Origin: Byssochlamys sp. IMV 00236
Lineage: Eukaryota; Ascomycota; Eurotiomycetes; Eurotiales; Thermoascaceae
NCBI GenBank assembly: GCA_001931875.2
Contig: MSJH02000698.1
Coordinates: 620,001-684,000 of the forward strand
Direction: 5' to 3'
Length of the DNA stretch: 64,000 bases
Shown here piece by piece: positions 1 to 64,000 of the stretch (within the stretch, counting starts at the first letter, position 1; each line of letters opens with the position of its first letter). The translations under genes were made by a program, and so were the position numbers. The notes under the pieces are model-generated. The model searched no databases. It was not told where the DNA came from and was given only the letters and a program-made list of their open reading frames with translations.

Positions 1-26
1 CTGACATCAATGCGCGCGGATTTCAG
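1..26 (+). other. 3' end of an intron of the PAM2/coiled-coil gene
   Basis: The first five bases read CTGAC, a fungal branch-point consensus, and TTTCAG ends at base 26, giving a plausible branch-to-acceptor distance. From base 27 the frame of the downstream gene is open and reads Pro/Ser-rich sequence and then RNIRDEAYLAAPL, so coding sequence starts well before the first possible in-frame start near 107. The stop codon of that frame (bases 2-4) lies inside this intron. The gene therefore begins upstream of the window. Confidence 0.7.
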
Positions 27-3000
27 GTCCAACTCCTTCCGTCTCCGCCATCCCGGCGTCTTCGCCTTCTCGACCTCTAGAGCGTAATATTCGTGACGAA
101 GCATACTTGGCTGCGCCATTGGTGTCGCTCTCACGCGCCACTTCCCCTGCCAACTCGAGCGTCCGGGGTTCCGGTTCGCCTAGTCGTCAGCGTCGACAGC
201 TGAGCTCGACTCCGATTCCCCAGGCGCTTCCGGCGCTGCCCAAGTTTCGAGGTACGGCGTGGGACTCGCTGTCGTCTTCCCCCGAGTATAGACGGGCGGA
301 AAGTAGTACCTACTACACGACTGCGTGGGGATCGCCGTACGCGACCCCCAGTCCGCGCAGACCCTCTTGGACACAGAGTCAAGTTGCCGAACCAGGTCAC
401 CACTCGGGAGACACGTCCCCAGTGTCTACGCGAAGCGGCTTGCACCAGGTATCAAGCGCGGATACTCCGGATTTGAGACACCCGTCGGCCTCGAGCCCCA
501 TCGCCAGGCGAGTGTATCCTTCAGTGGGGCGTGCTACTGCGCGAGATATACCAGGTAGACAAGGAGGGAAATCTATCAGGGATTTTACGGAAGATTGGAT
601 CAATCAGTACCTCTCGGGCCAGCCGAGGACTGAACGGACCAATTGGTTAAGTGACGATTCGGGTAGTGAGACGCCGTCGTTCTTCACTGCACAGAATCAA
701 TTTGTGGACGAAGACGGTTGGCTTGGTCTGGACGACGATTCTCGCGAGGAAGACCCTCTGAAGACGCCCACGGTAGCTGATTACGTTGCTCGTAGAGCGC
801 GGGTTAATAACACAGAAACAGGCCTTCTTCCGCCTAGAGCCAAGCACATCTCTCGCAAGAGCACGGATACGTTGAAGCAAGAGGATTTCTGGGGCTTTGC
901 ATACGACAAGGATCCGGTACCGTCCAAAATGTCTGACCACCAGGACAGACAGCTGTCCGTCGAGGAAAATGCGGCAAAGCCGCTCTCGCCGGTCGAGAAG
1001 CCTCTGCCACCACCGCCTCCAGCGGAGACTCCCCTAGGAGATTCATCAACGCCTAAGATTTCTTCTGGAGACGTCAGTCCGGTCAAGGCGGCCAAAGTCT
1101 CTTCGACGGCGAGACCAAAGAAGCGAGTCGTTTGGCGTGGGAAAGCGTGTATCATTGCGGTTCCGTTGGAGGACAAGAGAGGTTCTGAAGAATCAGGGTA
1201 CCGTCTCCTGACTCGTGCCGATGTCGAGGCACGTCTGAAAAAATTCCAGGATGAAGGGTACGATACACGCGGCTTCAGTATCTGCATGCCGGAAGAATCT
1301 TTTGCGCCATCAGAAGAAGGTGCTCTAAGTCGGCCGCTTCACCCCGATCCCGCTGACATGAAGAAAGAATGGGATGCCCACAACTTCCATGTCAGCTTCC
1401 CGGACCAGTCGGTGTGGGATGAATACGTGAACTTCCTCAAAGAGGGGAAGCTGAGAGCTCTGGGTGTATCACTGGGCGACGACGAGCCGCAGCAGACAAT
1501 CTCTCCAGCCTCGGGCTCCATGAGCCATCTCCCTGGTCAATTACCGGGCCTGATCTCATCTCCACCTGTCCCGACCGGTTCGGCGAACAGCAACCAGTTC
1601 TTTGCTGGTCATCCTTTCTCCCCGCATTTCAATCAATCTGCAAACCTTGGTTCGATCGCCTCTCCAGCATTTTATGGAGGCGACCAGAATCTCCCGTCAG
1701 GCTTCCCGTTCCAATTTACTCCACCAATTCAAGGGACTTTCACACCTCAAAGCTTCTTGAACACACGTCAAACGGGTGTCTCACCGACTGTTCCTAGCAA
1801 CCTGCCAAACTTGAACTCTATCTTATCGCCTGTTTCACCTCTGAACGCGGACGACTCGAATGCATTCCACCCTGGTCTGCATGACATCGTTTCGCCTCAC
1901 AATGAATTCAGACAGGATGGACACGGTGACCTACACAGTCAACCTCCACGACAACTCCAGACGCCTTCAGAGAAGAATGAACCGGAGTCCTTCCAGTCGC
2001 ATGTCGAGATCGCCCATCCCACCCCTCGTGGCCATGGCCACAATGTAAGCGAGACTTTGCAGAAGGGACTAGATCGCTATGCGCAGGCTGATTATCACTT
2101 GGAGGAATCGATCCAGAGACAGTTGGAGGAGGATGACAGGGAGTCTAACCAACAGCACCAGTTCGGCGCAAACGATCTGTTGAACTCTCGATGGGCTTTG
2201 CCGGACAAGATTCCTCAGTCCTCGCAGTTCCCGAGGCAGGGATCGCTTTCTCAGCAACATCATCTCTTTGGCGAACACTACCAGGAAGAAACTGGCCGTG
2301 ACGCCTCGGATATTGACACGAATCCTAGCGTCTCTGGGACACCCCGTATCCAGAGCCACTCCGCAAACCAGCCTTCCTGGCATAAGTCCAGACAGAGCAA
2401 CAGTTCATTTGCTCCCGGTCACAAGCCAAGGACTTCGCTGTCAAATTTCAACGTCGAAGCTAAAGAATTTGATCCCTCGGGTTCGTTCTCGTCTAGCAAC
2501 TTCCAGTTCCAGGGCAACAGCTTCCAGCCTTCAGGATTTGACAGCGCAGGAATCTTCTCTCCAAATTCTATCTTCAAGCCTGCCAGTTCTGCAGGCTCCT
2601 TCAATGTCGAGGCTTCTCCATTCTCACCGTTCACTGGGCAGAACTCCTTCTCTGGACAGAACTCTTTCTCTGGGTTCCAGTTTTCGCCAGCGGCCTTCAA
2701 TGTTGATGCACCTGTTTTCAACCCTGGAAACGCTGTTAACCCCATAGTCCCTAGTTCGGAACCACCAGCAGGCGGCAAGAGCAAGATATTTGGCGACATT
2801 GATTTCACCCAGATTTCGAAGCCTGCCAAGAAATCGAAAGCTATTCCTATTGTGCGTCCAGACGAACACGGAAGTGACACTAAGGAGAACGAGAACGAAA
2901 ATGACAAGGAGAAGGCTCGGGAAGAAACTGGTCGCCAGAAGCGTGCTCGCCGTACCGACGACGACGGTGACAAGGAAGTTGAACTTGCTGCCCCTCTGTC

Positions 3001-6000
3001 AGAAGCTGCCCAAAGACAGTCTCCTCAAGTGCCCAGTACATCGCATGCTCCAGCGGAGGGTAAGGAAAATGCCATTCCTGGTGCAGAGGAAAAAGTCACC
3101 CTTGACACCAAGATCGATATCGTACCGTCTGAGGAGAAGCCTGTGGAATCGAAGGAGACCCCCGTCAGTGAGGCAGAGACCTGGACACCTTTCGAATTCA
3201 AGAATGAAGCCGATGCCGCCGCATTCAATGCTGCTGGACCAGATGCCCCTGGTAAAGTCGGGGTCGAAAAACAGGAGTCCAATGGTGTTGTTGAACGGGA
3301 AGCCAGCCAATTTCCTGCTGCAGAGAATAGCGAGTCTGTTGCTCCAAAGGAAGAAATTCCTCCACCTCGCCAGGAGTCTTCTTACAACAATGCAAAGCGC
3401 CCGTTGAGGTCTAAGCCATTTGAATTCAGACCTTCTATTGCTGAGTTCATACCCTCAAAGTTTGTACTTCCAAAATCCGATGCGGAGCCTGCACCGAAGA
3501 AGGCTGCCGGCCTCATGGCCTCCCGCTATGCCGTGATAAGCCCTCCAGCATCGCCCGAGGTTGGAGCCAAGGAGCCTGAAACTCCCAAACCGACAACGAC
3601 GGTCACGGCTGAGCCAGTGTCCAAGGAATCTCCTAAACCGGCAGACCAGACGGCCGAGCCTGGCGAGGCACATGACTCTCCTGATGAGGAAGAGCTCAAT
3701 GCGGTTATGGAACAACTGAACGGTGATGACTCTGATGTTGGTATCGAGAGACAGATCACCCCTCGTCCCCCGTTGGAGACTATTCCATCTCCTGTGGAGC
3801 CGACGACGGAGCCCTCACTGCCTCCAGTCAACATCATCCGAAGCGAAGCTCCAAGCCCAAGCCCGAAGGCACCTCGGCAGATACGCGACATTCCCAAACG
3901 GGGCTCAGACGTCGGTGTCAAATCGCCCGCCGCTCTCTCTGCCAGCGGTTTCGCATCTCATGCCACTTCTTCAGTCCGCCAAGCGCTCAGTATTAATGAA
4001 GAGCTCAGCGATTGGAATGATGTCCTCTCTTCGGGCGAAGACGAGAAGTTGGCCAACAGGAGCAGGTTCTTCGATTCCCGCGTTGACGATATTGTTGGAA
4101 CCGCTTTGGACGAACGCCTGGGCCCGCTGGAGCAGACATTGAGTGTCATCCAGCAATCGGTGGCGTCGCTTGCTTCTCGATCTGGTAGTAGAAGGCCACT
4201 GCGCAGTACATCTGCCGAGATCGAACACAGTGATGCAGATGATGAGGACGATGAAGAGGCCGAAACGAGATCAAGATCTCCTCTGGATATCAGGGATCGG
4301 AAAATGGAAAAGCTCAAGAACGCCGTTTTGGATGCTCTCGTTGCGCACCAGTCCTCCCGTCCTGAACCCGCAGCTCCTGCTGTGGATTTCTCCTTCCTGC
4401 AGGAGAGCATTGCCGAACTCAAGAGCATTGCGGCTTCAAGACAACCTGCAGCGGAGACCGAAAACCTAAGAGAAACAGTTCAGGCAGTCATTGCGGAGCA
4501 GCTTAGCATCAGAGACGCTCGGAGGTCTGATGCTGATGAGTACGATGCAGAGAGCTTGAAACTTCAAGTTGACGGACTTAAGAGCATGCTCAGAATCGCC
4601 GACGAACGAGCCGATCAACAACACAAGGCCTATAGAGAATCCCAGGACTCTCTCGCAGAGGTCCAAAGGTTGCTCAAGTTCGCGGAAGAAGACGCAGCCC
4701 GTCATCGTGACTCAGCGCTTGCTGCTGAGGAGAGTCTACGTGTGTTCAAGGAAGAGAGGATCCCGCATTTCGAGTGGATCCAGAAGCGGTCCGATGCTCT
4801 GCAAGAGCAGCAGGAATCTCTCCAGCTTACTCTCTCTGAGCTGTCGGCGAAGAATATCGCTCTCGAGGGCACTCTTGATGAGTACAGGCTGTCAAGCGAC
4901 CAGTGGAGACACCAGATCGAAGAAGTCAAGGCAGAGAACAAGGATCTCCGTGCTACTATCAACCATCTGAAGTCTCGCATCGAAGATAGCTTGCGTGCCA
5001 GGCAGAGCCTTCGAACCAAGTTCGACCGTCTACAGGATGATATGACTACTGCAACACGCGACATTGTCCGTGAACAGGCTGCTTGGCGCAAGAGAGAAGA
5101 AGATCACATCGCTAAATACAACGCTCTCCGCGCTTCCTATGACAGAGAAGTCAAGCTCCGGGAGAAGCTAGAGATTGACATCAGCGAGCTGGAACAGCAA
5201 GAGAGGGAAGCTGCGAAGCTGAAATTCATCTTCGCCCAGTCCCAGCATGAGAATGCTAGGTTGGAGGAACTCATTTCCGCTCTGAGACTGGAGAACAATG
5301 AACTCCAAAGCAAAGCCGTGCGCTTCGAGCGGGAATTCAATGAAGCCCGCGAGAGTAGCCGTGCTGAGGTTCAGCGCACCAGGACCTCTATGGAGGCTGA
5401 CATCGAAGCCGCGAACAACCAAGTGAACTATGTGCGCGCAGAACTTGAGGCGCAGATTTCCCGTGTGCAGAATGAGCTGGAGAACGTTAGAATGGACGCC
5501 GACACTACCAAGGAGCGCTATGAGCTGCTGCTGGAAGAAGCGAAAGACGCGAGGGAAGCTGCATTGGCGGCTGCTCTTGAGTCTAAGGAGACTGCTCTCG
5601 AAGAGCAGCGCAAGCTGCATGAACGAGTCCTCAATGATCTCCGAGAACGTCATGCTCGCGCTCTGCACAACGCTTCCGAAGATAAGCAGCGAAATGAGGA
5701 GCACATGTTGGAGAAGCTTTCTCTCTCGGACGAAAAGGTCGAGCATTATAAAGACCGCGTTGCCCATCTTGAGGAGAAGCTGGAGATTGCCAAGTCTGCG
5801 GCCCGCGCAGCAGCCCAAGCAGCTCAGGCCAAGGGAGCTCCGATCAGCTCTCCTCCCCAGCCGACTTCGCCGTCCATGTCTTTCAGACGCGACTCTGTGC
5901 CAGAGAAGATCTCACCACAGGCCCTTCGAGAGTCCATCCTGGTACTCCAGGATCAATTGCAGCAGCGTGAAGGCCGAATCGAAGACCTCGAGCAGGAACT

Positions 6001-6736
6001 GTCGACTGTCGACAAGGAGGCCCCCAACAAGATCAAAGAAAAGGACACCGAGATCAACTGGCTCCGGGAGCTTCTGGGCGTACGTATTGATGATCTGCAA
6101 GATATTATCAACACCCTGTCCCAGCCATCCTTTGATCAGAACGCCGTCCGTGACGCTGCGATCCGTCTGAAGGCCAACCTCCAGATGGAGCAGCAGGAGA
6201 AGGAACGAGCCATGGCTGGCGGTCAGACATTCCCGTCTCTGTCATCCATCTCCAACCTGGCTGCATCCCCTCGTGCCCTTCCCCTTGCCGCTGCCGCGGC
6301 CTGGGGAAGCTGGCGCAAGGCGAGAGATGCCAATTTGTCAGAGCAGACACCTTCGAAATCGAGCACCGCAGGCGGCTTCCTGTCGGGTCTCCTGACTCCA
6401 CCAAGCTCGAACGTGCGACAGTCCCCTATTAACGGAAGCGCTCCGTCGATGATGCAAGGGGCACGACGCTCGTACTCGGAGAGCCGCCCACTGAGGTCTT
6501 ATAATAGCAACAAGACCCTGCGATCTGCTTCGGCCCGTCATAGCGAGAGTCCTTCGCGCTTAGAACCGCCAACCACTCCTCCGCTACTGCGGAGATCAAG
6601 CTATGACCACGACGCGGAGCCGAATAACTACGAAAACGGCACTTTCGGAGATGACCTAGAAAGCACCATGGGCGGTCTGGTATCTCAATCGCCTCGCTCC
6701 GTCGAAGGTCCCTTTGGACCGCAAATTGTTTCATGA
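27..6736 (+). CDS. Large multi-PAM2 coiled-coil protein (Upa2-like candidate), 5' partial
   Basis: An uninterrupted exon of about 2,230 codons ending in TGA; no ATG start is visible, so it is 5' truncated by the window. Numbering from the leucine codon at base 107, the protein has a disordered Ser/Pro-rich start, a compact conserved-looking block (about 340-450, WRGKACIIAVP), and a long Gln/Ser/Pro region containing three PAM2-like motifs: FNVEAKEFDPS (781-791), FNVEASPFSP (832-841) and FNVDAPVFNP (864-873). An acidic/charged stretch follows, then a long coiled coil (about 1450-1960), a second short coil, a WGSW element (2066-2069) and a basic disordered tail. PAM2 motifs bind the MLLE domain of poly(A)-binding protein. 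This architecture resembles Ustilago Upa2, a scaffold of endosomal mRNA transport. Similar fungal proteins are often labelled myosin heavy chain because of the coiled coil, but no motor domain is present. The Upa2 assignment is inference. Confidence 0.72.
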
Positions 6737-8322
6737 GATTGATCAATGCCCATTTCCTTTGTCAACTAAGTTTTTGCTTTATTTTGCATATTTACCCGGA
6801 AGAGAGAGCTCTGGAGGTAGATGTCAGATCAAATTGCCTGATAGTTTTGACTAGTCATCTGTTTATTTCCCCCCAAGCGAGCGAATGATGTGTTTTGACC
6901 CCTTGTTGTTTTCATCCGATTTCTATATCTCTCCCGACTCTTTATTGGTCCTTGTACAATCATCCTAATTTCACGGCGTACCGATCACGATCTTTCTATT
7001 TGATACCGCGTGGGCATCATTTGCTTACATTATACCACTTTGCGTTCTCACGTTGCCCACATACTATTCTTGTCAAATAATTAGGCCGACCTCCTGTCCT
7101 TCTTTTTGATTCTTCATACATACCCGCACGCTTTTCCTTACCCCTTGACGTCTGTACAGTAAGTTTTTCGTACACGAGAGCGGACATTTTAATGTCCAGC
7201 AGAATTTAGACAGATTGCCATAGTGTTGTCTTCAGTGCTTGTTATTGATGTAGTTCTTTCCGGCTCGCGCAGTTTGGGTCAGGCTTTTATATACCGGTCG
7301 GGCTGGAGTATAGCTGTCGAGATTCGCCTCCGCATTCTTTTGCTTTATCAAGCATTATTATCCCTAGAGAAACAGTGCTTCTGAACCAGACCACGTGGGC
7401 CCTTTTCCTCGAACTTATAGTTAGCGTCGGCTATAGTACCGAGCAGAGCTTTGGTGGGACTCATCCACCGTTCGAGTATCCCGTCAAGACCCTGCATGCA
7501 CTATTGACACGCCAGACTGTCCCGAATGTCTCGTTCGATCCAGGAGTTCGTCGATGAAGAAGAGTGATGCGACATAGCGAGAAGTAGATCTCCTGAAGCT
7601 GAAAAGACTAGTAATGACTCTAGAATCTCAGGAGACGGATCTCCTTCATGGAAGCTCTGTTTTCCTATTGTTCTTTTTCCTTCGTATCTGATCCTTTCTG
7701 CATCTCGACAACATGCAGATCCCAGCTACTATATGCAATGCCACGACCAGCGGATGTTCCGGGAGGAATTGACAGCACTGCAACTCCTGTAACTATAACG
7801 TAATAGATTGGACAAGGAAGTCTGGGCCTTTGTCGTTCTTGATATGCTATACTGCTATACTTCTAGCTTATACTGATTTTTCTGGGCAAGTTAGCACAGT
7901 CGCGTCAGTACTTATCTCGTTCCGCTGCGGAGGAGTCGACAGCACGCCACAAACAGTTCGAGTCTCGACACAGAGGTCATGGGATGAAGTGGAAAGAAGT
8001 GGACGAAGTGGATCAAATAGTCTATGAATATCACACTTTGGTCCTACACAAGGCTGAGCGGTCAAGCCAGGAGCTGGCGGTGGCCTGAGTACCTCCAGGC
8101 CAGACCTCGACAGGCTGCATAAGCGTTGGAGTTGGTCGGCCGCACCATTAACAAGTCAATAATACGTAACCCACGAACCAACTCCCTTCCTCCGCTTTGC
8201 AAAAAGAATAAAGGAAACTGGTATTTATTGCTCCATCCCGTGTCTCCGGTCATGAAGATCTTTTGTCTCTTATCGATTCTAACTTCTTCTTTGCAGATAG
8301 CCAAACCTACTATCGTTTCGCG
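6737..8322. other. Intergenic region between the PAM2 protein and the MFS gene
   Basis: Contains the 3' UTR of the large coiled-coil gene and the promoter of the transporter. It is T-rich after 6760. Short open frames, such as those at 6895-7080 and 7375-7557, have no recognisable domain and no consistent intron structure. No RNA gene or mobile element was recognised. Confidence 0.6.
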
Positions 8323-9639
8323 ATGATTGAGGACACTGAGAGCAACGAGCTGTCCGAGCAAGGTATCAACGACAGTCTTCCAGAATCAGAAGATCTCGTC
8401 GGTCAGTCTCTTCCGCCCGTAGACCGTGGAAAGGATGCTTGGCTCGTCCTAGTGGGAACTTTCGTCATTGAGGGACTCGTCTGGGGATTCCCTTTCACTT
8501 CTGGGGTTTTCCAGGAGTACTACTCCAACAATGGGCAGTTTGATGATAACCCCGCTGGGGTAACGATGATTGGAACCGTGACCCTTGGGGTCCTCTATCT
8601 CAGTTCACCACTGTGTCTGTTTGCGCTCCGACAGTGGCCACGATACCGTCGCAGATCCATCATCTTGGGTTGCTTGATATCTTCTCTGGCTTTGGTGGCA
8701 GCTTCATTTGCTACGCGCGTCTGGCAACTGGTCTTGACACAGGGCTTTCTCTACGCCATTGGCGCGTGTATGATGTCTTACCCGACAATGCTGTTCGTCA
8801 ACGAGTGGTTCGTCCACCGCAAGGGCCTGGCTTTTGGCATTGCGTGGGCCAGTACGGGATGTTCTGGGGTCACGGCTCCTCTATTCATCTCCTGGTCACT
8901 GTCACATTTCTCTTTCCGCACCACTCTCCGCATATGGGCAGTCGCTAGTACCATTCTTCTATGCCCCGTGCTGCCTTTCATGAAGCCTCGCGTGCCACCT
9001 TCGACCGTCTCTGCTTCGAAGATCCCTAATATGAAATTCGTCATCTGTCGACCATTCTTGCCACTGCAACTGTGCAGTATCATGGAGAGCCTGGGCTATT
9101 TCCTCCCCAGTTTATACCTTCCTCTATATGCGCGCTCGCTGGGATTCAGCAACGAAATCGCCACTGCGAGCGTGGTACTTCTGAACGGCGGTGCATTTTT
9201 CGGCTCAGTTGTCATCGGGTTCTTAGTCGATCAATGGGACGTAACGACCGTCATGTTATTCTCCACCGTCGGCGCAACTGCATCTGTCGTTTTCCTCTGG
9301 GGCTTTTCAGGCCTAGCTGCCATCCTATGCACTTTCTCCTGTCTGTACGGCTTCTTCGCAGGGAGCTTCAGCTCCATCTGGCCGGGAATCATGCGCGAGA
9401 CGACAGCAAAGCATTACTCCGCGGAGCCTGGGCTGGTTTATGCTCTGCTAGTGGCAGGTCGCGGAGTAGGGGGCGTGCTCTCCGGACCCTTAAGCGAGGC
9501 CTTGCTGACTGCACCGCCTTTAACTAATGTGATTTCCTATGGCTATGGCAGCAAATATGGTATATTGATTGTTTTCACCGGCGTTACGACTATGTTAGGT
9601 GGAATCGGATTTTTCGGAAGACGCCTTGGTTGGGTGTGA
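8323..9639 (+). CDS. MFS transporter, monocarboxylate-permease-like
   Basis: Single exon of 438 residues. The frame is open from 8263, but the first ATG is at 8323 and gives a usual acidic cytosolic N-terminus (MIEDTESNEL). About twelve hydrophobic segments follow in two blocks of six, separated by a Pro/Ser/Lys-containing loop near residue 225. The first segment follows a DRGKDAWLVL-type entry, and an NEWFVHRKGLAFG loop lies between segments 4 and 5. Both are characteristic of the fungal monocarboxylate transporter-like branch of the major facilitator superfamily (the MCH/riboflavin-permease relatives). The substrate cannot be told from sequence: short carboxylates, riboflavin or a secondary metabolite are all possible. 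It probably resides in the plasma membrane. The length is slightly short for the family but all segments appear present. Confidence 0.85.
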   Translation: MIEDTESNELSEQGINDSLPESEDLVGQSLPPVDRGKDAWLVLVGTFVIEGLVWGFPFTSGVFQEYYSNNGQFDDNPAGVTMIGTVTLGVLYLSSPLCLFALRQWPRYRRRSIILGCLISSLALVAASFATRVWQLVLTQGFLYAIGACMMSYPTMLFVNEWFVHRKGLAFGIAWASTGCSGVTAPLFISWSLSHFSFRTTLRIWAVASTILLCPVLPFMKPRVPPSTVSASKIPNMKFVICRPFLPLQLCSIMESLGYFLPSLYLPLYARSLGFSNEIATASVVLLNGGAFFGSVVIGFLVDQWDVTTVMLFSTVGATASVVFLWGFSGLAAILCTFSCLYGFFAGSFSSIWPGIMRETTAKHYSAEPGLVYALLVAGRGVGGVLSGPLSEALLTAPPLTNVISYGYGSKYGILIVFTGVTTMLGGIGFFGRRLGWV

Positions 9640-10781
9640 ATGATGGCGTTGCGGTCGATGGGTTTTAACGTTTCCGACAATGGCGAAATAATTTTTCTCG
9701 AGAGATGGTCTAAAGTTTTTCCCAGAAGGTGATTCATAATGGCTAGAATGGCGCAGGTTCTATTCAAGATTTGTTATGGCTTCAGTTGGGTTCATATGGC
9801 ATAGAATAGACATATAGACTACTTACTTACATGGGTAGAACTAGATAGTTCTCTTCTTTTTTTCCCCCCTTTTCGTTTCTTTTACTTCAGTTAACTTACT
9901 TAGTTATCCCTTTTTTACCTATCCATTTAGAATACTAGATTCTAGACAAACAAAAGTTCTTCTTTGCTTTCAAGTCAAAACCATGACCCTGAAAACACAA
10001 ATTGCAATCTAGACATAACTCCAAGTAGATCCTTATGTTTAAATATTATTACTTGTTGAAACGATGTTGGAACTGCTCGCTCGGCTATTTACGGCCCGGC
10101 GGAAAGTGGGGGAAGTTTGACGATCATCTTTTCGAGACATTCGGACTAGATAAATTTAGATTCGGACGGTGTGTTGAAGGGTCGGATGATCTGCAAATTG
10201 GATATATTATTGTACTGTACATACACACGTAGCGAGGATAGGAGAAGGAGAGCAGAGGAGAGAGTTCGATGAATCTGACTGGTTATAGATTTGATTATAT
10301 TCCGTAAAACAATGATTTGTTCTTCATTCTGGATATGGCGGAGGCTTCCTCGGTAATTCATCGGTCTTGCTAACCTATGGACTAAGTATATACCTATGCA
10401 TGCATGCATGCATATAGATGCAACATAAAAAAATCAAAAAACCATTCTCTTTCAAGTCAATTATTTCTTATCTCTAGCTTTGGATAATTCGTGGCAATAA
10501 GAACCAAATACCTTTCTCGACTTGTTCTTTTGTTTGTTGGGGTTAGTTGATGTTGAGGAGAACTGTCACGCCATGAAGCCCAGGCTGCTTCCGAACGGAT
10601 GACGGCTACTTCCATCCCAAGTATCAAGCCATCATCATCCTATCGGAATCCACTCAACCATGTGAGAAGGGAGGGGATACTTTAGATTCCCATGGTGAGG
10701 GAGATCATGTGGATGGTTATCTTCGGGAAGACAGATAACAGCACATAACCCATTCTGATAGAACTTTAACGACTTCGTACA
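9640..10781. other. Intergenic region, AT-rich
   Basis: A non-coding spacer between the transporter and the fumarate reductase, with pyrimidine tracts around 9855-9925 and a short (TGCA)n repeat at about 10396-10413. No supported gene. Confidence 0.6.
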
Positions 10782-12311
10782 ATGAGCCGCATTGGCTTAT
10801 ATTCCCTCCTGGTATTCTCAATCATCATCCCTCTTCTTCCAAACATTTTCACGCGACGATTCTTCAACATGACCACCACCTCGCCAGCTTTGCGAGAACA
10901 ATGCGTGATAGTGGTTGGTTCGGGCCTCGCCGGTCTGGCAGCCGCGAGTCAACTCGTCACGAACAATGTTCCCGTGCACATACTCGAAAGAATGTCCAAG
11001 CCGGGAGGAAATGCCATCAAGGCATCTTCGGGGATCAATGGCGCCCCGACACGATTCCAACCGGAACCTGATAATCAATTCTACGACGACACGATCAAGT
11101 CTGCAGGGGCAGCTATCAGCCAAGGAGATCCGGATCGCCTCCTTCGAGAAAGTCTGATATCAGTTCTGACAAAGTCATCTGCAGACGCGGTGTACTGGCT
11201 CGCGGACGAGAAGAAAGTCGATCTGAGCAAAGTCTGTCAATTGGGAGGACATAGTCGACCACGAACCCATCGTGGTGCAGGAACCAATCCCCCGGGTCGA
11301 TCGATCATCGGGGCTCTTTTGAATTCGCTGGAATCCAATTCGCAGTTTCATCTTCATACAAACTGCAAGGTGACGAATATCATCCGGGAATTAGATGAGA
11401 TCAAGGGTGTAAGGTTTACACGCGAAGATGGCAAGACGGATACCCTGGTAGGTCCAGTCGTGGTAACGAGTGGTGGCTTTGCGGGCGATTCGCATGGGAT
11501 GCTTGCGAAATATCGTCCTGACCTAGCTGGGTTTCCGTCTACAAATGAGCCACGGGAAGGGTCCCAACCTCTGCTGACGGAAGTTGGGGCAAGATTGCTT
11601 GATATGGATCGTGTGCAGGTCCATCCTACGGGATTCGTGGACGTGAACTCTCCTTCGTCTCCAGTCAAGTTCCTCGCAGCTGAGGCTCTTCGAGGCGAAG
11701 GTGGTATCCTTCTCTTACCAAACGGTAGTCGTTTCGTCAACGAGCTCGGGACGAGAGAGTATATAACAAACATTATCAGAAACATCGCATCTCCAATAAC
11801 AGGAACAACCACCCTACAACAATGGGACCTCAGCATCGTCCTCGACGAAGGCTCCGCCGCAGCCGTCGGCTCCTCCATCGACTTCTACACGTGGAAAGGT
11901 CTCCTCCGGAAAGAAATCGTCAAGAACCTCGGTCCCGAAGCCATATCATCTCTCCAAACATACGCGGACGCTGCCTCCGGAAAGACCAAAGACCCATTCG
12001 GTCGCCAACACTTCGGCCACTGGACGCTGAAAGACGTGACTGCAGACTCGGTCGTCTATGTCGGGAAAGTCACCCCAGTCGTACACTTTACGATGGGCGG
12101 CGTCGCCATCAACGAGCGTAGCGAGGTCCTAGACAAAGAAACCAATCAGCCGATCCGCGGCCTCTGGGCAGCGGGCGAAGTGACTGGTGGGATCCATGGT
12201 GATAATCGACTGGGTGGCTCTTCGTTATTGGAGTGCGTGATTTTTGGAAGAATCGCAGGGGAAGGTGCAGCGGAATTTTATAAAGAGAATTATGAGTCGG
12301 GGATGAAATGA
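10782..12311 (+). CDS. osm1: FAD-dependent fumarate reductase, OSM1/FRD1 type
   Basis: Single exon, 509 residues, close to yeast Osm1 (501). It reduces fumarate to succinate with a reduced flavin, letting cells reoxidise FADH2/NADH and supporting oxidative protein folding or anaerobic redox balance. An N-terminal hydrophobic segment (about 5-22) suggests an ER signal or anchor. A second Met at residue 30 (MTTTSPAL) could give a cytosolic form, echoing the dual targeting known for yeast Osm1. The dinucleotide fold starts at VIVVGSGLAGLAAA. Family signatures include GGNAIKASSGING, VHPTGFVD, the EALRGEGG substrate loop, NGSRFVNELGTRE with the catalytic-region Arg, and the C-terminal FAD-ribityl motif GGIHGDNRLGGSSLLEC. 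There is no fused cytochrome b5 or heme domain. Confidence 0.92.
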   Translation: MSRIGLYSLLVFSIIIPLLPNIFTRRFFNMTTTSPALREQCVIVVGSGLAGLAAASQLVTNNVPVHILERMSKPGGNAIKASSGINGAPTRFQPEPDNQFYDDTIKSAGAAISQGDPDRLLRESLISVLTKSSADAVYWLADEKKVDLSKVCQLGGHSRPRTHRGAGTNPPGRSIIGALLNSLESNSQFHLHTNCKVTNIIRELDEIKGVRFTREDGKTDTLVGPVVVTSGGFAGDSHGMLAKYRPDLAGFPSTNEPREGSQPLLTEVGARLLDMDRVQVHPTGFVDVNSPSSPVKFLAAEALRGEGGILLLPNGSRFVNELGTREYITNIIRNIASPITGTTTLQQWDLSIVLDEGSAAAVGSSIDFYTWKGLLRKEIVKNLGPEAISSLQTYADAASGKTKDPFGRQHFGHWTLKDVTADSVVYVGKVTPVVHFTMGGVAINERSEVLDKETNQPIRGLWAAGEVTGGIHGDNRLGGSSLLECVIFGRIAGEGAAEFYKENYESGMK

Positions 12312-13305
12312 GAGTTTATCAACACCAAGGCGATTATGGTGGGTATGGATTTATAGATGGGAGTAATATATAATATAATATCTTCCTTCATCTTTCTTAT
12401 TTCGTTTACTTTATTTTTATTTTTATTTTTAACTACGAATCCCCACTCCAAGAGTGAAGTAAGATAATAGGCGGAAGTAGAGAACGATAGAAAAAGAGAT
12501 AACATCTACTACTATATCTAAAGTAGTAGGTGAAATCAATAAAGCTAAAATACCTGGAAGGATCGATTGAAATACAAATCTGTCTAATGTAAAATATAAA
12601 CCAGATTGTAAACAATACACAAAAAGAGAACCCCTATTCTATTCGCTCCTGGCCGAATGGTTTGATTTTGACTATGACGAGATATCGTCGAGCCGTGGTG
12701 CCAAGACTGGAGGGAGGAACAGGCGAGACTATATAATTACATCCTGTCTGGCTGCTGAGTATATTTTAAATCTTACGGAGAGTATAGACATATCCGTATC
12801 GTTCAACAGGGTCATACCTACTGCTGTGCCAGTTTGGTGAGGATTATGTCAACAAGGCATGGCTGCTTTCGAATACAAGGCAATGTCAGCAGCAGTGGTG
12901 GAAGAGAGTGGTGAAATTTCTACAGAAATCAGTTGTATGTTCAGGGAAAGGACAGGCTATGCTGATTTTGCATATGCCCAGAGCGTGATAATGAACGGTT
13001 TTGGGCGATGTGGATATCATTTCATTGTCCTTCTACTGGTATATTGACAGGTATCACAGAGGCACCATTATTTCCCATCCATCGACGCCACTGGTATCTG
13101 GCCCCTCATCGACTTCGAAAAATTCTTCCTTGCACCGGCTTATGCCAACCGCGAGCGAAATGTTGACAGGTTGATTTGAATTGTCGGTGTTGTCTTTGAC
13201 GTGGTGACTCATGGTTGTCGATCGGTCAATACGGCAGTAGACATGAAGTCAACTTAGGCGCCGAACGGAATGAGGAAAGGCAGAAGGAGTGCCGTGTATG
13301 AATAT
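12312..13305. other. Intergenic region, AT-rich
   Basis: 3' flank of the fumarate reductase and of the minus-strand metallothionein. Strongly A/T-rich between 12360 and 12620. Open frames here are AT-rich random frames without recognisable domains. Confidence 0.6.
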
Positions 13306-13497
13306 TTAGTGCTGTTGACGATAGATGTTAGCCCAGCTTCTCTATCAGTGATCCAAAGAGACCGCCAGCGAGCTGGGAGGGACTGTATTGCATCTAGGGC
13401 AACGAGGAAAGAATTCATGACATGTACTTACGCTGCACTGGGAGCAGCTGCAGGAGTTGCAGTTGCCGGAGCAGCAGTTGCAGGAGCAGGGGTTCAT
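13306..13497 (-). CDS. Copper metallothionein, 23 residues, two exons
   Basis: Exon 1 runs 13497-13432 and encodes MNPCSCNCCSGNCNSC followed by SCSQCS. Exon 2 (13311-13306) adds one His and the stop TAA. The 120 nt intron has a GTAAGT donor, a GCTAAC branch site and a CAACAG acceptor, and splicing keeps frame (phase 0). Eight cysteines in 23 residues, arranged as CxC, CC and CxxC, match the tiny fungal copper metallothioneins such as that of Neurospora (26 residues, seven Cys). These bind Cu(I) in the cytosol as a detoxification or storage cluster. A TATA box lies 136 nt upstream on the same strand, fitting a strongly inducible gene. Unspliced read-through would give a longer, less regular peptide, so the spliced form is preferred. 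The gene is far too short for ordinary gene finding. Confidence 0.72.
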
Positions 13498-13632
13498 GTT
13501 GATTGATGGGTGGTTTGTATAAGTCGAGAGACTTGTTGGTGATTGGAGTAGATGGATAGTTGCAGGCTTGAAGAGTTGTCGGGCGTGCTTGATGAAGAGA
13601 AAGGAAGATGGTTTCGATGGGATTTGAGTCCC

Positions 13633-13640
13633 TATTTATA
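13633..13640 (-). promoter_or_regulatory. TATA box of the metallothionein gene
   Basis: TATAAATA on the minus strand, 136 nt upstream of the metallothionein ATG and immediately preceded by a purine-rich stretch. The position fits a core promoter with a leader of roughly 100 nt. No clear copper-responsive element could be assigned by eye. Confidence 0.5.
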
Positions 13641-13960
13641 CCTTTTTCCCAGGGATTTTCGCGATAATAGTCATACCTCGGATGGTGACCCCCTCCTTAG
13701 AGTGAAGCGGCATGACGTGGAAAGAGTGCCGTAGCGTGGAGGTGCTCAGGTTAGTTCGGAACTCCACATCTCTGCTGCAGGAAAGCACCGAGACTCGCAT
13801 GGGTCTGATAGCAACTAGGTTAGTGTCCCATTCGGCCCGCATCAGATAGAGCCTCGTGGCTGTCCAGCAGGACCACGAGCATGGGCCACGCTCCAGGACA
13901 GCAACTTCGAACAGGACGCGTCAGATATCAGACTCCCCGAGTTCGTGTAATAAACAGTGA

Positions 13961-14449
13961 TCAGCCGTCTTGGATTGGCCGGGTAAGAAGAGGCAGATAG
14001 ATTATCAGCGCGGGATTCATGCTGTTCCATGTGTTGTCCGAATAGGTTGTGTCACACGCAGGCGGCACGGCCAGTGAGACTCCGATGGCAGACTTGTCCA
14101 CCCGCCTCAACCCTGGCAACTTGGTCAGACCTTGAAACCGACGAGAACGCCAGGGTGAAAAGTCGACTTGGCCCCACGCTAACACCAGAGTTTGGCGAAG
14201 TGGATCGTGAACTCCCATCGGAAGTATCAAAAAGAGCTGTGGGGATCCGTCGGAAGAGTGGGATACCTGAACCTCATAAATCTCCGTAGGCCTATATGAA
14301 ATCCCGAGAAGCAACTCGCATGACGGGATTGAAATAGGGGTCAAATCCGTGAGGTCAAGTTTCGGTGGGAATAGAGATTCGTTCCAGATGTCGAAGAGAG
14401 CGGTTTCAGTGGCAGAGGCCTCAGCACGAGTCTCCATCAAAAGGATCAT
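13961..14449 (-). pseudogene. Unrecognised open frame of 162 codons, possibly a gene remnant
   Basis: From an ATG at 14449 the frame reads MILLMETRAEASATETALFDI and on to a stop at 13961. The first 80 residues look like folded protein (amphipathic helix, then mixed beta-like sequence), while the last part is Arg/Pro-rich and less convincing. No domain was recognised and no clear introns link it to neighbours. It could be a small fast-evolving gene, a fragment, or chance. Confidence 0.2.
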
Positions 14450-17222
14450 TTTCCGTTCAAGATCTCTGCTCAGAGACAAATATTAACGCAAAGCGCGGCT
14501 CCGGCCGCTCGATGCGACCTAGGGTCGGTCCTTGGCCTCGTTAGGCGGGTAACTTAATGGTCCACACCAATGTCCCTGTCCCCGTCCCTGTATAGCGCCA
14601 CGAGAGAACTTGGACATAGTGCACTCTAGGACAAATTTTCTATGTCGTATAGAGGAATCATCTCAGGTTGGTTCTTGGGGCACAATTTCCATCTCGTAAA
14701 AGGTTTTTCATTTTCTCGTTTTGCTTTTTTCTCGGTAGTAGGCAAGTCGTAAAAGACCCGATGATATTGTCCAATCCGCTGTAAGCCATTGTTCAAACGA
14801 GATCCCGAAGCTATTCTGTTTATGATTCCGTGTTGTCAGCAAAAGAAATCCATTCTCTTCTTCAATCACCTCTTATACTCCTGCCAGTGAATTCAGATAT
14901 AGCAGTATTCCCCACTGCACCTTTTCGAAGGTTATTCGGATGTCTGAGGCTTGAGGCTCGTCCAGAAAAAATTTCTTATCGTAGGAGATATATGGACATA
15001 CCTCTTGTCTTATGTATACTTCCATCACGTATTCGCTTTCGAAGACATCCAATAAGCCGTTCAGTACCCTCACTCCAGGTGCATTTCGGCAACCATCGTG
15101 GGCTACCATTCCTCTCGTCCGTCAGAAGGGAGGGAAGGGGGTAGAGATAGATAGACCGTCATCAAAGCCGATATTGTTCCAACGTGCCTCCTAAGAACGG
15201 CCGTGGACTGCTCCAAACCCTTCCAACATCAGCGTAATAAAAAAGAACAGGCATCATGCTTTCCTGTCGTGAGTTGTTTGTCGTAAGGATTGTCTCTTAG
15301 TACTTTGTGAGCCTCGAATACAAACCGCTTTTGTACTTTCTTGACGGTTTTCGTTCTCATCGAGGATCGAGGGGCCTAGGGTCGGGCGAAAGGTGACTTG
15401 GCTCTCTCATGGAAGGCTCGAACGAAGATTCTCAACTTCCGCGGTCTCAACCAGCAAACCCAGGCCGAGATCCTGTGCTATTCGAAAGTGTAACAGATTT
15501 AAGAACCTGCTTTGGTCACATAATGGCTCTTTGGGTGATGGTCGCCGAAATTCACCACGAACTGGTACCGCGAGGTCTTTCCCTGACTCAAACCTCGAGG
15601 AGGGGCGACAAGTAGGACAGAAAACCCATCTTGGAATATGAAAGATACATTTCCAACTTTGAGGGAATAAAAGAGACAGAAGGAGAGAGTCGTCCACGTC
15701 CTCACACTCGAGGACCCGGGTGGTTGTGCATACATACACTCAGTGTTGTCCCTCCTGGGGACCTTGCGAGCAAATTGCGACCGTGAACTTCGGTGACAGA
15801 ACGACAAGTGTCCTGTCACTTCAGGCATCGATTTGCCTCCAGATAGTCGACCTGTACTGACCAAAATATTATCCATGCCATTTTCATCGTCTGGCTGCTG
15901 AGACTGGACTGCAGCATACAACGAACCTCTCCTGATCATTGAGTGTTCCATTTCTGTTTCCAAGGACTCAACGGGTACGAGACCTGGTTGCCGCTATTCA
16001 ACGAGATAAAATCCATTCTGTGATTGCTAGTTGTTCAAACCATTTCAAATAATGTGATGGCACTGTATTGTCGTTGTACGTCAATCGTCTTGAATGGTTC
16101 ATTTCACCGCTGGCTAACGGTGGAATATGTCCCACAACTGACGTGAGAAGCTTGGTAAGAGACAATCGCCTGTATTCTCCCACATACCTTGAGCAACAGA
16201 TGCTGATAGGAGACCACAGGTACAGGTGATCAAGTAACCCCGGATATAGTGATGATAGTTATCGCGAAGAAAGCAATGAGTTGTTCTACGCGACACAGGG
16301 GACGGAAAGAGATATCAGGCATGAAAACTTTGCGCATGGCATCATGGTGCTAAATATGACCAACGCGGCACCAGAGGCCAGTGAAGAATTTGATCATTTG
16401 AGCCAATTCTGAAGTCAGTCATGATAGACGGTTTGGAGGGTTCGACAGTCAATTATGTCCTTGTGGTCTGCATCTGCTTCGGCAGCTAAACCAGCAGACG
16501 TCTACAGTCTTTCAGATCCACAGATCAGGATTTGAGGACATCATATTACTATGATGTCTCATTGGTTATGGATAGAAAGACAAGGTCTTCAAGAGACAAA
16601 TCTTGGCGTGCTGGTCATTGTCCAGTACCTTGGCGAAAGACCGACGAAATTCCAAACTCCGATGTACGCATATGCATGTTGCAAACAACATCTGAACGGC
16701 GTCTCCCATTAGACTGGGATTTCCTTCTGGAACTTCTGGTTGTATGAGGCAATACACCCAAGGACAAACTGACAGGGACCCTCCAATTATCTAGCTGTGA
16801 ATTTGGCGATACCTCGACTGACAGAACCTCAGAGCGGGCTTGGTGCTCCTTGCTGCATATTAGGAATTATCGCTTGCCATTGTATACTGGACGAAGGCGA
16901 CATCTGCAGCCATCGTCCGTAGGCAATTTCCCGTGTGCTAGGACGCGACATTCACCGACATAAAATTGAGGCATTGTTTGTGATATCCGAGACGCCTAGT
17001 CTGTTCCTCTTCATCAGAACTGTCTCCATCGACTACCCACGCCAAAACTATTGTCTGCCTGTCAAGAGCGCCTGGTTGTGGACTGGTTGGGTTCATACGA
17101 TCGAGACGCGATCCAAGCTGTCAGGGGCATATCCGGACGCATGTCTTTGGTCCTGATTCTTCATTGATATCAGAGAATATGCCGTTCATCAGAAGATATT
17201 ACTTCTTCGACTGCACTCCAGA

Positions 17223-17922
17223 ATGGTCACTTTGGTGCAATTGGCTGATTTTTCCGGATTGGAGAAAGTGTTGCTCTGGCTTGAAGCCCATGATTTTCAA
17301 GACCCCTTTTCAGATTCGTCATTGATTCTCGTCGCAGGTCATTCCGATCCGGAAAAGAGCTGGGTACCAAGTGCAAATGATGAAAGATGCTGTGAACGAT
17401 CTCTGCTTTTCGTCTGATGAAAGATAGCTAACTAGATAGAAGACGCATCTCAGGTTGTGTTAAGCTCAGATGGGACCCGTTTCTGGCGGTGTCCACTCCG
17501 GCCACTATCGCGTAGTGCGTCTGGCGGTGCAAGCCAACAACCACGGTCGACGCGTGTGGCCGAATCTGTCAGAGCACGCAAGAACGGCTCATTACTGGCA
17601 AGGTTCGGGGCAGCAAATCTCCGTTGCCGGGTTTACGGAGTATTCTCGCGCAGGTTGCCTCAGCGAGGATGGTGTTCTAGAAGACACAGAAGAGGTTCGC
17701 CCCAGAAGTTAGTTACTAGTCTACGATGTCACCTGGAAACATTCCCGATGCTTTCGGAAGCCGAAGTTGCCGTTAGGTAATCTCTTCACAGATGTCTCCG
17801 ATTATTCCTATATGCCTGGGGCGCAGGTAATACTGCGTTCTGGGGCAGGCCACCTATTCAATTTCCAAGAGAAGTTCGAGGTCTGGGTTCAGAGCCTGGA
17901 AGAACTCAAGAAACAGCCATGA
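17223..17922 (+). pseudogene. Possible fragmented gene on the plus strand
   Basis: A set of protein-like plus-strand frames: 17223-17417 (LADFSGLEKVLLWLEAHDFQ), 17470-17707, and 17792-17922 ending in HLFNFQEKFEVWVQSLEELK and TGA. The last two are in the same frame, split by a TAG at 17710. An 84 nt intron 17708-17791 (GTTAGT donor, TTCACAG acceptor) would remove the stop and keep frame. A CTAAC branch and TCTCAG acceptor also precede 17457. It may thus be the 3' end of a spliced gene of unknown function, or a decayed one. No domain was recognised. Confidence 0.25.
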
Positions 17923-18488
17923 AGACGGTAGGTCACCCTGATTGATCCCTTAGGTGCCAATACACAGCCTCTTCTTTCCTCAGATGTTGCTTACGAGGAA
18001 GCGTAAACCATTGGAGCTTGGACACTAGAGACTGGGCTGCTGTAATGGATTACCTTATGTGACGACTCCTTTTTAATCTGAGCTCACGTGATGGAAGCAG
18101 AATTCAATCTTGATTCCGTTTCAAAGTCCAATAACTAGTTAGTTATTAATTTATTGTGACTCATCTAGTAACTAAAAAGGCTTCTATTCCCGTATAAACA
18201 TATCAGAACAATTCTTGTAGGAAAAGACGTACGGCGGTCTCAGGATGTTACTGAGATCTCGTTCTCTATACAATGCAGTAGGACCGGGAATCACCAAAAT
18301 ATTTGATCGCTGTCATGCTGATCTTACCCAAACTTTTCTTATAACCGAACGCCTTGCAAATGCGCCACATCCATTACCTGTTGAAACTCCGTAACTCCCT
18401 CTTTCACGCTTACGTCAAGAAGCCACGCGGAGATGGCTACCGACGCGAAAAGTACAGTAATGCCATGATTCATTCCGTTTCACCGCTC

Positions 18489-20099
18489 TCAGGCCAGCCG
18501 CCATTCCATCACTTCATGGGCAGTCTCGGCTCTGACCAGGTACACCTTTCCTGCCCCTTCTCGCTGCTCCCTCTCCTCAACGCGGAGCCGGTCGATGTCG
18601 ACGTTGATGATATCCAAGAGGAAAGACCACGGTTGGATGCTTGGAGACACCCCATCAATGGAGAAGGGCTGTTGTTGAGGTGATGATCGCTTGTCTCCGC
18701 TGGTGCACTGTCGCGGTCTAAACTCGGGATCACACCACTGCATGCTGTAGACATAAAGCGCACCGCCATTCGAGAAGCTGTATGAATGTCCGGCCCCGGG
18801 CTCGAAAACAACTAGGATTTTCCCGTCGTCCGATATGGCCGCCATTGGATGCGTCGACGTGACGTATGGCATGTTGACTGGATTCCAGCGATCCTTGGCC
18901 ACTTGGCGATTTCGCGCGACCACCATGGCGTCGCTGACCGCGAGGCTCAACTTCTTCTCTTGAGGAATCGGCTCGAAAAACTTGGCCCAGCGATCTGATA
19001 TCCGGTCGGTCCGCGATGGTAGCTGTCTCCATATGGTGACCTTATTGTCGACGCTAGAAACGAAGGCGATGCAGTAGCCGTTGATGCCGGTATTTTGAAG
19101 TGCTGCGATGAAGAACCTCCCAGGCTGATCCGTCCAGCCTTCACAAACCGACTCTGGTACTAACTGCACCGCTTGGAAAGCAGTCTTGTTGTCATCGCGG
19201 AAAGAAACGGCAAGTGCCACAGAGTCCAAGTATATGTGGTTCATGTTCTCTTTCCAATACTCAAGGCTCTCTGTGACAGTTGAACAGCTGCGACTGGAAC
19301 CCCATCTTGGAGGGGGCTTGCCCAGATAACGCACGCGTGTCTGTCGATTCGCATTTGGCTCCTTTCCAATCACGACGCGAAGTAGACTGTCGTTTTCGAC
19401 GAACTCCAGAGACTCGACCACTCCCTTTGCCTCCTCGTATCCGGTGACACCAGCCGCGACAGAAACCGTCTCATTATCCCCAATTACGCCTTCTGCGGGA
19501 GAATCGAGGCTGCTCGGGTTTTGGAGATCATAGATGTGGATAGACTTTCCCAGAGCGACTGCGATCAAGTTGCCATGAGTCGAGAGGGCGATGTGATATT
19601 TGGCGTAATGCTGGCCCATGGTCATCCAACTCCTCATGCCGTCAGCCAATGTGCGACTCATGGTTGTCCATAGAGGATAGAGAGATCGAGCGAGGCCGAA
19701 TTCGAGGTCGTGAGTCTCGTTATTGATGTTGTAGACGACAACCCTGGATCCATGCATTGCCGCAAGCTTCGAGCGATCACCCGACACAGCAACAACCGTG
19801 GAAAATGTACACTTTGGTGGGCGTTTTTGCTCTATAACCATCTTCTCGATATGGTCGCGCCTGTCCAGTAGATTGAGGTGCGCAATCTGGTTGAAGAGAG
19901 TATTCCAGTCATCCTCTGTCATGTCCTCCACTGGAGGGAGCGGAGTTGGCGTCTTTTTGAGCGCCTCTCGAAGCATGAAAGAGCTCGAGGCAGCATGTCT
20001 CCAGGAATTGCACGCGAGGCGGGCGGAATGGTAAGCTTCGGGTTCCGCGGAGAGAAGTATTGATTGAATAATCTCAATTGGCAGAGTTGCAGCTGCCAT
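18489..20099 (-). CDS. F-box domain protein
   Basis: Single exon of 536 residues with ATG at 20099 and TGA at 18489. An F-box lies at the very N-terminus (LPIEIIQSILLSAEP... SARLACNSWRHAA, about residues 6-34). By family knowledge it would bind Skp1 and make this a substrate receptor of an SCF ubiquitin ligase. The rest looks beta-rich, with repeated short blocks such as RSKLAAMHGSRVVVYNI, GNLIAVALGKSIHIYDL and DGKILVVFEPGAG that resemble blades of a degenerate beta-propeller. Canonical WD dipeptides are largely missing. The substrate is unknown. Similar single-exon F-box genes form large, variable families in filamentous fungi, which fits its place between two gene-poor stretches. Confidence 0.75.
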   Translation of the reverse strand: MAAATLPIEIIQSILLSAEPEAYHSARLACNSWRHAASSSFMLREALKKTPTPLPPVEDMTEDDWNTLFNQIAHLNLLDRRDHIEKMVIEQKRPPKCTFSTVVAVSGDRSKLAAMHGSRVVVYNINNETHDLEFGLARSLYPLWTTMSRTLADGMRSWMTMGQHYAKYHIALSTHGNLIAVALGKSIHIYDLQNPSSLDSPAEGVIGDNETVSVAAGVTGYEEAKGVVESLEFVENDSLLRVVIGKEPNANRQTRVRYLGKPPPRWGSSRSCSTVTESLEYWKENMNHIYLDSVALAVSFRDDNKTAFQAVQLVPESVCEGWTDQPGRFFIAALQNTGINGYCIAFVSSVDNKVTIWRQLPSRTDRISDRWAKFFEPIPQEKKLSLAVSDAMVVARNRQVAKDRWNPVNMPYVTSTHPMAAISDDGKILVVFEPGAGHSYSFSNGGALYVYSMQWCDPEFRPRQCTSGDKRSSPQQQPFSIDGVSPSIQPWSFLLDIINVDIDRLRVEEREQREGAGKVYLVRAETAHEVMEWRLA

Positions 20100-21622
20100 G
20101 TTAATGTGTAGTCTCTCCCTCTTCAGTTGAAGGGAAAAGTAATTAAGTGTCTTGTGTATCAGTGAGGCAAAGAGTATTATGTAGGATTATATAGTAGAAG
20201 ATCAAGAGATAAGGTGACAGTACAATCTAGACAGCAAATGTAATCTGCAACAATCGACTGCACAATCGATAATATACTGTAGTATAGTAAAAGAGACAAA
20301 ATTGGAGAATTAAAATTGACCGCACCACGAGTGGCGCTCTCCACGTCATATATTGGTGAGAGGCATACCATCAGGGTGGCCGTTATCAAAATCAGCCCGT
20401 CCTTTCCCGAGCAGCGAATTCAGGGGAACAACAAGCCGCTGATGGTTCCATGTCGCAGTGGCATGTTCGGGACCCAGTGTCGGGACTAATTCATGGCTCC
20501 ATCGCTCTAAAATGCCGGAAAGTTAATTGAACTATTATTATTATTACACCTCAGAACCGAATTGTGTTGCGTTGCGATGATACTAGGTATGCGCTGGGCC
20601 AGCCGTGTTCTTTGCTGAGCATCTGCTAGTTAGCTGCATCCATGACTTTCTCCCCATCCATGCAGCTTGGTTGTCATGGTTTGAGCTGCCATATCACTAA
20701 CTACAGCCTCTAGTTACGCCCTAAAGTATGACAAAGAGAAGTAAGTTAGGTTACTGATTTGCTCTCGATTGGATGGTAAAAGTATTTTTTGGCTGGGTGT
20801 CGCGCGACACCAGGATTATTCCCCGTGGCTTCTGGCCCTACGTTGAACTCAACTAGTCGCCACCGGGATCTAAGAGATTTGCATGGGGACCCAGCCGTTT
20901 AGAACTTTTAAGATACATCCAGACCGGCGAAAAAAGGGAGTCTTCGCCGGAAAAGGAAGTAGCCTGAAACAACCTTGATTTCCACGTCAAGGAAGCTTGG
21001 ATATTATTATCATTACTACTACTGCTACTCCGTACTACTACTCGGACAATTACTGACCTGGATGGTAGAATCGGGGGATTGATTGATCCGAGTTGATGAC
21101 TGTATACAGCGCTTCCTTTCATGACATTAATAGAGGCTGACTCAGAAGCGGACTCTTTTTCACAAAGTGAATTGAATCATGAATAAACTTTTTTTCAACC
21201 ATGTCGGTTTCACGGACCGAACGGCACTTTTGGCAACGTCCTTGAACCAGACCGCTGGTTTGACGCTGGGTGCCGAGCTGTCGTGGATAATAATGGCCAT
21301 AACTAATGCATGGAGATCGCGGCATAAGCTTGAAACGAGGGTTGCAAACTCAGAAGCGTCCACATTGTCGAATTGTTGGTGAACAGATGTTTTAATATTA
21401 ATCTAATTATTCACTGGCCACGAGGGATAATAATAATAATGTTGTCCTCTCGCCTGATCAGCACTTGAGATCGGCATGTCTCCCTCGTTAGGCATGTAGT
21501 CGTGTTCGGCCCGTAGTGAGTCAAGATCGGAAGTCGGGCGGGTGTCACGGAATCAACTCGGAGAACGAGACTCACGAGTCGACCCGATAGATTAGGTGGT
21601 TATTCCTGTCCTAGATACTCCG

Positions 21623-21638
21623 TAATAATAATAATAAA
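21623..21638. repeat. (TAA)n microsatellite
   Basis: About five tandem TAA units. It is the clearest of several short TAA/ATT tracts in this spacer; others lie at about 21427-21440 and 22711-22724. Confidence 0.7.
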
Positions 21639-23599
21639 TAAACCACGTCTATCTTTACTTTACCATTTTACGATACTTTTCAGTGGTTTGTTCCGGCCCG
21701 CTGCCCAACAATAATAAGGGGGGGTTGGTAAATAATAATCCGTACGATGACTAGCGATGGCTACGTACATACATACTTGTTATGGTCTTATTTCGCGCCC
21801 TACAGGGTAATGCTCGAATTGTCTGCAAGATAATTGGTCGATTGTCTACTGATGGTTTGTCGAGATGACAGACGGGTCAGACCGTCAGACTGAGTACAAA
21901 TGGCACGGTCGCCCACCGATGCTGGCATGGAATGGATAGATGCATGTTGCTCCGTACATGGAGCAAGCACTCTGGCACGTCTCCCTTCGCCTATTACTTT
22001 CTTCACCACAACCTGAACGATACAATCACCCCAGCCTCGCACGTTTTTATAAGTGTTATTATTTTTATTAAAAAATGATGTAATTTCTCAATTTCTATAG
22101 TTATCGACTGGATCGATTCTGTCAGACACCAATTTGATACGCTGGCTCCCAGAGTGGCCTGTGGCCTGACTGACAACTGACAGCCTGAGTGTTGTTATTA
22201 GTTACACAAGGGGAAAAAAAAAATATCAATGCCCTTTGAGGCTTCATCAACTTCATCGGTGACCTCATTACTTGACTTCAACCGTGACACGACCCACGAT
22301 GCCCGACCGAAATGCATAGAACTTACGACTTGAAAGTGGCCGAACCCGATCCGATCTGTTACCCATAAAGCTAAGCTAACTTGTGGCCGTTTCTACCATA
22401 TGGTACAGGTACAGTGACAGCCATGCCGACTAAGATCAGCGACCCACACACTCAGCACATTCAACATTGTCTCGTGGAGCAGCATACCAAGTTATAAGTA
22501 GATAACTGTTGCCAGTAGTAGATAGTATCGATAGATATCAAGGTAGGTAGGTCAGTCTACGGACCTGAATCCATCTGCACATCAATTATGACACCTCGAA
22601 GAAGAAAGAAGAAGCATCGACTAGCATAGTTGCCTGTAACAAAGAGAAGCATCTGCATGGAATCCCATCCCATATGCGGTACCGCACGTTTCTAGAGTAT
22701 GTTTGGTAGTTAATAATAATAATATGCCCCTGCCCCTATGGCAGACAGCGCAAGCAAGCAAGCATGGATGCAGGATCCAAAAGGTTAGATAGATAGATAA
22801 GTAGCGCCCCCTTGCGAGTCCTCCGCGCCGTTTGTTCCGAGTTGCCGCCCATGACAGCGGAGTATATTCGGCGTAGACTAAACTCTAATTCTAATCGGGT
22901 GAAATCGGGAGGAAACTCAACCGTCCAGAAGACGACAACCATCTAAATGAACGGAGAAGGATCGTTCTCTATGGATGATATTTCTATTAACCAAGAAACA
23001 AAATACCAAAGATAAACATACATACTAGCTATACTTCATAGTTATATAGTTCGAATAAGTAATATTCCGAGATGTGAGTGAGTACGTACAGTACAAGCCT
23101 TGTGGTACGTACACGATTCGCCATGCATGATAACTACCTACCTAAGAGATTGTAACTTATCTATAGTAAGTTATATTTAGCAAAGATGCGGTTCCGATGC
23201 GCATTTATCTGTTCGTTTCTTTTCAGACCCCTGTCCTTACAACTAACTAGTTATATTATATTATATCGATTATTATAACGGTCGCATTCTATTATAATTT
23301 TCTATTCTTGATATCCCCCTTTTCTTCCTTTATGGAGAGTTCACACTCCAGGTCGACTAGACTAGTGTATAAGTTAAGCATAATTGTGAAAAGAAAAGTT
23401 CGTTCTCCTTAGCGATTATCTGTTAGTATCTCGAGCGACTGGGTCGCACTATACATGGTCTGAAATATCGAGTTGAGGTTTACGTGTATAATAACTTAAA
23501 GAAAAGGGGGGGATAATAATAATAGAAAGTCGTACCTTATTCTCTTACTTTGAAGAACTATATGTCTTATGTTTACTATACACCAAGAAGAAAGAATAA

Positions 23600-23652
23600 N
23601 NNNNNNNNNNNNNNNNNNNNNNNNNNNNNNNAAAAAAAAAAAAAAAAAAAAA
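23600..23652. other. Assembly gap of 32 N next to a 21-base poly-A run
   Basis: Unknown bases occupy 23600-23631 and are directly followed by an uninterrupted A run to 23652. The gap probably marks collapse of a homopolymer or simple repeat during assembly, so its true length is uncertain. Any translation across it is meaningless. Confidence 0.95.
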
Positions 23653-24070
23653 CTCGTAGTCTGAACAAACCTACGAGGGCAGTCTATCTCTCAAAAGGAC
23701 GTTCTGGTTATCGTTTCTTAAAAGAACTTTTTTATTCTTTCCAAGATTCCGTAGTACACTCGACTGGCTCCGTTTTGGACCTCGCGATCATCGAGAAAAT
23801 ATGCACAGAGTATTTCTAATATATCGTTTCGCTAGCGCTCAACGAATAACCGCCCATCCCTGAAGACATGACATAACGTAACATAACAATACCTAATCAT
23901 ATCGTTTCGATTTTCCTGGATAACGGGGCGATTTTTATTTCCCTTCTTCCCGTCCTGATCATCACACTGTTCTCCAACTCCTTGGATATATGCACATACA
24001 TGGTGAGAAAACAAGAAAGAAAAAAAATTGAGGTGGAAGTGTTTGCTGTGACTCCACAACTTTTGGGATC

Positions 24071-25714
24071 TTAGATGAGGATGTGCCTCTCTCGCAGGTA
24101 GAGTTCCCGTAGTAACTTGAGTCCATTGAGTGCCATCGACTGCTTGGGGACTTTGCTGGGAAGGTCGACGATGGCGGTCCTTAGGAGGGCAAGACCCACG
24201 TGACCGAAGAATCCGACGATCCTATCCGCTGAAGACCGCAGCATCGCGGTCAGGAGAATCAGATGTGTCTCTTGGATCTCCTCTGGCGGAATGGTGAGTA
24301 TTTTGTGCATGATATGCCAGAATATAGTGTTGGGGAAAGGGTTCTTGCGAGGCGTCTTTCCGAAATTTCGCAATGTCAGAGCCGCAAAGCCAGCACCCAG
24401 GCCGGTCATGCGGTCTACATGTGTCTGCTCGTCGACGAAAGGGCCCCCAGCCTCCTGGCGCCACCATCCGATCGCAACCTTTCCAGCGACTGTTTTCTCG
24501 TCGCCGTAGAATGCCCACAATGCCGGGCAGACCACGCGGTACTTGGCCCAGAGGATATCGACCAGTGCACATCCCTTGTAAACAAAGGCCTCTGTGGAAA
24601 AGATCTGAGCGGCCACGATGCCGATGGGTTCGGCATATTTGGGGCTGATGCCTGCCTCGTTGATGAGGGATGAGATCAGAGCTTTGGAGAGAATGTTGAA
24701 CATATAGATGAGTAGCGCCGGCACCTTGCTGTCTTCCGCCTTGGCAATGTGCTCTGGTGGGAATGCGAAAAACTGGCGAACATCGACAGAGGGTTCTGAT
24801 ATGGCGGCTGCCTTTTCGAATACGGTTCGAATTTCTTGAATCTGAAGAGCCAGTCAATAATCATCTGGGAGCAACGGATATTCAATACATACCTGTGTAC
24901 GATTGGCGCCTTTGCCCTCTCGCAGCTGGCCCACGCACTTTTTAATTGTGCGGCGCATGTCTCCCATGTTCTGCTTGACGACGGGATTGTTCTTTGCCTC
25001 ATCTCGGAGCCACTTGCGGAACTTCTTAAGATGCTGATGCAATTCCAGATACCGCATGTGGACATTGACCTCCTCTTCGCTTTGACGCGAAGCACCCAGC
25101 TTCTTCAGCCGTTCGAGTTGGCTCTGTTGTCCAGCTTCAGCCCGCTGGCGGGCAGCCTCCTCCTCGGCTTCGCGCCGTTGCGCATCCTGCTTTCGCTTCT
25201 CTTCTTCTAGCCGTTCACGTTCTTTGCGTTGTTTCTCTTCCTCGGCTGCTTTTCTCGCCTTTTCGGCTTCTTCGGCCTTCCGCCTCTCTTCCTCCTCCCG
25301 CGCTCGTCTCTCTGCCTCTAGGCGAGCAGCTTCTTCCTGTTCGCGACGAAGTTTCTCCGCCTTCTCTCGTTCAATGCGTTCTTTTTCCTTGCGCGTCTCC
25401 TCTTCTTGCCGCAGCCGTTCTTCCTCGACCTGTCTGAAGTAGTCCTGCAGTGTATCTTCGGCCTCGTGCCGCACCTGGTCGTGAAAAGCGGCTACCGCGT
25501 CGAGAGCTGCATCGTCCTTCTTCTTGCGTTCCTGATCGATGAGATCGAGACTCTCGTAAAAAGACTTCCGCTCGTAGGCCTTGACTTTCTTCATCTCGAT
25601 GCTGGTGAGCCGGATCTGCTCGAGGTCCCTGACCAGCTCGAACATGAGCTGTCTGGAGGGACTGTCCGGCATCCGGGACGGAGATGAGTAGGAGTCGACT
25701 TTGTGCCCGGCCAT
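24071..25714 (-). CDS. gle1: mRNA export factor GLE1 (nucleoporin)
   Basis: Two exons, 25714-24893 and 24841-24071, separated by a 51 nt intron (GTATGT donor, TTCAG acceptor, phase 0). The product is 530 residues, like yeast Gle1 (538). Gle1 sits at the cytoplasmic face of the nuclear pore and, with inositol hexakisphosphate, activates the DEAD-box ATPase Dbp5 to strip proteins from exported mRNA. It also acts in translation. The N-terminal third contains a long Glu/Arg/Lys-rich single helix or coiled coil (about 85-200, repeats of the EEERRKAEEAEKARK type). The C-terminal GLE1 helical domain follows (about 230-530, with IQEIRTVFEKAA, ISPKYAEPIGIVAAQIF and GWWRQEAGG). It is divergent from SSD1 across a 2.8 kb interval. 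Confidence 0.93.
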
Positions 25715-28475
25715 CTTGAATCTTGTGAGCGTGTCTGCCGCTCGAGCAACTCAAGATGGCTGATCGCGTGAGAGGAGCGTGTGCTTAGGCTCCAAATGCT
25801 GTAGGAGAGACGTGGAAGTGGTAGGGATAGTTAGCAGGAAGGGCCCATGAGCACTTGATAGACCAAGTGCTGAATAGAGCTGCTTGATGGGCACAACACG
25901 GTTTATGCTGAATAGTCGCTATCGTGCAGTGAATGACAATAGAGAGTGTATCCTTTGATTGTTCCAACAGTTACACAAAAGGCCCCGTCAATGACAATCA
26001 GAGCAGTGACTCCATCCAAACAAGACAAACGATGGAGCAAGCGGCTCAATTCCTTCTCTAGCCTAGACTCAATATAGTGAGCGACTCGGTCGAGTCCCTT
26101 GCGGAGCGGAAAGTCTCGTCGGCCCGCTGGGGCCGTAGAAAACGTCTGGAAAAAAAAAAAAGAGAGAGAGAGAATGAGCCTAACGCGCTCTTGACGGTTT
26201 GACACTGGCTCGTCGAGGGAAACTGGCGGTGGTATCCTCCCTGTGATGAGGAGAAACATCAATTAGCACTTTGATCCATTGCCAAACCACAGCTTTTCCC
26301 CGGACGGAGCCACGCATTGGGGCGTGACTCGTAGCCAGGGCAAGGGAGAATAATGACAGAGACAGGGATTGGAGCACGTACCACCTTGCGACTCAATATC
26401 CTCGAACAGACAGCAATGACAGGACACGATAACAGCTCAATTGGGAGCTCATCCAGACCGGGTTGGAAGATCTTTGGCGCGACCCAAGCTTGGGAGGCGT
26501 GCTCCACGCTGGAGGAAGCTAAGCCGTGATCGCGGACGCCGATCGCCGATGGTGCCAGTTCTGCGGTCTCGCATCCAGCTTGGTAACTCGCCTCTAGTCT
26601 CTTTTGGTGTCCTCTGGGGCTTGCATCATGGAGCGTCACGGCGTCTGTTGTGTGTCTCTCGCACCGAGTACGGCTGTCACGCTTTTGCCTTGACAGTTTC
26701 ACGATGGCTCTTGGCGGAGTGTGTCGACGCGGAGAGTGTTTCGAGGGTCTGTGACGGACGATCTGAGCAGAGCAGAGCAGAGCAGAACAGAGGAGTCTCT
26801 CTTTTTTCTCCTGAATCCTGCACTCAACAATGGGCGAGAAGCAAAGGCCACGAGAGCGATCATCGAACGAACCGTTGGCCTACAGGAGGCACTGCCGGGC
26901 GCTCTAGGCGGGTCAAGTCGCCCCCGGAGAGAGAGTTGGCCTGAGCCCGCGACGTCCGCCCGCTCCGTCGCACCACGAACGCTGCGCCTAACGCCTTTAG
27001 ACGGCGTTAGACTGCCCGCCAAAACAGCTCATGGGCGAGGGAATAGGAGAGTTGTGTTTTTTTCTTTTGTCTTTTTTTTTCTTATAATTATTTTGTTGTT
27101 GTGGTGATGGTTCTTTGCATATATAGAAATAAGTAAATAATGGAAGAGTCAGATAAGATAATAATACGAATATAATTGAGGTTGTAGCAGTGCTCATATT
27201 CAGTAGTGAATCCGCAGAAAAAACATAGATTAGATCTGGCGGTGTTTTTGTCCCACCGTCGGCCGGCCTTTCGTCTCCTCGACGTATTATTGCTAAACTG
27301 CTACCTGGCCGGGCCTCTCTCGCTCTCCCCACATCTTGTCTCTCTCTCTCTCTCTGGCTCTCTCTGCTTCTCTCTGTCTGCATCATCTCCATCTATCCCA
27401 TCCCCATCCCATCCACATCTTTTCTCTCTCTCTCTTCTCTCCTCTCTCTCTCCCTCTCCCTCTCTCCCTCCCGCCTCTTTTCCCTCTTCCTCTTCTCTCC
27501 ATCGTTCCTTCACCAGCTGATCCTCTTTTCTTTGTCGTTCTCTCTGCCGGGACAACGCAACCCACCACTTTCCCGCCACCCCTTATTAGCTAGCTCCCGC
27601 TTCCTCGTTCATCCCCCCCAGCGAGCTGCCCCCGTCAAGGGAAAAAAAGGCCACTCAACTGTCAGCACGACAGCTCCCTTTCACGGTGCCTTTTGCCAGA
27701 CAAAAATAAGGATTCCTCTTCCTGTCAGCGGAGACCTGCATTCTCTGTGCAATTGTGAATCTCATCCGCTCCAAAATAAGGTCTCTCCACTTTGACTGAA
27801 GCTCGTGGTTTTGCGGTTGCTGCTCCGTCCTGTCGCGACGGCTCCATCCGCTTACTCGGTCCTTCCCATCGATCAAGCTTCATCCCCTCTTTCCGCCAAA
27901 CTCGACCCTCCCCCTTGTGGTGGCAGGCGAGTCCGGTCGAACAGAATCGACAAGATCTCCCCACCGCTTCGACAAGCGTCTTGAGCTTTGTTGTTCTTCC
28001 GTCAACATCCCTAAACCAGCAGCGTTTTTTTGACCGTCTACTCACTTCGTTTGCGTTCCGGCCTTACTTTTGTTTCAAGACGTCATCCCGAGATTCTTTC
28101 GAAAGAGTTCGGTCCATCCTTTTGAATCGTAAGCACAAACATCCGCCTTCTTTCACCCCTTTCCCCCCTCCCCCTTGATCCGGAGCTTTTCTTCATCAGC
28201 GTTATCCACCCAATGGTGTCGATGGCCCGGAAGCTCTGGTCGTTCGTGTAACCGGTTCGCTGACCGTCGCGGGATCTCTAGATCAGCCATCGTCATCGTT
28301 CCACAAGCCATACAGCAGGGTAGTCCTCGGTCGGTTTCCGGCTGGAGAATACCGTTGCGGGGTGTGATCGGTCCTTTAGTCAATCGGTTCGTTTGATGGG
28401 ACGACGTTCTGCATCGCGCAGACTATATATCCGTTGAGGAAAAAAGAAAAGACAGATCTATCTTAATCAGACAAC
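25715..28475. other. Shared upstream region of GLE1 and SSD1 with pyrimidine-rich leader
   Basis: No supported coding sequence. Next to GLE1 are an A/GA-rich tract (about 26149-26173) and an AGAGC-type short tandem repeat (about 26764-26785). From about 27310 to 27540 the plus strand is almost pure CT, giving spurious Ser/Leu-rich frames. The remaining 900 bases before the SSD1 ATG are rich in C/T and probably form a long SSD1 5' leader. A GTAAGC at 28129 might be the donor of a leader intron, but the acceptor is not clear. Confidence 0.55.
27312..27540 (+). repeat. CT-rich low-complexity tract
   Basis: Long runs of CT/TCTC with few purines on the plus strand. Pyrimidine tracts of this kind are common just upstream of transcription starts of highly expressed or long-leader fungal genes. 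Both strands yield meaningless open frames here. Confidence 0.8.
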
Positions 28476-31400
28476 ATGGAACAGCAGCAGGGCCAATCCG
28501 GGGTCCCCGGCCCCGCTGGCCGTCGCCTCCATATAGCTCACAGGAGAAGTCCTTCTGAGCTGACTCCACTCATGAGTATGTTTATATGACCTGGTCCAAA
28601 AGGGGGGGTTCTACAGGCTGACAATGTGCCAGTGGAGCAACTAGCTATACAGCAACAGATTGAGCTGCTTCAGCAGCAACAGCAGCAGATTGCAGCTACA
28701 CATCAACAATATGTTAACATGGGCCTCTTGCAGCCCCAGCAGCCGCTGGGTCAGCTTCCGGCCTACTCTACCGCCATGCAGGGCGGAGCGTCGATAGCAG
28801 GGGTCGCCCCTCACGTCAACGCTTTCCAATTCCCCCAGATGGGCCAGCAGCAGCAGATGGGAGTGCCGATGAATCCTCCCAGTCAGCCGTCCTCGCACAG
28901 ACGGAATCAGTCCGCGCTGCCAGGTCTCGGAATGGGACCTCCTCCGGCTCCTTCCTCGGGTGCTTCGGGATATGGAGACTTCAACCAGGGCAACCAGAAC
29001 CGTGAGAATATGCATGGCCGCGGCCGTGGTGGCCCGCCTGGCGGTGGTCACCAACGGCGCCATTCCCTTGCTCTTCCAGAAGCCAAGAAGGCTGCGGAGC
29101 TGGCTCAACAGAAGAGAACTACCTCCGGCTTCCAGTTTCCCATCCCTGGTGCTGGCGGAAGTACCGGTACTACGGAGGGTACTTCAGGTTCGGATGACAA
29201 GTCTACTTCCAGTACGAACCAGCCGTCTCAGGGCCTGGGTATCCAACGGGCTGGTAACATTCGTGTAGGATCCCACGGTCGAAGCCAGTCGATGGCCGTT
29301 GGTGGACGCGGCGCCGGTCGTGGCGCTGGTGGTTTCCAGTTCCCAGCACCAAACGATGGAGGTTCCGGCGGCCAGCCGGATACTCAACGACGAAGCAGCC
29401 AAGCTGGTCATGCACGCACATCCTCTCGCAACTTCGATGGTAACTGGCGCCAGCCCAACAACCAGAACCAGGGACAAGATCAGCAGAAGAACCAGACGGG
29501 TGGCTTCAATCAGCAGCAGGGCGGAAACGGTGGCTTCCAACCCGGTCACCGTGTTCGAGGATCGATGAACCAGTCCATCGGCTCCATTGGCTCCTTCCAG
29601 TTCCCGGGCCAGCCACAGCTCATCCAGCTGCCTCAGGGCCAGGTCGTCATGGCTCCGCCTCAAATGTTTGCTGGTCAGCAACTCAACCCTCTGCAGATCG
29701 CTCAGCTTCAGGCCATGCAGCAGAACGGACAACTGAACGGCCAAGGTCTTGGTCTGCAGGCTAGTCAGCATGCTCCGCAGCAGCTCTCTGCTCAGCAACA
29801 GCAGCAGCAGCGGAAGACTCTCTTCACCCCTTACCTGCCTCAGGCGAACTTGCCCGCTCTGTTGAGCAACGGTCAGCTTGTGGCCGGTATCCTGCGCGTT
29901 AACAAGAAGAACCGTTCTGACGCCTATGTGACTACAACTGATCTCGATGCGGATATCTTCATTTGCGGAAGCAAGGACAGAAACCGTGCTCTCGAAGGTG
30001 ACTTTGTGGCCGTCGAGCTTCTTGACGTGGACGAGGTTTGGGGCCAGAAGCGCGAGAAAGAAGAGAAGAAGAAGCGCAAAGACATCACGGACACCCGCGC
30101 TGGCAGCAATGCCGGAAACGATAAGCTATCTCGGTCCGATTCGAATGGAGATGGCCAGCAGGTGGGTCCCGACGGCAGTATCCGTCGCCGCGGCAGTCTC
30201 CGCCAGCGCCCGACCCAGAAGAAGAACGACGATGTCGAGGTCGAGGGCCAGAGTCTCCTCCTCGTGGAGGAGGACGAAATCAGTGACGAGCAGAAGCCCC
30301 TGTATGCCGGTCACGTTGTTGCGGTCATTGAACGTGTTGCAGGACAGACGTTCTCTGGAACTCTTGGTCTGCTCCGTCCTAGCAGCCAAGCTACCAAGGA
30401 GAAGCAAGAGGCCGAACGTGCCGCGCGCGATGGTGGTAACGGCCGAGGCCATAACGACCGCCAGCAGGACAAGCCCAAGATCGTCTGGTTCAAGCCGACG
30501 GACAAGCGTGTGCCCCTGATCGCCATCCCCACGGAACAGGCACCTCGAGACTTTGTCGAGAAGCACCAGGACTACGCCAACCGCATCTTTGTGGCATGCA
30601 TCAAGAGATGGCCCATTACCTCCCTCCATCCCTTTGGTACTCTGGTTGAGCAGCTTGGAGAGATGGGTGATCTGAAGGTCGAGACCGACGCTCTCCTTAG
30701 AGACAACAACTTTGGAGCCGATGAGTTCTCTGAAGCCGTCTTGAAGAATGTTGGCTTCGAAGATTGGTCTGTTGCAGGTCAAGGAGACGCCCTACTTGCT
30801 TCTCGCCGTGATTTCCGCGAGGAGACCACCTTCACCATCGATCCCAATGGTACCAAGGAACTTGATGATGCGATCCACATCAAGAAGCTCGCAGATGGCA
30901 AGCTGGAAGTCGGTATTCACGTCGCTGACATTGCTCACTTCGTCAAGGCCAACTCTCTCGTTGACAGGGAGGCCAAGAAGCGGGGAACCGGCGTGTACCT
31001 GATGAACCGTGTCGTGAACATGCTGCCACCGCGAGTGTCAACTGAGCTTTGTTCCCTTCTACCAGGAGAAGAGCGTCTAACGGTCAGTGTCGTGTTCCGC
31101 GTCAACCCCAACACTGGAATTGTCGAAGAGGACGCCTGGATCGGCAAGAGTGTGATCAAGAGCGCAGGAAAGCTGACCTACGACGATGTGGATGCCGTTA
31201 TCTCCGGAAAGTCGGACATTCCTGTCAATGGTGTCAGCGCCGAAGATATTCGAAGCTTGCACGTAAGTTTTTTTCACTATGAAACCTTCGAAAGTAGTCC
31301 TCTGCTAACCTTTGGCGTCAGGCCATCGCAACGAAGTTCCGGGAAGCCAGGTTCGGTAACCGCGTCGTTAACCCACCATCACTTCGTCTGGTGTATCAGC

Positions 31401-32840
31401 TTGATGATGAGAATGTGCCAGTGGAGCACAATATCTTTGATTCTTCGGCCGCGCACGAACTCATCGAAGAGCTCAGCCACAAGGCGAACTCTTTCGTTGC
31501 ACACAAGCTGCTGGCGGCTCTGCCTGAAAAGGCTTTCCTTCGCCGCCACGTCTCGCCAAACCCTCGCCGCCTTCAGACTTTCGTGGACAGGATGAACAGA
31601 CTCGGCTACAACATTGATCCCACGAGCAGTGGAAGTCTGCAGGCCAGCTTGTTCAAGGTTGAAGATGCGGACCTCCGTAAGGTAAGGGCTAATTCTCATT
31701 TGATTACTGTTCCATCTTGAGTCTAACTTGAAATGCAGGGTATGGAAACACTCTTTATTAAATCCATGCAACGTGCGAAGTACTATGTTGCGGCCAATGT
31801 GCCCGAGGATGAGCGCCAGCACTACTCTCTCAACCTGCCCCTGTACACGCACTTCACTAACCCGTCTCGACGCTACGCCGACATCATTGTCCATCGTCAG
31901 CTGGAAGCTGTTCTTTCTGACGGTGCAATCGAGTTCACTGATGACGTTGAGACTTTGGCCAAGACTGCTGAGCAATGCAACAACAAGAAAGACTCGGCCC
32001 ACAACGCGCAAGAACAGAGTGTCCACATCGAGTCCTGCCGTGCCATGGACAAGAAGAAGCAGGAGATCGGCGGTGACCTCATCAGTGAAGGTGTTGTTTT
32101 GAGTGTATATGAGTCTGCATTTGACGTTCTGATTCCTGAGTACGGTTTCGAGAAGCGTGTCCACTGCGATCAGCTGCCATTGAAGAAGGCTGAGTTCCGC
32201 AAGGATGAGCGTGTCCTTGAGCTCTACTGGGAGAAGGGTGTCCCGTCTTCTGCCTATATCCCTGAAGACGAGCGCCCCAAGGCGACCAACTCTCGTGCCG
32301 CTCACGCCGCAGCTGCAGCACGCGAAGCAGAGGCTGCCCGGGAACGTGCCAGAGAGAGAGAGGAGGCTCAGCGGAAGCAGACTGAGACTGGAACAATGTC
32401 CACTGACGACGTTGATGCCCTCTTCGATGATGACGACGATGTTGATGAGATTACCGAGATGGCGGCTGGCGTCTCCTTGAACTCGCCCGCCGATCGCTCT
32501 ACCCAGAGCATGCCTCCGTCTCCTACACGTAACGGCCATCTGGAGCAGGCTCCTCACCGCACTCGCTCCGACCCTAAGATTGCCACAAGCACGGCTGATG
32601 CTCCGGAGAACAAGTTGACGAACAAGGAGAAGTACCTCAAGCTGTTCAAGCTGAGAGAGGAGAATGGAGAGTACATCCAGGACGTCACCGAGATGACTCG
32701 GGTCCCGATCATCCTCAAGACCGACCTGAGCAAGAGCCCTCCGTATGTAACCGCCTCCACAAGACTTATATTGGTCAAGATGCTAACAATAATATTCTAG
32801 ATGCTTGACCATCCGGTCCGTGAACCCTTATGCTCTGTGA
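28476..32840 (+). CDS. ssd1: SSD1-type RNA-binding protein (inactive RNase II family)
   Basis: Five exons: 28476-28575, 28633-31262, 31322-31681, 31739-32742 and 32801-32840, giving 1,377 residues. The acceptor at 28632 (after CTGAC at 28618) joins the exons to read ELTPLM-MEQLAIQQ. The nearer AG at 28616 would shift frame into a stop. Ssd1 binds mRNA leaders of cell-wall genes, represses their translation and is controlled by the NDR kinase Cbk1/Cot1. The N-terminal half is Gln/Gly-rich and disordered, with four FQFP docking motifs and several HxRxxS sites. Cold-shock-like domains and an RNB domain follow. The RNB acid cluster reads DPNGTKELDD (770-779), with Glu where active enzymes have Asp, consistent with a non-catalytic RNB protein. 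The C-terminus is CLTIRSVNPYAL. A long CT-rich leader precedes it. Confidence 0.93.
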
Positions 32841-34282
32841 AATCGGAGCATCCAAGGATTTCCGTGCTCAATGACGCAATACCTCGAGTCTCTTGGCCGA
32901 CTTGCATGCTGGACCGCTGTTGGTCTAGTCTCATCAGTACGATTGAGGTTTGACTGGATCGGGCACACTATTATTTGATACTCTAATACATGTGATCGCC
33001 CTGGGTCATAACTCTCTCTTCTCTGTGACTACATTGCTTTTAAATAGTTTAGCCCTTTTTTGCTTTAGCCTCTCAATTATTTCCCGTGATATGGGTTTGT
33101 GTATCCTTACATACTTCTGGTCTCGACGGGCTGATTACACGACCCGGAAGGCCGGCTACTTGTTAATCCTCCATCTGTTCACAATTTCGTACTTGATGAC
33201 AAAAAGTATTTGGGAGCATTGAACTGCTGCTTCGTGTGGAAAGGGAAACAGGCCGGACGTGAGAGAAACATCCGTGGAGCACTCGAAAAGAGGGTAAAAC
33301 AAGTGAGATGGCCGGAGAGCGACGTCAGTGGTGGCGTGTGATGGACACTGGTCGATGAAAGATTGCTTTTTCTTATCCCAATCGATAACAACCCCGTGGC
33401 AGTTTAGATATCTGCATCTCTTACAACGGTTCTGGCGTATGACTAGGGTTCTAGTCATCAGTTTCACTTTGTCTCAACCACCCCCAATTGGCATGATTCT
33501 TGGTAGTGATGTCCGTCCAATGCGACGAGACTGATATAGAATAACAAATGAAACTGAAGAGCATTACTACCCCCGTATCTCACTACCGCCAGCATGGAGT
33601 CTTGTCAGGCAATCGCCTTCCGGTAACTACAGACAGCCGCTGCCCTGTATTGTCATGTACTATTACTGTAAAGCGTCGAGTGCTTTGTGGTAGAATATAG
33701 TAGACCTGCTTTTTTTCCCCCCCAGGGGCTTTATCTCATGCACACTGCCTATTGAGTCCGGTATTACGTACTAAAACTACGAATGATGAGCGAAGCTTAT
33801 GGACAAGTGGCTCAGGACCTACTGTCTAAAGATCAACAGAGAGAGAGAGAAGAAACATTCAGAGAATGATAAGAATTTCGTAACGTCGTGCCGGTCATTG
33901 ATACAATAATGATGGTTGATCCTCTGTTCCAAGAGGGAAGAAGAGAAAGGAGAAAGGAAAAAAATAAGATCGTCGTGGTGTATGCAATGAGGTATCTGTA
34001 CTGTGTCCATTACCTCTCCAGTCCCAACCCATCCCATCCTTATCCTGACCTGACCTGCCGTCCTGTTCCGTCCCGTTCTGCCAACACCTGGAAATAAAAA
34101 AAAAAATCAAAAACCAAACGCCGTGGTGATAGTGCAATGCTGCAATCGGGGGGGGAGAAGCAAAACTCCAATGCACCGTGCAGTAGCCCCGATCGGTATG
34201 CACATATGATCGGTCTCATGCGTGCTTTATGATGTTGTTGTTACCGAAGCAAGGATGCGACACAGATATGATATTATGATGC
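32841..34282. other. Intergenic region between SSD1 and the E2 gene (convergent 3' flanks)
   Basis: Contains the 3' UTRs of SSD1 and the minus-strand E2 gene. T/C-rich and AT-rich segments; no supported gene or RNA. Confidence 0.6.
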
Positions 34283-35863
34283 TCATAGTCTGCGGACACC
34301 CACTCTGGGTTTGGCCTTTCCAGCAGCTGCAGACACTTTGCGAATGCCAGAAGCGGGTTTGGAGACTTTTGAAGGATGGAGCAATGTGGAAGTCGGTGGT
34401 AGTGTTGAAGAGGTAGGACTCGCGGGTCCCGTCAAGGCTCTCTTCATCGATATGCTTTTCTCCTTCGAACCTGCGCTCAATCCATAGTTCTCTTTGCCTT
34501 CGCCACTGTTGCGGCGTGGGATGCGGAGTGACTCGTTGAGATCGTCGTAGACTTGTTGTCTGGCCGAAGCAGTAAAGTCTGTGACTTCCTGTGCGTTGGC
34601 TCCTCTGGTTAACTCGCCTAATTTTGACGCCTTTCTCGGTAACAGATGGTATTGGCCGCTCTCGATAGGTACGTTCGCAGCAATGTTCTTCTCTGAGGCA
34701 GTCATCCCATCGAATTCGTCATCGTCCGCGTCGACCATGACCATGTCTGGGTCAGTTGATGTAGCTAGGACAGAAAGAGGCCTCTTCCCCTGAACGCTCT
34801 TCCTAGGGCTCGGTGGAACAATGGCCACTGGCGAGGGGGATAGAGACGGATCATTCTCTTTCGAAGCGCTTGCTGGATCGACATCCTCGTCTTCAGACAT
34901 ATCCATGTTCACATCCTGCTCTCCAGCACTCGTTTCATCTACAGCACTTCTGCCAACTTGGGGTCTCACTGGTTCCACTGGTTGGATGCTTTCCTTCCTG
35001 TCCTGTGCTGATTTCTTTTTCATAATAACTTTATGCGTGGTAGACGCTTTTCGCAGTCCGATTGGTCGAGGTTCATCGTCCTCGCGAATAGTCGTGCCTG
35101 CATCTTCTCCCCTTCGTTTCGCCTCAAGCACGGCCTCCTTCATGTCAGCTGGCACGGGGGCATGGATCGAGGTCATGAGTTTCGCCTGGCGGGAGAAGGT
35201 CTCATAGTCTTCTTGCAACAGAGCGCCAGCCGCCGAGTTCAGCGCAGAGTCGGGGTTGGGGTAGATGAGAAGGCATGAGATTGTCTAATCAAACCGAATT
35301 CTCATTAGTCTTCGATTTGGCTTCTTGTGAACTAATATCGCACGGAGAGGGAACGGAATATATATATAAAGGTCCACTTACAACCAAGACATCTCTCAGC
35401 GTCAAGGTAGGTTTCCAATCTCTCTTGAGCGTATCAACACAGACAGATCCTGTCGCTTCATCGACATTCGGATGCCATATGCGAGTCTTGAAAGATGCCT
35501 TGGGTGGACTTTTCGGATAGTCCTCCGGCACCTTCAGGTGAAGCCGCCATAGACCTTGAGAGTAAGGAGTGCCTTGGGGTCCAGCCAGCAGGATGGTGAG
35601 CTGAGTCAAGTCATCAGACGACGATGACAGCGCATTTTTCGGTAGGAAAAGGTAATTCGGGGGCAGATCCTGGTTGTGAAGGGCAGCGTGATCGGCGGCA
35701 AGCCGTCGAAAGCCGGAGACCTAGAAAAGGGAAAGTCAGCTAAGCGCTCAGAAAGGCGTCGCTTGGGATATTCCCAGAAGCGAAAAACCGGGAGTGCAGT
35801 AATCTTGATTGCGCCTCAAGCAAACTGAATCGCGCCTATCCAGTAGATGGTATTACATACCAT
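34283..35863 (-). CDS. Ubiquitin-conjugating enzyme E2, UBE2S type
   Basis: Coding exons are 35863-35861 (ATG only), 35720-35382 and 35284-34283, with introns GTATGT...TTTCTAG and GTAAGT...GATTAG. The product is 447 residues. The UBC fold spans about 5-160, with HPN at 84-86, catalytic Cys95 in [12 protein letters not shown], and the helix [16 protein letters not shown]. The CVxxLKRDW context and overall order match UBE2S, which extends Lys11-linked ubiquitin chains on substrates of the anaphase-promoting complex. A long disordered acidic/basic tail follows. The protein ends GVRRL, resembling the LRRL tail with which human UBE2S docks on the complex. Budding yeast has no direct equivalent. 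The single-codon first exon is unusual; a different upstream exon is possible, because in-frame sequence (QNLTTM) precedes the ATG. Confidence 0.85.
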
Positions 35864-36959
35864 CGTGGTGAGGTTCTGCTGTGCGCGCAGCCGGACTTAG
35901 CCTCAAAAGAATGAAGTATAGTATGTTCTATGAACGGTAATGACGCAAGATCAGGTCACCCTGATCACTCCTGTTTGGTCAAAAAACTTGTTCCAAACAC
36001 CAAGAAAATGAAGAAAAGAAAGTAAAGAGAACGTGAATTGAGTGAGCAAGAAAAGTCAGCGTTGTGGGATGTTGAAAGAAAAATGCGGCCGGTAGAGTCG
36101 CAAATAATGCTGCTGCTGGAGGGTTGCCGGGGCTGGTGTTGTTTTGGTGGTTGACATGATTGCCTCAGGCTGGGAAAAAACTAGTCCCGAACAGGTTATA
36201 TCAACAACGCGTGCCAGCGGGCAGATCAGGTGATAACCGCGTCGTGAACGCGTCTCTGCCCCGCCATCATCTATTAGTTAAACATCAGACGAGACTATTG
36301 GTATGCCGCGTATGGACGGTTCAAAGACAAGAGAGATAGTCTGGTATTAGCGATAGGGGATTTGATCTTACTGGTCACTGTCCTGCAAACTGAAGACCAG
36401 CACATGAAGCTTAGCTACTCCTGCCCGACGCATAGAGATCTACTCAAACCTCTTACCTATGCCCACATGGGAGACTCCTCTCAGTATACGCGTCGATTTC
36501 TCTGCATGCCAATTTGGGATGAGGTGTACGAATGATTGGAAAGCGCTTTGTAGAGAATTCTCATTTAAGATAGCTGCTCTGGTCACCACATTGTGGGACA
36601 GCCGGTTGGATTCCATATCCACATCTTTCTAAATACTCAAAACCGAGCCAGGGTCTGGATAACCCACGGTGGGCAGTAAAGTGTGTTATGGAATATAACG
36701 CTATGGTATTTACAAGGATCTGCTGTCCTATGTGGCTATTTCCACCTGATGCTAGCCAAATCATTTATTGGGCGCCTAGATGTTGCTGAATATGGAGCCA
36801 TGTTAACGACTAGCTCACAATTGAGTGTATATTTTTATTCATTCATCATCCAACTCAGAGTAACTCAGTATGCAAATTCCCACCTTTGCTCCTTGAACGT
36901 CACAAAAGTTTTCGATTGGCATAAGAAACATTCCAATCGTTTCCAGAACTCATGTCGGA
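35864..36959. other. Intergenic region upstream of the E2 gene
   Basis: Promoter and leader of the E2 gene, then the 3' flank of the next minus-strand gene. A 33-codon minus-strand open frame (36157-36056, starting MSTTKTTPAPATLQ) lies about 300 nt upstream of the E2 start and could be an upstream ORF in its leader. Nothing else was recognised. Confidence 0.5.
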
Positions 36960-37599
36960 CTAGAACAACTTTTCCAAAGCGCTTTGACCACCGTCTAATT
37001 GGTCTGCTTCTCTCCGGAGCACATCGGCTCTGAACTTGCGAAATGCGTTCTCGATGCGGGCCCTCGACTCCGCATCCTTTGACAAGGTTCGGCCGGCCGA
37101 GTACGTACCCGTCAAGAATCCGGTCTCCCCACCGAGGAACAGACCTCCTGCGCCAAAGAGGAAAAAAGTAGCAAAGTCACCAGCGGCTGAGGGCTGGAAC
37201 ATGGGTGTCAGGTCGGGAAGAGGTTCTATTCAATTGCAGTCAAGTCAGCATATATACACATATATATACTTTCAAACATGGGACCTCTAAGACGCTCAAT
37301 CGGCAAGGACGGAACGCACCAGTTCTTCCGTCAGCAAACTGCACTGCAGTAGGCTTCTCCTTGGTCTTGAGCGCCTCGAACAACTGCAGCCGGCCCTTCC
37401 TGAGACGGAATGCAAAGTAGGTACTGAGACCAATACCGATCAACGAACCCAGCGTCGTGTGAACGCCAATCTTCTGAGCAGACAATTGGAGCTTGTCCCG
37501 ATCGGCAGGCTGGAGGTCATGTTTAAAGTGTTCTTCTGCCAGAGCATTGAGCTCGTCGCGCGCACGGCGACGGTTGAAAGCAAAGGTCTCGGATGACAT
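36960..37599 (-). CDS. Small two-pass membrane protein of unknown function
   Basis: Exons 37599-37320 and 37225-36960, with an intron GTGCGT...GAATAG that keeps frame (phase 1), encode 181 residues. I do not recognise a named family. The N-terminal 45 residues are charged and helical (FNRRRARDELNALAEEHFKH). A first membrane segment follows (about 50-66, TLGSLIGIGLSTYFAF), then a loop with PLPDLTPMFQ. A second Gly-rich segment comes next (FATFFLFGAGGLFLGGETGFLTG), and a charged helical tail ends QSALEKLF. Size and glycine-rich helix recall small mitochondrial or ER membrane proteins, but no targeting call is safe. The start chosen is the first ATG after the leader; an upstream in-frame extension to 37749 begins with a less plausible sequence. 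Confidence 0.72.
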
Positions 37600-38140
37600 T
37601 TCTGTGGATTCTTTTTCTTCCCTTTCTTTGGCAGTGCTCGCTGACACGGTAAGGTATGGGAACTGAGGTTTATAAAAGAAAGAAAGATATGTTAGTTGCA
37701 GAGAAACTGGCAGGGTGGTTGTCCGGAGCGAAGGCCCGGATGACGTCACCTGTTAGTAGAGCCGGACAGCGCTGGAAGCTCTCGAATCCTTCTGTTTCCA
37801 GTGTAGCTCTTAATTGAATAGTGGCGGATGACATTGTAAGCTATGTGTTGTCAAAGTCACGCAATGAATGGTTGGTTATAACCTCGGGTGATGCATATTC
37901 AGTAGTATTGCAAATCTAGGTAGGCATCGAGTACATAGTAACTATGCATAGGACATTGAGTTATTCGATATAGACATATAGTAGGCGGTTCCCGATGAGC
38001 GCAATTATGTCCGCTTGTCTTTTGTGGACGACTCGATACTTACACAGCATAACTCCAGTTGAATAGCTTAGACACCATCTCGTAACAGCAGGCCCGCCTT
38101 CATCGATATTAGTACATCTTTTTTCGCAGGATGACGCCAT
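37600..38140. other. Intergenic region
   Basis: Promoter of the two-pass membrane protein and 3' flank of the next minus-strand gene. No feature recognised. Confidence 0.55.
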
Positions 38141-39048
38141 TCACTCTGCTTCAACTTCCTGCTCCCGTTTTCTCTTCTTGTCATCCGGCGGTGCGGAATT
38201 CTTACTCTTCCCGGCTTTCGCGAATAGAGAATCCAGTTTCTGCTGGCCCTTCTCCTCCTTTGCGACTTTTACTTTCTCTCCAGCCAGAACCGGTGGCAGG
38301 CCCTGGACACGTCGTTGCGCATCCTGAAGAAGCTCAATCTCTCGCTCACGCTGCCCTTTCACAGTTGGGATTGACCACGAATTGGAAGATGCATTCTTAT
38401 GTGCGAGCTTGTATTTCGATCCAGTGAGATGCGTCTCGTAGGTATTGGCGTCGATCTTTTCGACATACTACGTACGAGCAAAGCAGTTAGCGAGCTCGTC
38501 CACTCTTCCATACAAAAGTAGAAAAAAGTAAGATATAACAATCTCACCTGATGCGCAACAATATACCAATGATACGCAGTGCCTACCGGTGCACCACTGC
38601 CCTTGGGAGCATTTCTCGCTCTTCTCTTAGTAGTCTTGTAGTCAATCTTCCACAAGTCCGGCTCCTCTTTGGTCTCCTTCCAAACACCCTGATCGTAGTT
38701 CCATGTATGCGACCCGCCGATAGCCATGCCTGAGTATACTTGACCGTTGAAAGTCTTGAGCGCATTATAACCGCCTCCGTAGGTCCGCCTCTGTTTGTCC
38801 CCAGAAACAGCCTTTGTTGATTTCACGTCCTCGTTTTCCTCTGCGTCAGGGACTTCCTCTTCATCGATGAGGGCCGGGTCAACGGGCTCTATGCTGTCGA
38901 ATGTCGGTGCGCTACTTGCATTGCTGACAATTTCTTCGTTTGCTTCGTCGTGGTTTTCAGGGGACGCAGATGCAGACACAGGAGCTGGTGGAGGCGTCGG
39001 AGTCGACGCAGTGGCCTTGGTCCGTCTAATGCGTTTAGCAGGAGGCAT
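38141..39048 (-). CDS. Conserved nuclear-looking protein of unknown function
   Basis: Exons 39048-38548 and 38467-38141, with an 80 nt intron GTGAGA...CGTAG (phase 0), give 275 residues. The N-terminus is very basic (MPPAKRIRRTK), a likely nuclear signal, followed by a Pro/Ser/Thr and acidic linker (to about 85). A compact aromatic-rich block comes next: RTYGGGYNALKTFNGQVYSG, SHTWNYDQGVWKETKEEPDLW, TAYHWYIVAHQYVEKID and YETHLTGSKYKLAHK. A charged helical tail ends KKRKREQEVEAE. The folded block looks well conserved, but I cannot attach it to a family. A role in the nucleus is an inference from the two basic clusters only. Confidence 0.75.
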
Positions 39049-40226
39049 AATGGACGAATCTATTGTGATAAGTACATTGACATTGATGATAATTCTCAAT
39101 GTACTTGAGCTGATAGCTAGTTCGATAGATAAAGCTCATGCGCTTCATTTGAAGTGCATGTGACGTCACTGATAAAGCTCACGCCCATTGTTAACGTTCG
39201 GATCAGGAACCGGATAACGACCTGTCTGGTTCAATTAATTGGTAGGGTTATTTTCATCATATATTTTCATTACATTAGGCAATTGATCTATTTAGCAGTA
39301 TGTTAATTGAATCCATCCTTCGTTCTCCGTGTCTTACAGGATATTCTGTGATCTTACCGTGTGGCTCCCACTATGTAGATACATCCATAATTTCTGAGAA
39401 CGAAGGAGAAACAATCCAAAATCCATGACATATAATAAACTAATAAAATCAACTCATTCCCATGTTGCATAAGACTCGTTTACTAACTAGCTAGCTCGCT
39501 GACTGGCAATTAACTATGCATCCTGCTTCGAATTTTGAAGTTGCGCATGCATTGCTAGTTCCTCAACGGCGTAATGCCTGTATGCTGATCACCCAAGAAG
39601 TTAGAACTGACCTCAATAATGGTGTCTAACCTTGCATCATTCCCCGCGCACTAAACCTCATATGGGCCGTTCGATTAGCAGCAGTACACGACTACTCTAA
39701 AGCAAGTGCACGGTGATGGTCATAGCTGTTTTGCCGGTCTATTCTTGCGGTAGATTCAGAAAAGTTTATATGTCAGGCATCGAGAATTCTATGTACAGTA
39801 CATTTGCAAGAAATGTCTTCACAGGACTATATTACGGTTATGCTATATGAAGAGATACGTTAGCGATTATCATTATCTGAGTAAGGTAGTTAACTCCAGA
39901 TAACTAAAAATAAGTAGTTAGATACATTGATTAAAAGATCGTGTGCAATTGTGTTTTGTACGCCCAAGATTATGCACTTTATGGTAAAATAATATGGAGA
40001 TGATGCGTTAGGAGGGCCAAGAAACTCCTGTGGTATCTCCATTAATAAGAATCGAATGTCCCAATTGTACCAGATATTCCCTTCGTTAATTCATTTGGCA
40101 GACCAAACCGAAGGCGAGAGAGTGCCGCGCGTTATGAATCATTAAGAGGTTCCCGGATGGAGGGACCGCGGTTGTTTGTTTAAAATATCCATGAACGAGG
40201 TCGGTGATCTCTTAGCCATTCCATGT
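39049..40226. other. Intergenic region, AT-rich
   Basis: Non-coding spacer with several TAG/CTA-rich patches. No gene or repeat supported. Confidence 0.6.
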
Positions 40227-40759
40227 TTACAGGAAGGCAGCAAAGACAGCACCAGCAAGACCCAGACCCAGGCCGGCGGGAGCAGCAGTGGCCATGATGG
40301 CACCGTTGGTGGAAGCGGCAGAGCTGCTAGAACCAGAGCTGGTGCTGGTGCTGCCCGATCCGCTGGCGGTTCGAGTCACGCCAGCAGAGGTGCTCAGGGT
40401 GGTGCTGGTTCTGGTAGAGTTGCTCTTGCTACCAGAGCTACCAGTACCCAGAGGCTTGGGGACAATGCTCGAGGCGCTGGGGATCACAGGGACGCTCGAG
40501 AGACCGGCCGGGATTGAGGCAGCCGGACTCTGGGAGCGGATAGGAGTCGGCTGTCCGGTCACGACACCCAGAGAGTTGGTCTGGGTCAGGTAGGGCACGG
40601 CAGGGTTGCTCTGCAAATGTCCGTCAGTATAAGATGATACTGTTAATTTGAAGTACACCGAAGACATACCACACTGGCAACAGCCTGCGAGGACGCGCTG
40701 GGGGTATCCCAGGCGAGGGCGACGGAAGAGAGAGCAGCAGCGAGGATAGCGGCGCGCAT
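40227..40759 (-). CDS. GPI-anchored Ser/Thr-rich cell-wall protein
   Basis: Exons 40759-40670 and 40610-40227, with an intron GTATGT...TTTGCAG (phase 0), encode 157 residues. Residues 1-17 form a secretion signal (MRAAILAAALSSVALAW). The mature part has a short N-terminal block (SNPAVPYLTQTNSLGVVTGQ), then Pro/Ser and a long Ser/Thr/Gly stretch typical of O-glycosylated wall proteins. The C-terminus is hydrophobic (GLGLGLAGAVFAAFL) after a small-residue AASTNG, the usual GPI attachment pattern. It probably sits at the plasma membrane or is linked to cell-wall glucan. No enzymatic domain is seen. Small proteins of this type are common in Aspergillus and relatives, and their function is generally unknown. 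Confidence 0.85.
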
Positions 40760-42772
40760 CTTGATGGATATTGATGTTTATAGATCGCTCAAAGATTATG
40801 GATCAGGCTTTGTATAACAACCGGTAGCGACAGGAGTATCGATCTAAATAGACGATTCCGACAGAGAAACGAGCGTTTAAGAGTCAAAAGGATGAACTCT
40901 TGCTTGAATAAATAACGCAATGGTTGTCTAGGGAAACGAAGAGGTCAGTAAGACGTGGCCTGGGAGGAGAGATTAAATAGATTGCGCCAGCTCTCCATCC
41001 TCCATGTGCCAGAAAGCTCCATCCGCAGCTTAGCTGGGCCACTCCATGCGGCCCGTGTCTCTGGCTATTTTCAGTTTTCCTGTCTCTGGCTGGATGTGTA
41101 GATTCGCTCATCTTCTCGATCAGCCCATGTCGCCAAGATCGATGGACTAAACAATCTCCAACTGGGCCTCCCCACGATTCGTCTACCGTCCATCTCCACC
41201 TCGAAGTGGCGGCCTGCCAACTGCGTAAGCGCACAAGCCTCGCTTTGCAGAACGCTAAACCAACGGCCTTTTAACCTCATGTTACCGAGAATATTTTGTC
41301 GCCATCGGGCCTGTGCTCTGCCCATAGCTTCAAAGCATCGCCGCGCGTTCAGCTCAAACCTGGTCTTTCCTGGAAGTCCATTGCTCTGCGCGGCAAGTCC
41401 CTGTCACAAGGCGCGCGGCCCGTCCTGCTGACGCTAGAATATAACCGAATCGCGCACTCCATCACCTCAGGACCCCTAGGACAATAATAATACATAGCCA
41501 GTTGGGTTGGGATCCACAAGTACATGGCGACGACGGGCAACAACATTGTGCGAGAATAGTAGCGGTACCGTGGATCACTACGCCACGTCAGGAAGATCGT
41601 ACCATGTTCAGACTCCTACGGGAACATCAAAAACAACAACAGGGGAATTTGCCAGACCGTCCATCGTGGCTGCCAGGGACTTGGGTATAGTTGAATACGA
41701 ATGTCTTAAACGATACTCTTAAGACAGTAAGACTATACCATAACCCTGCGGGATCTCCGAATAGCGTTGCATGGTATACGGCTCCTATGAGGTGACCAGA
41801 GACCCTACTTCGGGATTTCTACTGAAGATCTACGTACGTCGTATACAAGTGTTTGCTACGGACATCACTGTCGGGCCTAATAATCCACCTGTCATTGGTG
41901 TCACCTTACTTGTGCCCACTGGGTCGCCAGCATTTCCCACTGCTTGAGGTTTCGACGCGGGAACTATCCGATCAAACTAATAAAAAAATACTAAGTATGG
42001 CAAGGGTCGAGGAAGCCAAGGCCAGTGCCTTGTCCGAGCCTCCGAGGTGAGTAAAAGTACTGTTCTGACTTCAAAGGCAAGGACCAGAGTCATTTCTGTT
42101 GTGTTATTTGGGCATACCTAGATGATAGCTGATTACTGTATGGTAAGTTACTCTGAGAAAAGATGGAGCTAAGACGGCAGAGAGACAAAAATAGAAAGCT
42201 TAGAATGGATCATCAATCTTCCACCCAACGAAACACCTAGACACGGCCAGATTCGAGAGTCTCTGTGGCGAAACACATGGTTCCAAGCAGCCACTGGGCA
42301 TTCCCCCGTTCCTGGGCTCTGGGTCAGGAACTTCGCTGGCCTCGTCCTCCACGGAAATTACCATGACACGGTAGTATCTATTCTACACCGACAAGAAAAG
42401 AAGAAGTGACATGGCAAAGATCCGGCAGGATTTTCCCATCCGCCTGACTACTCCGTATACCAGAACGACTAACAACAGCTACACCTACTAACTAATGTAT
42501 CCTTGCTGCGTACGTGTGTCAATGCGACTAGTTATCCAATGCGTAAGGGGAGCAAGCAACTGGATTAGTGTCGTTCAGTGCCATCATCCAATTAGCATCA
42601 CTTGTGACCTAATATAATGCAATAATTTACTCTAAAGTCAGAGCATTGCACCGTCACCCATCACGAGACATGTTAATTGCGCCATATATTACGCTTTACT
42701 GTACTCTAGGCCGCGAACTACTCTACTACCCTCTGGATGATCATTGAAGACTAACAATCTACGACTAGTTAC
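40760..42772. other. Gene-poor region
   Basis: No supported gene. The stretch 41040-41500 is more GC-rich than its surroundings and has short frames on both strands, without domains. A promoter for the GPI protein is expected at the left end. Confidence 0.5.
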
Positions 42773-42990
42773 CTCGTCCGACATGTCTTGGCAGCAACTT
42801 CGAGAATACGCCTGCATGATAATAATAAAAAAAAAAAAAAACATATGGTATGGAGTAAATTAACCCATTTCCCCGCTTCCACGACCCACCTCTGAACCGT
42901 GATTCTTTCCGTCCCGTCTGGGTCTACATAGGTAAGTGAGAATTTACACATGGGGAATGGAACGAGACTTCTATCCTGGGCCGACGGCAT
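42773..42990 (-). CDS. Candidate small gene with at least two exons
   Basis: The frame from ATG 42990 reads MPSAQDRSLVPFPMCKFSLT and YVDPDGTERITVQ to a GTGGGT donor. A poly-T tract and TCATGCAG acceptor then lead into RRILEVAAKTCRTR and an AG-GTAACT that is either a stop (TAA) or a further donor. The phase fits (2 nt + 1 nt). The sequence before the donor looks like real protein, but I know no family and the 3' end is unresolved. Alternatively it is a chance open frame. Confidence 0.33.
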
Positions 42991-44699
42991 ACCATAAAGG
43001 TTCCAGACTTCCCAACTTCGTTCTTATGAGACGCAGTTAATTCCCGAGGAATGTTACTTCTGAACCCCCGCTTTTAAGACCTTGAGGATCACACTCATCA
43101 TAACCATACCTGTCTGTCTACAGTACTATACCATACAGGTTCATTATATAGACCCAGGTGGACGCGTCAGCTCTATTAACCGCAATCAACCAGAGCTTCC
43201 CGTATCCTTTCCACCATCTACTGTTCACAAGAAGCTAGCTATTCAATAAGCTATTCAGTAAGGTCATCTACCGTAACTAAGACCACGACAGACAGCCCTT
43301 GGTACTACGCAATATTCTACGCCAGTCCTTAGACAACCATCTCTGCTAAAACGACACCAACGAAGCAGAAGCTACAGATAAGCCTCGTCGATGAAACAAG
43401 CCTTCTATCTTTTCCTCTGAGACTGAAAGTACTCCGTAGTGTGGACTGGATCTCATCTAAAGTGTGGAACTTGTACCATAGTTCCGGCAAGTCGTGCGGG
43501 GTCTGGTCATATCGAATGAAACACGGTCGAGACTGTTTCTTAGTGAAACAGCATGCGGGAGAGATCGAAGATACTAATAATAACATGAGCTGACATGGGG
43601 TGACTGGCAGAGACATGTGGAGTACAGATAGGGAGTGCTTTTTTTTTTGATAGGGTTTTTTTTTTAAAGGACACTGCTTGCATCAAGCTATACACTGGAC
43701 ATATATATTATCCAGATCATTGGACGGGTGTCAACTCCTCAACGGCATAGAAGCGAACACTTACATTGAGCCATCCTTGTAGAACCGTTAGTTGTTTGCT
43801 TGATTCTAGATCTAATGGGGAGAGGTCGACTCCATATTTATAATTACACAAAAGATCTAGATCCTGAGTCAAGCAAGCAACTAGCTATTCCGCTAGAAGT
43901 CCAATATGCTGTTTGCTTGTATGCCATTTTAGGATTCGACAATAATATGAGAGGTCGCTATTCACGTGTCGTTTGCGCGCTGATGAACTCCTTAGCCTTT
44001 ATTTATCAACGGTACTACCTAGAAATGTCATGTAGAACAGGCTTTTACGGCTTGTCTGCATTTCTCCAATCGTGATCTCGTGGGTTGCAAACATGCGTTT
44101 TAGCTCAGAAAGCCTCGTTGCCCGGCCTTTATTTAGGATTACTAAAAGCGATTGCTTGATTAGAGCGTGATGTGGAGGTGGATTCCTCAGGTCCTGATAT
44201 TTTTCTCTGTACTACTCCTGAAAAGGAGCACTCGAAAAAGGAGGGCACAGCGAAAGCCGGCACATCCCCATGGCTTCATAGAAGATCTCGGCTGGAAGAC
44301 CAACCGTGCATATATACATGTGAGATTAACAGATGTGCCCATTTAACATTCCCTTGCTTGCTTGAGAGTCTCAGCAAAGGATCTAAAGCTATTATAAAAA
44401 TGGGGTTTGATCTCCGCTATCCGAGTGAATCCGGCATTCAAAGTACATGCATTCATGCCAGATGCAAAGAAGATTGCGGGTTGGAAAATATGGTTTTGGT
44501 CATGGAGCCGATTATGGATCGGACCATTGGACTTCATCCCTGGTTCCTGCCAGTCGTACTGATGAGTATGAGTGACCCGAGAGTGACTCGAGAAGACCTC
44601 TGCTGGATCATCGAAGAACGATAAAGTAACCTTGATATTGTCATATTGTACATTAGGGGTTGAAGAGGATCCTATCAGAGACGAGCCTCTAGCTTTCTA
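42991..44699. other. Gene-poor region with weak open frames
   Basis: A minus-strand frame from ATG 43616 begins with a signal-peptide-like sequence (MSLPVTPCQLMLLLVSSISP) but then shows no domain. A plus-strand frame ending at 44624 (from about 44401, MGFDLRYPSESGIQ) is protein-like but short. Neither is supported well enough to call. A poly-T/poly-A pair lies near 43640-43670. Confidence 0.45.
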
Positions 44700-45248
44700 T
44701 TATTTCGTCGTAATATCCTGGTGGCGGATCCAGTCCGCGAATTCCTTTCGCTTGGCCTAAAACTTGACGCGTTAGCTGTCATTCCATTTTCATCAATCCA
44801 TCAGAGGCTTAACCGTCAAAGGGAAACCAGAACAGCTGGAAAGCTATGAGGAGCTGCTTACCCTAATATCCCAGAACCCATACCTTTCCTCCAAGTTACG
44901 GTACGGATTCCTACCTCCTCCTTCCCTCTCTATCTGCCCCGCCCACTCGCTCCAGCTGATGGGTTTGAGCTTCTCAGCACCAAGCACGAGTCCAACTGAG
45001 ACCAACACGACAGCAACAAGCGTCTCAATCGTGATGTCTAGTGGAAGAGCGGAAGAGGGCGAGGTGGAAGACCGGGCATTGCTGTAGAGAGTAGAATGCT
45101 CATGGGCAGAGTAGCCGCTGTAAAAGAAAAATCGTCAATTAGCAATGCTCCCGCGGTACGTATCTTGTCTGACACGAGAGAAGAGAACGCACGCGTGAGC
45201 CAGCAGAATGAGCCCGAAGAAAGTGACAAGGCGCGACATGAAGCTCAT
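44700..45248 (-). CDS. emc5: ER membrane protein complex subunit 5 (EMC5/MMGT1)
   Basis: Three exons: 45248-45193, 45117-44862 and 44756-44700. The introns are GTGCGT...TTTTACAG and GTAAGC...GTTTTAG, and the product is 122 residues. EMC5 is a two-pass core subunit of the ER membrane complex, which inserts tail-anchored and multipass proteins; the human protein was first named a membrane magnesium transporter. The order is typical: a first membrane helix LVTFFGLILLAHAGYSAHEH, a short lumenal Ser-rich loop, and a second helix ITIETLVAVVLVSVGLVLGA. The cytosolic signature EKLKPISWSEWA, NPYRNLEERYGFWDIR and a basic KRKEFADWIR tail follow. All exon junctions keep frame. No single open frame covers the gene, so it is easily missed. 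Confidence 0.9.
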
Positions 45249-45801
45249 GGCTGCGGTAGCACTTGAGAAAACTTGTCACTTATCCTCGTCACAACTCGTG
45301 GACCCTTTCCAACCTTGAGGAACAAGCTCGAGGAGAGCTCAGGGAAAGAAGGCTTCAGGAAGAGAGAAATTTGAGAAAAAATAGTGGTCGTCGTGTGGAT
45401 TGAGCTCCACTGGTGGCCTTTTTCTCTTTCCCGGCTCATGACTGGCGCAATGCTACGGCTGCGTAAATAAGCCTGGTGCGCAATCACGACGTGCTCACAA
45501 CCCCCGCCAAATCATCGCTCCTGGCAATAATACGGACACTATCTTGACTACAGCGGTGCTGCGCTGCCCTGCAAGTCACACTCTCCTTAAGTTCTTTACA
45601 TGAAATTTAAGTGGAATATCAAGGCTTTCTATCATGACAGACTGGCTGTCGATTTGTATTTTTCGTTAAAATGACGACCGGCATGTACGCCTAGGTCGGG
45701 GCTAGCTAGATAGGATTTCATGACACTAGAAGGCTAGCATGAGACATCAATATAAGATCATTCGCATGATTCTTTAAATTATTCGTAACGAAATCTGGCG
45801 T
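45249..45801. other. Intergenic region between EMC5 and EF-1beta
   Basis: EMC5 promoter followed by the EF-1beta 3' UTR. No other feature recognised. Confidence 0.6.
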
Positions 45802-46823
45802 TTAGAGCTTCTGCATAGCAGCGATATCGGTGGACTGGACGTGGTCCTCGTCCTCCTCGATCTGCTGCTGGAGCTCATCAAGAGAGATCTTCTCGTCCTC
45901 GACGACCAGGTTGATCTGGAGCTTCTTGATACCGAAACCAACGGCAACGAACTTGGAGGCACCCCACACGAGACCGTCCTTCTCGATGGCACGGACGTTG
46001 GCCTCCATCTCCTCAAGGTTGGTCTCGTCGTCTATAAGAAGATGTTAGTCACCTGCGTATATTTCGCGTTTTAGGTAATGGATTATCACGTACCCCAGGG
46101 CTTCACCTCCAGGGTGACAATGGACTTAGCGGCAACCTTGGGCTTAGCCTCCTTCTTCTTCTTGTACTCAGCAAGACGAGCTTCACGCTCCTTGACAACC
46201 TCGGGGTCCTCCTCCTCGGAGTCACTGCCGAAAAGGTCCTCATCGTCGGAACCCTCTTCAGGCTTGTCCTTAGGGTTGACGGGCAGCTCAGTCGTCTCCG
46301 GGCCGTAAGCAGTGTAGGCCTTGGAGGGGTCACCGGGCAGAGTGGAGAACTCGGGCTCGTACGAAGCAATGTGCTTGTACCAGCGAGCGACGTGAGGGTA
46401 CTTCTCGGCGTCAGGGGCGCTCGAGATGGCCTTGAAGGTCACCACATCGGCCTGAGAAGGGGCATGGCTAGCATCAGATTAGTCGCTACTCCTTTGGTGC
46501 ATGTAGGCTTTTGTAAACAGTAAAGAGTAGCAATAGCAGAGTCAGAGACGCGATTACTCGCATTGGGTGTAGTCATGCAGCGGTGTCTTAAGCCGCCTCC
46601 TAAACACGGACCAATTTGTTCTCATCATAAAAAGCAGGAAAGAGATACAAATAACTATGGATAAACAGAAGAATGCACGAACTTACCCAACGATGTAGGT
46701 CCTGGTGGCCAGGTACTTGTCGGCAACTGTAGATGAGGGGTCAGTCTCCCACGTCGCAAGATCCTGCGAGACTCAGGGCTTACCGGTGAGACCGGCGTCG
46801 GAGACAAGGTCGGTGAAACCCAT
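45802..46823 (-). CDS. efb1: Translation elongation factor 1-beta (eEF1B alpha)
   Basis: Four exons: 46823-46784, 46726-46687, 46467-46094 and 46031-45802, giving 227 residues. It is the guanine-nucleotide exchange factor that reloads eEF1A with GTP during elongation. The N-terminal part is a small GST-like helical region ([13 protein letters not shown], then [15 protein letters not shown]). A Glu/Asp-rich linker with [17 protein letters not shown] follows, then the CAR region ([13 protein letters not shown]). The C-terminal exchange domain has [16 protein letters not shown] and [21 protein letters not shown], ending in [11 protein letters not shown]. The two very short 40 nt exons at the start are typical of fungal EF-1beta genes. 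It is divergent from HSP78 across about 400 bases. Confidence 0.95.
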
Positions 46824-47069
46824 GATGAATGAGAAATGAAGTGGTTGGGAAGGAGAAGATAAATAAAAAGAAAGGAGGAGGAGCGGTGTGGGAGACAGGG
46901 GGCTGGAAGTTTTTCAAGGAGTCCCAAAATTTGGGTTGTGAGTTTTTTTTTCTCAGAGCGGAGGCTATGGAGGGGCAATCACGTGACTTCGGCGGGTTAG
47001 CGTAACCAGACTAGTTAGTCTAGGCTGGGCAAAGCTGAGCTTCCCAATAATCCGCCACTCGCGATCTTG

Positions 47070-47102
47070 GAAGCTTTGGGAGCTTTCCAGAACGGTCCGG
47101 AG
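47070..47102 (+). promoter_or_regulatory. Heat-shock element array upstream of HSP78
   Basis: Triplets at strict 5-base spacing read GAA (47070), TTT (47075), GAG (47080), TTC (47085), GAA (47090), GTC (47095) and GAG (47100). They alternate GAA-like and TTC-like units, as in binding sites for the heat-shock factor Hsf1. The centre TTCcaGAA (47085-47092) is a perfect inverted pair; the outer units have one mismatch each. It lies 126-158 bases before the HSP78 ATG and just upstream of its TATA box. Confidence 0.7.
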
Positions 47103-47125
47103 CTACGGGAGCTTGACACCACTGC

Positions 47126-47132
47126 TATATAA
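47126..47132 (+). promoter_or_regulatory. TATA box of HSP78
   Basis: TATATAA about 96 bases before the chosen ATG and 24 bases after the heat-shock-element array, a position fitting an inducible core promoter. Confidence 0.6.
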
Positions 47133-47227
47133 TCTTCCCCGGATGATGCGTGTTTCATATTCTAGCTTCCTATAATCCCATTGCAATACTGTCTCAGAGA
47201 TTGCGATCACAGAAGCGAACTACGACC

Positions 47228-49612
47228 ATGGCTTCGAGATTACAGCTTGGTCGGGGCCGTCTCATCCGGCCATCGACTGTAGCGTCACCGAGTCGACTAT
47301 CTATCACGCAGAGACCTCGTTTCCCAGCAGCCCTTGCGTCTCGACTTCTTCCGTACCAAAGAACAGTTCTTCCGTCGGTATCGTCTGTCCGCCACTATGC
47401 AAATGGCAGACCGCATCCTCCAGGAGGTACCCATCGGATGAACATGTCCGGAGAGCAGGAGAAACCGGCGTTGGAGCAATATGGCGTGGACCTCACAGCG
47501 AAGGCCAAAGCGGGCAAACTCGATCCCGTCATTGGAAGAGACGCAGAGATTCATCGAACAATTCAAGTCCTGTCGCGACGAACGAAGAATAATCCCGTCT
47601 TGATCGGTGCTGCCGGTACCGGTAAAACGGCTATCCTGGAAGGATTGGCGCAGCGAATTGTACAAGGGGATGTCCCCGAGAGTATCAAGAACAAGCGTGT
47701 TGTCGCATTAGACTTGGGTTCACTCATCGCGGGTGCGAAATTCAGAGGAGATTTCGAGGAGCGTTTAAAGGCAGTGTTGAAGGAGGTTGAAGATGCCCAA
47801 GGCGGCGTTATTCTCTTCATCGATGAGCTTCATACTCTTCTTGGATTGGGGAAGGCAGAAGGCAGCATCGATGCTAGCAACCTGCTGAAGCCGGCTCTGT
47901 CGAGAGGAGAGCTTCAATGCTGTGGTGCCACGACCTTGAATGAATATCGACTGATCGAAAAGGATGTTGCTCTGGCCCGCCGATTCCAACCCATCCAAGT
48001 CGGCGAACCGTCTGTCGCAGCAACGATTTCCATCCTGCGAGGTATCAAGAACAAGTATGAAGTCCATCATGGAGTGAGAATCACCGACGCAGCGCTCGTA
48101 GCTGCAGCGACGTACAGTAACCGTTATATCACCGATCGTTTCTTGCCAGATAAAGCTATCGACCTAGTCGACGAGGCTGCTTCAGCCCTCCGTTTGCAAC
48201 AGGAATCGAAACCAGATGCGATCCAGGAACTGGACCGTGAGATCACAACCATTCAGATCGAGCTGGAGTCACTTCGCAAAGAAACAGATGTTACCAGCAG
48301 GGAGCGCAGAGAGAAGTTGCAGGAGGCATTGAAGCAGAAGCAAGAAGAGGTCGGGAAATTGATGGAGGTCTGGAACAAAGAGAAAGCGGAGATTGAAGAA
48401 ATCAAACGGACGAAGGAGGAGCTCGAGAGAGCCAGATTCGAACTAGAGCAAGCCCAGAGAGAAGGCAACTTTGCCAAGGCAGGAGAGCTGCGGTACTCTA
48501 CAATTCCAAGCCTAGAAAAGAAGCTGCCGCAAGAGGGCTCTGAAGTTCAGACCACCACTGATGGAAGCCAAACACTTATCCATGATTCGGTCACCCCTGA
48601 CGACATCGCCGCCGTCGTGTCTCGCACCACCGGCATCCCCGTCAACAAGCTGATGGCTGGTGAGGTTGAGAAATTGATCCACATGGAGGATACATTGAGA
48701 CAGTCTATTCGCGGCCAAGACGAGGCTCTTTCTGCTGTCGCTAATGCTGTGCGCATGCAGAGGGCTGGTCTCAGCGGCGAGAACAAGCCTCTCGCGTCAT
48801 TCATGTTCCTTGGCCCGACTGGAGTTGGAAAGACGGAGCTTTGCAAAAAGATGGCTGGTTTCCTCTTTTCGACAGAGTCAGCAGTTCTGAGATTCGATAT
48901 GAGCGAGTTCCAGGAGAAGCATACCGTTAGTCGTTTGATCGGGTCGCCAGCAGGTTATGTAGGCTACGACGATGCTGGTCAGCTTACGGAAGCGGTGCGA
49001 CGCAAACCCTATGCTGTGCTCCTTTTCGATGAATTCGAGAAGGCTCATCGTGACATTTCTGCGCTCCTCCTGCAGGTCCTCGACGAAGGATTCCTCACAG
49101 ATGCCCAGGGACATAAGGTGGATTTCCGAAACACCATTATTGTCTTGACCTCTAACCTGGGGGCCGATATCCTCGTTGGTGCCGATCCGTTGCACTCTTA
49201 CAAGGACTCGGACTCCGGCGAAGTCTCACCTGAGATCAAGAAGGCCGTGATGGATGTAGTGCAGGCATCCTATCCTCCAGAGTTCCTCAATCGTATCGAT
49301 GAGTTTATCGTCTTCAAGAGACTTTCTAAGGATGCACTGAGGGACATCGTCGATATCAGACTAAAGGAGCTTCAGTCTCGGCTTGACGACCGACGGATGA
49401 CACTGAAGGTTGACGACGAGATCAAGGATTGGCTTTGCGAGAAAGGGTACGATCCCAAATATGGTGCTCGTCCGCTTAACCGCCTTATTGCAAAGGAGAT
49501 TGGAAACAGACTGGCCGACAAGATCATCCGGGGAGAGGTGGTCTCTGGGCAGACTGCCCATGTCACTTTCAACACTGATAAGTCAGGGCTGGAGGTCACA
49601 GCAGAAGCATAA
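47228..49612 (+). CDS. hsp78: Mitochondrial disaggregase HSP78 (ClpB family)
   Basis: Single exon, 794 residues from the ATG at 47228 (context ACCATGG); open sequence further upstream has no ATG. The first 60 residues are Arg/Ser-rich with almost no acids ([19 protein letters not shown]), a mitochondrial presequence. It is an AAA+ chaperone that resolubilises aggregated matrix proteins together with mitochondrial Hsp70. As in yeast Hsp78, the ClpB N-domain is missing and the protein goes straight into AAA-1 ([21 protein letters not shown]). Walker A1 GAAGTGKT starts at 127, with Walker [15 protein letters not shown] middle-domain coiled coil spans about 350-430. AAA-2 has Walker A2 GPTGVGKT from 529, ending in [21 protein letters not shown]. 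The upstream heat-shock elements indicate stress induction. Confidence 0.96.
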
Positions 49613-50032
49613 GAAATAGCTATTGGTGATCATCTAGGAGTGCATCATCTTGTTTCATTTGATTAGCAAGCATTGGCGCATGTGTCTAGGTCATGGGCAT
49701 TTCTGGTGGCATTATATCGTTGGAAATACGGCACTGTATAATGTAGACTTAATGATCTGATGAAATAATGTATTATATAGCATCTTCTCTCAATATGACT
49801 CCTTTAATATATGATCGAAGCATCCACCTCCTCAATCGTTGGTTACATATGTGCGAGTATGTTCCATTCGTTTCAAAGTCTAGCTTTCTCGGTGGCCGCA
49901 TGTTTCTGTCTCGGTGGTAGTCTCGTGACGGCTCTATGAGGTTAATGCCGTTGACTGAAGAGTCTCACGCAGCATGTTGTCTTCAATTTATTACTCCATA
50001 GTCCATCAAGGTTTCAATATCATTCATCCGTC
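49613..50032. other. Intergenic region between HSP78 and MSH5
   Basis: HSP78 3' UTR and MSH5 promoter. No TATA box or other feature was recognised in front of MSH5. Confidence 0.6.
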
Positions 50033-53000
50033 ATGGCATTCTCCAGGCCAAAGAGGAAGCGTAATTCTGCATTTTGTTCCCCCCATACTGCCCCTACTCC
50101 AAGGGTCTCACGGCCAAGGTCGAATATAGTAGCTGGTCCCCAGACCCATTCAACGGGACTGCGGTCAAGAACTACAACTGACGTTGATGATGATGAACGA
50201 GCTCGAGAAGATGCAGAACAGGAGTTCGATGAAGATCTCGATAGAGTGGTGATGGCGGTTGACATCAGAGACAACGGAACGGTGGGCTGCTGCTACTATG
50301 TTGCGAGAGAGGAGAAGATTTACCTCTTCTCAGATGCGCACGTCGCAGATATGACAATTATTGAGACTAGTCTGTATTGCTCCGCATTCTCATTGATGCA
50401 TCTGCTAACTTGCTTCTGTTTCCAAAGTAAAACTCGAGGTGAAACCGACCGTTTTGCTGGCTAGCACTCGTGCTGATCAGCTTGTCAATGAGAGACAAGG
50501 AGGTAACTCTGATCGAGAAAATAGTGAGATTTGGCCTCTCTATTATTCTGATCCGATGTTCTTCTAATCAACCCTAGCAGCTCAATTCAACTATCCTTGG
50601 CAAGTTGATATTCGTCCTTCACCAGAATTCAATTACACAAATGCCAGGATAAAGTTGGCTGCCCTAGAAACTTTACTTGAAAAAGATGAATCTATTCGGT
50701 TTTTAGTACCTGGAGACGGTCTATCCTATGATGATCAGGTCGATGCAGACGAAGTGGGTTTTACGGCACAAGAAGGGAAGCTCCTGCGCCTGACTGGTTG
50801 CATCGATTTGGAGAACACTATCTCTGTGGGCTGTGCCGGTGCTGTCCTCACTTATCTCCAGCGAAGAAAAGCTACCGAATACCTGCCCAGTGACCCAGAA
50901 GTCAATCGACTTAGTGTACGCTCAATCGAGATGTTTACATTGAAAGGCACGATGTAAGCATTCTTTCCGACTAACCGTTCAGTGGGATGTAGCATTGCTG
51001 AATCACACAGGTTCATCAATATAGATACACTTTCATCGCTGCAGATTCTGCAATCAGAGTCTCACCCAAACGCCTTCAACCAAGGCCCAGGGAGGACGTC
51101 GTCTGGCTCGAAAGAAGGTCTTTCCATCTACGGCTTGTTTCATCATCTGGCTCGCACTCCCCAAGGAAAAGCTCGGCTTAGACAGCTTTTCCTGCGTCCT
51201 AGCATTGATTTGGATACTATCAATTCAAGGCATAGATTTATTACGGTATCTGTCAGACCAGATAATTCACCTGCGTTGGAGAAGATGGTATCTGCTTTGA
51301 AGAAAATCAAGAACCTTCATCCTGTGATGATCAACCTTCGCAAAGGGGTTAGTGTAGGCGGCGGAAAAGTTACGGGCTTCAAGACGACTGTCTGGGCAAC
51401 GCTACTTGCTGTAAGTCAGCAGAATACAGAGTAGTGGAAAGGTACCTAGCTAATAAGTTAGTTTGCCTTCTACGGCATCGATATTCAAGAGGCATTACGT
51501 GAGATTATCGGAGGGGAGTCGCTTGCCTTGAGGACGAAGGCAAGACGACAAATAAAGTGACTTACCTGCAGGGGACTAACGAGTAGAAGGCACTAGAAAT
51601 ACTCAATGCAGCCGAACTCCGCAAAGTGGGAAGGATCATACATGGAATTGTCTGTAGTCTCATGAATGGTTTCAAGCTTGAGACTAACAGGATTAGGTTG
51701 ATATTGATAGCTCCGAGGAGCAACACCGTACGGTCGTGAAACCGGGAATTGATCGAGAACTAGATACACTAAAAGACAGATATAACGGATTAGACAGCCT
51801 ATTGAAACAGGTCGCCATAGATGTTGCCATGACTGTACCGGAGGAGCTGGATATTGACGTGAATGTGATATACTTCCCTCAACTTGGCTTCAATATCGCT
51901 ATACCTCTCACGGAAGACGGAATAGCAAGTTATAATGGAGATGAGGAAGAGTGGGAGCAGATGTTTGTTACTGAAAATAGGGCATACTTCAAAGACTTTC
52001 GGATGAGAGAAATGGACGCTAAATTAGGGGATATATATGGTCTTATATGTGGTAAGTTGCCTCAGTCATATATACCTTCCTTCGGCGAAGTTTAACTAGT
52101 TCGCAGAAAAAGAGATCGAGATCGTGTACGAGCTTGCCCAGAAGGTCTTACATTTCGAACAAGCTCTACTGAAAGCATCGGATATCTGTGGTGAACTGGA
52201 TAGGTGAGCGAATTTCCTGAAATGACTGATCCCCAAAGTTGATTCTTCTTCAGTCTTCTTGCAATGGCGCAAGGAGCTATCCTATATAAGCTGGTTTGTC
52301 CACGTATGAGAAATGAAAACGTTATCAAGGTCAAAGGAGGCCGGTAAATTCCCATGTGATACGATGATGTCTATCGAATACTCACCCCTGCAAGCCATCT
52401 TCTTCAAGAGCTTACTGTCCCATCATACGTCCCAAACGATACGTTCATTTTAGGCGGTAGTGGAAACAATGAATTATCGGAAATTAATGCACCGTCATTG
52501 GAAGCTACCCATTCTCGAGAAGTCTATCAGGGTCCAAGCATGCTATTGTTGACGGGTCCAAATTACTCGGGCAAGAGTGTCTACATGAAGCAGGTATGGT
52601 CGGCAAGGATAATCCAAATTACAGCTGCTAAACTACTATCAAGGTGGCTCTGATTGTATACCTAGCCCACATAGGCAGGTGAGTGAATTTGGAAGCTCGT
52701 CTGCTGCCCGACTCAGTATTGTACAGCATCACTAAGAATATAGCTTCGTTCCCGCTGAGAGCGCAGAAATTGGTATCACAGACAAGATATTGACGAGAGT
52801 TACCACTCGAGAAACGGTCTCTAAGGTAAGCGTGCTGGTTGCTCGAACAAGTTACCCTATGAGGTCACGTATTGAATTACGCTCTATAGGGTCAGAGCGC
52901 CTTTATGATCGATCTGCAGCAGATGTCTCTAGCTTTGAAGATGGCGACGAACCGAAGTCTACTAATCATAGATGAATTCGGGAAGGGAACTGATTGGAGT

Positions 53001-53782
53001 GGTTCGTATACTGGAAAAGTATACCCCGTCTTAACATTTGAATTTTCTGATCTTGCTTTTCTAGATGGAGCAGGACTTGTTTGTGGTGTTCTAGAATACC
53101 TTCTAGATCTAAACGACAACAGGCCCAAGGTCTTAGCAGCAACGCATTTCCACGAAATATTTGAGAATAGACTTCTCGTAGCGCGACCTGAGCTACAATT
53201 CGGTCATATGGAGGTCCAAATTGACGAAAGGAGAAAGCGATATGGAAATCAGATCACATATCTTTATAAGTTCGAAATATCTCTATCTCCTGGCCGCACA
53301 AATAATCACCAGTCGAACTAACATGCATCAAGCTTCGTCCTAGGAAGGAGCAGCGAGAGCTTCGGTACAATGTATGCTCCAGCTATATCGGCTTTATAAT
53401 CTCCGGTATAGACTAACCAGTAGTCCAGCTGCGCTGCAATGAACGGAATCCCTCCAGCAATCGTCGACAGAGCCAACGAGATCGCCGCTCTGTCCGCTCG
53501 TGGTGAGAATCTAGTAGCTGTCTGCGCGAAAATGTCTGCTGAAGAGACCGCTGCTCTCGAAGAAGCGGTATGTATAGAACTCCCTACTGAAGTGAAAAGG
53601 CAGTCAGGTGCTCATATCGGCATTGCCGTCTTTACATGTAGGAAGTCATCGCCAGAAACTTTGTGCAGATGTCCTTCTCAAGTGAGAATGAGCGGTCTTC
53701 TGGAAGTGCAAGGGCTAGGGACCTTCTTGATGCTCTTCTAGAAAGAGCAGGCAGAAACAGAAGCGAAGTCTGATTATCAATG
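50033..53782 (+). CDS. msh5: Meiotic MutS homologue MSH5
   Basis: I resolve 17 exons: 50033-50369, 50428-50502, 50578 (or 50581)-50953, 51011-51410, 51462-51539, 51590-51649, 51697-52051, 52107-52203, 52254-52343, 52395-52593, 52644-52678, 52744-52825, 52890-53001, 53065-53269, 53333-53371, 53429-53567 and 53642-53782. All junctions keep frame, giving about 939 residues (yeast Msh5 is 901). With Msh4 it forms a clamp that stabilises crossover intermediates in meiosis. Visible parts are VVMAVDIRDNGTVGCCYY, the lever region (IYGLFHHLARTPQGKARLRQLFLRP), DIDSSEEQHRTVVKPGID, GGRHLLQELTVPSY, Walker A GPNYSGKSVYMKQ, Walker B LLIIDEFGKGTD, and a C-terminal SFGTICAAMNGIPPAIVDRA. Introns 1 and 6 use GTCTGT, and intron 5 appears to be GC-AG. 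Confidence 0.9.
51540..51589 (+). other. Probable GC-AG intron in MSH5
   Basis: The exon ends ACG AAG and the intron starts GCAAGA. A GT donor that keeps frame is not available here, and reading through hits TGA. GGACTAACGAG supplies the branch site 7-10 bases before the acceptor (TAG at 51586 or AAG at 51589; both keep frame and differ by one Lys). Confidence 0.6.
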
Positions 53783-54096
53783 AACGAAATGGTGGTCTTT
53801 ACGAATTATGAGTGCAGAGGCGACTATCCATTATTCCATTTACAAGGCAGTGATTACAGACATTCTGAGATATAGTTTAGCTGAAAAACTTATGCAATGA
53901 GAATGAAAGCCCGAGGGACTTCAAATAATAAGTAACGCGGGCAACATTGATCAATTCGATCGGTATCTTGAAACTATGTACGAGATGAATGTACAGTTGA
54001 AAAAAAAAGACAACTCCTACTTTTTATGACCCCACAGAAGAACGCCCCAGAAATGGATAATACCACAAGGGGAAGAAACTAGCCAAATAATGTCTT
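53783..54096. other. Convergent 3' flanks of MSH5 and SAS10
   Basis: AT-rich 3' UTR sequence of two converging genes, with an A run at about 54000. No other feature. Confidence 0.6.
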
Positions 54097-56105
54097 CTAA
54101 AGCTTGACACTCTTGACCAGATTCTTCTTGATACCCGTGAGTTCACCAGCGTATCCACCACGGCCTTCCCCGCCTTTGTAGACCTGGCGAACACTACCCA
54201 GCTTCTTCTGCTTCTGTTCGTACTTCTTCCTCTTCTTGACACGCGGGTTGCGGACGTCTTTGTTCCGCTTAGGTGCCAGACCCTTGTTCTTCTCGATCTG
54301 GTAGGTGATAGCACGTTTGCCGTCGGGGCCAATTTCCTCCTGGATCTCAACATGACCTCCCTCGCGAGCTGCCTGAGCATAGGCTTCTGCGCGAGCCTTC
54401 TTATCTGCCTTGCGCTGTTTAGACTTGGAGGCGACCATGTCGTAATACTCGTCCTCATCCGTGCCGGCACCTTCGCCTCTGAGTTCACCAGCTGTACGAT
54501 GATCTTCGTCGTCGCTGTCAACGCCAAGCTCATCCGCCTGTTGTCGACCACGCTTCTCGGCCTGTGCGTTCAGTCGAGCCTGGCGGTCCTTCAAACGCTC
54601 ACGGTAAGGTAGGTCTGCATCTCCACCAGCGTCCCGACCAGCAGCACCACGCTTGTTGGCCTTCTGTGCCAGTTGAGAGGTATAGAAACGAAGCGATCGT
54701 CGTTGCTTCGCCTTCTCTTCGGCTTCTCGTGCGGTAAGAGCATCTTCGTCGCCGAAATCGGAATCCTGGTCTCTGAAAATAACCTTGGCTTTCTTGACCT
54801 TGGGTTGCTTGCTCTTTTCCGCCAGCAAGCCAGATAGATCAGCCAGGCCAGCTTCGGTCTCTCGCAGTCTCTCAGCCCGGCGTGCCTCAGCTTCAGCCTT
54901 TGCAGCCTCAGCAGCGCGTTGTGCTTTGCTCAGTTTCTTTGACTTGGAAGGCTGCGCTTCCTTCGTCTTCTTCTCCACGGGCTCCGGTGTAGCTTCTTCC
55001 ATTTCAACATCGGATTCGTCCTCGTCGATACTGGCGCCGTCGGTGACGGTTGGTTCGCGCAAATCTTTGACAGATTCCCAAAGCTTTCGGAACTGAACCA
55101 ATGAACTCATCACAGAGTGGTCTCTCAGCTGTGCAGCTGGCAAGGCTGTAGGCTTCGTCTCTCCATTCTGCGCGGGTGATGTGAGTAGCACAAAGTATAG
55201 ACTAATCGTGCCAAGGTAGGCTGACAATGCACGGAGCTTCGTCACGGATACAGGAGTGGGCTGCGTAGGATCGAGAGGTTTGCCCGCTTCTGCTTCTTGG
55301 GCAGCTCGCTGTAGCTCCTTGTGCGTCGCCTGTAGGTCGGCAAAGTCTTTGGCCAAAGGCTCAAATTCGGGGTACCTCGACTTTAGGATCTTCAATTGCT
55401 CCTCTGGACTCATATCGTCTGTGACCTCGAGCTGGGGCAAAACCTCCATCACTTCCCCGGTGCCCTCGTCCCCTTCCTCCGGCTTTTCTGCATCGAGCCA
55501 TTCCGTCTCATCGAAGCCGAAATCTTCTTCCTTCATAGACTTTAGGTGCTTCTGCTGCAGCTTCTTGGCCTCTTCCTCCTCTTCCAAAGCATCTGCCTCA
55601 GTCTCGATATTGTCGGCATTATATAAGTCTTTCCTTGATGTTCCCCAAGCCGCGATACCCTCCTCTTCCTCTTCGTCATCGCCAGCTTTGGAAACTGGAC
55701 TAGACGAGTCGCGCAAATGTCGGGACTTCTTGGAATTTCGGCCATCGTCTTGTTCATAGTCTTCCTCGCTATCAATGTCGTCCTCATCGTCAAGTTCATC
55801 CTCGTCAACGGACTCGTAACCAAGAATTTCTTCATCGGAGGCTTCAAGTTTGTCATCTGCAATGTGATCAGTACATAAACAGCAAAAACATTTGAACTTT
55901 TTTACACACCTTTCTCCTGTAGCTTTCTTCGCCTTTTGGCCTCTGGTCCTTCTTCCAGCAGAATCTGATCCCGACCAGCTTGAAAATCATCCTCCGAGTC
56001 GTCGAACCTTTCTTCGAAGGCGAATTTCGAACGGTTCAGCGCCTCGCTTTCTTTCGCAGAGGGCTTGCCCGAACCGCGGCCACTGGCCTTTCTCTTCTTG
56101 GCCAT
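54097..56105 (-). CDS. sas10: SAS10/UTP3, small-subunit processome component
   Basis: Exons 56105-55910 and 55856-54097, with an intron GTGTGT...TTGCAG (phase 1), give 651 residues (yeast 610). Sas10/Utp3 is a nucleolar factor of the U3 processome needed for 18S rRNA maturation. The protein starts with a basic nuclear signal (MAKKRKASGRGSGKP) and a very acidic region (DEDELDDEDDIDSEEDYEQ). The conserved Sas10/Utp3/C1D domain follows (about 190-300, SRYPEFEPLAKDFADLQ, LSAYLGTISLYFVLLT). A charged helical middle comes next, and the diagnostic C-terminal Sas10 domain has KNKGLAPKRNKDVRNPRVKK, RKKYEQKQKKLGSVRQV and YAGELTGIKKNLVKSVKL. It is divergent from TSC10 across 322 bases. Confidence 0.93.
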
Positions 56106-56427
56106 TTTCGTCTGAAATTAAAGATTATGGCGGTGATGGCAGTCTTTGATCAGACAGCGTTCTTTTCCCGCTTTGAATATTTCGATAACCCGATGATAAA
56201 ATTTTGGGACGACTCTCACCGCCTTTAATGCGCTATTCCCAATGTGGGCTTCAATGCAACGCCGCCTCTTGTTCCTTCCAATAAGACGGCGAATCCAGAA
56301 TCTTGATCGGAAGCGCAGCTTTACTTAGGGTCCCGATGTTGATATCCTCAAGGCCATCGGTTTGTTCGTATTTTGTCTGCTGAGGTTTCTGTCGCTCTCT
56401 GCACGAATCGACGTCCATTCGTTTCCC
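56106..56427. promoter_or_regulatory. Shared SAS10 / TSC10 promoter
   Basis: The 322-base interval contains the starts of both divergent genes. No TATA box on either side was convincing, which fits constitutive housekeeping expression. Confidence 0.45.
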
Positions 56428-57629
56428 ATGTCTTATTCCGCAGTCGGCCTCGCAGTCTCTGTCCTTTTATGCGGCGTTATAACATACTCATTAGCCGGGA
56501 TGTTCGGGCTCGGTGCGAAGAATGAATTCGTCGTTGATGGCAGGGTACGTCTCTCATGTTCCATTCATTTCAGTGTTAACTATTCTGACTATTCTGCTAT
56601 GTGATCAGACTGCTGTCGTTACTGGAGGTTCCGATGGGATGGGAAGAGCGGTCGCTATTCAGCTTGCGCAGAAAGGAGCGAATGTTGTTATCGTGTCCCG
56701 GACCGTGAAGAAGCTCGAAAATGCCCTCGATAGTATAAAGGCATGTCAGTTGCCATCCATATAGCTAGCCTACTTGCTGACACGAACAGGCCGCAGCGTT
56801 GAATTCCGAGAAACAAAGATTCCACTTTATCAGCGCTGATCTCACAGACCCTGCGGAGGCTGAACGTATCATTAGCGAAGTGACAGAATGGAACGGTGGA
56901 GAGGCTCCAGATATCGTTTGGTGCTGTGCAGGTTACTGCCATCCAGGGTTCTTCATCGAGACTCCAATTCAGACCCTAAAGGACCAGATGGATACTATCT
57001 ATTGGACCGCCGCGTATACTGCACATGCGACTTTGAGGAAATGGCTCGCTCCAATTGCTCCGGATAACAAGGGAAATGCTCCTGATTCGTCATCTCGGCG
57101 GAGACATCTCATTTTCACCTCATCTGTTCTTGCGTTCGTTCCAGTCACCGGTTACGCTCCGTACTCGCCCGCGAAAGCGGCAATGCGCTCCTTATCGGAT
57201 ACTCTCTGTCAGGAAGTCGAGATGTACAATGGAGCACGTCGGAACTCGAACAACGCAGCTCCAGCTGTGGATGTGAAGATTCACACTGTTTTCCCTATGG
57301 GAATATCGAGTCCCGGATTCGAAAACGAGGAGAAGCTCAAACCGGAGCTCACCAAGAAACTGGAAGAAGCAGACAAGCCACAGACTCCGGAGGAGGTCGC
57401 CCGAATCTCGATCAAAGCCCTGGAACGAGGCGATTACTTGATCACAACTATGCTTGTTGGTCATCTGTTGAAGGGGACTAGTCTTGGACCCAGCCCGAGA
57501 AATAACATTCTGCTCGACACGATTACCAGCTGGGCTAGTAATCTTATTTTCCTCGGGGTTATCCCAGACCTCAGCAGGAAGACATGGAACTGGGGCAAGA
57601 AATATGGATTGCCGTCCTCCAGCTCGTGA
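56428..57629 (+). CDS. tsc10: 3-ketodihydrosphingosine reductase (TSC10/KSR)
   Basis: Three exons: 56428-56544, 56609-56744 (or -56740) and 56797 (or 56790)-57629, about 361 residues. This ER enzyme reduces 3-ketosphinganine to dihydrosphingosine with NADPH, the second step of sphingolipid synthesis. An N-terminal membrane segment ([21 protein letters not shown]) is followed by a short-chain dehydrogenase fold. That fold has the cofactor motif TGGSDGMG (44-51), DLTD, WCCAGY, catalytic Ser in IFTSSVLAF, and YSPAK with the Tyr-Lys pair. A C-terminal hydrophobic part ([11 protein letters not shown]) probably re-anchors it. The second intron can be spliced in two ways that both keep frame: GTCAGT...CCGCAG, or a GC-AG version AAG-GCATGT...AACAG; I prefer the GT form. 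The product is essential in yeast. Confidence 0.93.
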
Positions 57630-58165
57630 GAGGTCTATGAAGGTATCTCTGTGGTTCACCGGGATTTGTATATAAAGATACCCTATTCAGCTCTTCAGGA
57701 ACTATCCTGGCAGCTACTGGAGCTTATGCCAGGATTCGAGGCCCATGAGCAATGGTAATGGCTTGTACAATGCTTATTCTTAGCCACCAGTCTAGCTTGA
57801 AGAGCAAGTTATTTCCTAAGCAAATCAGTACCGTATATTTCGCGATAACACGAAGGTGAATCTTTGATGACCTATGAACGTCCTGAATCCCCGGAAGTGT
57901 CCAAAGGGCACAAGATCAATGAGCGACTTCCTCTGAGAGCAACTTCCCGATTGAGACGCTAAGTTGGTATGCTCTTGGTGAAGAGTGGTTGTATGAGACG
58001 TCTTCAGCTCCTTCCAAGAGATCATACCCTCTGTACCTGACAGGGCTGCTGTTGCCTTATTCGTTACATATCTACTGGGCCATTGCAGTCAAAGTAGGCA
58101 GACTTCATTCTGGATGATCAGCTAGTTTCTACAGCTGCACCTCTGAAGACTCTTGTTTCAAATAG
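57630..58165. other. Intergenic region
   Basis: TSC10 3' flank and promoter of the next plus-strand gene. No feature recognised. Confidence 0.6.
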
Positions 58166-59210
58166 ATGACTTCCATTATCTCGTACACAATGGCTTCCCT
58201 GAACGGCTCCAGTTTGAAATCAATACTCATCATCTCTGTCCTTATACCTCTCTCATCGGCTTTCTGTCTCTACCCAGCCGTTGACGCGAAGGCTTCATCT
58301 CAGCTAGTCATCGACAATGTGCAGATGATCAGCTCATGCTGGGATCTGCTCAACTGCTCTTTCGAGGACATCAGAGACTGGCAGCCAGTCACGCGTCTTC
58401 ACTTCCTGCAGTATATGCAAGCCACGCATTTCCCGAGACTCGGTTCGTCTGACCAGTTTCGAGACATGGAGGGCATAACAGAATTCACGATGCGTAAGGG
58501 AATCGCTGGACGAGGGACGTGGGTCTCTCATGTGGAAGCAGCAGCTATCGAAGCCGTCGAACGTGCAGCGGCTATAGTATTGAAGTATTCAGACGACCCT
58601 GGCCCCAACCCAGGCGTGATCAGATGGGTTAGCTTCTTCCGTGAGCAGCGCCGTGGAGGCCTTGGAGATCGTCGAGTAAGTCAGTGCTGTGGGTATAACA
58701 CGAAGGATGCGAGGTTCTAACGGTCTCAAGGAACATGATCAGATATGGTCTGTTGCATCTCTGGTTGCTATTGAGCATGGCATAAATAGGGCAAAAATCG
58801 CGAACGTGTCGGATCCTACTGCAAGAGAGCTGTTCTGGGTTCATGGGCTGAGAGTGCACCGTGAACTGATGCAGAATCGATCGATTATCGTCTTCTTTGT
58901 GCGTGCGTGAGTATTCCTTAAAGGTGTCCCTCATCTGAGAAGTTCGTGTATGTGCTGTGCTAATCTTGCTGCCGAACATAGTGCTCTCATCTTCACCAAC
59001 AAATCATTAGCAGTGACTATTGAGCGCGCTCTTGAGTTTTTCACGCGTGTGAATACGCCCGTGCCCATGAAATTGTGGTCAGAGGTCGTATGGCAGGTTG
59101 GTGGTGTCCTCTTCGGATATCATGTCGAAGGAAGTCCCAGAGATTGGGAGCTATTGCGGCGCATTGCTAGCCAGTTCTGGGAGGAGTACCAGAAGGCTGC
59201 GGAAGACTAA
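58166..59210 (+). CDS. Unrecognised secreted or membrane-anchored protein
   Basis: Three exons, 58166-58675, 58731-58906 and 58982-59210 (introns GTAAGT...CTCAAG with CTAAC, and GTGAGT...ACATAG), encode 304 residues. The N-terminus has a hydrophobic stretch (LKSILIISVLIPLSSAFCLYP) compatible with a signal peptide; a second Met at residue 9 could be the real start. The rest is helical: CWDLLNCSFEDIRDWQPVTR, an AIEAVERAAAIVLKYSDD helix, then EHDQIWSVASLVAIEHGI and VTIERALEFFTRVNTPVPMK, and a Trp-rich end (LWSEVVWQVGG, FWEEYQKAAED). I know no family for it. Consistent splicing and composition support a real gene. It may be lineage-restricted. Confidence 0.65.
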
Positions 59211-59611
59211 AGAGCGATCTATATATATTATTGCACATTTTACGGGGCAGCACTACGGCAGAGCGCACACAAGAGCCGGGCGTTATATACGCACAGCGAG
59301 GATATGTTGCAGGGCAACTCTTAAAGTACAATAGCAAGTTACTTCTCATAATAAAGTACGATGTATCTCTGGGCATTTCAGGTAAACAATAATCATCATC
59401 GCGATTATGAACAGAGGATGAATCTGATAGGGAAGAGGGATCGACATACCATTCCTAGTGCGATCTCGATATGCACCGGATCCGGACTTTTGTTGTTACC
59501 GAAAGTCCGGTTGGTTGGCCGAGTGACGTAGTAGTAAACCGTTGAAGATCGCTTCGCGCAATCAAGTTTCGAAAGTTGGAAACGCTTGTATATCGCACAC
59601 ATACCCCTTGA
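59211..59611. other. Intergenic region
   Basis: 3' flank of the preceding gene and upstream of a candidate micro-gene. No feature recognised. Confidence 0.55.
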
Positions 59612-59767
59612 ATGGCGACGAATTTTCAATTTTTGGCGCAGTTGGAGCAAGAATATGCTCACTCACATCTGCGCGACGACATCCCGAATCTCGAACAGAG
59701 CGTGCAAGCCCTTATGCATCTAACTCGACATACAATCCACAAAGTTGATCGCAAAGGAGATTCCTAG
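59612..59767 (+). CDS. Candidate 51-residue protein
   Basis: ATG at 59612 to TAG at 59767 in one frame: starts MATNFQFLAQLEQEYAHSHL, continues with LRDDIPNLEQSVQALMHL and ends KVDRKGDS. The composition (regular hydrophobic spacing, acidic and basic residues, no low complexity) looks like a small helical protein rather than chance. It sits alone between two genes on the same strand, 85 bases before the next start. It might also be an upstream ORF or a first exon of the following gene, though the frames do not join in an obvious way. No family recognised. Confidence 0.4.
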   Translation: MATNFQFLAQLEQEYAHSHLRDDIPNLEQSVQALMHLTRHTIHKVDRKGDS

Positions 59768-59852
59768 AGCGCGCTGAAGAGGAAACCTGAAAACCATTCC
59801 TCCTCTCATTTTGAAGCAGCAGGCATTGCATCCTCAATTATAAGGCGCCGCT

Positions 59853-60960
59853 ATGGATGCCATATTCTCCATCCCAGTGCTCTCTTTCCTACTTATCCCA
59901 GCCTTTTCCTCGTACAGCACGAGCCTGAATATCCTGTTTTTCTACATGACATGGACGACTCTCGTGCTGTCGCATGCGCCACTACGAGTTGAGATTTTTG
60001 GCACATTAGCTGTGCGCTTATTATTTTACCTCGTCCCGTCACTGCTCTTTTTTCTGTTTGATATCTTGACGCCTTCTGCGGCAGTGGTGATAAAAGCACA
60101 TGGAGAAACCGGCTTGCCAGCGGGGAGCAAGAGAGGGAAGACAACTTTGAAAGAGGCGAAAGTTGTGGGCTGGTCAGTGCTCAATCTTGCATTGAGTATT
60201 GCGGCGCAGGCTGGTATCGAATATACCTTGACGAGAGTGCTTGGAGTTCGTAGCGCGTTGAAGATTTCGATAAAATTGCCTATGCCATGGGGGATCGTGA
60301 AGGATCTAGTTCGTGGATTTCTCGTGAGAGAGGTATGTACTGTGCCTTATTAAATCCATCATGGGAGGACAGTCGCAGACTCACTACTAATTATTACTTA
60401 TCCTGCAACAGGTCCTATCCTATCTTGTCCACCGCTACATTCTTCACTCACGCGGCTCAAGGGTTGCGCGAAAACATCGATCCTGGTATCATTCCCTGCG
60501 CGCACCTTATCCCCTCACAGCACACTATGACCACCCTCTACCATACTTGATCTCGACCTTCGTCCCGACATATGGCTCTGCGACGCTCTTCCGATTTCAC
60601 TTCATCACATACATCATCTACCTCTCCATTATCTCGATGGAGGAAACATTCGCCTATTCCGGCTACACCATCATGCCGACGAGCTTCTTTCTAGGCGGTA
60701 TCGCCCGACGGGTCGATATGCATCTTCTAAGTGACGGCGAAGGCAACTTTGGGCCGTGGGGAATCCTCGATTGGGTCTGCGGGACAACAGTTGGAGAGAG
60801 TGTTGAGGATGATATCAGAGGGGAGTTGGAAGAACACGAGATTGAAGAGAAGGTGAGAAAGGCGATTCAGATGTCGAGGAAGAAAATCAAGGAAGGAAAC
60901 GGGAGGGCTAGTAGTAAAGGAACTCCTAGTAAAGGGAGGAGTAGGAGGAGGAATTCATGA
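59853..60960 (+). CDS. Fatty acid hydroxylase / sterol desaturase superfamily protein
   Basis: Exons 59853-60332 and 60412-60960, with an intron GTATGT...CAACAG (phase 0), give 342 residues. The N-terminal half has three to four membrane helices (IFSIPVLSFLLIPAFSSY, LAVRLLFYLVPSLLFFLFDI, VGWSVLNLALSIAAQ). The second exon carries di-iron-type histidine clusters HRYILH, HRSWYHS and AHYDHP. A GEGNFGPWGILDWVCGT block follows that corresponds to the usual NFG...WD...FGT end motif. Family members hydroxylate or desaturate lipids or sterols in the ER. The last histidine cluster is reduced (VDMHLL rather than HxxHH), so catalytic activity is uncertain. The C-terminus is charged and basic (KGRSRRRNS). 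The exact substrate cannot be inferred. Confidence 0.82.
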
Positions 60961-62007
60961 GTATGTGAAATGAATAACTAGTATCTACTGTGTTATATAT
61001 AATGCGAGATAAGATGTATTTGAAATAGTAATGATGTCTGGTTGGAATTTTTCTCATTTCTCGAAAGAACATACAAAGCAAAAGAAAAGAAATCGGGAAC
61101 ATAAGTAATTAATCACATGGCAGGACAGCAATAAACAATTATAGGATGTCTCCATTGATTCAAACACATATGATCTTTAAGACTAAAATTGGAGAGTACT
61201 GGTAATATTATCTCATCCCGGATGATCATTTCAATCCAGACTAGGGACGTTAGTCAATACTAGTATCGTACTAGGGTGCCATAATAATAGGTATTAACCT
61301 CGTCTGCGATTTTCCGTTTAAAAAATCCGGGGAAATTTCTGGGTTTCGTCATGAAATGGAAAAAAACCCTAGGTCTAGTCCATTTCGGGCAATATTGAAC
61401 TGGGTCCGAGTCTGGTTCCGAAACCCCATGTGCGACGGGGTTGATGTGTGTATCTCGATCATGGAAGTGGTACTACTAATCAATGGGACAGTGGACGATA
61501 GTAGGGGGAATTATATAGTATTGGGCAGCTTGGGGGATTCGAAGGTTTTTGTTAAAATGTGGGATCTAGGTCGGGGGTTCACATTTTATGCGGAGATCGG
61601 AATCGTATCGGAGTTTGGAATTGGAGAAGATTGTACCATGCATTGCGATGTTTTAGAAAGACATGCCAGCCTCTCATGTGTGGGCACATGCTGACTGGGT
61701 GGAAAAAAGTATTTCATATTTTTTGGTCTTTTCGCAAACCGGCCGCGCTGGGAGGGCTGTAGGTTGAAATTATAACATCCCGGGGTCTTTCCCGAGTGAC
61801 ACATTTTTCCTAGAGAAAAGAAAAAGGTATCCGCATCAAGTTACATATTTCGTGAGCTCTCCTCCCGCGTTTTGCCATTTGCGTTCCCACAAGACGAATG
61901 TTCCACAACTGGTTGCCCAACTTTGTTCGGAAGAAAACTTAGTAGCCGCCTCTCGTGAAAACATTCCCCTTTCCAACACACCTAACCCGCGGTCCCATAG
62001 CTGCCAT
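60961..62007. other. Intergenic region
   Basis: Between converging genes. A plus-strand frame at 61356-61694 has an odd composition and no domain, and is not called. No repeats or RNA genes recognised. Confidence 0.55.
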
Positions 62008-62925
62008 CTACCACTTCATCTCGTGGGGCTTGTCACCGTTTCGGAGGCTGAAGCTGGTGGAGAGGTAGCTGCCGAGGAACTGCTCCTTCTTGATGTTGGC
62101 CAGGAGAACCGAATCGATGGCCTTCTGGTCGCTGGCGCGGGCGCTGGTGACCTTCTTCTTCTGTTGATAGAGAATCCACGCATTAGCCTCAGATCTCAAC
62201 CTTCGATTCCTCACACTTGTCAGTGTGCGTGCATAGACATACCTCGGGCTTCTCTCCCTGCTTGAAGAAAGCCTCCTCGGTCTTCTTCTCGGCCTTCTTC
62301 TCCTTGGTGAAGTAGTCGGCCTCGGAAACCTTCTCAAGGACCTTCTCGTCAATACCCTTCAGGTCGACCTTGGTGCTGGTGGCAATGACATAACGGTGGT
62401 TCACTCGGCGGAGAGGAACACCGTTGATCTTGAAGGGGCCGGTCACGAGGAGAACACCCTCGGACAGATGCTTCAAGAGAACAACACGCTTGCCACGGAA
62501 ACGACCGGCCAGGAGGATCAGGACAGCACCAGGCTGGAGGGTTTCCCGGAGCTTCGTGGGCTGAATGCTCTTGCGAACCTATTCATTTGCACAGTCATGT
62601 TAGAACCTCTGTCCCTTTTTTCAATTGTGCGAATCACTCAGATGTGTGGTCCTCGATATACGACTTGGCATATCAACCGTGCTCATATCGACACCGGCTG
62701 TCGTACGCAACCGCACAACCGCCATACCGGTGATAATTGCACGGCTGATAGTCGTCGCGTCTCGATTCCTTTTCCCATTTCATTCGCGACAAGGGCTGTA
62801 CTGACTTTCTTTGGCTGGGGTTCGTCATCCACGGGGTACCATTTCTGGGCCTTCTGGGTGTGGTGCGGAACGGTCCTCTGGCCCTTTCCAAACTGCTTCG
62901 TCTGGCCAACAGTAGAGTCCGACAT
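62008..62925 (-). CDS. rpl6: 60S ribosomal protein eL6
   Basis: Three exons: 62925-62806, 62578-62243 and 62160-62008, giving 202 residues (yeast L6 is 176). It is a structural protein of the large ribosomal subunit that contacts 25S rRNA. The N-terminus is basic and Gln-rich ([20 protein letters not shown]). The SH3-like core has [60 protein letters not shown] and TKVDL. A Lys/Glu-rich helix follows ([21 protein letters not shown]). The last exon encodes [20 protein letters not shown] and [21 protein letters not shown] 227 nt first intron (GTCAGT donor) is typical of ribosomal protein genes in fungi. It is divergent from RPN13. Confidence 0.94.
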
Positions 62926-63315
62926 ATTGGCTGCTGGGGACGAAGGGTCGCTTGAAAAGAAAGTAGGAAGGGGTGGTGGTTTGTCGACGGCGGTGGTTGT
63001 TGGATTGAAGTGACTGACTTGGTGCGGCCCAGGGCGGGAAATCCTGAGGTTTGTGGGAACACGAGCCCTATCAATTAACCGAAAGGCGCTAGTGCCGATT
63101 GGGAGCTCCAGCCAAGCTGACCGCCGCGATAAGTGACCGTTCTGCGGCGGCCGGGAGAGACCAGCAGCGCAGGTGTGGTTAGTTAGTAGTTAGTAGTCTA
63201 CTGGAGAGCTTCTAACCAAAACACCAACACTGACGTACCCTTGGGTTGCTTTCTCCCTTTCTCTCTCTATACACCTTTCTTCCTTGACGACCATCATCTC
63301 TCCCTGTCGTCCATC
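62926..63315. promoter_or_regulatory. Shared eL6 / RPN13 promoter
   Basis: The 390-base interval holds GC-rich sequence near eL6, a short direct repeat of GTTAGTA units at about 63178-63200, and a C/T-rich leader in front of RPN13. No TATA box was convincing. Confidence 0.5.
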
Positions 63316-64000
63316 ATGTCCATACAACCCATCATCACCTTCAAAGCAGGTATCTGCGACTTGGATGTGAGTCCTATCCCTCCCGGTTCGCTGCTGCGAT
63401 GCTTGGCTGCTGCTGCGGTCCGTTCCCCAGCTATCACCGCCAGCTCAACTAATGCTCCATACAGACCTCTGCCAACCCTCCTAGAGTCAAGCCAAAGCAG
63501 ACCCCTGGCTACATCTATCTATACTCCGAAGATGAATTGATTCACTTCTGCTGGCGTCCTCGATCGGCTCCACTCACGGAACCAGAGCTCGACCTTGTGA
63601 TGGTCCCCTCCGATGGCAGCTTCACCCCGTACAAGCAGTCTACCGCGCAGGCCCCGACCAACGGCCGTATTTTTGTGCTGAAGTTCTCGTCGAGTTCGCA
63701 GCGGTATCTCTTCTGGCTGCAGTCCAAGAGCCAGCATGAGAGGGGAAACCCAAGCTATTTCAGCCCCAGAGATCTGAAGCTGGGGGAGATTGTCCACACG
63801 TTGCTACAGGGAGAGGAGATTGATGTTTCGCAAGAGATCGCCAATCTCCCCAGGGGTCCTGACGGCGGTGACGATGACGAGACAATGGAGGATGTAGAAG
63901 GTGTTGACCATGATCCCAACCATAACCACTCCGGCAGCGGGGGAGCTGGTATGGATGCTACTGGAGGAGATATCCGGGAAGAGGGCCAGGGGTCGCGGGA
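63316..64000 (+). CDS. rpn13: Proteasomal ubiquitin receptor RPN13 (ADRM1), 3' partial
   Basis: Exon 1 is 63316-63366 (MSIQPIITFKAGICDLD). An intron GTGAGT...ATACAG follows, and exon 2 runs from 63465 off the end of the window. About 195 residues are visible. Rpn13 sits on the 26S proteasome base (Rpn2), binds ubiquitin through its Pru domain and, in many species, activates the deubiquitinase Uch37. The Pru domain is seen as FKAGICDLD, PGYIYLYSEDELIHFCWRPR, LDLVMVPSDGSFTPY, GRIFVLKFSSSSQRYLFWLQ and LGEIVHTLLQGEE. An acidic Gly/Asp linker leads towards the C-terminal DEUBAD domain, which would lie beyond base 64000. All key Pru features are present. Confidence 0.92.

Follow-up and report, generated by a model that had tools for sequence, protein, structure and literature searches.

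Endosomal mRNA transport has been worked out in Ustilago maydis, where two proteins combine attachment to endosomes with PAM2 motifs directed at the poly(A)-binding protein Pab1. Upa2 is described as an endosome-bound scaffold (PMC4466420/PMC9249222, PMC12852828) and carries four such PAM2 motifs (PMC12852828) along with a C-terminal GWW. Upa1 is an endosome adaptor that combines a PAM2 motif for Pab1, which binds at 14.6 µM, with two PAM2L motifs for Rrm4 and with FYVE, RING and ankyrin parts, and its PAM2 is dispensable for its function (PMC4466420/PMC9249222). The PAM2L motif is distinguished by F-x-x-P, a run of acidic residues and a tyrosine that is critical; its partner is MLLE3 of Rrm4, and the MLLE domain of Pab1 does not bind it (PMC4466420, PMC9249222, PMC12852828). 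Ascomycetes are reported to lack both Rrm4 and Upa2, yet in Sordaria the proteins GUL1 and Pab1 move together (approximately 91%), most likely on Rab5 endosomes (PMC7550108).

A protein already placed on ascomycete endosomes is PxdA of Aspergillus nidulans, which is found on early endosomes and is required for peroxisome hitchhiking (PMC9882315, PMC12991151). Its coiled-coil region CC1-3 (amino acids 1466-2115) is both necessary and sufficient for hitchhiking, whereas its N-terminal extension is described as having no discernible conserved domain (PMC9882315). The protein is reported from Pezizomycotina only; others found no homologue in U. maydis, where a divergent one could exist (PMC9882315). 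In light-sensing A. nidulans, growth and light-responsive development suffer on deletion of pxdA or hookA but not on deletion of acbdA, a gene whose loss likewise halts peroxisomes; the authors of that study regard the defect as one that does not depend on peroxisome hitchhiking, with a protein or an mRNA suggested as the cargo (PMC12991151). As the pxdA-deletion defects have no acbdA equivalent, PxdA has a role beyond peroxisome transport. Deletion of hookA stops endosome motility and gives the same defects as deletion of pxdA (PMC12991151), so that a signalling cargo other than mRNA would fit equally. A single Discussion sentence of the same work, a preprint of March 2026, labels motifs of PxdA as PAM2L (PMC12991151). 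Among the papers listed, this label was the only literature found to connect PxdA with PAM2, another paper containing both words just in its references, and PxdA does not occur in the main text of a field review of December 2025 (PMC12852828).

The DNA analysed here, referred to as the window, is a 64,000-nucleotide stretch of Byssochlamys sp. IMV 00236 (C695:620001-684000 of a 47.4-Mb, 840-contig assembly). It begins within a large gene on the + strand, where an open frame of 2,243 codons occupies 5..6736. The main exon is placed at 27..6736 by the open frame, by an acceptor AG at window 25-26 that follows a branch-point-like CTGAC (by eye), and by a Paecilomyces variotii protein (P0002) that joins at the exon start, at about 27, and runs on upstream; the 5' end of the gene, with its first exon or exons, lies upstream of the window. 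P0002, a hypothetical protein, is the best database match (99% identity over the whole query), and AN1156 of A. nidulans (P0102) aligns at 49% identity with 99% query coverage. AN1156 is PxdA (PMC9882315, PMC12991151), and the window protein is, by sequence, its orthologue; the CC3 stretch (A. nidulans amino acids 2033-2058) is conserved, reading SFNKDSVRDAAIRLKANLQMQQQEKE in AN1156 and SFDQNAVRDAAIRLKANLQMEQQEKE in the window protein. The sequence-only reading of this DNA had remarked that such proteins of Eurotiales tend to be called myosin heavy chains, and many of the listed orthologues do bear the name "myosin class II heavy chain". The protein is PxdA, and its treatment as an unidentified myosin was rejected; nor is the idea of an undescribed scaffold supported. 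At E values up to 1, Pfam listed no family for the window protein, FYVE, RING and ankyrin included, in which it differs from Upa1; the NCBIfam scan gave no match and no relatives were found in the PDB. In the annotations, a PF00332 glucanase is fused to 8 of 120 homologues (best 120 of 1,088) and a PF07690 MFS transporter to five homologues of the third list described below (among the matches listed). By reading, the neighbours of the gene are glucanase-like upstream (L003 4979-5446) and MFS-like downstream (window 8212-9639), and the annotated fusions thus look like run-together gene models that hint at a conserved gene order.

Within the low-complexity N-terminal half of the protein lie three matches to the strict PAM2 pattern, [hydrophobic]NxxAxx[aromatic]xP, all on the + strand: FNVEAKEFDP (residues 815-824; window 2447..2476), FNVEASPFSP (residues 866-875; window 2600..2629) and FNVDAPVFNP (residues 898-907; window 2696..2725). 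These are the three motifs singled out by the sequence-only reading, whose spacings of 51 and 32 residues hold start to start; its span of 2447..2740 starts correctly and overshoots the third motif, which ends at 2725. Its placement of the motifs in a disordered region before a long coiled coil also agrees with what is seen, the low-complexity half being followed by a long helical, presumed coiled-coil half. PxdA of A. nidulans, described for peroxisome hitchhiking, likewise carries three strict matches (at 831, 878 and 915). Among 20,000 shuffles of the whole protein, 161 held one strict match, 1 held two and none held three, and when residues 781-960 were shuffled 20,000 times, a single match arose in 68 cases and never more than one; shuffles of the first 121 listed proteins set the chance level at approximately 0.008 strict matches per protein.

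The motifs also stand out across the assembly. The DNA pattern for [FL]NVxAxxFxP is met at 9 places in the 47.4 Mb, 3 of which are those described here, and the reversed control is met at 2. The other 6 places comprise five in frames of at most 68 amino acids and one in an 825-residue frame (L012) with an LsmAD domain (94.6 bits) and the motif FNVRAMEFKP. We take this frame to be ataxin-2/Pbp1, of a family known for PAM2; it shares the F-first variant of the motif with the window protein but has one such motif and the LsmAD domain, and we know of no link between ataxin-2/Pbp1 and endosomes. Relaxing the pattern to [FL]NxxAxxFxP costs much of this specificity (52 places vs 22 for the reversed control), and among the 38 of its 52 places that were read in frame, the frames L029, L034, L040, L042 and L045, each longer than 250 amino acids, match besides PxdA and ataxin-2. 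L034 (1-1632, on C478) is a 544-residue frame with heptad-like and Gln-rich stretches; at its end stands GALNAQARQFIPQGNKRARED, where a loose PAM2-like match adjoins a basic tail, and no Pfam family exceeds its cut-off in this frame. Under the Pfam PAM2 profile (PF07145) the window copy scores 16.3 bits, short of the cut-off of 20, and this is still the top place in the assembly. AN1156 scores 19.9 bits, just under the cut-off, and the homologues P0097 and P0137 score 27.3 and 24.7 bits. PF07145 is precomputed on 20 of the 351 homologues listed (1, 19 and 0 in the three lists). The first motif position is F in the window copies, and L in motif 1 of 98 of the first 121 listed proteins.

The 351 homologues were drawn from three protein lists (120, 120 and 111 new), each the best 120 of those passing cut-offs (1,088, 296 and 408, respectively). 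Named members belong to Eurotiomycetes, Lecanoromycetes, Dothideomycetes and Sarea-, Geoglossum- and Thelocarpon-type lineages, alongside many metagenome records; no member of Sordariomycetes or Leotiomycetes appears by name among the matches listed (best 120 per list). Class names, here and below, are those to which we presume the listed organisms to belong. Strict PAM2 matches occur in 120/120, 94/120 and 88/111 proteins of the three lists and, when a core of [LF]N[VAI]xAxEF is also accepted, in 120/120, 95/120 and 111/111 (all among the matches listed), such that 326 of the 351 listed homologues hold one or the other. All 326 listed homologues of at least 1,400 amino acids are positive, and the 25 negatives are all C-terminal pieces of at most 1,301 amino acids, while 11 of 1,800 shuffled proteins were positive by the same combined test. 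Proteins with the N-terminal signature have a strict match in 161 of 173 listed cases and are positive by the core only in the other 12. Conservation among orthologues, offered as a check on the sequence-only reading, is seen in every listed homologue long enough, across the classes sampled. The first 121 listed proteins mostly hold two (62) or three (57) strict matches, with one in 1 protein and four in 1. Motif 1 in this set retains L in 98, N in 120, A in 121, E in 110, F in 121 and P in 121, and motif 3 retains N in 121, A in 121, F in 120 and P in 121; motif 2 is more variable and gapped.

A cross-class alignment of 39 hand-chosen rows from across the listed groups extends this view. In motif 1, N and A are present in all 39 rows and V in 38, and motif 2 retains P in 38 rows, F in 36, A in 34 and N in 32; the first F of motif 3 is found in 35, A in 34, the second F in 34 and P in 35, and N in just 16. 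The commonest residue of the median column of residues 501-1000 occurs in 38% of the rows. Most aligned rows from outside the Eurotiomycetes have a motif 1 like LNVEAKEFKFNP, with the Pro displaced (EFKFNP), and a motif 3 like FKPDAPVFNP, without the Asn. On this pattern, an ancestral state seems likely for motifs 1 and 2 in the classes sampled, and a third motif of canonical form would be chiefly a trait of Eurotiomycetes. When the residues of the pattern were permuted in all 120 orders, the PAM2 order had the most matches (545). Next came FNAhP (304 matches), which can match PAM2 sites because F fits both slots, and the third, PhAFN, was matched at one site in 226 proteins; having a different residue order, this must be another site, retained by descent. 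Since relatives share ancestry, conservation of any single site is weak evidence, and the presence of several sites per protein makes the stronger case.

Other parts of the protein are conserved as well. An N-terminal block, TEDWINQYLSGQPRTERTNWLSDDSG (residues 195-250; window 587-754), is strongly conserved among the first 121 listed proteins and can be recognised in several further lineages, and no known domain was found in it. A second region, residues 368-492 (window 1106..1480, + strand), has 9 invariant columns in a 26-row alignment, and its structure model is poor (mean pLDDT 69.5, pTM 0.28). Directly after motif 3 comes the block KIFGDIDF...SKAIPIVRP (residues 928-950; window 2786-2854), which together with the basic run RQKRARR (residues 977-983) is among the best-conserved short runs of residues 501-1000 in the 39 rows. 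The long helical half (residues approximately 1501-2070; window 4505..6214, + strand) is presumed to be a coiled coil from its composition, the model helices and the published orthologue. In a single-chain model of residues 1962-2112, helices at 1971-2038 and 2045-2070 are well predicted, and PxdA would self-associate. The element AAAAAWGSWRK (window 6287..6319, + strand) follows two helices, in a stretch where the helix prediction has a pLDDT below 50. Its family form is AAA[WFI]G[NS]W[RK] in the aligned rows, with exceptions such as AALGNWR, and the aligned Dothideomycetes have F or I in place of its first W. The WGSW itself, which the sequence-only reading had set near the C-terminus at residues 2066-2069, is present but occupies residues 2100-2103 (window 6302-6313), about 140 residues before the end. 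AN1156 has WGSW as well, at 2090; as this lies within the hitchhiking-sufficient region, the element may help to bind the endosome or the peroxisome.

The nature of the three motifs bears directly on the partner that they would recruit. The preprint label of PAM2L (PMC12991151) would direct them to an Rrm4-type MLLE domain, although its authors may use the term loosely for PAM2-like. The window motifs have the F-x-P spacing and lack the acidic run, the F-x-x-P and the tyrosine of PAM2L, and a scan of 241 proteins, those preceding the 111 new ones of the third list, gave 1 PAM2L-like match. Motif 1 instead fits the consensus xxLNxxAxEFxP (PMC4466420/PMC9249222). A six-frame search of the assembly for MLLE domains at E up to 10 returned two places, both in Pab1-like frames: one on C807, Aspergillus-like by reading, whose MLLE is complete when the following exon is added, and one on the small contig C394 that looks like a contaminant. 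No Rrm4-type MLLE was found at this threshold, in a search of a kind that may miss divergent or intron-split domains. With Pab1-type MLLE domains alone found and Rrm4 reported missing from ascomycetes, the likely partner is Pab1. The evidence says that the motifs are canonical PAM2 rather than PAM2L; the PAM2L label was rejected, and its being correct seems exceedingly improbable. Diverged second copies of Pab1 (L001, C394), of an ataxin-2-like frame (L029, C403) and of a DUF2433 frame (C661) sit on small contigs and, by reading, resemble contamination by another fungus, perhaps a mucoromycete. The motifs might alternatively be conserved for another partner, with no MLLE binding, as Phe and Pro abound throughout this part of the protein and the nearby KIFGDIDF and SKAIPIVRPD are likewise conserved. 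This is improbable in view of the full LNxxAxEFxP fit seen among the first listed proteins (L in 98/121 and E in 110/121 for motif 1), the scores of P0097 and P0137 above the Pfam PAM2 cut-off, and the two or three copies of the motif found in 119 of these 121 proteins. Binding of Pab1 by the PxdA motifs is considered very probable.

How such binding would relate to Upa2, and what purpose it would serve, are separate matters. The sequence-only reading had likened the protein to Upa2 in its logic, and the comparison stands insofar as several PAM2 motifs, three here and four in Upa2, precede a long helical half in a protein of endosomes, a location published for the A. nidulans orthologue. It fails at the tryptophan motif, for the window protein has no C-terminal GWW and instead its family shows GNW or GSW approximately 140 residues before the end; membership of Upa2 was rejected on this ground, and PxdA additionally carries peroxisomes. 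The same order of parts, from PAM2 motifs through a presumed coiled coil to a tryptophan element towards the C-terminus, would be expected if PxdA were a diverged Upa2 from a common ancestor. Such descent is not supported and is most unlikely, given that Upa2 is reported missing from ascomycetes, that no U. maydis homologue of PxdA was detected by others, and that the first W of the element is lost in the sampled Dothideomycetes. The likeness rests on the described parts of Upa2, its sequence aside, and as an analogy of function it appears good. Upa1 offers a further parallel, as an endosome adaptor with a PAM2 motif for Pab1. It also enters the argument for a different use of the motifs, under which PAM2 would bind Pab1 not for mRNA movement but, for instance, for the local retention or control of mRNAs under translation, for co-translational loading of PxdA or for bringing PxdA into mRNP granules: many PAM2 proteins (eRF3, GW182, LARP4) act in translation or decay, and the PAM2 motif of Upa1 is dispensable for transport in Ustilago (PMC4466420/PMC9249222). 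The endosomal location of PxdA and the movement of Pab1 with GUL1 in Sordaria fit recruitment to endosomes instead, and a role of PAM2 apart from mRNA movement is regarded as rather unlikely, if less remote than the readings above.

The reading preferred here is that of PxdA as a two-cargo adaptor, carrying mRNPs through PAM2 and peroxisomes through its coiled coil. Its N-terminal half would dock Pab1 on poly(A) tails via several weak PAM2 motifs, and the poly(A) mRNPs so held would ride on the moving endosomes bound by its C-terminal half, such that PxdA would perform in these ascomycetes part of the role that Upa2 has in Ustilago. Given the PAM2 array, the endosomal location and the movement of Pab1 in Sordaria, the simplest model is one in which the N-terminal half carries mRNPs, bearing in mind that the Pfam score of the window copy is below the cut-off and that the Sordaria observation comes from a class outside the sample. 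The adaptor reading is judged the best explanation with moderate confidence, and recruitment of mRNPs by PxdA in vivo is, to a similar degree, probable; we infer from these that mRNA would be transported and that this would be linked to the pxdA phenotypes. As for other components of hitchhiking, the assembly has a DUF2433 (DipA-type) frame of 674 amino acids (C812), and an ACBP search for AcbdA gave one match, on the small contig C7, with AcbdA itself not identified.

PxdA was known before, as were PAM2-type motifs in one preprint sentence; to these are added the assignment of the motifs as canonical PAM2, their conservation and the inventory of MLLE domains. The motifs, their conservation, the MLLE inventory and the orthology are established here. 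The canonical assignment corrects a label implying a partner of which no copy was detected in the assembly, and the presence of PAM2 across the sampled classes, in a protein already located on ascomycete endosomes, amounts to a specific prediction. PxdA is a strong candidate for the missing link by which mRNAs would ride endosomes in these fungi. More tentatively, and with the balance tipped slightly against it, PxdA may serve the motile early endosomes of Pezizomycotina as a general hub for cargo, a convergent multi-PAM2 scaffold standing in for the missing Rrm4-Upa2 machinery, in which case the peroxisome-independent growth and light defects of pxdA mutants would at least in part be defects of mRNA transport.
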